The notes below the pieces were generated by a model. It was not told the DNA's origin. It was given only the letters and a program-made list of their open reading frames with translations, and searched no databases. This document shows, in pieces, positions 1 through 51,071 of a stretch of DNA of 51,071 nt. The translations under genes and the position numbers were made by a program. The stretch is from Marinifilum caeruleilacunae (GTDB taxonomy: Bacteria > Bacteroidota > Bacteroidia > Bacteroidales > Marinifilaceae): positions 1 through 51,071 of the forward strand of contig NZ_RZNH01000038.1 of NCBI RefSeq assembly GCF_013141825.1. The letters are read 5' to 3'. Every line of letters starts with the position of its first letter. The first letter of the stretch is position 1.

Positions 1-107
<107 letters not shown>

Positions 108-110
108 TTT

Positions 111-147
111 AAAGAGTCTTATTCCTTATGGAGTGAGACTCTTTTTT
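111..147 (+). terminator. Rho-independent terminator of the rRNA operon
   Basis: AAAGAGTCT pairs with AGACTCTTT, and the arms extend inward with wobble pairs to a TTAT loop. A run of seven T follows. It starts four bases after the 5S 3' end, so it should end the ribosomal RNA transcript. Confidence 0.85.
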
Positions 148-211
148 TATGCCCAAAAGTCAACAAACTTTCAGCTGTCAGCTCTCAGCCACCAGCTATC
201 CACAATAATTA

Positions 212-340
212 TGCTGTCCAAAGGTTCCTGAGCGGAGTCGGATGTTAACTTGAAATAATTGCATTGTCCAAAGGTTCCTGAGCGGAGTCGGATGTTAACT
301 TGAAATAATTGCATTGTCCAAAGGTTCCTGAGCGGAGTCG
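212..340. repeat. 50-bp tandem repeat, 2.6 copies
   Basis: The unit begins TGTCCAAAGGTTCCTGAGCG, continues GAGTCGGATG and ends in an AT-rich tail, TTAACTTGAAATAATTGCAT. Copies sit at 212-261 and 262-311 with a partial third at 312-340; they are almost identical (C for AT near the start of the first). The core GGTTCCTGAGCGGAGTCG resembles a short sequence dispersed in many Bacteroidota intergenic regions (recalled, not searched). The last copy stops five bases before the stop codon of the response regulator at 346. Confidence 0.9.
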
Positions 341-345
341 AAGGA

Positions 346-1053
346 CTATTGATATGGCGCATTTATTTGCAACAACCTAAATCCACTTCCATGGATATTT
401 TCAATGGATAAATCAGGATCTGATTTTAAGTACTTTCTGAGCTTGGTAACATATACATCCATACTTCGAGTTGTATAGAAATTATCATCGCCCCAAATGC
501 TTTTTAATGCGGTTTCTCTAGGTAGAATTTGATTGAGGTTTTCGGCCAATAGTTTTAACAGATCAGCTTCTTTAGGAGAAAGTTTTTGTTCTTCATTACC
601 GATACGTAGAATACGAAGATTTGCATCGAAGGTAAACTTGCCAATGGTGTATATGTTATTATTGTTACTTGATGAAATGTTATTATTCCTGGCAAGGATT
701 GCCTTTATTTTATAAATCAAAAGCTCGGAATCAAAAGGCTTGGTAATATAATCATCAGCACCTAAGCGATAACCTTGGATAATATCTTCTTTTAAAGTTT
801 TTGCAGTAAGAAATATTATAGGCATATCAGCATTAAGCCGCTTGATTTCTTTTGCCAATGTAAAACCATCCATTTCAGGCATCATAACATCCAATATACA
901 AATATCGAAATTATGTGCAATAAATGCACTTAAACCATCTTTACCATTAACACATAGCATTACTTCAAAATCTGAAATCTCAAGGTAATTTTTCATTACT
1001 GCACCAAAATTGGTTTCATCTTCTACGAGCAATATTTTAATCGGATCTGCCAT
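346..1053 (-). CDS. OmpR-family response regulator (RprY-like)
   Basis: A 235-residue DNA-binding response regulator. The N-terminal receiver shows the acidic pair in LLVEDE, phospho-acceptor Asp55 in ICILDVMMPEMDG, the Thr of FLTAK and Lys105 in DDYITKPF. A linker rich in Asn and Ser follows, then a winged-helix OmpR/PhoB-type domain ending near residue 230. Its ATG overlaps the stop of the upstream kinase by one base, so the two are co-translated partners. The receiver resembles Bacteroides RprY and the second regulator at 24262. The target genes cannot be read from the sequence. No terminator is seen after it; the 50-bp repeat array begins within six bases of the stop. Confidence 0.9.
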   Translation of the reverse strand: MADPIKILLVEDETNFGAVMKNYLEISDFEVMLCVNGKDGLSAFIAHNFDICILDVMMPEMDGFTLAKEIKRLNADMPIIFLTAKTLKEDIIQGYRLGADDYITKPFDSELLIYKIKAILARNNNISSSNNNNIYTIGKFTFDANLRILRIGNEEQKLSPKEADLLKLLAENLNQILPRETALKSIWGDDNFYTTRSMDVYVTKLRKYLKSDPDLSIENIHGSGFRLLQINAPYQ

Positions 1054-2639
1054 TATATTTTACTTAAAGGTAAAGATATTTGAATGCTTGTTCCCACGCC
1101 TGGTTTACTCGACACATCAATTGATCCATTGTGTCTATCGATAACCAATTTGACGTAGCTCAATCCTAAGCCAAAACCTTTTACGCTATGAATATTCCCG
1201 GTTTCGGCACGATAGAATTTCTTAAAAATACGTTTAATCGTTTTTGAATTCATTCCAATCCCTGAATCCTGCACTGTAAGTACAATTAATTGTTCTTTAT
1301 TTTCTGTTGAAATTGAAATTTCAGGCTTATCCTTGGAGTATTTAATGGCGTTATCGAACAAATTGAAAAGAACATTTAAAAAATGGACTTCATCTACATT
1401 GGTTACATCATTTACGGCCATTAAGTTTGTTGATATTAGACCTTCTTTCTCGTCGATTTGAAGTTGGATGTGCTCTGCTGCTTTCTGAATAATTTCATTT
1501 AAATGCGCCGATTGTAAATTTAATTTGAGCTCATGCTTGCCAAAAAGTGAAAGTTGCAGAATGTTCTCAACCTGCTTGTTCATTCTAAAATTTTCATCTT
1601 TAATAATGCCTGTGAAATATCGAATACGATCAGGGTCTCCAATCACCTTTGGATTGTTAATGGAATCGGATGCCAATCCAATTGTTGCAATTGGAGTTTT
1701 AAACTCATGGGTAATATTATTAATGAAATCTGATTTGATGTCACTAATTCGTTTCTGTTTTAAAATTAAGAGTACCGCATTAAAAAATGCAACGATAATA
1801 AATAAGGTAAATATCCCTGATAAAATCAGCAGAGGTAAAATGGATTTGTAAATCAGGTTAAACCGATTAACAAAACCTAAAGATAAAATGTGATGGGTAA
1901 CAAAAATATCATTAGGGAAGAGCTGCATCTGAAAATCTGATTTTTTTAAATCTTCGGTATAGCTGCTGTCGGAAGAATGAACAAGCTGTAATGAATCGCC
2001 TGAAAAAATTGCAAAATTAAAGTCGGAGTCTATGTTGTAATTTTTCAATTCAGTATGAATCAAATCCGGAAGTTTATCCATTTTAATTCTGTCCTTTATG
2101 GATACATCTTTAGTTTTGTATTCAAAGATCACTTTGTCAAACAAATTTTCTATTTGTTTCTCCTTTCGTATGGCCCTGATGATGGTGTCTTGTGTTTCAA
2201 CATGAATATCAATATTAATTGAGGAATCTTTTTCGTGCTTTGGATGCCAGAAATTGAATGCCTTTCCATTGGTGTTCATGATGATTACCTGGGAATCGGT
2301 ATCGACTCTATTGATAGATTTACCCGTAATGGTTTGTTGTGTTTTAATTTTTACAATATCATGACCTTTTCCTCTTTCGATGAAGTGTTTGAACTCACGA
2401 ATTTCGCTATTTTCTGATTTTTCGAAAACTTCATCGTGTAAGCCTGCAGAAAGCAGTAGAACATTCTCTTTGTTTTCGAGATTGAATACAATTTTATGAA
2501 GAGCCTTATTGATATTGGAGGCAAAAGTTTTTTCCTCTATGGAAATGGCATTACGGATCCAAAGAATTTGAACCGCAATAATTCCAAGTAGGGAAATGCT
2601 CATTAAGATGATTAATCCTGTAATTAGTCTTTTACTCAT
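1053..2639 (-). CDS. Membrane sensor histidine kinase (RprX-like)
   Basis: A 528-residue sensor kinase. A transmembrane helix lies at about 7-28 and a second at about 268-293; the 240 residues between them form a periplasmic sensor with no family I recognise. The dimerisation/phospho-acceptor box is INNITHEFKTPIATIG (His311), followed by N box NLFDNAIKYS and G boxes DSGIGM and GFGLGLSY, so the ATPase domain looks complete. It lies directly upstream of its response regulator with a one-base stop/start overlap. It shares its plan, and the N-terminal helix followed by a conserved KAL element, with the kinase at 24954, so the two pairs are probably paralogous. The stimulus is unknown. Confidence 0.92.
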   Translation of the reverse strand: MSKRLITGLIILMSISLLGIIAVQILWIRNAISIEEKTFASNINKALHKIVFNLENKENVLLLSAGLHDEVFEKSENSEIREFKHFIERGKGHDIVKIKTQQTITGKSINRVDTDSQVIIMNTNGKAFNFWHPKHEKDSSINIDIHVETQDTIIRAIRKEKQIENLFDKVIFEYKTKDVSIKDRIKMDKLPDLIHTELKNYNIDSDFNFAIFSGDSLQLVHSSDSSYTEDLKKSDFQMQLFPNDIFVTHHILSLGFVNRFNLIYKSILPLLILSGIFTLFIIVAFFNAVLLILKQKRISDIKSDFINNITHEFKTPIATIGLASDSINNPKVIGDPDRIRYFTGIIKDENFRMNKQVENILQLSLFGKHELKLNLQSAHLNEIIQKAAEHIQLQIDEKEGLISTNLMAVNDVTNVDEVHFLNVLFNLFDNAIKYSKDKPEISISTENKEQLIVLTVQDSGIGMNSKTIKRIFKKFYRAETGNIHSVKGFGLGLSYVKLVIDRHNGSIDVSSKPGVGTSIQISLPLSKI

Positions 2640-2742
2640 AAAACTTGCAATTGTATTTGAAGATACATTACAAATTTACAATCTGCAAAGGATGAAGGTG
2701 GTTAAGGTCTCCCTAATAATCCTTAAAAAAAAGTTAAAGCAT

Positions 2743-2766
2743 AAAAAAGGGACTATAATAGTCCCA
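2743..2766 (-). terminator. Terminator overlapping the kdsB stop codon
   Basis: GGGACTAT and ATAGTCCC form a perfect eight-pair stem around one base, and on the minus strand six T follow. The stem includes the TAG stop codon of kdsB, so transcription ends almost at the end of the gene. Confidence 0.85.
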
Positions 2767-3502
2767 TTTCCTTAACTCGTTCCAAGTCTTCTGGTGTATC
2801 TATCCCAATCGATTCATGCTTGGTGACTTCTGTCTGAATCCAATATCCATTTTCGAGCCAACGTAGTTGTTCCAGCGATTCGGATAGCTCAAGACTACTT
2901 TGATCGATTTGGGTAATTTGTTTCAATACATCATTTTTGTAGGCATACATTCCAATATGTTTGTAGAATGTTCCTTTATCAAGCCAATTTTCTTTTTCTA
3001 CTCCTCTTAAGTATGGAATAGGAGAACGGCTAAAGTATAGTGCTTTTTGACTTTTGCTAATGACTGCTTTTACTTTATTGGGATCAAAAATTTCTTCCTG
3101 ATTACTGATTTGTTTCACAAGAGTTGCGATTTGAGTTTGTTCCGACTCGAAGCATTTTTTTACCAATTCGATTTGTTCAGGCTGAATAAATGGTTCATCG
3201 CCTTGTATGTTAATCACAACATCATATTGTGTTCCTTTCGATTCTGATATTTTCGAAAGGGCTTCCGCAATTCGGTCCGTACCGCTTTGATGGTCAGGAG
3301 AAGTCATAATCACATTTCCTCCAAAATTTTCTACGGCCTTTTGAATTCTATCGTCATCGGTTGCTACCCAAACTTCATCAATGGCTAATAAAGTTTGTTC
3401 ATAAACACGCTGAATCATTGTTTTACCATGAATATCGGCTAATGGTTTTCCAGGAAACCTGGTTGAAGCATATCGGGCTGGAATAATTCCTATGAATTTC
3501 AT
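2753..3502 (-). CDS. kdsB: 3-deoxy-manno-octulosonate cytidylyltransferase
   Basis: A 249-residue enzyme that activates KDO with CTP to CMP-KDO, the sugar donor for the inner core of lipopolysaccharide; it acts in the cytoplasm. The start MKFIGIIPARYASTRFPGKP holds the family's nucleotide-binding signature, and VINIQGDEPFI and the GTDRIAEA segment are also typical. Length matches the family. It follows the PAS kinase at 3522 by 19 bases on the same strand and may be its co-transcribed partner. A terminator overlaps the stop codon. Confidence 0.96.
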   Translation of the reverse strand: MKFIGIIPARYASTRFPGKPLADIHGKTMIQRVYEQTLLAIDEVWVATDDDRIQKAVENFGGNVIMTSPDHQSGTDRIAEALSKISESKGTQYDVVINIQGDEPFIQPEQIELVKKCFESEQTQIATLVKQISNQEEIFDPNKVKAVISKSQKALYFSRSPIPYLRGVEKENWLDKGTFYKHIGMYAYKNDVLKQITQIDQSSLELSESLEQLRWLENGYWIQTEVTKHESIGIDTPEDLERVKEMGLL

Positions 3503-3521
3503 TTACTGTTGATCTTATAAT

Positions 3522-4688
3522 TTACATTGGCAAAGTAAATAAAAATTCAGAACCTTCGTTCAATTTACTTTTGGCAATGATCTCTCCACCATGACCATTC
3601 ACAATTTTTTTAGCGATTGCCAGGCCAAGACCAGTACTGCTTTCATTGGCTGTTGTTTTTGCACTGGTGGTTCCAAATTCGGTAAAAAGTTTCGACAATT
3701 CCGATTCGGGAATCCCAACACCCTGGTCTTTTATGCTAATTTCGACCTGCGATTGATCTTGGGATAGACTAACCACGATCTTAGTATCTTCATTGGAGTA
3801 TTTTATAGCATTGCTTAGTAAGTTGTGCAATACCTGCTCTATTTTATTCTTATCGAGCTGTATTTCGATATCCTGAATATTGTAGCAGCTGACGATATTA
3901 ATGTTCTTTTTACGTGCAAAAACCTTGTTAATTTTTACCACATCATTCACGATAGATTCAATATTTTCCTCGTTTTTTGTAAGTTGGAGTTTACCTCTTT
4001 CAATATTTGAAATGTCAAGAAGTTCATTCAAAAGTTGAAGGGAGAATTGACTACTGTCTTTTATTAAACCTAAAAACTCTTCTCTTTCTTCTTCAGGAAA
4101 TTCACCGCCAGATTCTAACAGAATTTCAGAAAATGAATTGATGGCGCCAATGGGATTTCTTAAATCGTGAGCTGCAATACCCAGAAATTTTGATTTTTGT
4201 TCATTTAATGTTTGAAGTGCCTCGTTCTGCTGTATCAGCTTTTTTTTCTGATTCTCTAACTCGGTATGGTCATCAACAATAATTAAAGTATACTTTTTCC
4301 CGTCGAATTGTATGTACTTGGTGGAGTAAAGAAAATGCTTGGAATCCTTTGACTGTGATGTGTAAAAATCTCGACTTAATTTGTTTCTGTATGTTGGAAC
4401 CTTTTCCGACATTGTTTTGAGGATGTCTTTTCTTAATTTACATTTCGAGCAAAAACTTGTTGTTCCACAATCTTTCTCTTCCTCTACCGCAAAAACACAT
4501 CCTAAAGCATTTCCGCAAAGCTCTCCCATTACCTGATCCTCTCTTTTTTGGAAGAGAATGGAGAAGGAATCATTTACGTTTTCAATTTTTGCCGATTGAT
4601 CTACAATAAAAAGTGCGGAGGTAATATTATCAAACAGAATGTTTAAAAATTCATTTGATTCTTTAAGGTTGTCGAGTTGTAAAGCCAT
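3522..4688 (-). CDS. Soluble PAS-domain histidine kinase with cysteine cluster
   Basis: A 388-residue kinase with no membrane segment. A PAS-like domain (about 8-135) contains five clustered cysteines at residues 58, 64, 74, 80 and 83, with the pattern GC-x9-CG-x4-CxxC followed by LR. The H box is AAHDLRNPIGAINSFSEI (His174), then N box HNLLSNAIKYS and G boxes DQGVGI and GLGLAIAKKI. A very similar cysteine pattern occurs in PAS kinases of other phyla and may bind a metal, Fe-S centre or sense redox (inference). There is no adjacent response regulator, so it is an orphan; kdsB lies 19 bases downstream. A Lys/Gln-rich coiled segment precedes the H box. Confidence 0.9.
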   Translation of the reverse strand: MALQLDNLKESNEFLNILFDNITSALFIVDQSAKIENVNDSFSILFQKREDQVMGELCGNALGCVFAVEEEKDCGTTSFCSKCKLRKDILKTMSEKVPTYRNKLSRDFYTSQSKDSKHFLYSTKYIQFDGKKYTLIIVDDHTELENQKKKLIQQNEALQTLNEQKSKFLGIAAHDLRNPIGAINSFSEILLESGGEFPEEEREEFLGLIKDSSQFSLQLLNELLDISNIERGKLQLTKNEENIESIVNDVVKINKVFARKKNINIVSCYNIQDIEIQLDKNKIEQVLHNLLSNAIKYSNEDTKIVVSLSQDQSQVEISIKDQGVGIPESELSKLFTEFGTTSAKTTANESSTGLGLAIAKKIVNGHGGEIIAKSKLNEGSEFLFTLPM

Positions 4689-4810
4689 AGCAGTCGTTTT
4701 TAAGTCGGAACTATGTATTTCTTACGCTAACAGATCGAAAAGGATACTAAAATTAACATTCTTTATACATATTCAGAATGATTGTAGATTCGATTCAAAC
4801 TAAAAAATTG

Positions 4811-4818
4811 TAATTTTG
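4811..4818 (+). promoter_or_regulatory. Possible -7 box for the sigma-54 activator operon
   Basis: TAATTTTG fits the Bacteroidota TAnnTTTG -7 element and lies 56 bases before the ATG at 4875. No clear TTTG sits 18-20 bases upstream, so this is half a promoter at best. Confidence 0.35.
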
Positions 4819-4874
4819 TCAGGTAGTATGAAAAAATTTCATGCTCTGTATGTAATTTCGAAACTTTAGATTGA

Positions 4875-6116
4875 ATGGAAGTTCAGAAAATAAAACAACG
4901 ATTTGGAATTATTGGAAACTCTTATGCCTTGAATCGTGCAATTGATATTGCCACTCAGGTTGCTCCTACCGATTTATCTGTTTTGATAACAGGTGAAAGT
5001 GGTACGGGTAAGGAAGTTTTTCCTCAAATCATACATCAGTTTAGCTCAAGAAAACACGCACCTTACATTGCTGTAAACTGTGGAGCCATTCCTGAAGGAA
5101 CCATAGATTCTGAATTGTTTGGACACGAGAAAGGTGCTTTTACAGGCGCTTTATCCGACCGTAAAGGATACTTTGAAGTTGCCGATAAAGGAACCATCTT
5201 TTTGGATGAAATTGGCGAACTTCCCTTATCCACGCAAGTGAGATTGTTGCGTGTGTTGGAGACAGGAGAGTTTATTAAAGTTGGTTCGTCGAAGGTGTTG
5301 AAAACCAATGTGAGAGTTGTTGCGGCAACCAATGTGAACATTCCAAAATCGGTAAAAGATGGTAAGTTTCGCGAAGACTTGTACTATCGACTAAATACAG
5401 TACCGATTAGCATGCCTCCTTTGCGTGAGCGACAGGAGGATATCCATTTGCTGTTCAGAAAATTTGCCCAGGATTTTGCTGAGAAATACCGCATGCCACC
5501 ACTTCGATTGGATGATGGTGCACAGCAATTGTTAAAATCGTACCGCTGGCCAGGAAATATCCGTCAGTTAAAGAATATTACGGAGCAAATTTCCATTATA
5601 GAAAAGGAAAGACAGATTAATGCCGAGAATTTGCAGACTTACCTTCCAATGAGTGATGAGCACTTGTTGCCGGCAATTTATACCGAAAACAAAAAGCAGG
5701 AGCAAAGCTTCTCATCGGAACGGGAAATTCTGTACCAGGTTTTGTTCGATATGAAAAAAGACATGTCGGATTTAAAGAAACTGGTATTTGATTTAATGCA
5801 AAAGGGAGGTGATTCCGCTGACTTGCAAAAAGACAATGCCATGCTGATTCGTAAGCTTTACGAAGATCAGGAAATGGATATTGTTCAACATCAGCCAGTA
5901 CAACAACCAACCGTTAATATTTCAACGCCCGATGATTCGGTGATTCAGGATACAGAGGTTTTTGTTGAAGAATCATTATCGCTTGAAGAAAAAGAGATTG
6001 AGTTAATTAAAAAAGCTTTGGATAAACACAATGGAAAGCGTAAATATGCAGCTCAGGATCTGGGAATATCAGAAAGAACATTATATCGTAAAATCAAGGA
6101 ATACGATATTGGCTAA
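4875..6116 (+). CDS. Sigma-54-dependent transcriptional activator without receiver
   Basis: A 413-residue bacterial enhancer-binding protein. The AAA+ domain begins almost at the N terminus, with Walker A GESGTGKE at 40-47, the sigma-54-contacting GAFTGA loop at 87-92, Walker B TIFLDEIGEL and SYRWPGNIRQLKN in sensor II. A linker of about 100 residues follows, then a Fis-type helix-turn-helix (AQDLGISERTLYRKIKEY) at the C terminus. There is no response-regulator or GAF domain, so activity must be set by another protein, a ligand on the linker, or simply by abundance. It is 35 bases upstream of the LptE-like gene and probably heads that operon, which suggests a link to envelope biogenesis. It is not fused or broken. 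Confidence 0.93.
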   Translation: MEVQKIKQRFGIIGNSYALNRAIDIATQVAPTDLSVLITGESGTGKEVFPQIIHQFSSRKHAPYIAVNCGAIPEGTIDSELFGHEKGAFTGALSDRKGYFEVADKGTIFLDEIGELPLSTQVRLLRVLETGEFIKVGSSKVLKTNVRVVAATNVNIPKSVKDGKFREDLYYRLNTVPISMPPLRERQEDIHLLFRKFAQDFAEKYRMPPLRLDDGAQQLLKSYRWPGNIRQLKNITEQISIIEKERQINAENLQTYLPMSDEHLLPAIYTENKKQEQSFSSEREILYQVLFDMKKDMSDLKKLVFDLMQKGGDSADLQKDNAMLIRKLYEDQEMDIVQHQPVQQPTVNISTPDDSVIQDTEVFVEESLSLEEKEIELIKKALDKHNGKRKYAAQDLGISERTLYRKIKEYDIG

Positions 6117-6151
6117 TTATTATAAATTATTGCTATTTTTATTTTTCATAT

Positions 6152-6664
6152 ATGAAGTTTATTAAAGTACTTTTTTTGAGCCTTTGTATTGCAGCTGCAG
6201 CTGTGGCTTGTAAGGTTTCTTATTCGTTTACTGGTGGAACATTATCAGAACATGTTAAAACATTTTCGGTGCAGTATTTTCCAAATCGTGCACCATTGGT
6301 AAATCCGAATTTAAGTAATCGATTTACAGAAGACTTGAAGGAGAAATTCAGAAGTCAGACAACACTGGACGAGATTGTTGATGGAGAAGGGCACCTGAAT
6401 TTTGATGGTGAGATTACAGGTTACAGAACGCAGGCATTGGATATTAAAGCTGGTGAAATTGCAGCGACTAACCGTTTAACGGTTACCATTAAAGTTCGAT
6501 TTACGAACGAAATAGAAAGCGAAAACGACTTTGACAAGAGTTTTTCAGCCTTTGCTGATTACGATAGTGCACAGCAGTTAACCGATGTAGAGGAAGGCCT
6601 TTTAGACGATATCTTAGAGCAAATTATTGATGATATTTACAACGAAGCAGTTGTAAACTGGTAA
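6152..6664 (+). CDS. LptE-like LPS-assembly lipoprotein
   Basis: A 170-residue lipoprotein precursor. The signal peptide MKFIKVLFLSLCIAAAAVAC ends in a lipobox, so Cys20 should be lipidated. The remainder, beginning KVSYSFTGGTLSEHVKTFSV, matches the Bacteroidota form of the LptE plug protein, which sits inside LptD and helps place lipopolysaccharide in the outer leaflet. The residue patterns around PNRAPLVNPNLSNRFTEDLK and ITGYRTQALD are typical. It lies between the sigma-54 activator and a TPR-like protein, five bases before the next ATG, so it is in an operon. Assignment is from family resemblance; lptD is not in the window. Confidence 0.85.
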   Translation: MKFIKVLFLSLCIAAAAVACKVSYSFTGGTLSEHVKTFSVQYFPNRAPLVNPNLSNRFTEDLKEKFRSQTTLDEIVDGEGHLNFDGEITGYRTQALDIKAGEIAATNRLTVTIKVRFTNEIESENDFDKSFSAFADYDSAQQLTDVEEGLLDDILEQIIDDIYNEAVVNW

Positions 6665-6669
6665 ACATT

Positions 6670-7680
6670 ATGGAACATAGCAGAATACAAGATTGGGTTA
6701 AAGATTCAAAAACAATGGATAAATACAGCCACAGGGAACTCAAATACCTGGTGGAGAAATATCCATTTTTTGAAGTGGCTCACTTGCTACTGCTAAAGAA
6801 CCTGAACGATAGCCAAAGCATTCGTTTTAAGGAGGAGTTAAGAAATTCATCCCTTCATATTTCGAACAGACGACAGCTGTATTTGCTTTTAAATGATCGA
6901 TTAAAGCTCGTTCCTTTCCAGGAAGCAGAAGTGGAAGAAACGGTAGTAGAAGTGGAGGAATTGCCTGTTGTTGCAAAAGAAATCCTTTCTGAGCCTGAGG
7001 TTTTGGAAGCTAAGACCGAAGAAGCTGAAAGCGATGAATTATTTGAACTTTCGGACGATGTAAGTATTGTTGAGAGCACAGAGCCTGTGATTTCTAATGA
7101 AGAACAATCGGAAAAGGATGCTGAAATCCTGGAGCTGAGCGATGCACTTGCACCACCTGTGGAATCGGAATCAATTCCTGAAGAAAAGAAAGAAGAGGAA
7201 AAGTCAGATTCAGACCTATTGGTTGCTGCAACCGAAGTGTATCATATTGGTTATGGAGGTAATTTGTATACTCTGAAAGAAAGCGAAGAGGAAGAAGAAG
7301 AAAATTCGAAGCAGGAGAATCATAGCTTTACCGATTGGATGGAAGTCGTGAAGAAAGGGGATGAAAATGAAGAATCGGAGCCGAATAAAGAGGTAAAATC
7401 CAAGAAGAGTAATCTTGATCTTATTGATAATTTTATTCAAAATGAACCTTCAATAAAGCGAAATATTAAAGTAGCTGATAAACAAGAGGATATTTCAGCC
7501 GAAAGTGTACGTGAAAATGACGGTTTTATGAGTGAAACTTTAGCGGCTATTTACGTGAAACAGAGGCTGTTTGATAAAGCAATAGCTGTTTATCGTAAAT
7601 TAGAGTTGAAAAATCCCGAAAAAAACGTTTACTTTGCGAGTCAGATTGAGAAAATAGAAAAATTAAAAAATAGTAAATAA
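6670..7680 (+). CDS. Acidic protein with C-terminal TPR-like repeat
   Basis: A 336-residue protein, not assigned a function. The N-terminal 80 residues are helical and begin MEHSRIQDWVKDSKTMDKYS. The middle (about 80-250) is very rich in Glu, Val and Ser and likely disordered. The end (SETLAAIYVKQRLFDKAIAV to KNPEKNVYF) looks like one or two tetratricopeptide repeats, a protein-binding fold. No signal peptide is visible, so it should be cytoplasmic. It sits five bases after the LptE-like gene and six bases before secG, so it belongs to an envelope/secretion operon. The same neighbourhood is familiar in other Bacteroidota, which supports a conserved role. Confidence 0.75.
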   Translation: MEHSRIQDWVKDSKTMDKYSHRELKYLVEKYPFFEVAHLLLLKNLNDSQSIRFKEELRNSSLHISNRRQLYLLLNDRLKLVPFQEAEVEETVVEVEELPVVAKEILSEPEVLEAKTEEAESDELFELSDDVSIVESTEPVISNEEQSEKDAEILELSDALAPPVESESIPEEKKEEEKSDSDLLVAATEVYHIGYGGNLYTLKESEEEEEENSKQENHSFTDWMEVVKKGDENEESEPNKEVKSKKSNLDLIDNFIQNEPSIKRNIKVADKQEDISAESVRENDGFMSETLAAIYVKQRLFDKAIAVYRKLELKNPEKNVYFASQIEKIEKLKNSK

Positions 7681-7686
7681 ATAAGT

Positions 7687-8028
7687 ATGTATACCTTTGT
7701 TTCAGTATTGATTTTGATTGTTTGTGTACTTCTAATCTTAATTGTATTAGTACAAAACTCAAAAGGAGGTGGATTGGCATCTAACTTTTCATCTTCAAAC
7801 CAAATTATGGGAGTTAAGAAAACTACCGATTTTCTTGAAAAAGCAACATGGACTCTTGCGGGAGGTTTATTGTTCCTTTGTTTAGTAGCAGCAATAACAA
7901 TTCCTCGCGAAGAAATTCGTGAAGACAGATCTCAAATTGAACAACAATTGAACGAGACTGAAACAGCTCCTGAAATGCCAGCTTTCCCAACGGATGCTGC
8001 AGCAACAGAACAGGATACAGCTCAATAA
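7687..8028 (+). CDS. secG: Preprotein translocase subunit SecG
   Basis: A 113-residue inner-membrane protein with two hydrophobic helices (about 4-24 and 54-75) and the conserved cytoplasmic hallmark VQNSKGGGLAS between them. SecG joins SecY and SecE in the protein-export channel and eases SecA-driven translocation. The C-terminal tail after residue 80 is a charged extension rich in Glu, Thr and Ala, as in other Bacteroidota. It is the last gene of the 4875-8028 operon; a terminator follows. Confidence 0.93.
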   Translation: MYTFVSVLILIVCVLLILIVLVQNSKGGGLASNFSSSNQIMGVKKTTDFLEKATWTLAGGLLFLCLVAAITIPREEIREDRSQIEQQLNETETAPEMPAFPTDAAATEQDTAQ

Positions 8029-8054
8029 TAGAAAGAGAGATTCTTACAATATAA

Positions 8055-8092
8055 AAATGTCAGTATGTCATATCATGCTGACATTTTTTTTG
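8055..8092 (+). terminator. Terminator after secG
   Basis: ATGTCAG-T-ATG pairs with CAT-G-CTGACAT, giving ten pairs around one mismatch, followed by eight T. It separates the secG operon from groESL. Confidence 0.85.
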
Positions 8093-8190
8093 TGCTTATA
8101 TTTTCCTGTAATTCAGTATATTTATTCTTCTGAATTGTAAATCGTCAAATTCTCTCGAATCAATTCGGAAATATTGACAATGAATTGGAT

Positions 8191-8206
8191 TTGGCACAGA
8201 TTGTGA
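8191..8206 (+). promoter_or_regulatory. Possible sigma-54-type -24/-12 site upstream of groES
   Basis: TTGGCACAGATTGTGA keeps the invariant GG of the -24 box with its full TTGGCAC surround, and the first G of the -12 GC pair at the right spacing; the C is A. It lies 52 bases before the groES ATG. No CIRCE element (TTAGCACTC dyad) is visible. Because the -12 box is imperfect, it may be chance. Confidence 0.3.
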
Positions 8207-8257
8207 AAGAAAAGAATCCGTAAAATTCGATAATAATAATCTTAAATATTTTGAAAA

Positions 8258-8536
8258 ATGGCAGAATTAAAAGGTAAAATCCTTGCAGGAAAGATTTTGG
8301 TTGAGCCTTTGGCAGCAGAAGAAACTACTGTTAGCGGTATTATCATTCCAGATTCAGCAAAAGAAAAGCCTCTAAGAGGTAAAGTTGTTTTAACTGGATC
8401 TGATAAAACAGATGAACCAATGGAAATTAAAGCTGGTGACACAGTGTTCTACGGAAAATATTCAGGAACTGAATTGAATATTGAAGGTGAAGACTACTTG
8501 TTAATGTCGCAATCTGATGTTTTATATTTCGTGTAA
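8258..8536 (+). CDS. groES: Co-chaperonin GroES
   Basis: A 92-residue protein that forms the heptameric lid of GroEL. The start [20 protein letters not shown], the mobile-loop segment [20 protein letters not shown] and the end [13 protein letters not shown] are all typical. Length matches the family. groEL follows after 68 bases with no terminator between, so the pair should be one transcript. Its own transcription unit is isolated from secG by the terminator at 8055. Confidence 0.97.
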
Positions 8537-8574
8537 TCTTAGAAACTGATTGAAATTCATTCATCAGTTTTTGA

Positions 8575-10239
<1,665 letters not shown>

Positions 10240-10263
10240 GAATTTACAACATTCAATATACAG

Positions 10264-10290
10264 AAAAAGCGGCCTTGGCCGCTTTTTTTT
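10264..10290. terminator. Bidirectional terminator between groEL and a converging gene
   Basis: AAAAAGCGGCC and GGCCGCTTTTT form an eleven-pair stem closed by TT, with T runs on both strands. It ends groEL and touches the last codon of the converging lipoprotein gene at 10289. Confidence 0.92.
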
Positions 10291-10915
10291 ATTGTCTTGT
10301 CTGTATGGGTTTTGGAATTAAACGTTCCTTGATTAATGACTTGTGTAATTTTCTACACATGTTATTGTACAAAGAATATTTATCATCCAGAACAGTTCCC
10401 GAAGAATCGAATCTTCCCACCCAGATTAATTCCTTTGTTTTGGCATCGATCAAATAGGTCAAAAAAGTTCCCGCCGGTGTAGTGTTGGTGGTAATGTTTC
10501 CGTCACTGTCTGATTCGATCTCCTTCTCATAGTAAAAAACCGACTGATTCACCAAAAGAATCGCATCCGAAGCTTCTTCCACCTTGCTCATAAAATCCTG
10601 GTAATTTACCTCCTGGTTGATCTTGAATTCATCGCTTGCAAAAGTCAATCGGATTCGATTGTTATCAAAATTATTGCGAATTTTTTCTTTCATTAGTTTC
10701 CTAACGCTAAGCGAACTCATCTCGTTAAACCTGTTCTGAATGGCTTTTTTGTAATTCGCTTCATCAAACTGGCGAAACTCCACATTGTCGAAAACATTTA
10801 CAACGAAAATCTTTCGATATACTTTTTCAGGATCAGTAAGTTTTTCTGAACTAAGGTAAGAACTTGCACAACTACTTAAAATGATAATGGTGCAGAGGGA
10901 TAGTAAGTACTTCAT
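10289..10915 (-). CDS. Predicted lipoprotein, function unknown
   Basis: A 208-residue protein with a lipoprotein signal (MKYLLSLCTIIILSSCASS; Cys16 as the acylation site). The mature part has alternating strands and helices with TFASDEFKINQEVNYQDF and a segment AILLVNQSVFYYEKEIES, suggesting a periplasm-facing domain on a lipid anchor. I do not recognise a family. It stands alone between the groEL terminator and blaI, which runs the other way. Promoter not identified. Confidence 0.75.
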   Translation of the reverse strand: MKYLLSLCTIIILSSCASSYLSSEKLTDPEKVYRKIFVVNVFDNVEFRQFDEANYKKAIQNRFNEMSSLSVRKLMKEKIRNNFDNNRIRLTFASDEFKINQEVNYQDFMSKVEEASDAILLVNQSVFYYEKEIESDSDGNITTNTTPAGTFLTYLIDAKTKELIWVGRFDSSGTVLDDKYSLYNNMCRKLHKSLIKERLIPKPIQTRQ

Positions 10916-11015
10916 TGTGTGATTTGTTTATTGATTTTGTACTGATTAAATGTAAGTATTATGCTCAGCATTTAAAAGACGCAAATGGTTAAAAAAACTA
11001 AAAATATCAACTTAT

Positions 11016-11051
11016 GACTATCAAAATAGTTGTACGACTATAAAAATAGTC
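11016..11051 (+). promoter_or_regulatory. Twin operator palindromes upstream of the BlaI-type repressor
   Basis: Two dyads occur: ACTAT-CAAA-ATAGT at 11017-11030 and GACTAT-AAAA-ATAGTC at 11036-11051. Their centres are 20 bp apart, two helical turns, so two dimers would bind the same face. The second ends 14 bases before the ATG at 11065. BlaI/MecI repressors bind dyads of this general ACTA/TAGT form, so autorepression of the blaI-M56 operon is the likely purpose. A TTG at 11030 and TATATTAG at 11053 could be the covered promoter. Confidence 0.65.
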
Positions 11052-11064
11052 ATATATTAGTAGC

Positions 11065-11445
11065 ATGAAAGAATTAACGAAGGCAGAAGAACAGATTATG
11101 CAATACCTTTGGAAGCTTGAAAAAGCTTTCCTAAAGGATATTATTGAAGAGTTTCCGCAACCACGACCTGCATATACAACCATATCAACAGTGGTTAGAG
11201 TCTTGGTAAAAAAAGGTTTTATCGGATACGAAACCTTCGGGAAGGTCAATCAATACTATCCACTAGTAAGTAAGAAAGTGTATACCCGCGATTTTATGAA
11301 AGGAATGATTAAAAGTTTTTTCAACGATTCGGTTGGAGGGTTTACCTCATTCTTTGCCAAGGAGCAGGATTTATCGCTTTCGCAATTAGAAGAAATGAAA
11401 TCGCTGATTGAAGAACAAATTCAAAACAAAAAAGAAAATGACTGA
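11065..11445 (+). CDS. BlaI/MecI/CopY-family transcriptional repressor
   Basis: A 126-residue winged-helix repressor. The N-terminal domain begins KELTKAEEQIMQYLWKLEKA, the standard start of the family, with the recognition region YTTISTVVRVLVKKGFIGYE; the C-terminal half is a helical dimerisation arm. In BlaI/MecI systems the repressor is cleaved after the partner membrane protease senses a signal. Here the stop overlaps the start of an M56 protease gene by eight bases, so the pair is translationally coupled. Twin palindromes upstream make autoregulation likely. The inducer here is unknown; nothing in the window encodes a beta-lactamase. Confidence 0.93.
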   Translation: MKELTKAEEQIMQYLWKLEKAFLKDIIEEFPQPRPAYTTISTVVRVLVKKGFIGYETFGKVNQYYPLVSKKVYTRDFMKGMIKSFFNDSVGGFTSFFAKEQDLSLSQLEEMKSLIEEQIQNKKEND

Positions 11446-12790
11446 GTTCTTGCAATACCTTATTGAAAGCTCATTGTGCATGACTGCTCTTTACTTCTTA
11501 TACAAGTTTGTATTGGAAAGAGATACTTTTGTAATGCGCAACCGCATTTACTTGCTGTTTTCCGTTCTTATTTCCTTACTGATACCATTGCTGTCCTTTT
11601 CCATCGATCCTGAAAAAAGCATGGTGGTGAATCAGTTTACCCTGGATACCGCTACAAATTTTAAAGCAGAAATTACAGGAGGAATACAATTGGCCGAGGA
11701 ATCAGTTCAACTCAAACCAATTTCGATTCTGTTATTGGTTTATTTGTTGGGCGTTCTGATCTCATTTCTTCGCATATCAAAACATCTAACAAAAATTTTA
11801 AAAACAATTTTTGCCAATGAAATTGTACATCAAAACAATTTAAAAATTGTATCTGTTCAGGAAAATACTTCGCCTTATTCTTTCTTTCGCTATGTTTTTC
11901 TGAATCCTCGAATTACAAGTAAATCTGAACAAAATCATATTCTTCTGCACGAATCGGTTCATGTAAATCAATATCATACTCTAGATTTGATACTGGTTGA
12001 AATGGTAAAGATTTTCATGTGGTTTAATCCTTTCATATACTTTATTCAGCACTCATTGGTTGAGATGCATGAATATTTAGCAGACAGAGCTTGTATTAAT
12101 TTGGGGGCCGATAAAATTGAATACCAGAATGCCCTGGTACAAAATATCGAAGGGCGAATGAATTTTGCCCTTACCAGTGCATTCAATTCATCATTAACAT
12201 TAAAGAGAATTAAAATGATAAAAAAAATAAAAAGCTCCAGAATAACGAATTTAAAATTGATATTGGTTTTCCCAATCCTGTTTTTTTCCGTTCTATCTTT
12301 TGGTTTCATTACATCTACTCCTGCTGCTTTAGAAGGAAATTTTGAAGGATACTATGAACCAGATCAATTTCACCAACCCGTTCCAACAGGAAATAAAATT
12401 TATATGACTTCGGGATATGGCCAACGCATGCATCCTATTCTAAAGAAGAAAATGTTTCATCGAGGGATTGATATTGCTGCACCTAAAGGAACAGATATTT
12501 ATTCGATTGCCGATGGTGTTGTGCGAAAAGTGAACCTGGCCTTTGAACAAGGAAAGGGACACGGACGATTTGTAATTGTAGACTATGCCAACGGATTGTC
12601 GGCCCTGTATTCGCAAATGGATTCCTACGCGGTAAAGGAAGGACAAAAGGTAAAGGCTGGCGAGGTATTGGGAGCCATTGGTTCATCGGGTACCTCTACA
12701 GGACCACATTTGCATCTTGAACTTAAAAAGGATGGCAAAAATGTAAATCCGGAAGATTACATATCCACCGATATCTATAAGAAAAAGTAA
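11438..12790 (+). CDS. M56 (BlaR1-type) membrane protease fused to M23 peptidase domain
   Basis: A 450-residue protein; I chose the ATG at 11438, which overlaps the repressor stop (ATGACTGA), over an upstream in-frame start. Hydrophobic helices at about 3-25, 36-55, 96-117 and 266-287 surround an M56 zinc-protease domain with HESVH at 171-175. After the fourth helix comes an M23/LytM domain: SGYGQRMHP, the zinc motif HRGID at 341-345 and HLHLE at 424-428, all ligands intact. BlaR1 proteins normally end in a penicillin-binding sensor; here that position holds a peptidoglycan endopeptidase-type domain, which should face the periplasm. It could sense or cut cell wall and trigger cleavage of the repressor (inference). 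Confidence 0.88.
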   Translation: MTEFLQYLIESSLCMTALYFLYKFVLERDTFVMRNRIYLLFSVLISLLIPLLSFSIDPEKSMVVNQFTLDTATNFKAEITGGIQLAEESVQLKPISILLLVYLLGVLISFLRISKHLTKILKTIFANEIVHQNNLKIVSVQENTSPYSFFRYVFLNPRITSKSEQNHILLHESVHVNQYHTLDLILVEMVKIFMWFNPFIYFIQHSLVEMHEYLADRACINLGADKIEYQNALVQNIEGRMNFALTSAFNSSLTLKRIKMIKKIKSSRITNLKLILVFPILFFSVLSFGFITSTPAALEGNFEGYYEPDQFHQPVPTGNKIYMTSGYGQRMHPILKKKMFHRGIDIAAPKGTDIYSIADGVVRKVNLAFEQGKGHGRFVIVDYANGLSALYSQMDSYAVKEGQKVKAGEVLGAIGSSGTSTGPHLHLELKKDGKNVNPEDYISTDIYKKK

Positions 12791-12821
12791 AAAAAAATGG
12801 GGGATTCTATGAGTCCCCCTA
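12789..12821 (-). terminator. Terminator between converging genes
   Basis: GGGGGA and TCCCCC form a six-pair stem with a nine-base loop. On the minus strand nine T follow, so it should end the 515-residue gene at 12825; it may also slow transcription from the M56-M23 gene. Confidence 0.7.
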
Positions 12822-12824
12822 ATC

Positions 12825-14372
12825 TTATCTTCTGTTTTTATTGATTTTCTCCATAATCACATCCTGAACCGGTCGGTTTTCAATCTTGGCATCCAACCAC
12901 GAAATCAAATCTAAATACAGGAAGGCTCTTTTTTCATACGGATCGTTCACCCATTGCTGAAGGTCTTTTCTCGATTTTTTCAGCTCCTCTTTTAATTGAT
13001 CAGGACTTATGGAACTGAGTTTTCTCAAGAATCGCAGAATGTATTTTTGTACTTCCTGCAAGTCTTCCATTTTTGCCAAAAATCGGTAAGTCGAGCGAAT
13101 CTGGTACTCTAACAATTCGGTATTTTCCAATTCGTAATGACTAATCAGGTTTAGAATTCTTCCAAAACAATGAATGTCGCCACGCAAGGAAGTATCGCGA
13201 ACATCCGAAATGCGGTTCAAATATTTTATGGCCTCACGATATTGTCCGTTTCCAAAATAAAGGCAGGCAATTTTATAATAAAAAACCAAAGCCCTGTGAT
13301 TGTCCATGCCAACCTTATTCTCTTCCAGGAAACTTTCAATTTTCGGTATCAGGTGTAAACCCTTATCAAAAGTCCCTTCCATAAAATGACGGTTAATACG
13401 GTGCACAAACAAAAACATGTGCAGCAGAATGTTCAGGTTCGAATTGTGTTTGAATTGGTCTGCACCTTCCAGCTTTCTTAGTAAGCGCAAGTGTTTCTTA
13501 AAATTACTTACGTGATTGGTGTAAAACAAAGCCACCAACACATTATTTAAACCTTTCAAATACAAATCCATATGAACATTAATCATTTCAGGATTCAAAA
13601 GGAACAGGTCCACCCATTTTTTTGCGTACTTGTAGCACATCAAAAAATCCTGAATAATCAGGTAATACCATACGTAGGACTGAAAAAGGTATAGCTTTTC
13701 AAAGAAACTCAGGTTTTCAACATTGTGAGGAATGAGGTTGGTATTAAAAAATTCCTTTACCATGAAAAGATCCTTCTCGTTACGCACGTACCCAACCTTT
13801 AAATACAATCCGTAAAGGCGAATGGACATGTTTGAGAAATAGACAACCCCGTCCATTGTTTTGCTTATTTCTGTGGCCTCGCGGGTAATTTCTTCGGCCC
13901 TATTCTCTATACTCTTGGTTACGTATTGCGACTCAATCAGTTTTTCGAACTGAATGATCTCATACACCAGGATGTTCTTTTTGTTTTTACGAGCAAGTGC
14001 TTTGGTTTTATCCAATATTCTCAAACTTTGCTGGTAAAGTCCTTTATTGTATAGTACTTTGGCATGGTCAATCTGCTCACGAATACTAATACTGATATCG
14101 TGATTAATTTGAGTCAAACGCAAACTGGTAAGCAATTGCTTGTACAAATGAGCCTTCAGGTTTGGCAATTGTGCTTGCTTTATGCCTTTTGCTTTTTTTA
14201 GAATGGTGACTTCATTGTATTCCTCCATCTTATCCAAAACATCAAAAAGTTGCAAGAATTTAGTCTCCTTATCGCTGCTAATTCGATTAGCATACAACTT
14301 AAAATTTCGCTTTTCAGATTTCGAAATCGATTTAATTAATTGAAACAGAGGGTCTATTTGTTGTTTAGGCAT
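12825..14372 (-). CDS. Conserved helical-repeat protein, function unknown
   Basis: A 515-residue protein without signal peptide or membrane segment. It begins PKQQIDPLFQLIKSISKSEK and is made of amphipathic helices with repeated motifs such as ILVYEIIQFEKLIESQ and KIACLYFGNGQYREAIKYLN, consistent with divergent TPR-type repeats, and is rich in Lys, Leu and Tyr. I recognise it as a protein recurrent in Bacteroidota, with no known role. A scaffold for protein contacts is a reasonable inference. Single-gene unit, with a terminator immediately downstream. Confidence 0.75.
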   Translation of the reverse strand: MPKQQIDPLFQLIKSISKSEKRNFKLYANRISSDKETKFLQLFDVLDKMEEYNEVTILKKAKGIKQAQLPNLKAHLYKQLLTSLRLTQINHDISISIREQIDHAKVLYNKGLYQQSLRILDKTKALARKNKKNILVYEIIQFEKLIESQYVTKSIENRAEEITREATEISKTMDGVVYFSNMSIRLYGLYLKVGYVRNEKDLFMVKEFFNTNLIPHNVENLSFFEKLYLFQSYVWYYLIIQDFLMCYKYAKKWVDLFLLNPEMINVHMDLYLKGLNNVLVALFYTNHVSNFKKHLRLLRKLEGADQFKHNSNLNILLHMFLFVHRINRHFMEGTFDKGLHLIPKIESFLEENKVGMDNHRALVFYYKIACLYFGNGQYREAIKYLNRISDVRDTSLRGDIHCFGRILNLISHYELENTELLEYQIRSTYRFLAKMEDLQEVQKYILRFLRKLSSISPDQLKEELKKSRKDLQQWVNDPYEKRAFLYLDLISWLDAKIENRPVQDVIMEKINKNRR

Positions 14373-14543
14373 TGTAATGGAAATATAAGTTAACTGTTTG
14401 GTAAACAGTACGGTTTTTAACTTTCATATTGCTTGAACTTCGTAGATTGTTACGAAAAACGATTTTCAAAAATTTGCTTGCGGGCGTATTTTTGATGTAT
14501 CAAATCAAGAGAATGATACAATTAAACAATCTTGAAACGGAAC

Positions 14544-14903
14544 ATGAATACAACAAATCTGTTATCAAAATTAATAAAATCCGATAAACTTGAAACAGTT
14601 AACGGACTAAATCAAGCTCTTGAGTGTATAGGAGTGGATCAGGATTCGAATTTATTGAATCAAAATCAGCTGAATGAAATCAAAAGTTTCATTATTAAGA
14701 AGTTTGCTGATTTGGTTGATCTGAAAAGTTTGGCGGAATCCATAAAGGATTTATCGAGTGAAGAGGAACTGGAAAGTTTTAAACACCAGCTAAACCTTAA
14801 AATGGATAATACTTATAGTCTTACCCAGGCTCCAATTTACGGGAAACGAATCGATTCGCTAAAGAGTTGTTTCGAAGAAGTTTCCGGTGATACTGTTCTT
14901 TGA
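14544..14903 (+). CDS. Small protein of unknown function
   Basis: A 119-residue protein; the ATG at 14544 is preferred to an in-frame TTG twelve bases earlier. It starts MNTTNLLSKLIKSDKLETVN and is predicted mostly helical, with charged Lys/Glu and Leu heptad-like spacing (DLVDLKSLAESIKDLSSEEE). No signal peptide, no membrane helix, no family recognised. It is not in an obvious operon and stands opposite the 515-residue gene across a 170-base gap. It could be a regulator or adaptor, but nothing in the sequence decides that. Confidence 0.55.
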   Translation: MNTTNLLSKLIKSDKLETVNGLNQALECIGVDQDSNLLNQNQLNEIKSFIIKKFADLVDLKSLAESIKDLSSEEELESFKHQLNLKMDNTYSLTQAPIYGKRIDSLKSCFEEVSGDTVL

Positions 14904-15310
14904 AACCATTTGTAATTGTTAACTCAATTACTTCAGACAGTGAACTAGAAGCACTATCCCCCTTGTGCTTTTAAGGATCTGACTATTAACCAACATGAAG
15001 AAGCTAAGTTGTGACGGTAGAGCGATGAAAAATTGATTTCTTTTGGCTTGTTTGGATAACAAATAAACCAATCCGTTAGAATTAGTAGTTTAAAAGTAAG
15101 TTAGGTGTGATTATACTTTTTTAAGAAACATTCAATGTTTTATCAGAACGCTTAGATTCTTCTTGTTATACCTTCTGCCAATATCATGTTAGTATCATGA
15201 AAGGGCAAAACTTAAATGGTTTCCTGATTTTGACCATCTTTTTGATTATGTTTTAATATTTAGTTGTGATTGCCATGTTGGATGTTCATTCAACATGGTA
15301 TTTTTTTGCC
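14904..15310. other. Intergenic region of 407 bases with hairpins
   Basis: No gene is supported. It holds a weak hairpin at about 14950-14972 (AAGCAC/GTGCTT then TTTT), a perfect small dyad AAACATT-C-AATGTTT at 15126-15140, and a strong stem CCATGTTG/CAACATGG at 15273-15298 followed on the plus strand by TATTTTTTT at 15299-15307. The last is terminator-like but lies 370 bases after the only upstream plus-strand gene. Confidence 0.5.
15273..15308 (+). terminator. Terminator-like hairpin
   Basis: CCATGTTG and CAACATGG flank a ten-base loop, then TA and seven T. On the minus strand the stem lacks a T run, so it suits plus-strand transcription; the gene it would end is far upstream. Confidence 0.55.
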
Positions 15311-17806
15311 CTAAATTGTAATCTTAAAATACAATCGTATGGAGGACGGAACCGATTCGGTATACACACTAATGCTGTTGATCTGACTCAGCGGTATTCT
15401 CTCGAAAGATTCGTAGGTGGTATTTTTTCGATCCAAAACATTGTGGAAAAGTACACCCAGTTCAGATTTTATTTTTTTGTGCGAGAATTTGTAGATCAAA
15501 GCTGCATCCAACCGCTGATAGTTGGGTTCGGCAACTATGTTATTGTATCCCAAATATTCCGGAAAACCGGAACCGTAAATGTAATTGGCCGAAAGGTAGA
15601 ATGGTTTTAAAGCCAGAAGACCAGCGGTTTTAATTTCGTGTCTTTGGTCCTGCAATGCCCTGATGTATTCTCCTTCTTCCCTGAAATAGTCGAAGTTTTC
15701 GGTGGTTTTACTCAATGTGTAAGATATCCAGAAAGTATGCTCGCCAAAGTCCTTTTTGGCGAAAAAATCGAGTCCATAACTTTTACTCTTCCCGAGCGAT
15801 ATGTTTCCTTCGTTTCTCCAACGGTAGTAACGGGTATGTCCGTCGGTTCTTTTGTGGTAGGCTTCCAAACTAAAAGTAAAGCCATTTTTATGATAGGAAC
15901 CGCCAAGCACATTGTGCATCGATTCCAGGACTGGTACGGTATCTTCATCGGCACCTACCCAGATGTATCGGTATTTCCCTGTTCTACTTAGCACCGAACT
16001 TTTAGAAATAAACTGCTTGTACAATCCCCAGGCGCCATTAAACGAAAGTTCATCGGTAACTTTTACACTCATCGAAATTCGGGGTTCCCAATACAATTTC
16101 TGCAGGTTAATTGGGTAATTTACCTGGAAACCCGCTTTAATACTCACACCATTGCTCACATTCAGGATGTTCTGAAAATAACCTCCCACTTTGTCCAGTT
16201 TCGAATCCATGTGCAGGATGTTGATGCCTAAAGAGTCCTCCTGCAAATCAACCGCGTTGTTGGTATAATGCAATCCGGCCTCGATAATCTGATCTTCGCT
16301 AAGGGTAAATCGATTTTGGAATTTTGCATTGTATTCCCTGATATTGTTGTAGGATCTATCGTCTCTACGCACATTGATCTCATCAATTCTGATTCTTTCG
16401 ATTAAGGTTTGCTCCGTGGTATTTTTGTCCATTTCCGATCTGGAAACAGAGATGGAACTGGAGTTCCCGTTTTTCCACACCTTATTGTATTTCAACGAAC
16501 CACCATTCTGGTAGGAGCCTTCAAATACATGTCGTCGCGAAGTGGTCAGAAAATCATTGGTAATATCGTAGGAATACCTGTCTTCTCCTGCCAGTAGGCT
16601 AATGTTTAGCTGATCACCATTGTCCCATTTGGTAGAGAATTTCAGGTTGGCATCTCTAAAACGATAATCCGGAGCCACATCCAAATCGATAAAATCAGGA
16701 ATAATTTCGTTTAATTCATCGGTGTTTACATTCGAAGTGGCATATTTAATTTGCTCATCTTTGAATAAATTGTAATAAGTGTGGCGAAAAGCAAAAAGTA
16801 ATGAAGATTTTTTACCTATGGGCTGTTCGTAAGATCCGCTTGCGGTAATGTTATTCAGGGCGAGGTTTAAGGTAGGTTTTACCTTACTTCCATCCTTACC
16901 GGTGATATGGACAATGCCACCAACACGGTCGCCATATTTGGCATCGAAACCTCCTTTTAATACTTCAATATTTTTTACCACCAAAGGATTTACCGCACCA
17001 ATATCTTCATAAAAATTCTTCAATCCCCATAGGGTGATATCATCAAATAAAACCTGGCTTTCTCCTTCGTAGGATCCCCAGATAATCAAGTAATCTTTTT
17101 GTTCCCCGGCAGCCAGAATTCCCGGTTGCAGACGCAAAAGCTCAAAAACCGAATTGTCGTTATTGGTAGGTAAAAAACCGGCAATTTTATGATTTAGCTT
17201 TAAATTTCCAGCCTGGTTGCTTTCCTTGATAAAGGTTTGTACAATTTTATCGGTCACCGTAATTTCCTCCAGGTCGGTACTGGCAGCGGTAAGCAAAAGC
17301 TGGTGAGTTTGATCGTACGAAACAATGGTATCGTGAATGAAATATCCCAAATGGGAAGCTAAAATTCTAAAGGTGCTATCGGTGGTAGATGTAAACGAAA
17401 AATTCCCAAGCTCGTCGGTAGCCATGGGATGATCGTTAATGGTGATATGCGAGAAGGGCAGAGGTTCCAGGTTTTCCTTATCCAGAATCTGACCTAAAAT
17501 TCGGTATTGGTAAATTTTTTCTTCAGGAAATATGAGGTACACATTGTTGGATATCTCATAATTCAATGGAAATTTTTTCAACAAGTGAGCAATTGCCTTC
17601 TCCTTGTTGGGAAAACTTTTATCCAGACTGATCTGATAACTCGATAAAAGTTCGGAATTGTATGAGAATTGATAGTTGTATCGGTCCCTTAGCTCAATAA
17701 GAATATCGCTTAAAGCCTTGTTATTGGCTTTAATTTCAATTTTCTGAGCAAGTGCATTCGTTATTAATAGTCCGAAAAAAAAGATTAGGGCGATACATTT
17801 TCTCAC
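15311..17806 (-). CDS. TonB-dependent outer-membrane receptor with STN signalling domain
   Basis: An 831-residue outer-membrane protein. It starts at GTG, immediately after the FecR stop codon, with signal peptide MRKCIALIFFFGLLITNALA. Residues about 21-95 form an STN (secretin/TonB short N-terminal) domain, which in FecA-type systems touches the anti-sigma factor; 105-185 is a carboxypeptidase-D-like domain, then a plug domain (LLRLQPGILAA, IEVLKGGFDAKYGDRVGGIV) and a 22-strand-type barrel ending SIRLYFKITI. No SusD partner is adjacent. With FecR and the ECF sigma upstream in one operon it should import a ligand and report its presence. The substrate is unknown. Confidence 0.93.
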   Translation of the reverse strand: MRKCIALIFFFGLLITNALAQKIEIKANNKALSDILIELRDRYNYQFSYNSELLSSYQISLDKSFPNKEKAIAHLLKKFPLNYEISNNVYLIFPEEKIYQYRILGQILDKENLEPLPFSHITINDHPMATDELGNFSFTSTTDSTFRILASHLGYFIHDTIVSYDQTHQLLLTAASTDLEEITVTDKIVQTFIKESNQAGNLKLNHKIAGFLPTNNDNSVFELLRLQPGILAAGEQKDYLIIWGSYEGESQVLFDDITLWGLKNFYEDIGAVNPLVVKNIEVLKGGFDAKYGDRVGGIVHITGKDGSKVKPTLNLALNNITASGSYEQPIGKKSSLLFAFRHTYYNLFKDEQIKYATSNVNTDELNEIIPDFIDLDVAPDYRFRDANLKFSTKWDNGDQLNISLLAGEDRYSYDITNDFLTTSRRHVFEGSYQNGGSLKYNKVWKNGNSSSISVSRSEMDKNTTEQTLIERIRIDEINVRRDDRSYNNIREYNAKFQNRFTLSEDQIIEAGLHYTNNAVDLQEDSLGINILHMDSKLDKVGGYFQNILNVSNGVSIKAGFQVNYPINLQKLYWEPRISMSVKVTDELSFNGAWGLYKQFISKSSVLSRTGKYRYIWVGADEDTVPVLESMHNVLGGSYHKNGFTFSLEAYHKRTDGHTRYYRWRNEGNISLGKSKSYGLDFFAKKDFGEHTFWISYTLSKTTENFDYFREEGEYIRALQDQRHEIKTAGLLALKPFYLSANYIYGSGFPEYLGYNNIVAEPNYQRLDAALIYKFSHKKIKSELGVLFHNVLDRKNTTYESFERIPLSQINSISVYTESVPSSIRLYFKITI

Positions 17807-18676
17807 TTATTGGCTGTTTGAAGTTATAATATAATTGTTGCGTGGCCCTTTAACAAATTCCAGACCATTGGGTTTGCAAACATTATACAAAACTTGTTCT
17901 ACGGTCATTCCTTTACCAAAGTTACCGGTATAAATCTCATCAAATTTACCTTTTTCCACAATATTTATATCGTATTGCAACTCAATTTCTTCAAATACAT
18001 GTTTCAAAGGAGTATCGGTAAATAAAAAGAAGTGATTGCGCCATAATACTTTTTCCTTTGCCTTTTCATCTTTGTACACCTCTAGTTTCCCATTTTTGGT
18101 AATAAAAGCATGATCGTTTGGCAATAGTAGTATTTTATCGGAGGTAAGGGTAGACACCACTTTTACTTTCCCAGTATAGCAGGTTACCTTGTAATCGTTG
18201 CCTCTTGCGTAGATGTTAAAGCTGGTTCCCAGGATATAGGTTTTTCCATATTTCGATTCAATTTCGAATTTGCTTCCTTTTGTGATATCGAAAAAGGCTT
18301 CTCCTTCAAACTTTACTTTGCGGGTAAATTTCCACATGTAAGGCTTGTAGCTCAGGCTCGAATTTGCATTTAATTCTACTTTTGAGTTATCGGGCAGGGT
18401 AACACATAAATGTTTGCCTTTTGGGCAATAAGTGGTACTGGTATAGAAATAGGTGAATCCTGCAAAGCCAAGCAGCAATAGAATACAAGCTGCTGCTGCA
18501 TATCTCATCCACGAAAGTCTGATGGTTTTGGCCTTTGGCTTTTGAGCAGAAGTCATTGCCGAAAGTTCTTTCCAAACCTCCTCTTTTGATTTTGAGTATT
18601 TCACATCAATTTTCGGAAGTGAATTGATAAAATCCATATCCGAACCAGGGGTGATATTTTTATGATTGTTTTCCAT
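17807..18676 (-). CDS. FecR-family anti-sigma factor
   Basis: A 289-residue single-pass membrane protein. The N-terminal cytoplasmic part (about 1-58) should hold the sigma factor, followed by a helix at about 59-80 (RYAAAACILLLLGFAGFTYF). The periplasmic FecR domain shows LPDNSKVELNANSSLSY, GEAFFDI and GTSFNIYA; the end (PLKHVFEEIELQYDINIVEK, MTVEQVLYNVC) is the short STN-like tail common in Bacteroidota FecR. Its ATG overlaps the sigma factor stop by one base and its stop abuts the receptor start, so sigma, anti-sigma and receptor are one operon. Confidence 0.94.
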   Translation of the reverse strand: MENNHKNITPGSDMDFINSLPKIDVKYSKSKEEVWKELSAMTSAQKPKAKTIRLSWMRYAAAACILLLLGFAGFTYFYTSTTYCPKGKHLCVTLPDNSKVELNANSSLSYKPYMWKFTRKVKFEGEAFFDITKGSKFEIESKYGKTYILGTSFNIYARGNDYKVTCYTGKVKVVSTLTSDKILLLPNDHAFITKNGKLEVYKDEKAKEKVLWRNHFFLFTDTPLKHVFEEIELQYDINIVEKGKFDEIYTGNFGKGMTVEQVLYNVCKPNGLEFVKGPRNNYIITSNSQ

Positions 18677-19161
18677 TATCTTCCTAAAGCATTTCTTAAA
18701 TACGACAATGCATAAGTCATTCTTTTCTCTACTGCTTTTACACTAAGTTCCAGTCTGTCTGCAATTTCCTGGTATTTTAATCCTTCGTTTCTACTCATTA
18801 AAAATACCGTTCGTTGTTTTTCGGATAAGCTGCTTAGTGCCAGCTCGTATTTGTTTTTTAATTCTTCGTATTGCATTTGTTCTTCGGGCGAATGATTATC
18901 GATCGAAGGTTCCAGTTTTGCCAGGTATTTCTGAGCGACCTTATCTCTTCGGTATTTGCTGATAAAAATATCGCTGGCTATTTTATACAATAACGATTTT
19001 ATGGGCTTTTCGTCGTAGGACAGATCCTTCTCCCACACTTTCATAAAGCTTTCCTGAGCAATGTCAGTTGCTAATTCTTCATCACCCGAACGATAGTAAA
19101 TATAGTTCCTGATGCTGTCGAAGTGCTTGTCAAATAAGATTTTAAATTCTTCTTGTGTCAA
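18676..19161 (-). CDS. ECF RNA polymerase sigma factor (FecI-like)
   Basis: A 161-residue sigma-70 factor with only regions 2 and 4. Region 2 has FDSIRNYIYYRSGDEELATD and DIAQESFMKVWE; region 4 has LSSLSEKQRTVFLMSRNEGL and the helix-turn-helix KYQEIADRLELSVKAVEKRM. It should direct transcription of this operon when FecR releases it. Start MTQEEFKILFDKHFDSIRN fits family starts. The gene downstream begins with a one-base overlap. A lipoprotein gene lies upstream, 111 bases away, on the same strand. Confidence 0.94.
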   Translation of the reverse strand: MTQEEFKILFDKHFDSIRNYIYYRSGDEELATDIAQESFMKVWEKDLSYDEKPIKSLLYKIASDIFISKYRRDKVAQKYLAKLEPSIDNHSPEEQMQYEELKNKYELALSSLSEKQRTVFLMSRNEGLKYQEIADRLELSVKAVEKRMTYALSYLRNALGR

Positions 19162-19272
19162 GGCTAGAGGATTGGTTTAGGGTAAAAATAATGGTTTTGT
19201 GCGAATTTTGGGTGCAGGGTGATAAAATATCTTTCCTGCACCCATTGCATTTATAACCTACTTATTTTATGC

Positions 19273-20223
19273 TTAATCGTTATTGTTCTTCTTGTTTCTT
19301 TTGTGCTTGCCAATTTCAACTTCTTTGGTCACTTCTTCACCATTTTCGTCGATGTAGGTATAAGTTGCAATGTTGTCACATTCGCCATCACCATAATCGA
19401 AAGTTGCAAATTGTTCACCATTCTGAGAGAAAATTACCGTTCCACTCACAATTAGTCTGCATGTACCAATTCTAATTAGCGGATTTTCTTCATCAATCTC
19501 TTTGGTGTATTCGTTTTCTTCGCTGTCAACACAAGTAACATTACCTGTAATTTGAACCTTATCGTCGCTTAAATCCCATTTGGTATCCAATCCGGCAATC
19601 CATTCCCTGGTTCTTTCGGCAGAGCGGAACAATTCGGTTCCATCAGGATAAGTGAAAGTAATTTCGCTGGTAATTTCCCATTTTTTAGAAACACCTTTCT
19701 CACCTGTAAACTCAACGCGTTTTTCTCCATTAATTTCAACCGAATCAATTACAAGATCCATGGTAATTTCGCGAACAGCACCATCAGTCCAAGGAGCAGC
19801 TGTCATTTCAATTTTTATGATACCATCGATAATTTTTTCATTCGTCAATTCGATTGAATCATACTCAATGGTAATGGTCATTGGGAATCTTCCGTCTTCG
19901 CCAAATTCTACTGTTACCTCAGGCATTTTTTCACTCATATAGCGTTGCCACTCTCTGCAGTAGTTTCCATAGTAGTTGCCGTTACCTTCTTTTGTGCTTG
20001 TAGGTTCGGTGTATTCACTCTGCATAAACGAAAACAGATCTACTTCGTAATCTGCAACTTCCATTACTGCCTCCGAAGCTTCTTCGGTAGAAATTACGGT
20101 TTCAATATCGTTGTTGAGTACAACTTGTTCCTCGGGCTTAATTTCGTCAATGTCATCGTGATTGTCGCAAGAGAAAAATGAAACTGCTAATCCAGCTAAC
20201 AGAATAAATGATAGTTTTTTCAT
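19273..20223 (-). CDS. Secreted lipoprotein of unknown function
   Basis: A 316-residue protein with lipoprotein signal MKKLSFILLAGLAVSFFSCD (lipobox Cys19). The mature protein is strongly acidic and full of short predicted beta strands (MTITIEYDSIELTNEKI, EITSEITFTYPDGTELF, RIGTCRLIVSGTVIFSQN), suggesting a beta-sandwich or beta-helix on the cell surface or in the periplasm. No family recognised. It lies upstream of the ECF sigma operon in the same orientation, and its 5' region contains a nested inverted repeat (20249-20318). Confidence 0.75.
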   Translation of the reverse strand: MKKLSFILLAGLAVSFFSCDNHDDIDEIKPEEQVVLNNDIETVISTEEASEAVMEVADYEVDLFSFMQSEYTEPTSTKEGNGNYYGNYCREWQRYMSEKMPEVTVEFGEDGRFPMTITIEYDSIELTNEKIIDGIIKIEMTAAPWTDGAVREITMDLVIDSVEINGEKRVEFTGEKGVSKKWEITSEITFTYPDGTELFRSAERTREWIAGLDTKWDLSDDKVQITGNVTCVDSEENEYTKEIDEENPLIRIGTCRLIVSGTVIFSQNGEQFATFDYGDGECDNIATYTYIDENGEEVTKEVEIGKHKRNKKNNND

Positions 20224-20248
20224 AAGATGTAATTTTTTTTAGTTGCTA

Positions 20249-20318
20249 CACGAAAGCGGCTTTTTCAAATCATCAAACTTTGTAGGAGTTATAGATGATT
20301 ACACTTGCTCGTTTCGTG
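20249..20318 (-). promoter_or_regulatory. Nested inverted repeat in the leader of the 19273 lipoprotein gene
   Basis: CACGAAA (20249) pairs with TTTCGTG (20312), and inside it AATCATC (20268) pairs with GATGATT (20294). The element sits 26-95 bases upstream of the ATG, so it could fold in the leader RNA or be an operator. No promoter boxes are clear around it. Confidence 0.35.
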
Positions 20319-20615
20319 ATCGTTAATTTTTCAATTCTAAATTTTATTTTTTGAGCTCGTTTATACATGAACCGATGTTGGGGAATGTTACCCTACAAAA
20401 AAGTTTAATTTTTTTAGAACTGAATCAATTGTAAGCTGTTCACAGCAACGATAAAAAAAATATGTTTATAAATTACTGATAAATAGAGGTGTTGTGCCTT
20501 GGAAATGAAAAAAATGAGAATATTTAACATTAATTAATGGTTACCTTTTGTCATTTTAGGGTATTAATGAATAGCTTTAAAGGATATTTACAATTGTTTA
20601 TAAAGCAGTTTTAAA
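20319..20615. other. AT-rich intergenic DNA
   Basis: Together with the leader element just before it, this is a 392-base gap between diverging genes. It is very AT-rich, with poly-A and poly-T tracts. I see no ORF, no convincing promoter pair and no terminator in it. Confidence 0.5.
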
Positions 20616-20820
20616 ATGAAAAAATTTAAATTTATCACCAACATATTTTTCCTACTGGGAACACTATGCCTGGTGTTTTTTTTCGATACAATCTTGTCGG
20701 TGAAAACACAGGAATATAGCTTTTTATCAATTTCTACGAGTAAGAATATTAATTTGGTTATACTTTTTTTTGTTGGCCACAGTATTAATGGTAAGTGGTA
20801 TCAAACTAAAGTCTAAATAG
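20616..20820 (+). pseudogene. Small two-helix membrane protein, frameshifted in a T tract
   Basis: As written, the frame gives 66 residues ending LVILFFVGHSINGKWYQTKV at 20816, which breaks the second hydrophobic segment. If the eight-T run at 20764-20771 had seven T, the frame would read NLVILFLLATVLMVSGIKLK and stop at 20820, giving a 67-residue protein with two clean transmembrane helices and a Lys-rich end. The next ORF starts eleven bases later and has the same plan. Either a true one-base insertion, slippage variation, or a sequencing error. No family recognised. Confidence 0.5.
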
Positions 20821-20830
20821 ATATTCAGAT

Positions 20831-21016
20831 ATGAAGTATACCATTATTTTTATACATGCTTTATCTGCACTGTTGTGTTTATTAGGCGTATACCTAATTA
20901 CAAGAATATTAATAGGTGCAGACCCTGTGTTTATAATAATGGGATTGTTGTGCAATAGTATTGGAATAAGCTTATTGCTTATGGGAAAATACTTAAAAAA
21001 GAAATTAAAAAATTAG
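20831..21016 (+). CDS. Small two-helix membrane protein
   Basis: A 61-residue protein with helices at about 4-27 and 34-54, separated by a short loop, and the basic tail KYLKKKLKN. The start is MKYTIIFIHALSALLCLLGV. No family recognised. It lies between two similar small ORFs that both appear frameshifted, so it may be the only intact member of a three-gene operon. Proteins of this size often regulate larger membrane complexes, but nothing here shows which. Confidence 0.5.
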   Translation: MKYTIIFIHALSALLCLLGVYLITRILIGADPVFIIMGLLCNSIGISLLLMGKYLKKKLKN

Positions 21017-21022
21017 AATACG

Positions 21023-21254
21023 ATGAAGAGAATAAAATTAAGCAAGGAAGAGTTGACCTGTCTATTAGCATTGATGACCTTTGTAGGCATGCAGGTTTTC
21101 GAATTTGGCGAGTTATTGGGTGCGTGGATGGCGCGATAATCTATTTACTACCTTTTTAAAGCAAGAGGAGAGAATGTATTTTTTCATGCTTGTCATGCTG
21201 CATTCAAGCTTTAATTTGCTACTTTTTTTGCTGGGAATCATCACATTTTCTTAA
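21023..21254 (+). pseudogene. Third small membrane protein, interrupted by a frameshift
   Basis: A 38-residue frame starts at 21023 (MKRIKLSKEELTCLLALMTF) and stops at 21139. In the next frame, an open stretch runs on from the same point (RDNLFTTFLKQEERMYFFML) to a stop at 21254. Removing one base near 21125-21137 joins them into a 76-residue protein with two hydrophobic segments. Like the frame at 20616, it looks like one gene with a single-base indel. The ATG at 21174 could also start a separate 26-residue peptide. Confidence 0.4.
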
Positions 21255-21357
21255 TTCCCAATTTCTTCGATGCGATTTCGCAAATCAACTTTCCAAAGTC
21301 CAAGGAATTAAATATCTTTGCGGATTCAATTAGGAATTTATAATTACCTATTGCGAA

Positions 21358-21427
21358 TAGAACCGAAAAGCTTTCGTAATTTGTGATATACAATTCGTAA
21401 TTTCTAATTCGTAATTCGTAATTGACA
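21358..21427. repeat. AATTCGTAATT-type simple repeat before lepA
   Basis: The stretch TTCGTAATTTGTGATATACA-ATTCGTAATT-TCTAATTCGTA-ATTCGTAATT is built of irregular copies of AATTCGTA. It runs up to the lepA start, leaving little room for a normal promoter. Simple repeats of this kind occur between genes in many Bacteroidota (recalled, not searched). Confidence 0.7.
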
Positions 21428-23215
21428 ATGAAGAACATTCGAAATTTTTGCATCATAGCCCACATCGACCACGGGAAATCTACCCTGGCCGATCGTTTGT
21501 TAGACGTTACCAACACCATTTCTGATCGTGAGAAACAAGCTCAGGTATTGGATGATATGGATTTGGAGCGCGAGCGTGGGATTACCATTAAGAGTCATGC
21601 CATCCAGATGGATTACATGCGTGATAAAGAAAAGTACACCTTAAACCTGATTGATACCCCGGGTCACGTTGACTTCTCTTATGAAGTATCAAGATCGATT
21701 GCAGCCTGCGAAGGTGCGCTTTTGATTGTTGATGCCACCCAGGGAATTCAGGCACAAACCATCTCAAATCTTTATTTGGCGATTGAGAACGATTTGGAAA
21801 TTATTCCAATTCTGAACAAGATCGACTTGCCAAATGCAAACCCTGAAGATGTAAAAGATCAGATTGTAGATCTTTTGGGATGCGACGAGAGTGAGATTTT
21901 GGCTGCCAGTGGTAAAACCGGTGAAGGTGTACCAGAAATTTTGGAAGCCATTGTAGAGCGTGTTCCAGCTCCTGAAGGAGATCCTGATGCACCACTTCAG
22001 GCTTTGATTTTCGATTCGGAATACAACTCTTTCCGAGGAATTATTACCTACATCCGAATTTTGAATGGAGAAATCAGCAAAGGTGATTTGGTAAAATTCG
22101 TAAATACCGAAAAAGAATACCAGGCCGATGAAATTGGTGTGTTACGATTGAGCCAGGAACCAAGAAAAGTTCTGAAGACTGGTGATGTAGGTTACATTAT
22201 TTCAGGTATTAAAACTTCTACCGAGGTAAAAGTGGGTGATACCATTACACACAAAGCCAATCCGTGCGATTCGGCAATTGAAGGATTCGAGGAAGTAAAA
22301 CCAATGGTATTTGCAGGTGTTTACCCAATCGATTCGGAAGATTACGAAGACTTGCGCGCTGCCATGGAAAAACTGAAGTTGAATGATGCTTCGCTTACTT
22401 TTGAGCCTGAATCGTCATTGGCACTTGGTTTTGGATTCCGCTGTGGATTCCTTGGTTTGTTACACATGGAAATTGTACAGGAACGTTTGGATCGTGAGTT
22501 CGATATGAACGTGATTACAACAGTTCCTAACGTATCGTATATTGCACATACCAAGAAAGGAGATGAGTTCGAGATGCACAACCCTTCGGATATGCCAGAT
22601 CCGAATGCATTGGATTTTATCGAAGAACCTTTCATTCGTGCACAAATTATTTCTAAATCGGAATTTGTTGGTCCGTTGATGACACTTTGTATGAGCAAAC
22701 GTGGTATCATGACCAATCAGCAATACCTTACCAGCGATAGAGTAGAGTTGACTTACGAAATGCCTTTGGGCGAGATTGTATTCGATTTTTACGATAAGCT
22801 AAAGAGTATTTCGAAAGGATATGCTTCCTTCGATTATTTCCAGATCGGATTCCGTCCGGCAAAATTGGTGAAACTGGATATTCTGTTGAATGGTGAAGGT
22901 GTAGATGCCCTTTCTACTTTGATTCATTTCGACAATGCACAGGCATTTGGTAGAAGAATGTGTGAGAAGCTGAAAGAGTTGATCCCACGTCAGCAGTTCG
23001 ATATTGCCATTCAGGGTGCGATTGGAGCTAAGATTATCTCGAGAGAGACTGTTAAAGCCGTTCGTAAGGATGTAACTGCAAAATGTTATGGTGGTGATAT
23101 CACGCGTAAGCGTAAACTTTTAGAGAAGCAGAAGAAAGGGAAGAAGCGTATGAAGCAGGTGGGTAATGTAGAAGTACCACAGAAAGCTTTCCTTGCGGTT
23201 CTGAAATTAGACTAA
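21428..23215 (+). CDS. lepA: Elongation factor 4 (back-translocase)
   Basis: A 595-residue ribosome-associated GTPase; I take the ATG at 21428 rather than TTG six bases earlier. The G domain shows HIDHGKST, the switch [13 protein letters not shown] and NKIDLP in order, followed by EF-G-like domains and the LepA-specific C-terminal domain with [19 protein letters not shown] and [11 protein letters not shown]. LepA moves ribosomes back one codon or helps initiation under stress. Length is that of the family. No partner gene is adjacent; a terminator follows at 23268. Confidence 0.97.
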
Positions 23216-23267
23216 GATAAGCTTATAGGTATTAGCCAAAAGCAAAATGCCTTATGATATAAGATAT

Positions 23268-23297
23268 AAACTGCTCGAATTTTCGGGCAGTTTTTTT
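23268..23297 (+). terminator. Terminator after lepA
   Basis: AAACTGC pairs with GCAGTTT, extended inward by TCGAA/TTCGG with a mismatch, then a run of seven T. It lies 53 bases after the lepA stop. Confidence 0.8.
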
Positions 23298-23440
23298 ATG
23301 CAATAGGTCCAGATTATAGGTGTTAATATAATTTACAACTGTTGCTTTTGCCTTTCTCCTTCTAACTTTTATCTAAACACTTTAACCTTTCTTTAACTCT
23401 TTTTAGCTAAAGCTTAACTGCCTTTTTTTCAGTTGTATGA

Positions 23441-23448
23441 TAATTTTG
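23441..23448 (+). promoter_or_regulatory. Possible -7 box for the secreted charged protein
   Basis: TAATTTTG matches the TAnnTTTG form and is 39 bases before the ATG at 23487. An upstream TTTG at 18-20 bases is not clear. Confidence 0.35.
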
Positions 23449-23486
23449 AAAATAGATAATAAAGGTCAAATTTAAATACAACTATT

Positions 23487-24200
23487 ATGAAACGATTATC
23501 ACTCTTATTAATGATGTTTTCTGCTTTTTTACTTGTGGCACAAAGTAGCCAGGCTCAGGAAAAAGATGAGAAAAAGGAAAAGCATGAAGTACATGTTAAG
23601 GTAAAAGTTATTGAAGATGGAAAAGAAACTGTAATAGATACCATTTTTCATGAGCACAAAGATCATGATGAAATCATGAAAATTATTGAATTAAAAGGTG
23701 TGCCTGATTCATTAATGAGAAAGCATATGGTTTGGTTTTCGGGCGATGACAAGAAGCACGGAACGCATTCCAAAAAAATCGAAAGTTTTGTGTTTAGTAC
23801 CGATTCTACATTCGATGGAGATGTAAAGAAAATGATGAAGAAATTTAAGTTTTCGGATAAGGAAGGAAATGTATTCTTTCATTCGGGCGATTCATGTATT
23901 TCCAAAGATATCCACATCGAAATGCTACATGGTGGCAAGCACAAAATGCGTGTGATGCCATTCCACGGGGGAAAAGGGAAAAAGGTGATCATTATTAACG
24001 ACGACGACGATGTTGAAATTAGCGAAGAGGATGGCGTGAAAATTATTAAGATCAAGAGCTCAGGAGATGATAATGTTTGGATCGAAAAAATTTCGGGCGA
24101 CCATAATGTGGAAGTTGAAGTAGAGGTGGAAGTAGAAGAGAAGGATGGAAAAAAGGTGAAAAAGATCAAGAGGAAAAAGACAAAAAAGGAAAAAGAATAG
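23487..24200 (+). CDS. Secreted highly charged protein next to an RprXY-like pair
   Basis: A 237-residue protein with a signal peptide (MKRLSLLLMMFSAFLLVAQS, cleavage after SQAQ). The mature part is dense in Lys, Glu, Asp and His, with runs such as EKDEKKEKHEVHVKVKV and later a VEVEVEVEVEE block and a Lys-rich end. His/Asp clusters (EHKDHDEIM) might bind divalent metal, but no known domain is recognised. It converges on the response-regulator gene at 24262, sharing a terminator with it, so regulation by that pair is possible but unproved. Confidence 0.7.
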   Translation: MKRLSLLLMMFSAFLLVAQSSQAQEKDEKKEKHEVHVKVKVIEDGKETVIDTIFHEHKDHDEIMKIIELKGVPDSLMRKHMVWFSGDDKKHGTHSKKIESFVFSTDSTFDGDVKKMMKKFKFSDKEGNVFFHSGDSCISKDIHIEMLHGGKHKMRVMPFHGGKGKKVIIINDDDDVEISEEDGVKIIKIKSSGDDNVWIEKISGDHNVEVEVEVEVEEKDGKKVKKIKRKKTKKEKE

Positions 24201-24213
24201 AAATTCATTCCTA

Positions 24214-24248
24214 TAAAAAAAGCTGCCTTAAAAAGCAGCTTTTTTTTG
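24214..24248. terminator. Bidirectional terminator, 23487 gene versus response regulator
   Basis: AAAAGCTGC and GCAGCTTTT flank a short AT loop, with A and T runs outside, so each strand ends in a T run. It serves both converging genes. Confidence 0.85.
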
Positions 24249-24261
24249 ATATATAAGGCAA

Positions 24262-24948
24262 TTACATAATCAGTTTGTATCCTTTACCATGTACATTGAT
24301 AATTTCGATGCTAGGCTCTTCTTTTAGGTGTTTACGAAGCTTGGTAATGTAAACATCCATACTACGGGCATTGAAATAATTATCGTCAGACCAAATGGTT
24401 TTTAAAGCCAGGTTACGCTCCAATACTTTGTTTACATTGTTGCAAAGAAGTTTTAGAAGCTCCGACTCTTTGGTAGTTAGTTTAATGGTGTTGTCACCAT
24501 CTACCAGGTATTGTTTTTTGGCATCGAAAGTATAGCGTCCAAGTTTGAATTCTTCCTGGTTGTTTTCTGGTTTTACACCAGCAGTTCTTCTTAAAACAGC
24601 CTCGATTCTCACCAAAAGTTCTTCCATGCTAAATGGCTTGGTCATGTAATCATCAGCACCCAGTTTAAAGCCTTCCAAAACATCTTCTTTCATCGATTTT
24701 GCAGTAAGGAAGATAATTGGAATTTCGCTATTGATTAATCTGATGTCTTTTGCCAAAGTGAAACCATCGCGATGAGGCATCATGATATCGAAGATGCATA
24801 AGTCGAATGGATTCTTTAAGAATTCGTCGTAAGCTTTGTCGCCATCTTCGCAAAGCGTGGTATTATAATTTTTAGCGATTAAATATTCTTTAAGCAAAAG
24901 GCCTAGATTTGCATCGTCTTCGGCTAATAAGATTTTAACTTGTTCCAT
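24262..24948 (-). CDS. OmpR-family response regulator, RprY-like
   Basis: A 228-residue regulator. The receiver has acidic pair LLAEDD, phospho-acceptor Asp54 (CIFDIMMPHRDG), FLTAKSMKED and DDYMTKPFSMEELL; the C-terminal half is a winged helix (LTTKESELLKLLC, VYITKLRKHLKEEPSIE). It follows its kinase by five bases. It resembles RprY of Bacteroides, implicated in stress and envelope responses, and the regulator at 346. Likely DNA targets are unknown. Confidence 0.92.
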   Translation of the reverse strand: MEQVKILLAEDDANLGLLLKEYLIAKNYNTTLCEDGDKAYDEFLKNPFDLCIFDIMMPHRDGFTLAKDIRLINSEIPIIFLTAKSMKEDVLEGFKLGADDYMTKPFSMEELLVRIEAVLRRTAGVKPENNQEEFKLGRYTFDAKKQYLVDGDNTIKLTTKESELLKLLCNNVNKVLERNLALKTIWSDDNYFNARSMDVYITKLRKHLKEEPSIEIINVHGKGYKLIM

Positions 24949-24953
24949 TGCGT

Positions 24954-26435
24954 CTATTTTTTTAGAGGAAGATATACTTCAAATTTTGATCCCTTTTCGA
25001 GAACACTATCAACATTAACTTCACCATGGTGTGCATCCACTACTTTTTTCACATAGGATAAACCCAGTCCAAAGCCTTTTACATTGTGCACATTTCCTGT
25101 ATGAACACGGAAGAAACGTTCGAATACCATTTTCTGATCTTCTTTCGAGATCCCAATTCCATTATCGGTAATCGAAATAACAACACCCTTGTCTTTGTTC
25201 CTCGTGCTAATGCTAATTTCGGGCGTATCTTTACAATACTTAATTGCATTATCCAACAGGTTTGAGATAACGTTGCTAACATGCACTTCATCGGCCATAA
25301 TTAAATCGTTGCTGGCATCCAGATTTTGATACATGTTACCACTTTTATCTTCAACTCTAATAGTAAAGTTAGGTAATAAATTTTGAATTATTTTATGAAC
25401 ATTAATTGGTTTTAATTTCAATTTCATTCTGGCCTCGTTGAAAATTGCCATTTGCAATACTTTTTCAACCTGATAGGTCAGTCTCTTGCTTTCGTCGTTA
25501 ATAATTTTTGAAATGTGATCGATAAAAGCAGGAGTTGTTGTTACACTGTTATCTTTTAGCATTTGCGATGCCAGCGAAATGGTCGAAATTGGAGTTTTGA
25601 ACTCATGTGTCATGTTGTTGATAAAATCATTCTTGATTTTCGACAATTTCTTCTGACGGAAAATGATAAAAATGGTAAAGGCACTACACAAAATCAGAAC
25701 CAGGGTCAGGAAGAAAGATGGCAATAACATAGAGTAGGATTGTACCATATACCTTTGCTGTCCGGGGAAATAAACATGCAGAACATTGGAATTCGCGAAA
25801 TAATCGTTCGGGAACAATGGTTTCGTAATTCGATGTGCCGATGGATTTCTGAAATAATTTTTCGACGCAGCCTCAAATTTTCCGTTGGTTACCTTAATGG
25901 CATACTCAAAGTTCAACTTAATGCCATTGTCTTTCAATTTTTGCTCAATGATTTTTGGCAAGGCATTCAAATCGATACGATCGCTCAACTTCAGACCTTC
26001 GTTGTGCAGTTTTGCGGCAAACTGACTAATGCCGGGATTGCTGCTTGAGAGCGATTTGTTAAATTGTTCAGGAATTAATCCCAGTCCGCCGGCCTTAAGT
26101 GGTCCTTCGGCAATATTGATGTTTTTATTTTCGTGCGAAATGCTAACCGTTGCCCTGTGATGCTTTGCATCCATATTAAAGGAAATGGTAGAACTTTCGT
26201 TGAAAGTTGAAATATCTCCTCTATTGGTTGACCCGTTGCCTTTCAAAATGGTTTGAACCTTTTCGTCATGTTCTAATTTTGAAACGACCTGATCCAGGGC
26301 CTTGCTCACCATCAGGCTAAACTGTTCCTCTTTAATTTTTGATGCCGATTGAAAGTATTTTATCTGGACCAATATCAATCCAAATAAAGAGATACACAAA
26401 ACAACCGTAACCAACCAAATGTACTTCTGATTCAT
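24954..26435 (-). CDS. Membrane sensor histidine kinase, RprX-like
   Basis: A 493-residue kinase. Helices at about 7-27 and 233-259 bound a 200-residue periplasmic sensor. The H box is INNMTHEFKTPISTISLASQ (His277), N box SNLLDNAIKYC, G boxes DNGIGISKED and GFGLGLSYVKK. Same order and spacing as the pair at 346-2639, and clearly related. The upstream region has CAAAGATA (TATCTTTG on the minus strand) at 26441, only six bases before the ATG, which would make the message nearly leaderless if used. Confidence 0.93.
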   Translation of the reverse strand: MNQKYIWLVTVVLCISLFGLILVQIKYFQSASKIKEEQFSLMVSKALDQVVSKLEHDEKVQTILKGNGSTNRGDISTFNESSTISFNMDAKHHRATVSISHENKNINIAEGPLKAGGLGLIPEQFNKSLSSSNPGISQFAAKLHNEGLKLSDRIDLNALPKIIEQKLKDNGIKLNFEYAIKVTNGKFEAASKNYFRNPSAHRITKPLFPNDYFANSNVLHVYFPGQQRYMVQSYSMLLPSFFLTLVLILCSAFTIFIIFRQKKLSKIKNDFINNMTHEFKTPISTISLASQMLKDNSVTTTPAFIDHISKIINDESKRLTYQVEKVLQMAIFNEARMKLKLKPINVHKIIQNLLPNFTIRVEDKSGNMYQNLDASNDLIMADEVHVSNVISNLLDNAIKYCKDTPEISISTRNKDKGVVISITDNGIGISKEDQKMVFERFFRVHTGNVHNVKGFGLGLSYVKKVVDAHHGEVNVDSVLEKGSKFEVYLPLKK

Positions 26436-26634
26436 GTATACAAAGATAAAAAAATCATTATGCCAGTATTATGACTTAACAATCTTTAACACACAAGATG
26501 TGTAAGTTTGTTACTGTTCAGGAAATTAAGTCTGTTATTAGGAAAAAAACTAAGGATTTAGGCTTCTCTAAATTAGGATTGATTATAATTAAGGCAAAAA
26601 ATCGGTATTTTAACAAATTTTTACTGAAAAGCTA
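26436..26634. other. Intergenic DNA upstream of the RprX-like kinase
   Basis: First part of a 429-base gap. It is AT-rich and holds no ORF; the only signal seen is the TATCTTTG noted for the kinase gene. The rest of the gap carries the candidate small RNA unit and about 100 bases before rnc with nothing recognised. Confidence 0.5.
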
Positions 26635-26664
26635 TTTGAGATTTATAATTTGATACTATATTTG
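26635..26664 (+). promoter_or_regulatory. Bacteroidota-type promoter of a candidate small RNA
   Basis: TTTG at 26635-26638, an 18-base spacer, and TATATTTG at 26657-26664 match both boxes of the Bacteroidota promoter exactly. The spacing equals that of the gdhA promoter at 42571. No protein gene follows on this strand until 29318. Confidence 0.6.
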
Positions 26665-26669
26665 CTATC

Positions 26670-26761
26670 GGAGAGCGAATCTATAAGGAACAATCTCCTT
26701 GATTAAAAATTTTGGTTAATAGTTAGATGAAAGGGCGGTTGTGGTTACCGTCCTTTTTTTT
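26670..26761 (+). ncRNA. Candidate small RNA, about 90 nt
   Basis: A promoter with exact TTTG and TATATTTG boxes ends at 26664, and a ten-pair terminator follows at 26730-26761; no credible ORF lies between. The transcript would have an internal hairpin AAGGA/TCCTT near 26685-26700 and an unpaired AU-rich middle (GATTAAAAATTTTGGTTAAT) suitable for pairing. It lies between the RprX-like kinase and rnc, both read the other way. I do not recognise it as 6S, tmRNA or RNase P. Inference from signals only. Confidence 0.45.
26730..26761 (+). terminator. Terminator of the candidate small RNA
   Basis: AAAGGGCGGT pairs with ACCGTCCTTT through a seven-base loop (one G-U pair), followed by a run of T. 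Confidence 0.85.
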
Positions 26762-26864
26762 GTGCCTCTAAGTCACCAAAATTATCTTCGAATTGCATAT
26801 AGCAAGCCCAGTTCAGGTTTGTTCAAACCTAAATCATACGGTGTAATTAATAAAACAATTGAAA

Positions 26865-27605
26865 TTAGGAAGCCAGCTCTTTCTGGTTGATTCTTTTTAG
26901 CGCCTCACGTGCTGCTTTCTGTTGTGCTTCTTTTTTGGAAGTACCAATTCCCTTACCCATTTTTACCTCTTCAACTTCTACTTCAGAAATAAACAAAGGC
27001 AAACGCAATGCTTTGTCAACACCATCCTCCTGTGTGTCAAAATAAACATCTTTTTTGTTCTTTTGAGCCCACTCAATAAGTTTACTCTTGAAATTGGTTT
27101 CAACAGTTACTACTTCTTCAAGGTTAATGTATTTCTTAAAGATTTTATCTTCGATAAAAATGCGTGTTTTCAGGTAACCCTGGTCAAGATAAATTGCTCC
27201 GATTAAGGCTTCGAAAGCATCTCCGTAAATATGTTTGTTGTTGTTCATATTTACATTGGACACCACATGTTGATCCAGGCCTAACTTCAGCGCAAGCTTG
27301 TTTAAGGATTCCCTGCTCACAATTTTAGAGCGGATTTGTGTTAAAAATCCTTCATCTTTATTTGGGAAGTACTTGTATAAGATATCGGCAATTACGGCAC
27401 CAAGAATTGCGTCGCCAAGGTATTCCAGGCGCTCATTATTCATATTGTAACCGTCTTTTGGGATACTAGCCGATTTGTGTATGAAAGCCAGTTCATACAA
27501 GTCGGGTTTATTGGGATAAAACCCTAAAAAATCAAATAACAATCCATAAAACTCCCTTCTAGGAAAGAAAAAAAGTTTTATGGATTGAATAATAGACTTA
27601 ATCAC
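26865..27605 (-). CDS. rnc: Ribonuclease III
   Basis: A 246-residue double-strand-specific endoribonuclease that processes rRNA precursors and other structured RNA. The catalytic signature NERLEYLGDAILGAV is intact and the second acidic site lies in GDAFEALIGAIYLDQG. The C-terminal double-stranded-RNA-binding domain (KSKLIEWAQKNKKDVYFDTQ to SKKEAQQKAAREALKRI) is complete. It follows fabF by three bases and completes acpP-fabF-rnc, a common order in Bacteroidota. Confidence 0.96.
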   Translation of the reverse strand: MIKSIIQSIKLFFFPRREFYGLLFDFLGFYPNKPDLYELAFIHKSASIPKDGYNMNNERLEYLGDAILGAVIADILYKYFPNKDEGFLTQIRSKIVSRESLNKLALKLGLDQHVVSNVNMNNNKHIYGDAFEALIGAIYLDQGYLKTRIFIEDKIFKKYINLEEVVTVETNFKSKLIEWAQKNKKDVYFDTQEDGVDKALRLPLFISEVEVEEVKMGKGIGTSKKEAQQKAAREALKRINQKELAS

Positions 27606-27608
27606 AAA

Positions 27609-28862
27609 TTATTTACTGAATGATTTGAAAATTACGGATGCATTGTGTCCGCCAAAACCAAAAGTATTACTCAAAGCAGCTCTGATTTCGCGCTTTTGAG
27701 CTTTGTGAAGTGTAAGGTTTAGTTTCTCATCGATTTCCGGATCCTGCTCCTTGTGATTGATGGTAGGAGGAACTGTTTGGTTGTTGATTGCTAAGATACT
27801 AGCAATTGCTTCAACAGATCCAGCAGCACCTAACAAGTGTCCTGTCATCGATTTTGTAGAACTAATGTTTAAATTATATGCATGCTCGCCGAAAACAGAT
27901 TGTACCGCCTTAGTCTCAGGAATATCACCAACTGGAGTTGATGTTCCGTGAACGTTAATATAGTCGACATCTTCTGGTTTCAAGTTTGCGTCATTCAAAG
28001 CCATTGTCATTGAGTTAATGGCTCCTCTACCTTCTGGGTGAGTTGCAGTAAGGTGATAAGCATCACCGGACATTCCTCCACCAACGACTTCAGCATAAAT
28101 TTTTGCTCCACGTGCCTTAGCGTGTTCGTATTCTTCAAGAATTAAACAGCCTGCTCCTTCACCCATAACGAAACCGTCACGAGATTTACAGAAAGGACGA
28201 GATGCAGTTGCATACTCTTCGTTGTTGGTAGACAATGCCTGCATTGAATTAAAACCACCTAATCCTGCTTCATTAACTGATGCTTCAGATCCACCCGTGA
28301 TAAAGATATCAGCTTTACCAAGACGGATGTAATTCATCGCATCAATAATAGCGTGTGAAGAGGAGGCGCATGCAGAAACTGTACCGTAGTTTGGTCCTTG
28401 GAATCCATACTTCATCGAAATATGGCCGGCAGCAATATCCGAAATCATCTTAGGAATGAAAAACGGAGAGAAACGAGGAGTTCCATCCCCGTTTGCATAT
28501 CCTTTAACTTCATCTAAGAAAGTTTTAATACCGCCGATACCAGAACCCCAGATTACTCCGGCTTTTGTTAAATCTTCCGACTCAAGATTTAAATCGCAAT
28601 CAGCCATAGCTTCTTTAACAGCTACTAGTGCATACTGAGTGTATAAATCCAGTTTGCGAACCTCTTTGCGATCGAAATGCTCTTTAGCATCGAAATTTTT
28701 AACCTCGCAGGCGAACTGAGTCTTGAATTTCGAAGCATCGAAATGAGTGATCATTCCGGCACCGCTTACTCCATTCTCCAAATTCTCCCAATATTCGGCA
28801 ATACTATTACCGATTGGGTTAATTGTTCCGAGCCCAGTTACTACTACTCTTCTAAATTCCAT
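27609..28862 (-). CDS. fabF: Beta-ketoacyl-ACP synthase II
   Basis: A 417-residue condensing enzyme that elongates fatty acyl chains on ACP. Catalytic Cys lies in GTVSACASSSHAI, and the two histidines in NVHGTSTPVGD and KSMTGHLLGAAGS. Start EFRRVVVTGLGTINPIG is canonical. The acyl carrier gene is 21 bases upstream, rnc three bases downstream; they should share a transcript. Length and motifs are normal. Confidence 0.97.
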   Translation of the reverse strand: MEFRRVVVTGLGTINPIGNSIAEYWENLENGVSGAGMITHFDASKFKTQFACEVKNFDAKEHFDRKEVRKLDLYTQYALVAVKEAMADCDLNLESEDLTKAGVIWGSGIGGIKTFLDEVKGYANGDGTPRFSPFFIPKMISDIAAGHISMKYGFQGPNYGTVSACASSSHAIIDAMNYIRLGKADIFITGGSEASVNEAGLGGFNSMQALSTNNEEYATASRPFCKSRDGFVMGEGAGCLILEEYEHAKARGAKIYAEVVGGGMSGDAYHLTATHPEGRGAINSMTMALNDANLKPEDVDYINVHGTSTPVGDIPETKAVQSVFGEHAYNLNISSTKSMTGHLLGAAGSVEAIASILAINNQTVPPTINHKEQDPEIDEKLNLTLHKAQKREIRAALSNTFGFGGHNASVIFKSFSK

Positions 28863-28883
28863 AAAAAAGGGTCTGGTTAATAA

Positions 28884-29120
28884 TTACTTAGCGTTTTCTT
28901 CGATGTAAGAAACAGCGTCACCTACTGTACCGATGTTTTCTGCTTGATCATCTGGAATAGCGATGTTAAATTCTTTCTCGAATTCCATGATTAGCTCAAC
29001 TGTATCCAATGAGTCAGCTCCTAGATCGTTAGTGAAGCTAGCTTCTGGAGTTACTTCAGTTTCGTCTACACCCAACTTATCAACAATGATAGCTTTTACT
29101 CTAGATGCAATATCAGACAT
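28884..29120 (-). CDS. acpP: Acyl carrier protein
   Basis: A 78-residue acidic helical carrier. Ser37 in [15 protein letters not shown] is the 4'-phosphopantetheine site. It carries growing chains to FabF and other fatty-acid enzymes. First gene of acpP-fabF-rnc, with a candidate promoter at 29171-29202. Confidence 0.98.
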
Positions 29121-29170
29121 AACTTTAAAATTTAAATGATTAATATTAAACTAATTAATTTTCAACTGTG

Positions 29171-29202
29171 CAAAGAAATAAATTTACTTGAAATAATTCA
29201 AA
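29171..29202 (-). promoter_or_regulatory. Possible acpP promoter
   Basis: On the minus strand TTTG (29202-29199), a 20-base spacer and TTTCTTTG (29178-29171) approximate the -33/-7 boxes; the -7 has T for A at position two. It lies 51 bases before the ATG. Confidence 0.4.
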
Positions 29203-29281
29203 TCTTTTTCACAAAGTTGGGGACAAATGTAATTCTTTTTCCTTTTCCAGCGAAATTATTTTACATCCAATGCCTTTTATA

Positions 29282-29289
29282 TACCTTTG
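29282..29289 (+). promoter_or_regulatory. Possible purN -7 box
   Basis: TACCTTTG fits TAnnTTTG exactly and is 29 bases upstream of the purN ATG. The -33 TTTG is only weakly matched at about 29258. Confidence 0.4.
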
Positions 29290-29317
29290 GGTACACAAAA
29301 TAAACAACTAAACTACC

Positions 29318-29878
29318 ATGAATAGAATTGCCGTATTTGCTTCGGGATCAGGAACTAATGCTGAAAATATTGCCTTATATTTTAAAGAGAAAACAGATGT
29401 TGAGATTGTTTGTTTTCTTACAAATAATTCCGATGCTTATGTGATAAAAAGAGCTGAAAAATTGCAAATTCCTTCTTTTATTTTCTCAAAAAAGGACTTT
29501 AAGGAATCAAATATTGTGATTGATTACCTTAAAGAAATGAAAGTTGACTTTGTGGTGCTTGCCGGATTTTTATGGTTATTACCTGAAAATTTAATTCAAA
29601 TGTTCCCCAATCGTATTGTGAATATTCATCCTGCTTTATTGCCAAAATACGGAGGGAAAGGAATGTATGGAATGAATGTACACAAGGCTGTTGTTGCCAA
29701 CCAGGAGAAGGAATCGGGGATTACCATTCATATGGTAAGCGAAAAATACGATGAGGGCGAAATTGTTTTCCAGGCCAAATGTGCATTGGAAAGTTCGGAT
29801 ACTCCCGAAGATGTAGCTCAGAAAATTCACAAACTGGAATATGAGCACTTCCCTAAAGTAATAGAGCAACTACTTTAA
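29318..29878 (+). CDS. purN: Phosphoribosylglycinamide formyltransferase
   Basis: A 186-residue enzyme that transfers the formyl group from 10-formyl-tetrahydrofolate to GAR, the third step of purine synthesis. The formyltransferase fold is seen in AVFASGSGTNAENI, VVLAGFLWLLP, and the catalytic block NIHPALLPKYGGKGMYG with the later GITIHMVSEKYDEGEI. Asn, His and Asp of the active site are present. It stands as a single gene with its own terminator overlapping its stop codon. Confidence 0.95.
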   Translation: MNRIAVFASGSGTNAENIALYFKEKTDVEIVCFLTNNSDAYVIKRAEKLQIPSFIFSKKDFKESNIVIDYLKEMKVDFVVLAGFLWLLPENLIQMFPNRIVNIHPALLPKYGGKGMYGMNVHKAVVANQEKESGITIHMVSEKYDEGEIVFQAKCALESSDTPEDVAQKIHKLEYEHFPKVIEQLL

Positions 29879-29903
29879 AGTAATTGCTCCATTTTATTTT
29901 TTA
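29864..29903 (+). terminator. Terminator built into the end of purN
   Basis: GAGCAA-C-TACTTTAAAGTA-A-TTGCTC is a near-perfect dyad followed by CATTTTATTTTTT. It contains the last codons and the TAA stop of purN and lies between converging genes. Confidence 0.75.
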
Positions 29904-31211
29904 TTGAATTGCCAGATTGTTGGTAACTGAATCCTGTAGGAATTGTTCAGGAATATCATCGAATCCCTTTAATTCCAGCATCAATTTGTTTTTTAGTGTT
30001 TCAAATTGAGCCCTGTTTTCCTCTTTTACCGGTGCAACTGGTGGCGATTTCATTCTTAATGGATTAATTGGCGATCCATTTTTATGAACCCTAAAGTCAA
30101 GATGTGGACCGGTTGAAAGTCCTGATGAACCTACGTATCCAATGGTTTGGCCTTGTTTTACTCTTACTCCCGATTTCATTCCTTTTGCAAATCGTGATAA
30201 ATGCATGTAGGTGGTTGTGTAAACACTGTTGTGCTTGATTTTAAGGTAACGGCCACCACCATTTTTCTGGTATCCTTTTTTAATGATAAGACCATCGCCA
30301 ATGGTGTGAACAGGAGTTCCGGTTGGCGCTGCATAATCGATACCATGATGCGCCCTGTATCTTTTTAATACCGGGTGAAAACGTCGGTTCGAAAATCTTG
30401 AACTAATTCTGGAATAACGCAAAGGTGCTTTTAGAAATGCTTTTTGCAGACTTTTTCCTTCTTCATCGAAAAAGCCATCCTTTTCGCCTTCGCTAAAGGC
30501 AAATGCATAATTGTCCGATTTGTGGTGAATAAAATTTGCCGCAATTACTGTGATGTCATGAATGGGTTCATCATCTACGAACGCTTCTTCATAAATAATA
30601 TTGAATTCGTCGCCTTTCCCAATGCCAAAGAAATCGATGGTCCAGGCGTAAATTTCCGACAATTCGATAGACAAGACCGGATCGGCTTTGGCCTCAACCA
30701 TGGCATTCCACAGCGAGCTTTCTATGGTGCCTTTAATTTGCTTGCGTTTGTAAACGATTTCCTTTTCTCCTTTGTAAACATGAAGAGTATCGCGCAAATC
30801 GAATACGATATATTCTACAGGTGTATTTTCGTAAATGAAATACTCCGGTGTTTGTAAACTGTCTTTGGTAAAAAGTACCGAGTATTCGCGTCCCGATTTA
30901 ATTCTGCGAACATTGAATACTTTTTTTGCCTTTTTTGCGATTTTATCGATGGCAGCAAAAGAAACATCGTACTGTCTTAAAATGGTAGAGAGACTTTGGT
31001 TTCTTTTTACTTTGCTTTCTTCAACATCAAACTCATCAATTGGAAAGCCGTATTTCATATTAACAGGAACCAATTCGGTGGAATCAATTGCCTGGTGACT
31101 TTCCGATTTTACCTCTTCGGGAACATCAGACTTGAATTTTTTAAATAAGATTAGACCTGCTAATACGGCACCTGCAATAAGAAGTGTTTTATAGTTGAAG
31201 AACTTTTTCAT
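29901..31211 (-). CDS. Membrane-anchored M23-family peptidase
   Basis: A 436-residue protein; the ATG at 31211 is preferred because it puts the anchor helix (LLIAGAVLAGLILF) at the N terminus, whereas the upstream frame adds 18 charged residues. A periplasmic stretch with OapA/LysM-like features (residues about 60-240) leads to an M23 domain: HHGIDYAAP starting at residue 288 (HxxxD intact) and GPHLDFRV with His370 but Asp372 where most members have His. Such enzymes cut peptide cross-links of peptidoglycan. The His-to-Asp change may alter but need not abolish zinc binding. It converges on purN. Confidence 0.88.
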   Translation of the reverse strand: MKKFFNYKTLLIAGAVLAGLILFKKFKSDVPEEVKSESHQAIDSTELVPVNMKYGFPIDEFDVEESKVKRNQSLSTILRQYDVSFAAIDKIAKKAKKVFNVRRIKSGREYSVLFTKDSLQTPEYFIYENTPVEYIVFDLRDTLHVYKGEKEIVYKRKQIKGTIESSLWNAMVEAKADPVLSIELSEIYAWTIDFFGIGKGDEFNIIYEEAFVDDEPIHDITVIAANFIHHKSDNYAFAFSEGEKDGFFDEEGKSLQKAFLKAPLRYSRISSRFSNRRFHPVLKRYRAHHGIDYAAPTGTPVHTIGDGLIIKKGYQKNGGGRYLKIKHNSVYTTTYMHLSRFAKGMKSGVRVKQGQTIGYVGSSGLSTGPHLDFRVHKNGSPINPLRMKSPPVAPVKEENRAQFETLKNKLMLELKGFDDIPEQFLQDSVTNNLAIQ

Positions 31212-31327
31212 CTTGGCTTTTTTGAATTCGAGCCTAAAGGTATAACTATTTTTATAGTCATACAACTGAAAGAGGCGATCAATTCTACTATTTAAGCTTT
31301 TTTAATAATTAAAATTTAGGCTGATTG

Positions 31328-32194
31328 TTAAGATTTGATTTTATCAAAGCCTTGCCCGTAAACACCCATCACACTTCCAAGGGAAATAAATGCATCAGGA
31401 TCTACAAGTTTGATCATTTTTAAGATGGATTGCGAATCGCGCTTTTTAGCCAATACCATCAGAATTTTTACATCTTCCTTGCTGTATCCACCAGTTGCAT
31501 TAATAATGGTAAGGCCTTGATCCAAACCATGAATTACTTCTTTGCGAATCAATTCAGGTTTCTGGGTAAAAATAACAATCTGAACTGACTGCTTGCTTCC
31601 TTCAATAATCATGTCCACACAATATGCACTCACCCCCATGGTAACAAAACCATAAACTACCTGCTCTATCGATTGTTCCAAAAAGTAAGAAGAGGAGATA
31701 ATAATCACATCAATGGTGAGAAGCAACTGACCAGGACTGTAGTTTTTGTATTTGTTGATCATCATGGCCAGAATATCTGTTCCGCCTGTACTCCCACCAC
31801 GCGATAAAATCATTCCGGCACCTGCTCCAGCCATAATTCCACCAATAATGGCACACATAAACCGATCGGAAACTAAGGGTTCGGTAATAATAGACTGGAA
31901 CAACCAAAGGAAAAAAGAGATGACAGTAATGCCATACAGAGTTTTGATTCCAAAAGAGAAACCAAGAACACGCAAGGATACCAGCAAGAAAACCGTATTG
32001 ATTAAAAATACACTGTAACCTACCTTAATTCCCGTCACGAAATAAATCATGGTAGCAATACCACTTACTCCCGAACCTACAATCCCTGCCGGGATAATAA
32101 AACCGGTCCAGGCCAATGCACCAATTAGCAATCCTACCGTAATAATAAAATAGGTACGAATGTTTTCTGATAAACTGATTTTTTGATTCGCCAT
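31328..32194 (-). CDS. YitT-family membrane protein (copy 2)
   Basis: A 288-residue protein; the ATG at 32194 is chosen because the longer frame would overlap the gene upstream by 38 bases. Hydrophobic helices at the N-terminal 190 residues (IIPAGIVGSGVSGIATMIYF, GGIMAGAGAGMILSRGGSTGGTD) and a cytoplasmic DUF2179-type C-terminal domain (KREDVKILMVLAKKRDSQSI-like segment, DPDAFISLGSVMGVYGQGF). The family is of unknown function, sometimes suggested to be a transporter. It follows a paralog by ten bases; the two are a tandem pair of about 50 percent visible similarity. Confidence 0.88.
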   Translation of the reverse strand: MANQKISLSENIRTYFIITVGLLIGALAWTGFIIPAGIVGSGVSGIATMIYFVTGIKVGYSVFLINTVFLLVSLRVLGFSFGIKTLYGITVISFFLWLFQSIITEPLVSDRFMCAIIGGIMAGAGAGMILSRGGSTGGTDILAMMINKYKNYSPGQLLLTIDVIIISSSYFLEQSIEQVVYGFVTMGVSAYCVDMIIEGSKQSVQIVIFTQKPELIRKEVIHGLDQGLTIINATGGYSKEDVKILMVLAKKRDSQSILKMIKLVDPDAFISLGSVMGVYGQGFDKIKS

Positions 32195-32204
32195 TTTCTC
32201 TGTT

Positions 32205-33065
32205 TTACGCTCTAATTTCTTCAAAACCCAATCCGTAAACACCCATTACACTTCCCATGGAGATAAATGCTTTCGGATCTACTTCTTTAATTACCTTGAA
32301 TACATGCTGTGTTTCATGTTTTCGAACAACAATCATCAACATTTTGGTTTCTTCGCGGGTATACCAACCAGTGGTATGTACCATGGTAAGTCCGCGACCG
32401 GTTACTTCGCTCAATTTCTCAGCAACATCTTCATGTTGTTGGGATATGATAAAAAGTTGAGCCGATTGCTTTGAACCGGAAATCATCATGTCGATGGTAT
32501 AAGCAGCAATTGCCATTTCAACATACCCATAAACGATGGTTGAAATGTCTTTAAATATAAAATACGACGATGCAATAATGAAAATATCGATGTAAAGAAT
32601 AATTCTACCCGGGCCAACGTTTTTGTATTTGTTGATCATCATGGCAACAATATCCGTACCTCCTGTACTTCCACCTTGCGTGATCGTGATGCCAACACCA
32701 ACACCAGCCAGAATACCACCAATGATACTGGCCATAAATTTATCGTCGACTAAAGGCTCGGTAATCCAACGTTGCTGTAATGCTAAGAGAACCGAGCCTA
32801 CAACAATGGCAAATATGGTTTTGATTCCAAACCTACTTCCCAAAATACGGAGTGCAATTAATATCAAAACCGAATTAATGGCAAAAAATGAATAACCTAC
32901 AGGGATTGCTTTTCCTGTGGCATAATAAATAATGGTACCAATACCTCCAACGCCTCCTGCTACAATCTCAGAAGGAATAAGAAAAGCTGTCCATCCAAAG
33001 CTGTAGATGAACAATCCCAAAGTAATAATCGCGTACGATTTTATTTCAGAAATTGATATTTTCAT
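32205..33065 (-). CDS. YitT-family membrane protein (copy 1)
   Basis: A 286-residue protein; the ATG at 33065 (MKISISEIKSYAIITLGLFI) replaces a longer frame with no hydrophobic lead. Same architecture as the next gene: six or so helices with the GGSTGGTDIVAMMINKYKN motif, then the soluble C-terminal domain ending DPKAFISMGSVMGVYGLGFE. The pair probably arose by tandem duplication and may form a heteromer (inference). A terminator separates it from leuS upstream. Confidence 0.88.
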   Translation of the reverse strand: MKISISEIKSYAIITLGLFIYSFGWTAFLIPSEIVAGGVGGIGTIIYYATGKAIPVGYSFFAINSVLILIALRILGSRFGIKTIFAIVVGSVLLALQQRWITEPLVDDKFMASIIGGILAGVGVGITITQGGSTGGTDIVAMMINKYKNVGPGRIILYIDIFIIASSYFIFKDISTIVYGYVEMAIAAYTIDMMISGSKQSAQLFIISQQHEDVAEKLSEVTGRGLTMVHTTGWYTREETKMLMIVVRKHETQHVFKVIKEVDPKAFISMGSVMGVYGLGFEEIRA

Positions 33066-33089
33066 TGATGTGTTAGTGTTTAGATGTAA

Positions 33090-33130
33090 GAAAAAAGGCC
33101 TCATTTTACCAAGAAAACGAAGCCTTTTGT
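33090..33130 (-). terminator. Terminator after leuS
   Basis: On the minus strand AAAAGGC pairs with GCCTTTT and the arms extend inward (TC/GA, TTTT/AAAA), with a T run after it. It lies between the leuS stop at 33156 and the first YitT gene. Confidence 0.75.
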
Positions 33131-33155
33131 GTTATTTAAACTATTTGTTTTCTGC

Positions 33156-35915
33156 TTATACTACTATGTTGATGATCTTTTTAGGAACAATAATCACTTT
33201 CTTAGGTGTTTTCCCATCAATCCATTTTTGAGCTTGTTCACAATTTAGAACTTCCTGTTCAATCTCATCCTTACTCATACTTAATGATAACTCTAACTTA
33301 AACCTCATTTTACCATTAAATGATACTGGGTATGAATGTGTGTCTTCTGCTACAAAACTTTCATTAAACTCAGGAAAACTTGCTTTGGTAATACTCTCGC
33401 TATTTCCACACAGACTCCAAAGTTCTTCAGAAATGTGAGGAGCGAAAGGAGCCAATAGTTTCAGAAAGTCTTCCAATACCGACTTGTTGTTACACTTTAA
33501 GCTGCTTAATTCGTTCACACAAATCATGAAAGCCGAAATGGATGTGTTGAAAGAGAATCTCTCAATATCATCCTGGATTTTCTTAATGGTTTTGTGAAGC
33601 ACTTTCAATTCATCTTTGCTTGCATCTGCTTCAGAAACTTCGAATGTTTCACCATTGTGGAACAATCTCCATAATTTCTTCAGGAATTTGTGTACACCAT
33701 CGATACCATTTGTATCCCAAGGCTTGTGAGCTTCCAATGGTCCAAGGAACATTTCGTACAAACGAAGTGTATCAGCACCATATTCTTCTACAATTACATC
33801 AGGATTCACAACGTTGAACATCGACTTCGACATTTTTTCAACGGCCCATCCGCAAATGTATTTGTCATCTTCAAGAATGAATTCTGCATCCTTAAATTCA
33901 GGTCTCCATGCCTTGAAAGCTTCTGTATCCAATACGTCGTTTTTCACGATGTTTACATCTACGTGAATTGCTGTTGTATCGTACTCTTTTCTTAAACCGT
34001 AAGAAACAAATTTATTGCTGTTCTTTACCCTGTATACAAAGTTCGAACGACCTTGAATCATTCCCTGGTTAATCAACTTCTTGAATGGCTCATCCTTACA
34101 TACTTCGTTGATATCGAACAAGAATTTGTTCCAAAAACGAGAGTAGATCAAGTGACCCGTCGCATGTTCGGTACCACCAATATACAAGTCAACATCCTGC
34201 CAGTATTCGTTTGCTTCTTTCGATACCAATGCATTGTTGTTGCGTGGATCCATATAGCGTAGGTAATAAGCCGATGATCCGGCAAAACCTGGCATGGTGT
34301 TCAATTCAATTTGGTGACCTTCTGCTGTGGTCCAGTCTTTAGCACGTCCCAAAGGTGGTTCTCCACTTTCGGTTGGTAAATATTTATCGATTTCTGGCAA
34401 TTCCAAAGGCAAGTGATCCATCTCCATCATGTATGGCATGTTCTCTTTGAAATAAACTGGGAATGGTTCTCCCCAATAGCGCTGACGAGAGAAGATTGCA
34501 TCTCTCAATCGATAGTTGATTTTTTTCTTTCCTAAGCCTCTTGCTTCAACCTCTTCGTTGGCTTTTACAATGGCATCTTTCACATCTAATCCGTTTAGGA
34601 AATCCGAGTTCATCGATTTTCCTTCTTTGGCATCGTATGATTCCTCAGAAATATCGCCACCAGAAACCACCTGGATAATTGGCAATTCGAAATGCTTCGC
34701 AAATGCATAGTCGCGGCTATCGTGAGCTGGTACGGCCATAATTGCACCAGTTCCATATCCTGCCAATACATAATCGCTTACCCAGATTGGAATTTCTTCT
34801 CCTGTGAAAGGGTGAACTGCATAAGCTCCCGTGAATTCACCACTAACGGTTTTCACATCGGCCAAACGTTCTCTTTCAGTTCTTTTCTTGGTAGCTTCGA
34901 TGTAAGCATCTACTTTTTCTCTGCACTCCGGGGTGGTTAAGGTATCCACCAATTCACTTTCCGGTGCCAATACCATGAAGGTAACACCGAAAATGGTATC
35001 AGGACGTGTGGTGAAGATTTCCATCTTGATGTCTGAATCTTTCACGCCGAAGTTTACTTCAGCACCGACAGAACGACCAATCCAGTTTTTCTGAATTTCT
35101 TTTAATGAATCGGTCCATTCCAAATTGTCAAGACCATCCAATAATCTTTTTGCATAAGCAGATACACGAAGAGACCACTGACGCATTTTCTTTTGAACAA
35201 CAGGGTGACCTCCACGTTCAGAGAATCCATCTTTTACCTCGTCGTTGGCCAACACGGTTCCCAATTCAGGACACCAGTTTACCATGGTATCGGCCAAATA
35301 AGCCAATCGATAGTTCAAAAGAATTTCCTGTTGTGCTGTATTCGATAAAGCTTTCCATTCTTCTGCAGTGAAAATTTCAGTTTCTGAGCAAGCTGCATTT
35401 ACGTTTGCATTTCCTTCAGCCTCGAATTTTTCTACCAATGCCGAAATTGATTCAGCTTTTTCTGTTTCGTTATTGAAATAGTGGTTGAACATTTGAATGA
35501 ATGCCCACTGTGTCCACTTGTAATATTCAGGGTCGCAAGTGCGAACTTCTCTGTCCCAATCGTAAGAGAATCCAATTTTATCTAATTGCTCTCTGTATCG
35601 TGTAATGTTTTGCTCAGTTGTAATCGCAGGATGCTGCCCGGTCTGAATCGCATACTGCTCAGCCGGCAAACCATATGCATCATATCCCATTGGGTGGAGT
35701 ACATTAAAGCCTTTGAGGGTTTTGTAACGGGAATAGATATCAGATGCGATGTATCCGAGTGGGTGACCAACATGTAATCCCGCTCCTGATGGGTATGGGA
35801 ACATATCAAGCACATAAAATTTTGGCTTGTCTGCATCGACATCCACCTTATAGGTTTTATTGTCGTTCCAGTACTTCTGCCATTTTTGTTCTATTTCTTT
35901 AAATGTGTACTCCAT
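33156..35915 (-). CDS. leuS: Leucyl-tRNA synthetase
   Basis: A 919-residue class I aminoacyl-tRNA synthetase. The HIGH-type motif is HVGHPLGY, the KMSKS motif is intact in [14 protein letters not shown], and the connective editing domain ([37 protein letters not shown]) is present. Full length, with anticodon-binding and C-terminal domains ending [17 protein letters not shown]. It is a lone gene bounded by a terminator; no leader peptide or T-box-like structure is visible upstream. Confidence 0.98.
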
Positions 35916-36127
35916 TGTAATATTTTAATAAAATATGATTACCTCAATGTATTTAGTCCGCAAAATTAGTAAAAGTTTAGAAATAAAAGCGGTGTTTTTG
36001 AGTGAACTCAGATTATTATTAAAAATTGGTTAGTAGTACATTAGGAGAGTTCGTGAAAATCAATTTTATATTGTGCAATGGAGTAGGAATGGAGAACAAA
36101 ATAATTTTTTAAATTTGTGCTCATAAT

Positions 36128-36201
36128 GGTCCCGTAGTTCAGCTGAATAGAACGTCAGATTCCGGTTCTGAAGGTCGTGGGTTTGAATCCCGCCGGGATC
36201 A
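36128..36201 (+). tRNA. tRNA-Arg (anticodon CCG)
   Basis: A 74-base cloverleaf: acceptor GGTCCCG pairs with CGGGATC, anticodon stem TCAGA/TCTGA around loop TTCCGGT gives anticodon CCG, and the T loop is GTTTGAATCC. Discriminator base A at 36201. It reads the Arg codon CGG. CCA is not encoded. A terminator follows three bases later. Confidence 0.92.
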
Positions 36202-36203
36202 CT

Positions 36204-36236
36204 AAAGGTCTGGAAGTTATTCCGGGCCTTTTTTGT
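36204..36236 (+). terminator. Terminator after tRNA-Arg
   Basis: AAAGG-CTGGAA on one arm and TTCCGGGCCTT on the other form a stem with small mismatches, followed by six T. Confidence 0.75.
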
Positions 36237-36249
36237 TTAAAGTCGAATC

Positions 36250-36284
36250 GTCTAAAGGTCTAAAGGTCTAAAAGTCTAAAGGTC
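36250..36284. repeat. GTCTAAAG octamer tandem repeat
   Basis: Four copies of GTCTAAAG (one ends AAAA) lie in tandem and a fifth begins with GTC. No gene is near; the array sits between the tRNA terminator and the terminator of the ExbD operon. Confidence 0.85.
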
Positions 36285-36300
36285 GGCGAATAAAGGCATA

Positions 36301-36332
36301 AAAAAAAAGGAGCCCTAAAGGACTCCTTTTTA
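36301..36332 (-). terminator. Terminator of the ExbB-ExbD operon
   Basis: Reading the minus strand, AAAAGGAG and CTCCTTTT form a stem with a short CTTTAGGG-type loop, and a T run follows. It lies 20 bases past the last ExbD stop. Confidence 0.8.
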
Positions 36333-36351
36333 TATCTTAAGCTCGAAAATT

Positions 36352-36825
36352 TTAGTTTTCTTCTGCGCCTTGTAATGCTGAGTAGTTCAGCTTCAAAGCA
36401 CTTGCTTTTCTTAGCTCTTGTTTAATGTCAACAATGATACCCATTTTAGTGTATCTGTCAACTTTAAGAGAAGTTGTCAACTTGTTACGTAACTCTTCTT
36501 TTCTTGCTTCTCTTTCCGAAGCAATGAATTGTTGAATATCGTCAACAGTTGCAAACTGATCGTTTAGCTGGATTCTTGATTCAGAACCAAAAGTTTTTTG
36601 GAACTTTCTCAAAGGAACACCAACGTGAATGTTACTTACCAAGTCTTTTTTCTCCAACTTAGTTAGCTCCTTCGCTTGCGGCTGTACATAGCTTACGTTC
36701 AATTCTACATCACGCATGGTAGTTGATACCATGAAGAAGAATAGAAGCATAAATACAATATCAGGAAGGGATGCCGTTGAAATTGCAGGAAGTTCTTTCC
36801 CACCGTCTTTTCTAAATTTTGACAT
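36352..36825 (-). CDS. ExbD/TolR-family energy-transducing protein (second)
   Basis: A 157-residue inner-membrane protein with one helix near the N terminus (SLPDIVFMLLFFFMVSTTMRD) carrying the conserved transmembrane Asp that takes part in proton flow. A periplasmic domain of about 110 residues follows, ending ALKLNYSALQGAEEN. It overlaps the first ExbD by one base and is the last gene of the operon; a terminator follows. Confidence 0.92.
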   Translation of the reverse strand: MSKFRKDGGKELPAISTASLPDIVFMLLFFFMVSTTMRDVELNVSYVQPQAKELTKLEKKDLVSNIHVGVPLRKFQKTFGSESRIQLNDQFATVDDIQQFIASEREARKEELRNKLTTSLKVDRYTKMGIIVDIKQELRKASALKLNYSALQGAEEN

Positions 36826-37403
36826 TATCTTTTCCCTCCTACGTTTTTAGGTTCAGCCTCAGAAATCGCCATAGGAACATATTTCTTCACAGCATCTTGT
36901 TGATCATCATCCAACTCGCTGTATTTCTTGCTCCATTTTTGCATTGCTTTTTCGTCTTTCAATTCACGAGCAGCAATTGCAAGCTCATCCTGAACTCTAA
37001 TATACATTTCGTAACTCGTACCGCGGTCGTTCTGCAATGAAACCAAACCTTTCGAAACAGGAACATCTCCAAAATAAGGAACTGTTTTAATTTGTTTCTC
37101 AGGAAGATTTTCATCGTTGTTTGGATTCAAGATAAACTCTTTGGTTTTTTCACGCAATTGTGAAATATCAAGTAGTTCACCATTCACCAACAACTCGTCG
37201 TTACGGTTCACCAATATCGCTAAAACATTACGTTTCTTAACCTTAACATCATCCTCAACTTGATCTTTTTCTGGGATAGGAGGTAACTTTTTATAGATAC
37301 CAGTATCCACATCCATCGTAGTTGATACTAGGAAGAAAATAAGCAACAAGAATGCAATATCGGCCATCGAACTTGAGTTAATCTCTGGTGTTTTTCTTGC
37401 CAT
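36825..37403 (-). CDS. ExbD/TolR-family energy-transducing protein (first)
   Basis: A 192-residue homologue with the helix MADIAFLLLIFFLVSTTMDV and its Asp. The periplasmic part is about 35 residues longer than that of its partner, with an extra mixed charged stretch and a Lys-rich end. ExbD and ExbB form the proton-driven motor that powers TonB and similar systems; two different ExbD subunits suggest a hetero-oligomer. It lies 44 bases after an unknown membrane protein. Confidence 0.92.
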   Translation of the reverse strand: MARKTPEINSSSMADIAFLLLIFFLVSTTMDVDTGIYKKLPPIPEKDQVEDDVKVKKRNVLAILVNRNDELLVNGELLDISQLREKTKEFILNPNNDENLPEKQIKTVPYFGDVPVSKGLVSLQNDRGTSYEMYIRVQDELAIAARELKDEKAMQKWSKKYSELDDDQQDAVKKYVPMAISEAEPKNVGGKR

Positions 37404-37447
37404 AATAAAGGTATTGCGATCCGAATCCGTAAATCCGGATCATATTC

Positions 37448-37897
37448 TTAACGTAATCTTCTAATAATTTCAGTTGCTACAATTGCAAGAACCGTGCCAA
37501 CACCTAAAATGTACATGGTGTATAAAACTGTATCTGCAAACTGTAGTGAAGCAGGGTTATTGTCAGTTCCTGTGTAACCAGGTAAATCTAACAATGTAGC
37601 ATCAGACATGCTGTATGATACTAGAACAACTAATCCTAGCAATACCAATCCCATCAAACCTTTAACAGCACCCTTAGGGTTAGTTACCAATTGAATAATT
37701 GGGAAAAGGATTGATAAACCTGCAGTTGCGAAGCAAAGAATCTTCGCCCAGTTGATCAAAAGATCACTGTATACAGGAGTTGGATACGCCTGATTTGGGA
37801 TTTCTCCACCAAAGTAAAACATGGCCACAAATACGGCAGTAAGACCAAGCATTACAATGGTAAGAATATTTAAATATTTACTCAATGTATTTGACAT
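37448..37897 (-). CDS. Four-helix membrane protein in the ExbBD operon
   Basis: A 149-residue protein with helices at about 11-29, 49-66, 77-94 and 125-143 and two short loops. I do not recognise the family; similar genes sit between exbB and exbD in related bacteria (recalled). Position inside the operon (nine bases after exbB) suggests an accessory subunit of the motor. No charged residue in the membrane stands out. Confidence 0.75.
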   Translation of the reverse strand: MSNTLSKYLNILTIVMLGLTAVFVAMFYFGGEIPNQAYPTPVYSDLLINWAKILCFATAGLSILFPIIQLVTNPKGAVKGLMGLVLLGLVVLVSYSMSDATLLDLPGYTGTDNNPASLQFADTVLYTMYILGVGTVLAIVATEIIRRLR

Positions 37898-37906
37898 AGT
37901 CTATAA

Positions 37907-38707
37907 TTATTTTTTCATGTTGTACTTTACAAGGATATCAAGAAGAGAGATAGAAGCATCTTCCATGTTGTTTACGATACTGTCAATTTTAGCAGTACAG
38001 TAGTTATAGAATACCTGTAGGATCATAGCTACGATCAAACCAGATACAGTTGTAATCAAGGCTACTTTAATACCACCTGCTACAGCTGCTGGAGAAATAG
38101 TACCCATAGACTGAATCGAGTCAAATGCACCGATCATACCGATTACTGTACCCATAAATCCTAACATAGGAGCCAAACCAATCATCAAAGAAATCCAAGA
38201 AAGACCTTTTTCTAAAAGACCCATTTGAACAGATCCGTAAGAAACAACTGATTTTTCTACTACTTCGATACCTTCATCAATACGGTCAAGACCTTGGTAG
38301 AAAATGCTAGCGATAGGACCGCGAGTATTTCTACATACTTCTTTAGCTGCTTCAACACCACCGTTGTTTAATGCATCCTCAAGGTTAGCAATTAATTTCT
38401 TAGTGTTTGTAGTTGAAAGGTTCAAGTAAATGATTCTTTCAATAGACAAAGCAAGACCTAAGATAAGAGCTAACAATACGAAGCTCATAAACATTGCACC
38501 ACCTTGGATGAATTGCTTCTTAACAACTTTGTGGAAAGATGTGCTTTCGATAGCTTCTTCTTCCATAACTGGAGCTGCAGGCTCTTCAACAGTAGTTTCT
38601 TCTGCAACCTGAGTTGTATCTACGGTAGTTTCTGCTGTCTCGTCCTGAGCAACTACATTGAATGATAGCATCCCGATAACTGCTATAAATGCAAATAACT
38701 TTTTCAT
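37907..38707 (-). CDS. MotA/TolQ/ExbB-family proton channel protein
   Basis: A 266-residue protein with a signal-like start (MKKLFAFIAVIGMLSFNVVA), an acidic periplasmic stretch to about residue 65, and then the ExbB core of three helices (GGAMFMSFVLLALILGLALS, and the pair in WISLMIGLAPMLGFMGTVIG to KVALITTVSGLIVAMILQVF). The GTVIGMI and TSL-type motif are as in the family. It heads the operon exbB-X-exbD-exbD and, with its ExbD partners, is a candidate motor for TonB receptors such as the one at 15311. Confidence 0.93.
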   Translation of the reverse strand: MKKLFAFIAVIGMLSFNVVAQDETAETTVDTTQVAEETTVEEPAAPVMEEEAIESTSFHKVVKKQFIQGGAMFMSFVLLALILGLALSIERIIYLNLSTTNTKKLIANLEDALNNGGVEAAKEVCRNTRGPIASIFYQGLDRIDEGIEVVEKSVVSYGSVQMGLLEKGLSWISLMIGLAPMLGFMGTVIGMIGAFDSIQSMGTISPAAVAGGIKVALITTVSGLIVAMILQVFYNYCTAKIDSIVNNMEDASISLLDILVKYNMKK

Positions 38708-38747
38708 AGTCTGTTTTTCAAATTTTAATTAACGAAATTATTTTTTA

Positions 38748-38755
38748 CAAAATTA
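38748..38755 (-). promoter_or_regulatory. Possible exbB -7 box
   Basis: On the minus strand TAATTTTG fits TAnnTTTG and lies 41 bases before the ATG at 38707. The -33 region would fall inside the dyad at 38773, so a regulator bound there could block it. Confidence 0.45.
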
Positions 38756-38772
38756 AACGATTGCGATCTCAT

Positions 38773-38796
38773 AAACAACTAATTTCTTAGTTGTTT
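38773..38796. promoter_or_regulatory. Perfect 10-bp dyad upstream of exbB
   Basis: AAACAACTAA and TTAGTTGTTT flank TTTC. Neither strand has a T run, so a terminator is unlikely; an operator is more probable because the exbB -33 region overlaps it. Confidence 0.45.
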
Positions 38797-38921
38797 GTAT
38801 ATTATTCTTTAAAACTATTCTGTTTTCAATGCTTTCAAAGGCCCCTGTTTTGGGATTTATGTAATATAGAAAGCTTTAAACAGTGCACCAAATTACAAAA
38901 AAAATGTGAAAAACAAATATT

Positions 38922-39956
38922 CTACTGGCTTAATTCGCCCTTTAAAGATTTATTTAAAAGCAATTTGGTTTGTTCTATGTTTAACTTCTTGCCCAGGATG
39001 AACATGAGTTTGCTGATTGCAGCCTCAGTGGTGATGTCGTGACCACTGACTACTCCTGCGTTAAGAAGCTCTAAACTTGTCTCATACAGCCCCATTTCTA
39101 CGCTTCCTGCAGCGCATTGGGTAATGTTGTATACAATGATGCCTTTATCGATGGCAGTTTTAATGGAGTCGATAAACCATTTGTCGGTAGGAGCATTTCC
39201 TGCGCCATAAGTTTCCATTACAACTCCTTTTAATCCATCAATATTTAAAATGGAATCTACTACCTGTTTTGTAATTCCAGGGAATATTTTTAAAATGGCA
39301 ATATTGGTATCAAAATCGGTACTTATTTCCAAATCCTGCGGATGGCTCGGGTAATGGATGGCCGAATAATTGTAATTAATATTGATTCCGATTTTTGCCA
39401 AATCAGGATAATTGTACGAATAGAATGCATTAAAGTGTTCTGCATTGTGTTTTGTGGTACGATTGCCTCTGAACAACTGGTTCTCGAATACTATACAAAC
39501 TTCGGGTACCATGGCCTGGCCATTTTTATAGGCAGCAGCAATTTCGATGGCGGTAATTAAATTTTCTTTTCCATCGGTGCGCAAGGTTCCGATTGGCAAT
39601 TGCGAACCGGTTAAAATAACAGGCTTCTGTAAATTGTCAAGCATAAAACTTAGGGCCGATGCCGAGAATGACATGGTATCGGTTCCGTGCAGTACGACAA
39701 ATCCATCATACTTTTGGTAATTTTCTTTGATCAGTTCTGCAATTTTAACCCATACTTCAGGATTTAAATTTGAAGAATCGATTAAAGGATCAAAAGCAAT
39801 GGAGGTAAGTTCGTACCCGAATTCTTTCAATTCAGGAACTTGCTTTAAAATGTGGTCGAAGTCGAATGGAATTAATGAACCTGTTTCAGGATCATTCACC
39901 ATTCCAATGGTTCCACCTGTATATAGTATTAGTATAGAAGTTTGTTTTTTGTCCAT
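38922..39956 (-). CDS. ansA: Type I L-asparaginase
   Basis: A 344-residue cytoplasmic asparaginase hydrolysing asparagine to aspartate and ammonia. The first catalytic Thr is in LYTGGTIGMV, and VVLHGTDTMSFSAS holds the second. No signal peptide, so type I. It lies twelve bases after the TatD gene, on the same strand, so the two may share a transcript. Confidence 0.93.
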   Translation of the reverse strand: MDKKQTSILILYTGGTIGMVNDPETGSLIPFDFDHILKQVPELKEFGYELTSIAFDPLIDSSNLNPEVWVKIAELIKENYQKYDGFVVLHGTDTMSFSASALSFMLDNLQKPVILTGSQLPIGTLRTDGKENLITAIEIAAAYKNGQAMVPEVCIVFENQLFRGNRTTKHNAEHFNAFYSYNYPDLAKIGININYNYSAIHYPSHPQDLEISTDFDTNIAILKIFPGITKQVVDSILNIDGLKGVVMETYGAGNAPTDKWFIDSIKTAIDKGIIVYNITQCAAGSVEMGLYETSLELLNAGVVSGHDITTEAAISKLMFILGKKLNIEQTKLLLNKSLKGELSQ

Positions 39957-39967
39957 GGGTAATCGTG

Positions 39968-40735
39968 TTATAGTTTGAACAAATTTCTAGCATTTCGGCT
40001 AGTGATTTCAGCTACCTTACTGATATCGGTCTGATAAATTTCGGCAATTTTATTGGCTGTATATCTCACATAGGAGCTTTCGTTTCTTTTTCCTCTTTTT
40101 GGAACCGGAGCCAGGTAAGGTGCGTCGGTTTCCAACATGAGCTTTTCGGGTGGAACCTGGGCAACAGTTTTATCTAAGCCCGAGTTTTTAAATGTAACAA
40201 TGCCATTAATTCCAAGTAAGAAACCCAATTCGATTGCTTTATTGGCCTGCTCAATATTTCCTGAAAAGCTATGGAATACTCCCTTTAATTGTGAATCCTT
40301 GTAATTATCCAGGATTTCGAAAATTTCATCGAAAGATTCCCTGGAATGAATCACAATTGGCAAATTGTATTGCAGTGCCCAATTGATTTGGGTATCGAAC
40401 GCAATTTGCTGTTCCTTTACGAAGCTTTTGTCCCAATACAAATCGATGCCAATTTCTCCAACCGCACAGTATTTTTTTGATTCCAACCAATTTTTGCAAA
40501 GCGCAAGCTCCTCTTCATAGTTCTCCTTTACCGAGGTTGGGTGCAAGCCCATCATCGGAATGCAATATCCCGGAAACATCTCCTCCAATGCATGCATGGG
40601 TTCAATAGATTCGGAATCGATATTGGGAAGAAGAATTTTTTCAACTCCTGCCTCTTTCGAATTCTCAATGATCTCCTGAATGTCGCCATTGAATTCCTTG
40701 GAATAGATATGTGAATGTGTATCGATTAGATTCAT
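39968..40735 (-). CDS. TatD-family metal-dependent hydrolase
   Basis: A 255-residue TIM-barrel hydrolase; the ATG at 40735 (MNLIDTHSHIYSKEFN) is chosen because the longer frame adds 19 unrelated residues. The metal motif DTHSHIY, GEIGIDLYWD, HSRESFDEI and LMLETDAPYLAP are in order. TatD proteins have 3'-5' exonuclease activity, and some act in DNA repair. Nothing here points to a specific substrate. It leads an operon with ansA. Confidence 0.93.
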   Translation of the reverse strand: MNLIDTHSHIYSKEFNGDIQEIIENSKEAGVEKILLPNIDSESIEPMHALEEMFPGYCIPMMGLHPTSVKENYEEELALCKNWLESKKYCAVGEIGIDLYWDKSFVKEQQIAFDTQINWALQYNLPIVIHSRESFDEIFEILDNYKDSQLKGVFHSFSGNIEQANKAIELGFLLGINGIVTFKNSGLDKTVAQVPPEKLMLETDAPYLAPVPKRGKRNESSYVRYTANKIAEIYQTDISKVAEITSRNARNLFKL

Positions 40736-40857
40736 GCTCTTTACTTTTTGTGCAAACTTATTGAATCGAAACTGGAATACAAAGGGAATCAAAGATTGAG
40801 TGTAGTCGAATGTTCGCGGGAGAGGGGATTTTGCTTTTTACACCTGCCAATTGGTTG

Positions 40858-40886
40858 AAAAAAAAGCCGGCAGAGCCGGCTTCTTT
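40858..40886 (-). terminator. Terminator downstream of gdhA
   Basis: GCCGGC-AGA-GCCGGC is a strong six-pair stem extended with A/T pairs, and T runs on the minus strand. It is about 290 bases beyond the gdhA stop, so the gdhA message would carry a long 3' tail including the inverted repeat. Confidence 0.8.
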
Positions 40887-40893
40887 ATATATG

Positions 40894-41157
40894 AACCTGA
40901 GATCGATTTAAAATATGTACACAGATTCTATGATTTTTTAGTAGAAATTGATTCAGATTTTTGAAGAACTATCGGGATAATTCAAAAAAATATGAAGCGA
41001 TTTATGCAAAAAATCGAGAAACCTGTTAGGAAGTCATCTTCATTCAATTTTCGCTTTAAAAATTCTGCAAAATACACCAGTATTCTTTTATAATTTTTAA
41101 ATCAAACCTTGAACAAATATGACTTTCTGTGTCGAATATTTTAAATCGAACTCAGGT
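40894..41157. repeat. Inverted repeat pair flanking a 200-base core
   Basis: The left arm (40894-40925, AACCTGAGATCGATTTAAAA then TATGTACACAGA) and the reverse complement of the right arm (41128-41157, AACCTGAGTTCGATTTAAAA then TATTCGACACAGA) match over about 30 bases with one substitution and a small indel. The core shows no gene. Could be a MITE-like remnant or a large RNA hairpin. Confidence 0.7.
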
Positions 41158-41175
41158 TTTAGGCGTGATTTTGTA

Positions 41176-42510
41176 TTATACGCAACCTTGAGCTAGCATA
41201 GCTTCAGCAACTTTAACGAATCCACCAACGTTAGCACCTTTAACGTAGTTGATGTGACCGTTTTCTTTACCGAAACGTACACAAGTATCGTGAATATCTT
41301 TCATGATACGACCCAATTTCTCATCAACTTCTTCAGCTGACCAGTTGAAACGCAATGAGTTTTGAGACATTTCCAATCCAGAAACAGCAACACCACCAGC
41401 GTTAGCAGCTTTACCAGGAGCAAATGCAGCATTTTCAACCAAGTAAGCAAGAGCTTCAGCAGTACAACCCATGTTAGAACTTTCTACCACGTATTTACAA
41501 CCGTTAGCAACAAGTTGCTTAGCATCTTCTTCGTTCAACTCGTTCTGAATAGCACATGGGAAAGCGATATCACACTTAACTTCCCAAGGCTTCTTACCAG
41601 CGAAGAATTCAGCACCGAATTTTTCAGCGTAAGGAGCTACAACGTCGTTGTTTGAAGCACGAAGATCCAATAAGTACTCAATCTTCTCAGCATCTAAACC
41701 TTCTTTGTCGTATACATATCCGTCAGGACCTGATACAGTAACAACTTTAGCACCTAGCTCGTGTAATTTAAGAGCAGCACCCCAAGTTACGTTACCGAAA
41801 CCTGAAAGAGCAACAGTTTTACCTTCTAAAGTTTCGTTGTTTTCTGCAACCATGTGCTGAGCAAAATAAACAGCACCGAAACCTGTAGCTTCCGGACGAA
41901 TCAATGATCCACCAAACTCAAGTGGCTTACCAGTTAATACACCAGTAAATTCGTTACGGATTCTCTTGTATTGACCGAACATGTAACCGATTTCACGACC
42001 ACCAACTCCAATATCACCAGCAGGTACGTCAGTGTTAGGACCAATGTGCTTACAAAGTTCAGTCATGAAGCTTTGGCAAAAACGCATGATTTCGTTATCT
42101 GATCTTCCCTTAGCGTTGAAGTCAGAACCACCTTTACCACCACCCATAGGTAGAGTAGTTAATGAGTTTTTGAAAGTTTGTTCGAAACCTAAGAATTTTA
42201 ACGCACTTAAAGTTACCGAAGGGTGAAAACGTAATCCACCTTTGTATGGTCCGATAGCACTGTTAAATTCAACACGGTAACCGCGGTTGATTTCTACTTC
42301 GCCATTGTCGTTGATCCATGGTACACGGAACATGATTACGCGCTCAGGCTCACACATTTTTTCAAGAATCTTAGCAGCTTTGTACTTAGGGTTAGAATCA
42401 TAAGTTTCCCATACAGTTTCTACTACTTCTTGTACTGCCTGATGGAACTCCGCTTCACCTGGAGTTGTAGCCTTAAGGCTATCCATGAATTCAATTATTT
42501 TTGCTTCCAT
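41176..42510 (-). CDS. gdhA: NADP-type glutamate dehydrogenase
   Basis: A 444-residue enzyme that interconverts 2-oxoglutarate plus ammonia and glutamate. The ATG at 42510 is preferred to a TTG six bases earlier. The substrate site has PMGGGKGGSDF with the catalytic Lys, GPYKGGLRFHPSV, and a Rossmann domain at VALSGFGNVTWGAALKLHEL. Hexameric-type length. A good promoter lies at 42571-42600. Codon use is highly biased, as for an abundant protein. Confidence 0.97.
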   Translation of the reverse strand: MEAKIIEFMDSLKATTPGEAEFHQAVQEVVETVWETYDSNPKYKAAKILEKMCEPERVIMFRVPWINDNGEVEINRGYRVEFNSAIGPYKGGLRFHPSVTLSALKFLGFEQTFKNSLTTLPMGGGKGGSDFNAKGRSDNEIMRFCQSFMTELCKHIGPNTDVPAGDIGVGGREIGYMFGQYKRIRNEFTGVLTGKPLEFGGSLIRPEATGFGAVYFAQHMVAENNETLEGKTVALSGFGNVTWGAALKLHELGAKVVTVSGPDGYVYDKEGLDAEKIEYLLDLRASNNDVVAPYAEKFGAEFFAGKKPWEVKCDIAFPCAIQNELNEEDAKQLVANGCKYVVESSNMGCTAEALAYLVENAAFAPGKAANAGGVAVSGLEMSQNSLRFNWSAEEVDEKLGRIMKDIHDTCVRFGKENGHINYVKGANVGGFVKVAEAMLAQGCV

Positions 42511-42570
42511 ATCCAAACTTGTTATGAAATTAAAATTGTTTGTTGTGTTTTAATTATTAGTTCTTGGTGT

Positions 42571-42600
42571 CAAATGTATACAAATTTTAAGAACCACAAA
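42571..42600 (-). promoter_or_regulatory. gdhA promoter
   Basis: On the minus strand TTTG (42600-42597), 18 bases, then TACATTTG (42578-42571): both boxes match TTTG/TAnnTTTG perfectly. It lies about 60 bases before the ATG. Confidence 0.7.
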
Positions 42601-42714
42601 TTAAATGCTTATTTTTTTTACAACGTTTTCGTAAATTTTAAAGTGCAGAAAATGAGGTAGATGCAAACTGAAGACTTCTGTTCTACAACATGAAGGCGTA
42701 AAAAATGACAATTT

Positions 42715-43821
42715 TCATGGATTTAGGGAGTAGATTTTTCCCGGATGAGAGGAAACAATGCCATCAAATTCTAATTTTAAGAGCAAACTTGACACCTTAC
42801 TCATCGGGAATGAACATTCCACACAAATGATGTCGATGGATGTTTTTTCTGATTTTTTCAGAACAGCAATAATTGCCTCCTCTTCTTCGCTTAAATCAAC
42901 AAAGAGTTTGGCCTGTATCCCTTGTGCTGCCTTGGGTTCATCTTCCCAACCCAAAACATAGTCGAGGTCTTTACAAGTATCCATTAGGTGTGCCTGGTTG
43001 GTCTTTATCAGGAAATTACAGCCTTCCGAAAACCTGTCGCCAGATCGCCCGGGGTAGGCAAAAACATCCCTGTTATAGGAGTTTGCAATTTCGGCAGTAA
43101 GCAGCGATCCTCCCTTTCGTGCCGATTCGATTACAATGCATGCGTCAGACATGCCTGCGATGATTCTGTTGCGACGTACAAAATTTTTGGGATCGAATTT
43201 ACTTTTCGAATGAAACTCGCTGATTATGGCACCACCATTATGAATGATTTCCTCGGCGTATTTTTTGTGCTGTGCAGGATACATCTGGTGAAAACCATGC
43301 CCAACCACTGCCAGGGTGGGAAGCTGATTTTGCATAGCCGCTTTGTGTGCGCAAATGTCTATGCCATAGGCCAATCCGCTGATAATGCTTGTTTTTACCG
43401 ATTTGGCCGACAAGTCTTTTACTAGCTTCAGGCATTGCTCTTTGCCGTAATCACTGGCATTTCTGGTGCCTACAATACTAATTTGTCTGCTGGCATTAAA
43501 ATCTGCATTTCCTTTATAATATAGTATGCAAGGAGAATCGTAACAGTTGAGTAATCGTTGTGGATAATTTTTATCGAGGTAGAAAGCCAGTTCAATTTCG
43601 TTCTCTTCGATAAAGCGAAGCTCTTCCTCGGCATGAAGAAGAGCTGATTTTCTATCTAGTTTCTGAATAATTGCATGGCCAATTCCGGGAATTTTGGTGA
43701 GATTCTGTTTCTTTTCGCTAAAGAAAGCCTCCAAACTCCCGGTATAGGCAATGGCTTTTTTAATGGTAACCGGACCAAAGCCATTGATAAAACTTAATGC
43801 TAGTTTATAAATTTTGTCCAT
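42715..43821 (-). CDS. dprA: DNA-processing protein DprA
   Basis: A 368-residue Rossmann-like protein that binds incoming single-stranded DNA and loads RecA in natural transformation. An N-terminal HhH region (NGFGPVTIKKAIAYTG) precedes the core: SIVGTRNASDYG, SGLAYGIDICAHKAA, RRNRIIAGMSD, and RKGGSLLTAEIANSYNRDVF. A C-terminal winged-helix (CVECSFPMSKVSSLLLKLEF) completes the full form. DprA alone does not show competence; other com genes are not in the window. Confidence 0.95.
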   Translation of the reverse strand: MDKIYKLALSFINGFGPVTIKKAIAYTGSLEAFFSEKKQNLTKIPGIGHAIIQKLDRKSALLHAEEELRFIEENEIELAFYLDKNYPQRLLNCYDSPCILYYKGNADFNASRQISIVGTRNASDYGKEQCLKLVKDLSAKSVKTSIISGLAYGIDICAHKAAMQNQLPTLAVVGHGFHQMYPAQHKKYAEEIIHNGGAIISEFHSKSKFDPKNFVRRNRIIAGMSDACIVIESARKGGSLLTAEIANSYNRDVFAYPGRSGDRFSEGCNFLIKTNQAHLMDTCKDLDYVLGWEDEPKAAQGIQAKLFVDLSEEEEAIIAVLKKSEKTSIDIICVECSFPMSKVSSLLLKLEFDGIVSSHPGKIYSLNP

Positions 43822-43870
43822 ACATTATTATATAGGAATACAATTGTATGGAGTTGAATTTACAAAATAT

Positions 43871-44461
43871 TTATAAAGTAAAAGTGGTTCCGATGGTTAA
43901 AAATCCGGCATTGGCCCATCCAAGCTCTGTAAACAAGCCAAACTGGTTGGAAAAATGGTAACGCGCACCCAGCACAATTCCCAGGTCGAACAACAAATCG
44001 TTGGAAGTGTTATCGGAATAAACAGGATTCGAACTCGCATCGGGCTCCAGGTTTTCAAACTTTTTGTGTTCCAGGGTTAATCCCGCTTTTACCGAAGTGT
44101 ACAAGTCAACATCGTAGCCGGTAGAAATGTTCATATCGTTCAACCAATCGTTCAACTCATAGGTAAGTACACTCCCAAATCTGTAGAAATTGAAACTTGT
44201 TTCGCTGTGACCAAAATTGTACTCATGCTTCTGGCCCGCATAGCCAATATAGGCACCAATACTTAAATTATCTTTCCACTCTTTTTCAAGCTGTATTAAT
44301 ATGGAAGGGGAGTTGCTTTCATCTGAACCTGCAAAGTTGTGGTCAAATTTGCCATATTTCCCCAAAGGAATACCAATGTTTAATCTAAGATCCTTGTCTT
44401 GAGCAATGGTCTGCAAGGATAATGTGCATAGCAAAACTGCTATCAGAGATTTTAATTTCAT
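43871..44461 (-). CDS. Predicted outer-membrane beta-barrel protein
   Basis: A 196-residue protein with signal peptide MKLKSLIAVLLCTLSLQTIAQ and a series of alternating beta strands rich in Tyr/Phe and Gly (NLSIGAYIGYAGQKHEYNF, VKAGLTLEHKKF, FGLFTELGWANAGFLTIGTT) ending TFTL, typical of a small porin-like barrel. No family recognised. It lies 50 bases after dprA on the same strand; no functional link is evident. Confidence 0.7.
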   Translation of the reverse strand: MKLKSLIAVLLCTLSLQTIAQDKDLRLNIGIPLGKYGKFDHNFAGSDESNSPSILIQLEKEWKDNLSIGAYIGYAGQKHEYNFGHSETSFNFYRFGSVLTYELNDWLNDMNISTGYDVDLYTSVKAGLTLEHKKFENLEPDASSNPVYSDNTSNDLLFDLGIVLGARYHFSNQFGLFTELGWANAGFLTIGTTFTL

Positions 44462-44591
44462 CTGTTTATAATTTTCTTACTTTTTGCCAGATGGAAGTCG
44501 CAAGATCAAAATAATCATGCTCGTTTCATCTTAATCGTATTTGTTAATCGTTTGACTAACGATATAATGTATGTATTAGTGTGCGCGAGAA

Positions 44592-45053
44592 CTATTTTTC
44601 TACGCTTGATCTCGAAAGAGAGGCGATTATTTTCTCCTTTTCGGATTTTGAAAGTGCCGACAAACAAACCGCCGGGTACTTGGCAACTCCTCTATCTGTA
44701 ATTTGAAACAAGGTAAGATTTGGTTTTAAGCCAAAAGTCTTCTTTTCGATTTCGAACTTTGCCAAAGCGTTTTTCGGAATTTCTATGGATTTGAAATTAT
44801 CGTGAAAAGGATGAAGCGGATAATACCTAAGAATGACTTTATCGTCGCCTTCCTTATAGATAATGTAGTTGAAGTTGAGATGCAGGCTAAAAATGATGAC
44901 AGTAAAGAATACTACGCTTATAATTCCTATGGTGATAAAAGGTTTGTTAATGTTCAAATACAGAAGCAAAACAATGCTGGCCAGGTACGAAAATGTAACC
45001 AGATAATAAAAAAGTTTGATCCAGCTTGCGCGATTTTGATTGTTGATTGTCAT
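44592..45053 (-). CDS. Small two-helix protein with PH-like tail
   Basis: A 153-residue protein with helices at about 10-28 and 35-55 and a C-terminal soluble domain (GDDKVILRYYPLHPFHDNF, FEIEKKTFGLKPNLTLFQIT, ends SRSSVEK) whose strand order suggests a bacterial PH-like fold. I do not recognise it more closely. The topology suggests a membrane-anchored small domain. It stands alone, 130 bases from the barrel gene. Confidence 0.65.
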   Translation of the reverse strand: MTINNQNRASWIKLFYYLVTFSYLASIVLLLYLNINKPFITIGIISVVFFTVIIFSLHLNFNYIIYKEGDDKVILRYYPLHPFHDNFKSIEIPKNALAKFEIEKKTFGLKPNLTLFQITDRGVAKYPAVCLSALSKSEKEKIIASLSRSSVEK

Positions 45054-45371
45054 ATGCTGTAGGTGTAATTCGAATTCTAATTCAAAGGTAAGAACTAATA
45101 AATATCAGGCAAGAAGAGGAGGAAAAATATATTCAGGAATGTAGTTGATAGTGTGAAATTAAATATCTGTAAAAAGATTGAACGATTTTTTCATTTTAGC
45201 ATGTTTATTTAAACGGACTTTTCTATTTTTACCCGGGATTATCCCACACTTTATCAAGTAAATATTTCGAATAATTAAGTGATGAGGGGGTGAATGTTCC
45301 ACTCCTTCCGGATTGTTGCGTGTTGTCGATAATGCGGAAAAGAGCGTTTACTCTAAGAAAAATAACTAAAA
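45054..45371. other. Intergenic leader region of apt
   Basis: About 318 bases without a gene. A weak promoter-like TATTTTTA at 45224 is followed by a stretch with short inverted repeats (GGGAT-T-ATCCC near 45236; GGAATG-type pairings near 45300) that could be a structured apt leader. No known purine riboswitch signature is evident. Confidence 0.4.
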
Positions 45372-45902
45372 ATGGAAGCAAGACTTCAAGAAGCAAAAGA
45401 TTCAATCAGAGATGTGATTGACTTCCCAAAGGAAGGAATCGTTTTTAAAGATATTACTACAATGTTGAAAGATGAAAAGCATTTGGCAACATTGGTAGAA
45501 ACATTATACGAACAATATAAGGACAGGGGAATTACCAAAGTAGTTGGTTTGGAGAGTCGTGGTTTTATTTTGGGAACTGTATTGGCATACAAATTAAATG
45601 CTGGTTTTGTACCAATTCGTAAGCCAGGTAAGCTTCCTGCAGCCACTTATTCCGAAAAATATACCTTAGAGTATGGTACCGACGAAATTCACATCCACCA
45701 GGATGCATTGAACGAAGACGATGTGGTATTGTTGCACGACGATTTGTTGGCAACTGGTGGTACAGCAGCAGCTTCTATCAACCTGCTATCGAAATGTGGC
45801 GTGAACAAAGCTTTTGTAAATTTCCTTGTAGAGCTTGACTTCCTAAAAGGTCGCGATAAGCTAAATACCGAATTCGAAGTAGATTCTTTATTCCATTTTT
45901 AA
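45372..45902 (+). CDS. apt: Adenine phosphoribosyltransferase
   Basis: A 176-residue salvage enzyme making AMP from adenine and PRPP. The PRPP-binding loop is VVLLHDDLLATGGTAAAS, and the flexible loop segment KVVGLESRGFILGTVLAYKL and YTLEYGTDEIHIHQDAL are also typical. Length is standard. A strong terminator separates it from aroA. Confidence 0.96.
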   Translation: MEARLQEAKDSIRDVIDFPKEGIVFKDITTMLKDEKHLATLVETLYEQYKDRGITKVVGLESRGFILGTVLAYKLNAGFVPIRKPGKLPAATYSEKYTLEYGTDEIHIHQDALNEDDVVLLHDDLLATGGTAAASINLLSKCGVNKAFVNFLVELDFLKGRDKLNTEFEVDSLFHF

Positions 45903-45927
45903 AGTATTGTACTTTTAATGATATGTC

Positions 45928-45963
45928 GGCCAACAATCATTTTAATTGTTGGCCTATTTTTTT
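45928..45963 (+). terminator. Terminator after apt
   Basis: GGCCAACAAT and ATTGTTGGCC form a ten-pair stem with a seven-base loop, then TATTTTTTT. Confidence 0.93.
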
Positions 45964-45983
45964 AACCAGGAAAGCAATAGAAA

Positions 45984-47207
45984 ATGCAATACTCCATTTC
46001 TAAACCCAATAAAGTTCTGGAAGGAAAAGTTGTACTTCCATCATCGAAAAGTATTTCGAATCGAGTTCAGATTATTAATGCCTTGAGCTATAGTTTTGAG
46101 TCGATTAAAAACCTTTCGGATTGCGACGATTCGAAAGTCATGCAAAAAATCTTGTTATCGAATACCAATACTTTTGATGTTGGACATGCGGGAACAAGCA
46201 TGCGTTTCCTTACGGCTTATTTGTCGAAAATTGTAGGAGAATGGACCCTAGCCGGTTCCGATCGTATGAAGGAAAGACCCATTGGTGTTTTGGTGGATGC
46301 GCTGAACTCTTTGGGCGCACAAATTTCTTACCTGGAAAAAGAGGGATATCCGCCTCTAAAGATTTTTGGTTCCAATATCACCGGTAAGGAAGTAGAGCTA
46401 AAAGGAGATACCAGCTCGCAATACATTTCGGCTCTTTTATTAATTGCACCAACATTGGAAAGTGGTTTGCGCATTAAGCTGAAGGGAGATATTGTTTCGC
46501 GTTCCTACATCGAAATGACCCTGAATATTATGGAGGAGTTTGGTGTGAAATCGGAGTTTAAAGGTCAGGAAATTTACGTTGCCAAGCAGAGCTACAACTG
46601 CATTCCGTATACGGTTGAGGGCGATTGGTCGGGTGCATCGTACTGGTGGTCGTTTATGGCCCTGGCTGCCGAAGGTAAATTGTATTTGGATGGATTGAGA
46701 AGAAGAAGTTTCCAGGGCGATTCGGGCTTGGTGCCAGTATTCGAAAAATTGGGTGTGAAAACGCAATTCTCGAAACGAGGAATGTTTATTGAGAAAAAAG
46801 AGAGCGATTGCAAAAAGTTGGTTTTTGATTTCTTGCAAATGCCCGATTTGGCTCAAACTTTTGCAGTTTGTTCCTGCCTGAAAGGAATTCCTTTCCATTT
46901 TAAAGGTTTAGAAACCCTAAAGATTAAAGAAACAGATAGAATTTATGCCTTGATTACTGAACTGGGCAAGTTGGGTTACGTGCTTCACGAACCGGCAGAA
47001 GGTGAGTTGGCCTGGGATGGTGAAAGAAAAGAGGAGGATGAGAAGATTGTGATCGAAACCTATCACGACCATAGAATGGCCATGGCATTTGCACCCGTGG
47101 CAATGCTAAGAGATGATGTTTCCATTGATGATCCGGAAGTGGTGAAAAAATCCTACCCGAATTTTTGGGAGCAGATGCAAGAATTAGGATTTACTATCAA
47201 AGAATAG
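45984..47207 (+). CDS. aroA: 3-phosphoshikimate 1-carboxyvinyltransferase (EPSP synthase)
   Basis: A 407-residue shikimate-pathway enzyme; slightly shorter than the usual about 430. The phosphate/PEP-binding motifs LPSSKSISNR and VGHAGTSMRFLTAYL, the catalytic IKETDRIYAL and the end segment YHDHRMAMAFAPVAM are present. The rest of the pathway is elsewhere. It has its own terminator, so it may be a single-gene unit; an aroA alone near apt is ordinary. Confidence 0.95.
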   Translation: MQYSISKPNKVLEGKVVLPSSKSISNRVQIINALSYSFESIKNLSDCDDSKVMQKILLSNTNTFDVGHAGTSMRFLTAYLSKIVGEWTLAGSDRMKERPIGVLVDALNSLGAQISYLEKEGYPPLKIFGSNITGKEVELKGDTSSQYISALLLIAPTLESGLRIKLKGDIVSRSYIEMTLNIMEEFGVKSEFKGQEIYVAKQSYNCIPYTVEGDWSGASYWWSFMALAAEGKLYLDGLRRRSFQGDSGLVPVFEKLGVKTQFSKRGMFIEKKESDCKKLVFDFLQMPDLAQTFAVCSCLKGIPFHFKGLETLKIKETDRIYALITELGKLGYVLHEPAEGELAWDGERKEEDEKIVIETYHDHRMAMAFAPVAMLRDDVSIDDPEVVKKSYPNFWEQMQELGFTIKE

Positions 47208-47227
47208 TAATTAATTCAATATAAAGC

Positions 47228-47260
47228 TAGCCCGTGTCTGAAAAGATATGGGCTTTTTTG
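47228..47260 (+). terminator. Terminator after aroA
   Basis: AGCCC-GTGTC pairs with GATAT-GGGCT through a short loop, followed by six T. Confidence 0.8.
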
Positions 47261-47286
47261 TGATTTTAAATTCTTGAGAGCAGGGG

Positions 47287-47320
47287 TAAAAAAAGAAAGA
47301 GGAGCCCCGATAGCTCCTCC
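47287..47320 (-). terminator. Terminator after deoD
   Basis: On the minus strand GGAGGAGC-TATCGGG-GCTCCTC forms a stem, followed by TTTCTTTTTTT. Confidence 0.85.
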
Positions 47321-47351
47321 ATCCCGTACATAAAAATGTATCTGATCTAAA

Positions 47352-48068
47352 TTATTGCCTAATTGCAGTTTCCAAACCAATTTCAATCATTGTATTCAAT
47401 GTGGTTTGGCGCTCTTCAGCACTTGTTTCTTCGCCTGTAAGGATATGGTCGCTTACAGTCATAATAGCAAGAGCTTTAGCATTATGACGAGCAGCCAAAG
47501 TATACAAAGCAGTAGCTTCCATTTCTACAGCCAATACTCCGTAATCTGCCCAAAGTTTAAATGGTTCAGGATTGTTGTCAAGATCGTGATAGAAAACATC
47601 AGAAGTTAAAGTAGATCCAACTTTAACATTCACACCTTTTTCAACAGCAGCCTTGTGTGCATCGCTTAACAAGCCAAAATCAGCACAAGGAGCATAATCC
47701 ATTCCTTTAAAAATATTCTTATTGATAGAAGAATCGGTACACGAAGTCATCGATAAAATTACATCGCGAACGTGAACATCATGGTTAAAAGAACCACAAG
47801 TACCAATTCTAATTAGGTTTTTAACACCATATTGGTTAATCAACTCATGAGTGTAGATAGAGATCGAAGGAATTCCCATTCCTGTTCCCTGAACCGATAC
47901 TCTTTTCCCCTTATAAGTTCCTGTGAAACCCAACATGTTTCTTACTTTGTTGTAACAAACAACATCTTCCAGAAAGTTGTCGGCAATGTATTTTGCTCGT
48001 AATGGATCGCCTGGTAAAAGTATAGTTTCGGCAATTTCGCCCATTTTTGCTTCGTTGTGTGCACTCAT
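47352..48068 (-). CDS. deoD: Purine-nucleoside phosphorylase (DeoD type)
   Basis: A 238-residue hexamer-type phosphorylase splitting purine nucleosides to base and ribose-1-phosphate. The phosphate site is [19 protein letters not shown], with GTCGSF, the purine-site [16 protein letters not shown], and TVSDHIL near the end. Length matches. Single gene, converging on aroA. Confidence 0.96.
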
Positions 48069-48309
48069 GGTATATCCTCTTTTAAATATTTACTAATAAA
48101 GATAACAGTTTTCTGCATAATTATAATTACACAGTAGTAGCATTACGCTTTACTCGCTTTCTAAAAAAAGAGAATGGATTTTAAAATTGGTTGGAAGTAG
48201 TTGCTTTCAATTCTTTAGGGGCAAATTTAATTTGCCCGAAATCTTGAAATCGAGAACAAAAGTAATCTTTTTTTGTAAATGGCTTATGATCTGTTTGGAT
48301 TTTTTGAAC

Positions 48310-48771
48310 CTAATTTCTTTTTTTTGCAAAGAAACTTCTAATGAGTTCAGCACTTTCTTCTTCCAGTATTCCTGATATTACTTCGGTACGTGGATGAAGG
48401 GGAGAGGGCGAAAATCTCGAAAAACCTCTTTTTTCGTCGCCGGCTCCGTACACAATTTTGGTAATTTGCGACCATGCCAAAGCACCTGCACACATGTTGC
48501 AAGGTTCCAATGTTACATAAAGGGTGCAATCTTTTAAATATTTTCCACCCAAATAGTTGGCTGCTGCTGTAATGGCTTGCATTTCGGCATGGGCAGTTAC
48601 ATCGTTCAGGCGCTCGGTAAGGTTGTGCGATCGGGCAATGATTCGATTATTGCTTACAATTACAGCTCCCACAGGAATTTCGTCGGCCTCAAAGGCTTTG
48701 TAGGCCTCCTGCATGGCTTGTTTCATAAAATATTCATCAGAAAATGGTGTAATTGCATCGGTCGAATTCAT
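48310..48771 (-). CDS. tadA: tRNA(adenine34)/cytidine deaminase-family protein, TadA
   Basis: A 153-residue zinc deaminase that converts the wobble adenosine of tRNA-Arg(ACG) to inosine. Zinc and catalytic residues are in VTAHAEMQAI (HAE) and TLEPCNMCAGALAW (PCxxC). The RFSPSPLHPRTEVISGILEE segment is typical of TadA. The family also includes other small deaminases, so the substrate is an assignment by similarity. Single gene. Confidence 0.92.
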   Translation of the reverse strand: MNSTDAITPFSDEYFMKQAMQEAYKAFEADEIPVGAVIVSNNRIIARSHNLTERLNDVTAHAEMQAITAAANYLGGKYLKDCTLYVTLEPCNMCAGALAWSQITKIVYGAGDEKRGFSRFSPSPLHPRTEVISGILEEESAELIRSFFAKKRN

Positions 48772-48977
48772 AGAAAATCTTTTTTACAAATCTGTTAATG
48801 AAAGCTATTCAGTTTCACAAATTGTTAGTATTTTCGCAAAGTTAACAAAACCAGTGACAAAGAATGAACTCGATTCACGAATTGAGCACAGGATTTAAAA
48901 TAACTGGTGTAGAATTTTAATGCTAAATGCTATTGGCTAAAGGCCATAAGCTAGTTTAATTCATTAATTGGTATAAG

Positions 48978-50729
48978 ATGTACAGAACTCATACTTGCGG
49001 AGATTTAAGAATTGAGAATGTAAACGAAACGGTAACATTAAGTGGTTGGGTGCAAAAAGCACGCGATTTGGGTGGAATGACTTTCGTCGATCTTCGAGAT
49101 CGTTACGGAATTACACAGTTTGTTTTCAATATGGAAACAAATGCTGAATTGTGCGAGCAAGCTCGTAAACTGGGTCGTGAATTCGTTGTTGCGATTACAG
49201 GTAAAGTTGCCGAAAGAGAAAGCAAAAACAGCAAAATAGCTACTGGTGATGTAGAAATTATCGCTGAAAAACTTGATGTGTTAAGCAAATCTGCTTTGCC
49301 TCCATTCACAATTGAAGATGATACCGATGGTGGTGATGAGTTGAGAATGAAATATCGTTACCTTGATTTGCGTCGTTCTTGCGTTCGCGAAAACCTTGTG
49401 ATGCGTCATAAAATGGGTATCGAAGTTCGTAACTATCTTGACCAGTTGAACTTTATCGAAACGGAAACTCCTGTATTGATCAAGTCGACTCCAGAAGGAG
49501 CACGTGACTTTATCGTTCCATCGAGAATGAATCCGGGCGAGTTTTATGCTTTGCCACAGTCTCCACAGGTGTTTAAGCAATTGCTGATGATTTCGGGTTT
49601 CGACCGTTACTACCAGATTGTAAAATGTTTCCGCGATGAGGATTTACGTGCCGACCGTCAGCCTGAGTTTACACAGATTGACTGCGAGATGGCATTTGTA
49701 GAGCAAGACGATATCCTTGATACTTTCGAAGGATTGACCAAGCACTTGTTCAAAAAACTTAAAAATGTGGATATCGACTACAAATTCCCACGCATGGAGT
49801 ATGCCGATGCAATGGAATGGTATGGTAGCGATAAACCAGATATTCGTTTCGATATGAAATTTGTAGATCTTAGTGTGATCGCAAAAGGAAACGACTTTAA
49901 AGTATTCGACGAAGCTGAATACATTGGTGCAATTTGTGCTGAAGGATGTGCAACTTACACACGTAAGCAGTTGGATAAATTAACCGACTTTGTGAAGCGT
50001 CCGCAAATTGGAGCCAAAGGTTTGGTGTATGTGAAATACAACGAAGATGGTTCATTTAAATCATCGGTAGATAAGTTTTACAGCGCCGAAGATCTTCAGA
50101 AATGGGCAGAAGCTTGTAATGCGAAGCCGGGTGATTTGATCCTTGTTTTGGTAGGTGACAAATCGGCTACTTTATCGCAGCTTTGCGAGTTGCGTTTGGA
50201 AATGGGTACTCAGTTGGGCTTACGCGATAACTCGGTATTCAAGCCAATGTGGGTTGTGAACTTCCCACTATTGGAATGGGATGAGGATTCAAAAAGATTC
50301 CACGCAATGCACCACCCATTTACTTCTCCAAAAGCGAGCGATTTCCACATGTTGGAAAGCGATCCTGGAAAAGTACGTGCCAATGCTTACGACCTTGTTA
50401 TTAATGGTGTTGAAATTGGTGGTGGTTCTATTCGTATTCACGATACAGAATTGCAGGCACAAATGTTCAAGCATCTTGGATTTACCGACGAAGAAGCGCA
50501 AGCTCAGTTTGGTTTCCTAATGGATGCATTCCAGTATGGTGCGCCTCCTCATGGTGGTATTGCTTTCGGTTTCGACCGTTTGGCATCATTGTTTGCAGGA
50601 ATCGAATCCATTCGCGATGTAATTGCATTCCCTAAAAACAACTCGGGACGCGATGTAATGATCGACTCACCTTCTACCATTGCCGATGAGCAAATGGTTG
50701 AGCTTGGATTGGATTATAGAAAAGAATAA
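48978..50729 (+). CDS. aspS: Aspartyl-tRNA synthetase
   Basis: A 583-residue class II synthetase. The N-terminal OB fold ([34 protein letters not shown]) binds the anticodon; class II motifs appear as [19 protein letters not shown] (motif 2) and [16 protein letters not shown] (motif 3), with the GAD-type insertion between. Full length, ending LGLDYRKE. A terminator follows 20 bases later. Bacterial-type, not archaeal, architecture. Confidence 0.98.
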
Positions 50730-50747
50730 TTGAAAATTCAGATATTG

Positions 50748-50778
50748 AAAAGCCCGGTCGATTGATCGGGCTTTTTTT
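50748..50778 (+). terminator. Terminator after aspS
   Basis: AAAAGCCCG-TCGATTGA-CGGGCTTTTT forms a nine-pair stem followed by T. Confidence 0.88.
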
Positions 50779-50793
50779 GTTTTTTTCTCATTT

Positions 50794-51071
50794 ATGGAGA
50801 AAAGAAAGATTATCACTTCTGCTCAAGCCGCAAGGGCTCATACTTTTTCCATTGATGAAAAAGTAAGCAAAAAATCTAGGGCGTGTAAGTTCAAATCACT
50901 TATTCTTGAAAACTATAAGTGCGGTGGGGTGATTTTCGAAGCAAGTTCGAAACTTCCCCTCCTTACTAATAGTTTACTGCACCTAATTGCTCTGAACTTC
51001 CAATGCCCGGATGAGACTGCAAGCTTTTAAGAGACGACCTTCTCTATAAATAACATTTAATGAATCTTAGG
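50794..51071. other. Downstream flank with an ORF of doubtful coding status
   Basis: A 78-codon frame begins at 50794 (MEKRKIITSAQAARAHTFSI) and ends at 51030. It follows the aspS terminator by about 15 bases and has no promoter. The piece reading GCTCATACTTTTTCC and AAAAAGTAAGCAAAAAATC resembles sequence that recurs between genes in Bacteroidota (recalled, not searched). More likely a dispersed element than a gene. Confidence 0.35.

Follow-up and report, generated by a model that had tools for sequence, protein, structure and literature searches.

A candidate BlaR1-like switch with an M23 receptor domain and a predicted M23 endopeptidase target in Marinifilum caeruleilacunae

A two-gene locus in Marinifilum caeruleilacunae encodes a BlaI-type repressor (P0002) and an M56-family protease that ends in an M23/LytM domain (P0001). 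The locus lies in a stretch of 51,071 nucleotides from contig NZ_RZNH01000038.1, which is referred to here as the window. We favor, with slightly better than even confidence, a BlaR1-type switch that has an M23 receptor and an input shifted from beta-lactams to the cell wall and that would control both its own operon and a gene for an M23 endopeptidase (P0003). The domains, the operators, the conservation of these operators across relatives, and a glutamine at a catalytic position of the M23 domain (Gln393) can all be read directly from the sequences. A more specific version of this reading is tentative and falls somewhat short of an even chance: cross-link cleavage would be under closed-loop control. 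A copy of an M23 endopeptidase that does not cut would gauge the amount of its substrate on the periplasmic side, and a BlaR1-type protease together with BlaI would adjust how strongly a functional M23 endopeptidase is transcribed.

A standing question is how bacteria keep endopeptidases that open the wall in step with its synthesis, and the control of hydrolase expression is described as poorly understood (PMC8278236). The switch would offer a compact candidate answer in one lineage, consisting of one repressor, three operator copies, and one candidate enzyme.

Table 1. Features of the proposed switch in the window (positions on the forward strand).
Feature	Position	Strand	Remarks
Distal BlaI-type operator, ACTATCAAAATAGT	11017..11030		Putative; 48 bases 5' of the blaI ATG
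Proximal operator, ACTATAAAAATAGT	11037..11050		Putative; 20 bp from the distal operator
blaI-type repressor, 126 aa (P0002)	11065..11445	+	
M56-M23 fusion receptor, 450 aa (P0001)	11438..12790	+	8-base overlap with blaI
Peptidase_M56 domain, residues 36-261	11543..12220	+	Pfam, above cut-off
HESVH motif of the M56 domain	11948-11962	+	Begins at residue 171
Peptidase_M23/LytM domain, residues 340-438	12455..12751	+	Pfam, above cut-off; predicted to be periplasmic
Gln393 codon (catalytic His in M23 enzymes)	12614..12616	+	Alignment
Hairpin, probable terminator	12799..12819		-15.8 kcal/mol, z -2.98
ShyC/ShyA/MepM-like M23 endopeptidase (predicted target), 436 aa (P0003)	29901..31211	-	Csd3_N2 domain
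Endopeptidase operator, ACTATAAAAATAGT	31245..31258		Putative; 34 bases 5' of the endopeptidase ATG; third window match of the 14-mer

The two-gene locus and its products

An earlier note on this DNA had described a blaI-type repressor gene overlapped by a gene for an M56 protease with a C-terminal M23 domain, and this architecture is borne out. The domain search that the note proposed for the 450-residue product recovers both M56 and M23 above the Pfam cut-offs (Table 1). The Penicillinase_R domain of P0002 covers residues 4-117 and scores 101.1 bits against a Pfam cut-off of 22.6, and the protein matches MecI (1okr) with an E value of 1.5e-11. The M56 domain of P0001 scores 46.3 bits (Pfam cut-off 31), with the HExxH motif present as HESVH. 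In the same domain search, no penicillin-binding sensor was found at the C-terminus of P0001, where Peptidase_M23 is located instead. Because of this C-terminus and a score far under the NCBIfam BlaR1 cut-offs (26.8 of 1200 bits), P0001 is BlaR1-like, not a BlaR1.

Hydropathy analysis of P0001, by a method that missed a likely first segment, marks segments at residues 31-49, 95-113, 182-200, and 274-292, a pattern compatible with the BlaR1 layout. Homology and hydropathy together point to a periplasmic location for the M23 domain. A full-length AlphaFold2 model built from 6 near sequences was discarded, as its mean pLDDT was 32. The gene downstream of the fusion is convergent, and a hairpin between the two convergent genes probably terminates the two-gene operon.

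In BlaR1, as described from cryo-EM, the sensor lies outside, the M56 domain faces the cytoplasm, and BlaI is cut directly between Asn101 and Phe102 (PMC9834060). P0002 has Phe96-Phe97 at the position aligned to the BlaI/MecI cut. Phe97, at the aligned P1' position, is kept in 18/18 family repressors and in 9 of the 16 distant ones.

Five further BlaI/M56 pairs are encoded in the same genome, with outer parts that are coiled-coil, carboxypeptidase-regulatory, or TonB_C. Since the other five of the six pairs have different outer parts, the M23 outer part distinguishes the pair in the window. It is possible that these five pairs form a set of envelope sensors. Each of the pairs at loci L001, L002, L003, L005, and L006 of genome G000 has its own upstream palindrome and a different outer part. 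The other pairs were rejected as owners of the window operator, given that their palindromes differ. Locus L007, whose Pfam M56 match is below the cut-off, was left out as an M48-like protease by eye.

Operators and the predicted second target

Two tandem palindromes of the form ACTATN4ATAGT lie upstream of blaI. The distal operator is exact and in the same position at 17/17 family loci, and the proximal one has no mismatch at 11 loci, one at 3, and two at 3; these counts cover the 17 loci where the script found blaI, a gene that is also present at L100, L119, L120, L123, and L032. The proximal operator is flanked by TTG and TATATTAG, 20 bases apart, which we take to resemble the -33/-7 promoter elements of Bacteroidota. 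Both sites recur at the same distances in front of a distant fusion from another family (L118, 34% identical), the distal one with 2 mismatches.

The 14-mer ACTATN4ATAGT has three matches in the window against 0.06 expected. Across the whole genome, it occurs at 6 places versus 23 for the reversed control and is hence not enriched; as its count does not exceed that control, the 14-mer alone was rejected as a regulon finder. The third match in the window lies before the gene for P0003, 17 kb from the blaI operon. With its flank TTGTATG, it has the same form as the proximal blaI operator, and it sits between TTG and TACCTTTA with the spacing seen at blaI. The earlier note had missed both the operators and this predicted second target.

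A 21-mer, TTGTANGACTATNAAAATAGT, has exactly two exact matches in the 5.27-Mb genome, the blaI promoter and the endopeptidase promoter. There are none at one or two mismatches and 10 at three, and the reversed control gives 11 at up to three. As the 21-mer was derived from these very sites, relatives give the fair test. In 13 genomes, comprising the own genome and 12 relatives, the looser TTGTNNNACTATNNNNATAGT has 19 exact matches, of which 11 are at blaI and 8 at the endopeptidase gene. None falls outside the two promoters in these 13 genomes, one of which (G026) is without any exact match, and at one mismatch the counts in this set are not above the control.

The endopeptidase operator was surveyed at 30 loci, drawn from 55 family genomes with an orthologue. 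In system-bearing genomes outside genus g17, it is present with at most one mismatch at 13 of 14 loci, 9 of them exact; G026, where the system is present, has a site with two mismatches. Genus g17 (4 genomes) lacks the endopeptidase site at 4/4 loci and retains the fusion and the distal blaI operator. Among genomes without a blaI orthologue, G010 has no site, G016 has one with two mismatches, and G070 has one with a single mismatch. One mismatch is also seen in the site of the fragmentary genome G005, where a search for blaI found none. The other eight loci, from other genera, show 2-5 mismatches and carry little weight because the locus start there is not at the start codon. Across the endopeptidase loci, the palindrome arms are constant and the 4-base spacer and flanks vary.

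The recognition-helix region of BlaI, AYTTISTVVRVL, is identical in the genera with the endopeptidase site. In g17, this region is altered (ANTTVATVIRIL and like sequences), the proximal blaI operator has diverged, and no endopeptidase site is present. Of the 17 family genomes that carry the fusion, 13 have its gene on the same contig as the endopeptidase gene. The operator sites suggest that the BlaI switch controls its own operon and the predicted M23 endopeptidase P0003.

P0003 contains a Csd3_N2 domain, over its cut-off, and an M23 domain. Among NCBIfam models, ShyC, MepM, and ShyA are its nearest matches over most of its length, with all three scores below the equivalog cut-offs; the ShyC model gives 232 bits over residues 60-418 against an equivalog cut-off of 700. 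The complete zinc and catalytic set of the ShyA/ShyC/MepM type was not found in P0003. The zinc-binding histidine of HxH, which is the third zinc ligand, is an aspartate (PHLDF) in 30/30 orthologues, and for this reason endopeptidase activity is given here as a prediction only.

Two other features were recorded near such sites. Behind the endopeptidase promoter, positions 31328-33104 of the window hold two neighboring genes for YitT/DUF2179 membrane proteins. In four Marinifilum genomes, ACTATGAAAATAGT is kept about 0.1 kb 5' of a secreted-protein gene (position 1501 of loci L088 and L089). The site before the secreted-protein gene in G001-G004 was dropped as a BlaI target, as the TTGT flank is missing.

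The M23 receptor domain and competing readings

The M23 domain of P0001 has the fold and both zinc motifs, HxxxD and HxH. Its zinc ligands (HRGID, residues 341-345, and HLHLE, residues 424-428) are intact in the residue alignment, as the earlier note had read them. The second catalytic histidine, about 30 residues before HxH, is absent from P0001. Gln393 replaces this non-ligand residue in 18/18 fusions of the P0001 family, and the same position is histidine in 22 of 25 other M23 proteins. Gln393 aligns with EnpA His78, which is named as the equivalent catalytic histidine in PMC9662197, and in LytM both H260 and H291 are reported as essential (PMC5519744). The P0001 domain is a member of the M23 family by fold and probably not a working enzyme; because glutamine replaces the catalytic histidine, it probably binds peptidoglycan without cutting it. 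The suggestion of a signaling protease that senses or processes the wall directly therefore stands in part. The BlaR1-like architecture, the M23 domain at the sensor position, and the conserved BlaI pairing and operators favor the general idea. Direct processing by P0001 is unsupported, given the glutamine in every fusion of the family.

An unlikely reading, which still carries some weight, is that the M23 domain serves for protein docking, as in EnvC or NlpD. The receptor would then sense an amidase, a divisome component, or an outer-membrane factor and not peptidoglycan, with the same output. M23 folds with an incomplete catalytic set act mainly in protein interactions (PMC9662197 section 7), LytM domains of DipM and EnvC are among the best fold matches of the P0001 domain, and the zinc motifs are wholly lost in two distant fusions. 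However, P0001 retains the zinc ligands and the arginine aligned to EnpA Arg21. Moreover, 12 of the 16 distant fusions have all five M23 residues, and Amidase_3 is added in three; the complete sets and the added amidase point to wall binding or cutting.

It is quite unlikely that the endopeptidase operator is read by the BlaI paralogue on C102 (57% identical, with an M56-TonB_C partner), in which case the two halves of the proposed system would be different switches. The palindrome of the C102 pair itself, ACTAAAATTATAGT, is one base off the consensus, making cross-reading conceivable. This paralogue is also kept in G010, G016, and G070, where the window blaI is absent, and the site in G070 is still within one mismatch. 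On the other hand, the 14-base core of the endopeptidase site in the own genome equals the proximal window-blaI operator and differs from the C102 palindrome, and the other BlaI promoters of this genome match the 21-mer with no fewer than 3 mismatches. The site is also degraded in G016 and absent in G010, both of which have the paralogue only.

Very unlikely is a tolerated Gln393, with the M23 domain acting as a membrane-tethered hydrolase and wall turnover itself as the signal. The intact zinc ligands and first histidine of HxH in P0001, along with the complete set in most distant fusions, are in keeping with such activity, but both LytM histidines are reported as essential (PMC5519744), and Gln393, at the position equivalent to EnpA His78 (PMC9662197), is fixed throughout the family. 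Least probable is an ordinary self-regulating BlaI/M56 pair with a coincidental endopeptidase site and its output elsewhere: g17 has the fusion without the site, and blaI is the sole exact operator match in the distant genome G266, but position, promoter-like spacing, and palindrome arms are constant over four genera in which spacer and flanks change.

For the wall-sensing BlaR1-type switch, we infer topology, repression, BlaI cleavage, ligand, and signal direction as follows. In the resting state, a BlaI dimer would occupy the two operators in its own promoter and the one at the endopeptidase promoter, and both would be repressed. Like BlaR1, the fusion would span the inner membrane, its M56 domain facing the cytoplasm and its M23 domain reaching into the periplasm. 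This outer domain, with a zinc site and groove but with glutamine at the catalytic position, would bind stem peptides or cross-links and would not consume them. Altered occupancy of this domain would activate M56, which would cut BlaI beside the conserved Phe97. Both operons would then be derepressed, the endopeptidase would open cross-links, and newly made receptor and repressor would reset the switch. A cytoplasmic co-signal is possible as well, since the BlaI of Bacillus licheniformis answers to a peptidoglycan dipeptide.

Known systems and distant fusions

Like BlaI-BlaR1 and MecI-MecR1, the locus combines a BlaI-family repressor, palindromes in its own promoter, an M56 HExxH partner, a C-terminal domain predicted to be extracytoplasmic, and a phenylalanine at the aligned P1' position. 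The BlaR1 sensor is related to class D beta-lactamases (PMC9834060), and the output is a beta-lactamase. Unlike BlaR1, P0001 has an M23 domain in place of the penicillin-binding sensor, and the predicted target is an M23 wall hydrolase and not a resistance gene. If the closed-loop version is true, the switch would parallel BlaR1 on the peptidoglycan side: a beta-lactamase is under the control of a modified form of such an enzyme in BlaR1.

To our knowledge, EnvC, NlpD, DipM, and Csd2 are not fused to a signaling protease and are not known to act via a repressor. P0001 resembles these degenerate LytM regulators in its retained M23 fold, altered catalytic set, and presumed regulatory role (PMC9662197). 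BlaI repressors are also tied to wall turnover in B. licheniformis, where a peptidoglycan dipeptide binds BlaI/MecI and weakens its complex with DNA (PMC3305447). In contrast to the switch proposed for the window, the B. licheniformis fragment acts on BlaI in the cytoplasm, and the sensor is a penicillin receptor.

Combinations of M23 and M56 peptidases are recorded in section 10 of PMC9662197, among combinations that account for <1% of hits. That section describes no function, operators, or targets for M56-M23 and states that M56 had yet to be shown to take part in wall cleavage. The earlier note had given such combinations as annotated in Bacteroidota and knew of no described function. A literature search of partial coverage found nothing that assigns a function to M56-M23, connects BlaI with an M23 endopeptidase, or places an M23 receptor in a BlaI switch. 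The architecture is already published, and the switch function, the operators, and the target are predicted here. The present reading would give this architecture its first predicted target and a mechanistic reason for its form, the lost catalytic histidine. If its closed-loop version is correct, M56 receptors whose outer parts are of the TonB, carboxypeptidase-regulatory, M23, and M23-amidase kinds would make up a broad group of Bacteroidota envelope sensors.

Wall processing may hold in distant M56-M23 fusions, because most of them keep all five M23 residues. In 3 genomes of family f87, an amidase domain follows M23 in the receptor. The f87 loci L205, L207, and L211 are BlaI-paired M56-M23-amidase triple fusions, with Amidase_3 identified by Pfam in L205 and by motif in L207 and L211, so that each receptor carries a pair of wall-hydrolase domains. 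In genus g51 (G168 and G392), which belongs to the same class, the gene order is blaI, an M56-M23 fusion with a complete M23 site, and a separate M23-LysM gene. This last gene is on the same strand, 74 (G168) and 31 (G392) bases after the fusion, and its domains were determined for G168. A separate M23 gene occurs near 2/14 distant fusion loci versus 0/14 control loci. Since both of these loci belong to g51, the gene order is one lineage's link, and M23 genes were rejected as general neighbors of M56-M23 fusions.

On the M56 tree, the fusion label has to change 7 times, and well-supported branches force at least 3 of these changes; either repeated joining or repeated loss of M23 may fit this tree. 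An unrelated M56-M23 fusion (L223, G751) has the same His-to-Gln change (YAQL). At L123 (G334), an M56 protein with two consecutive M23 domains adjoins blaI.
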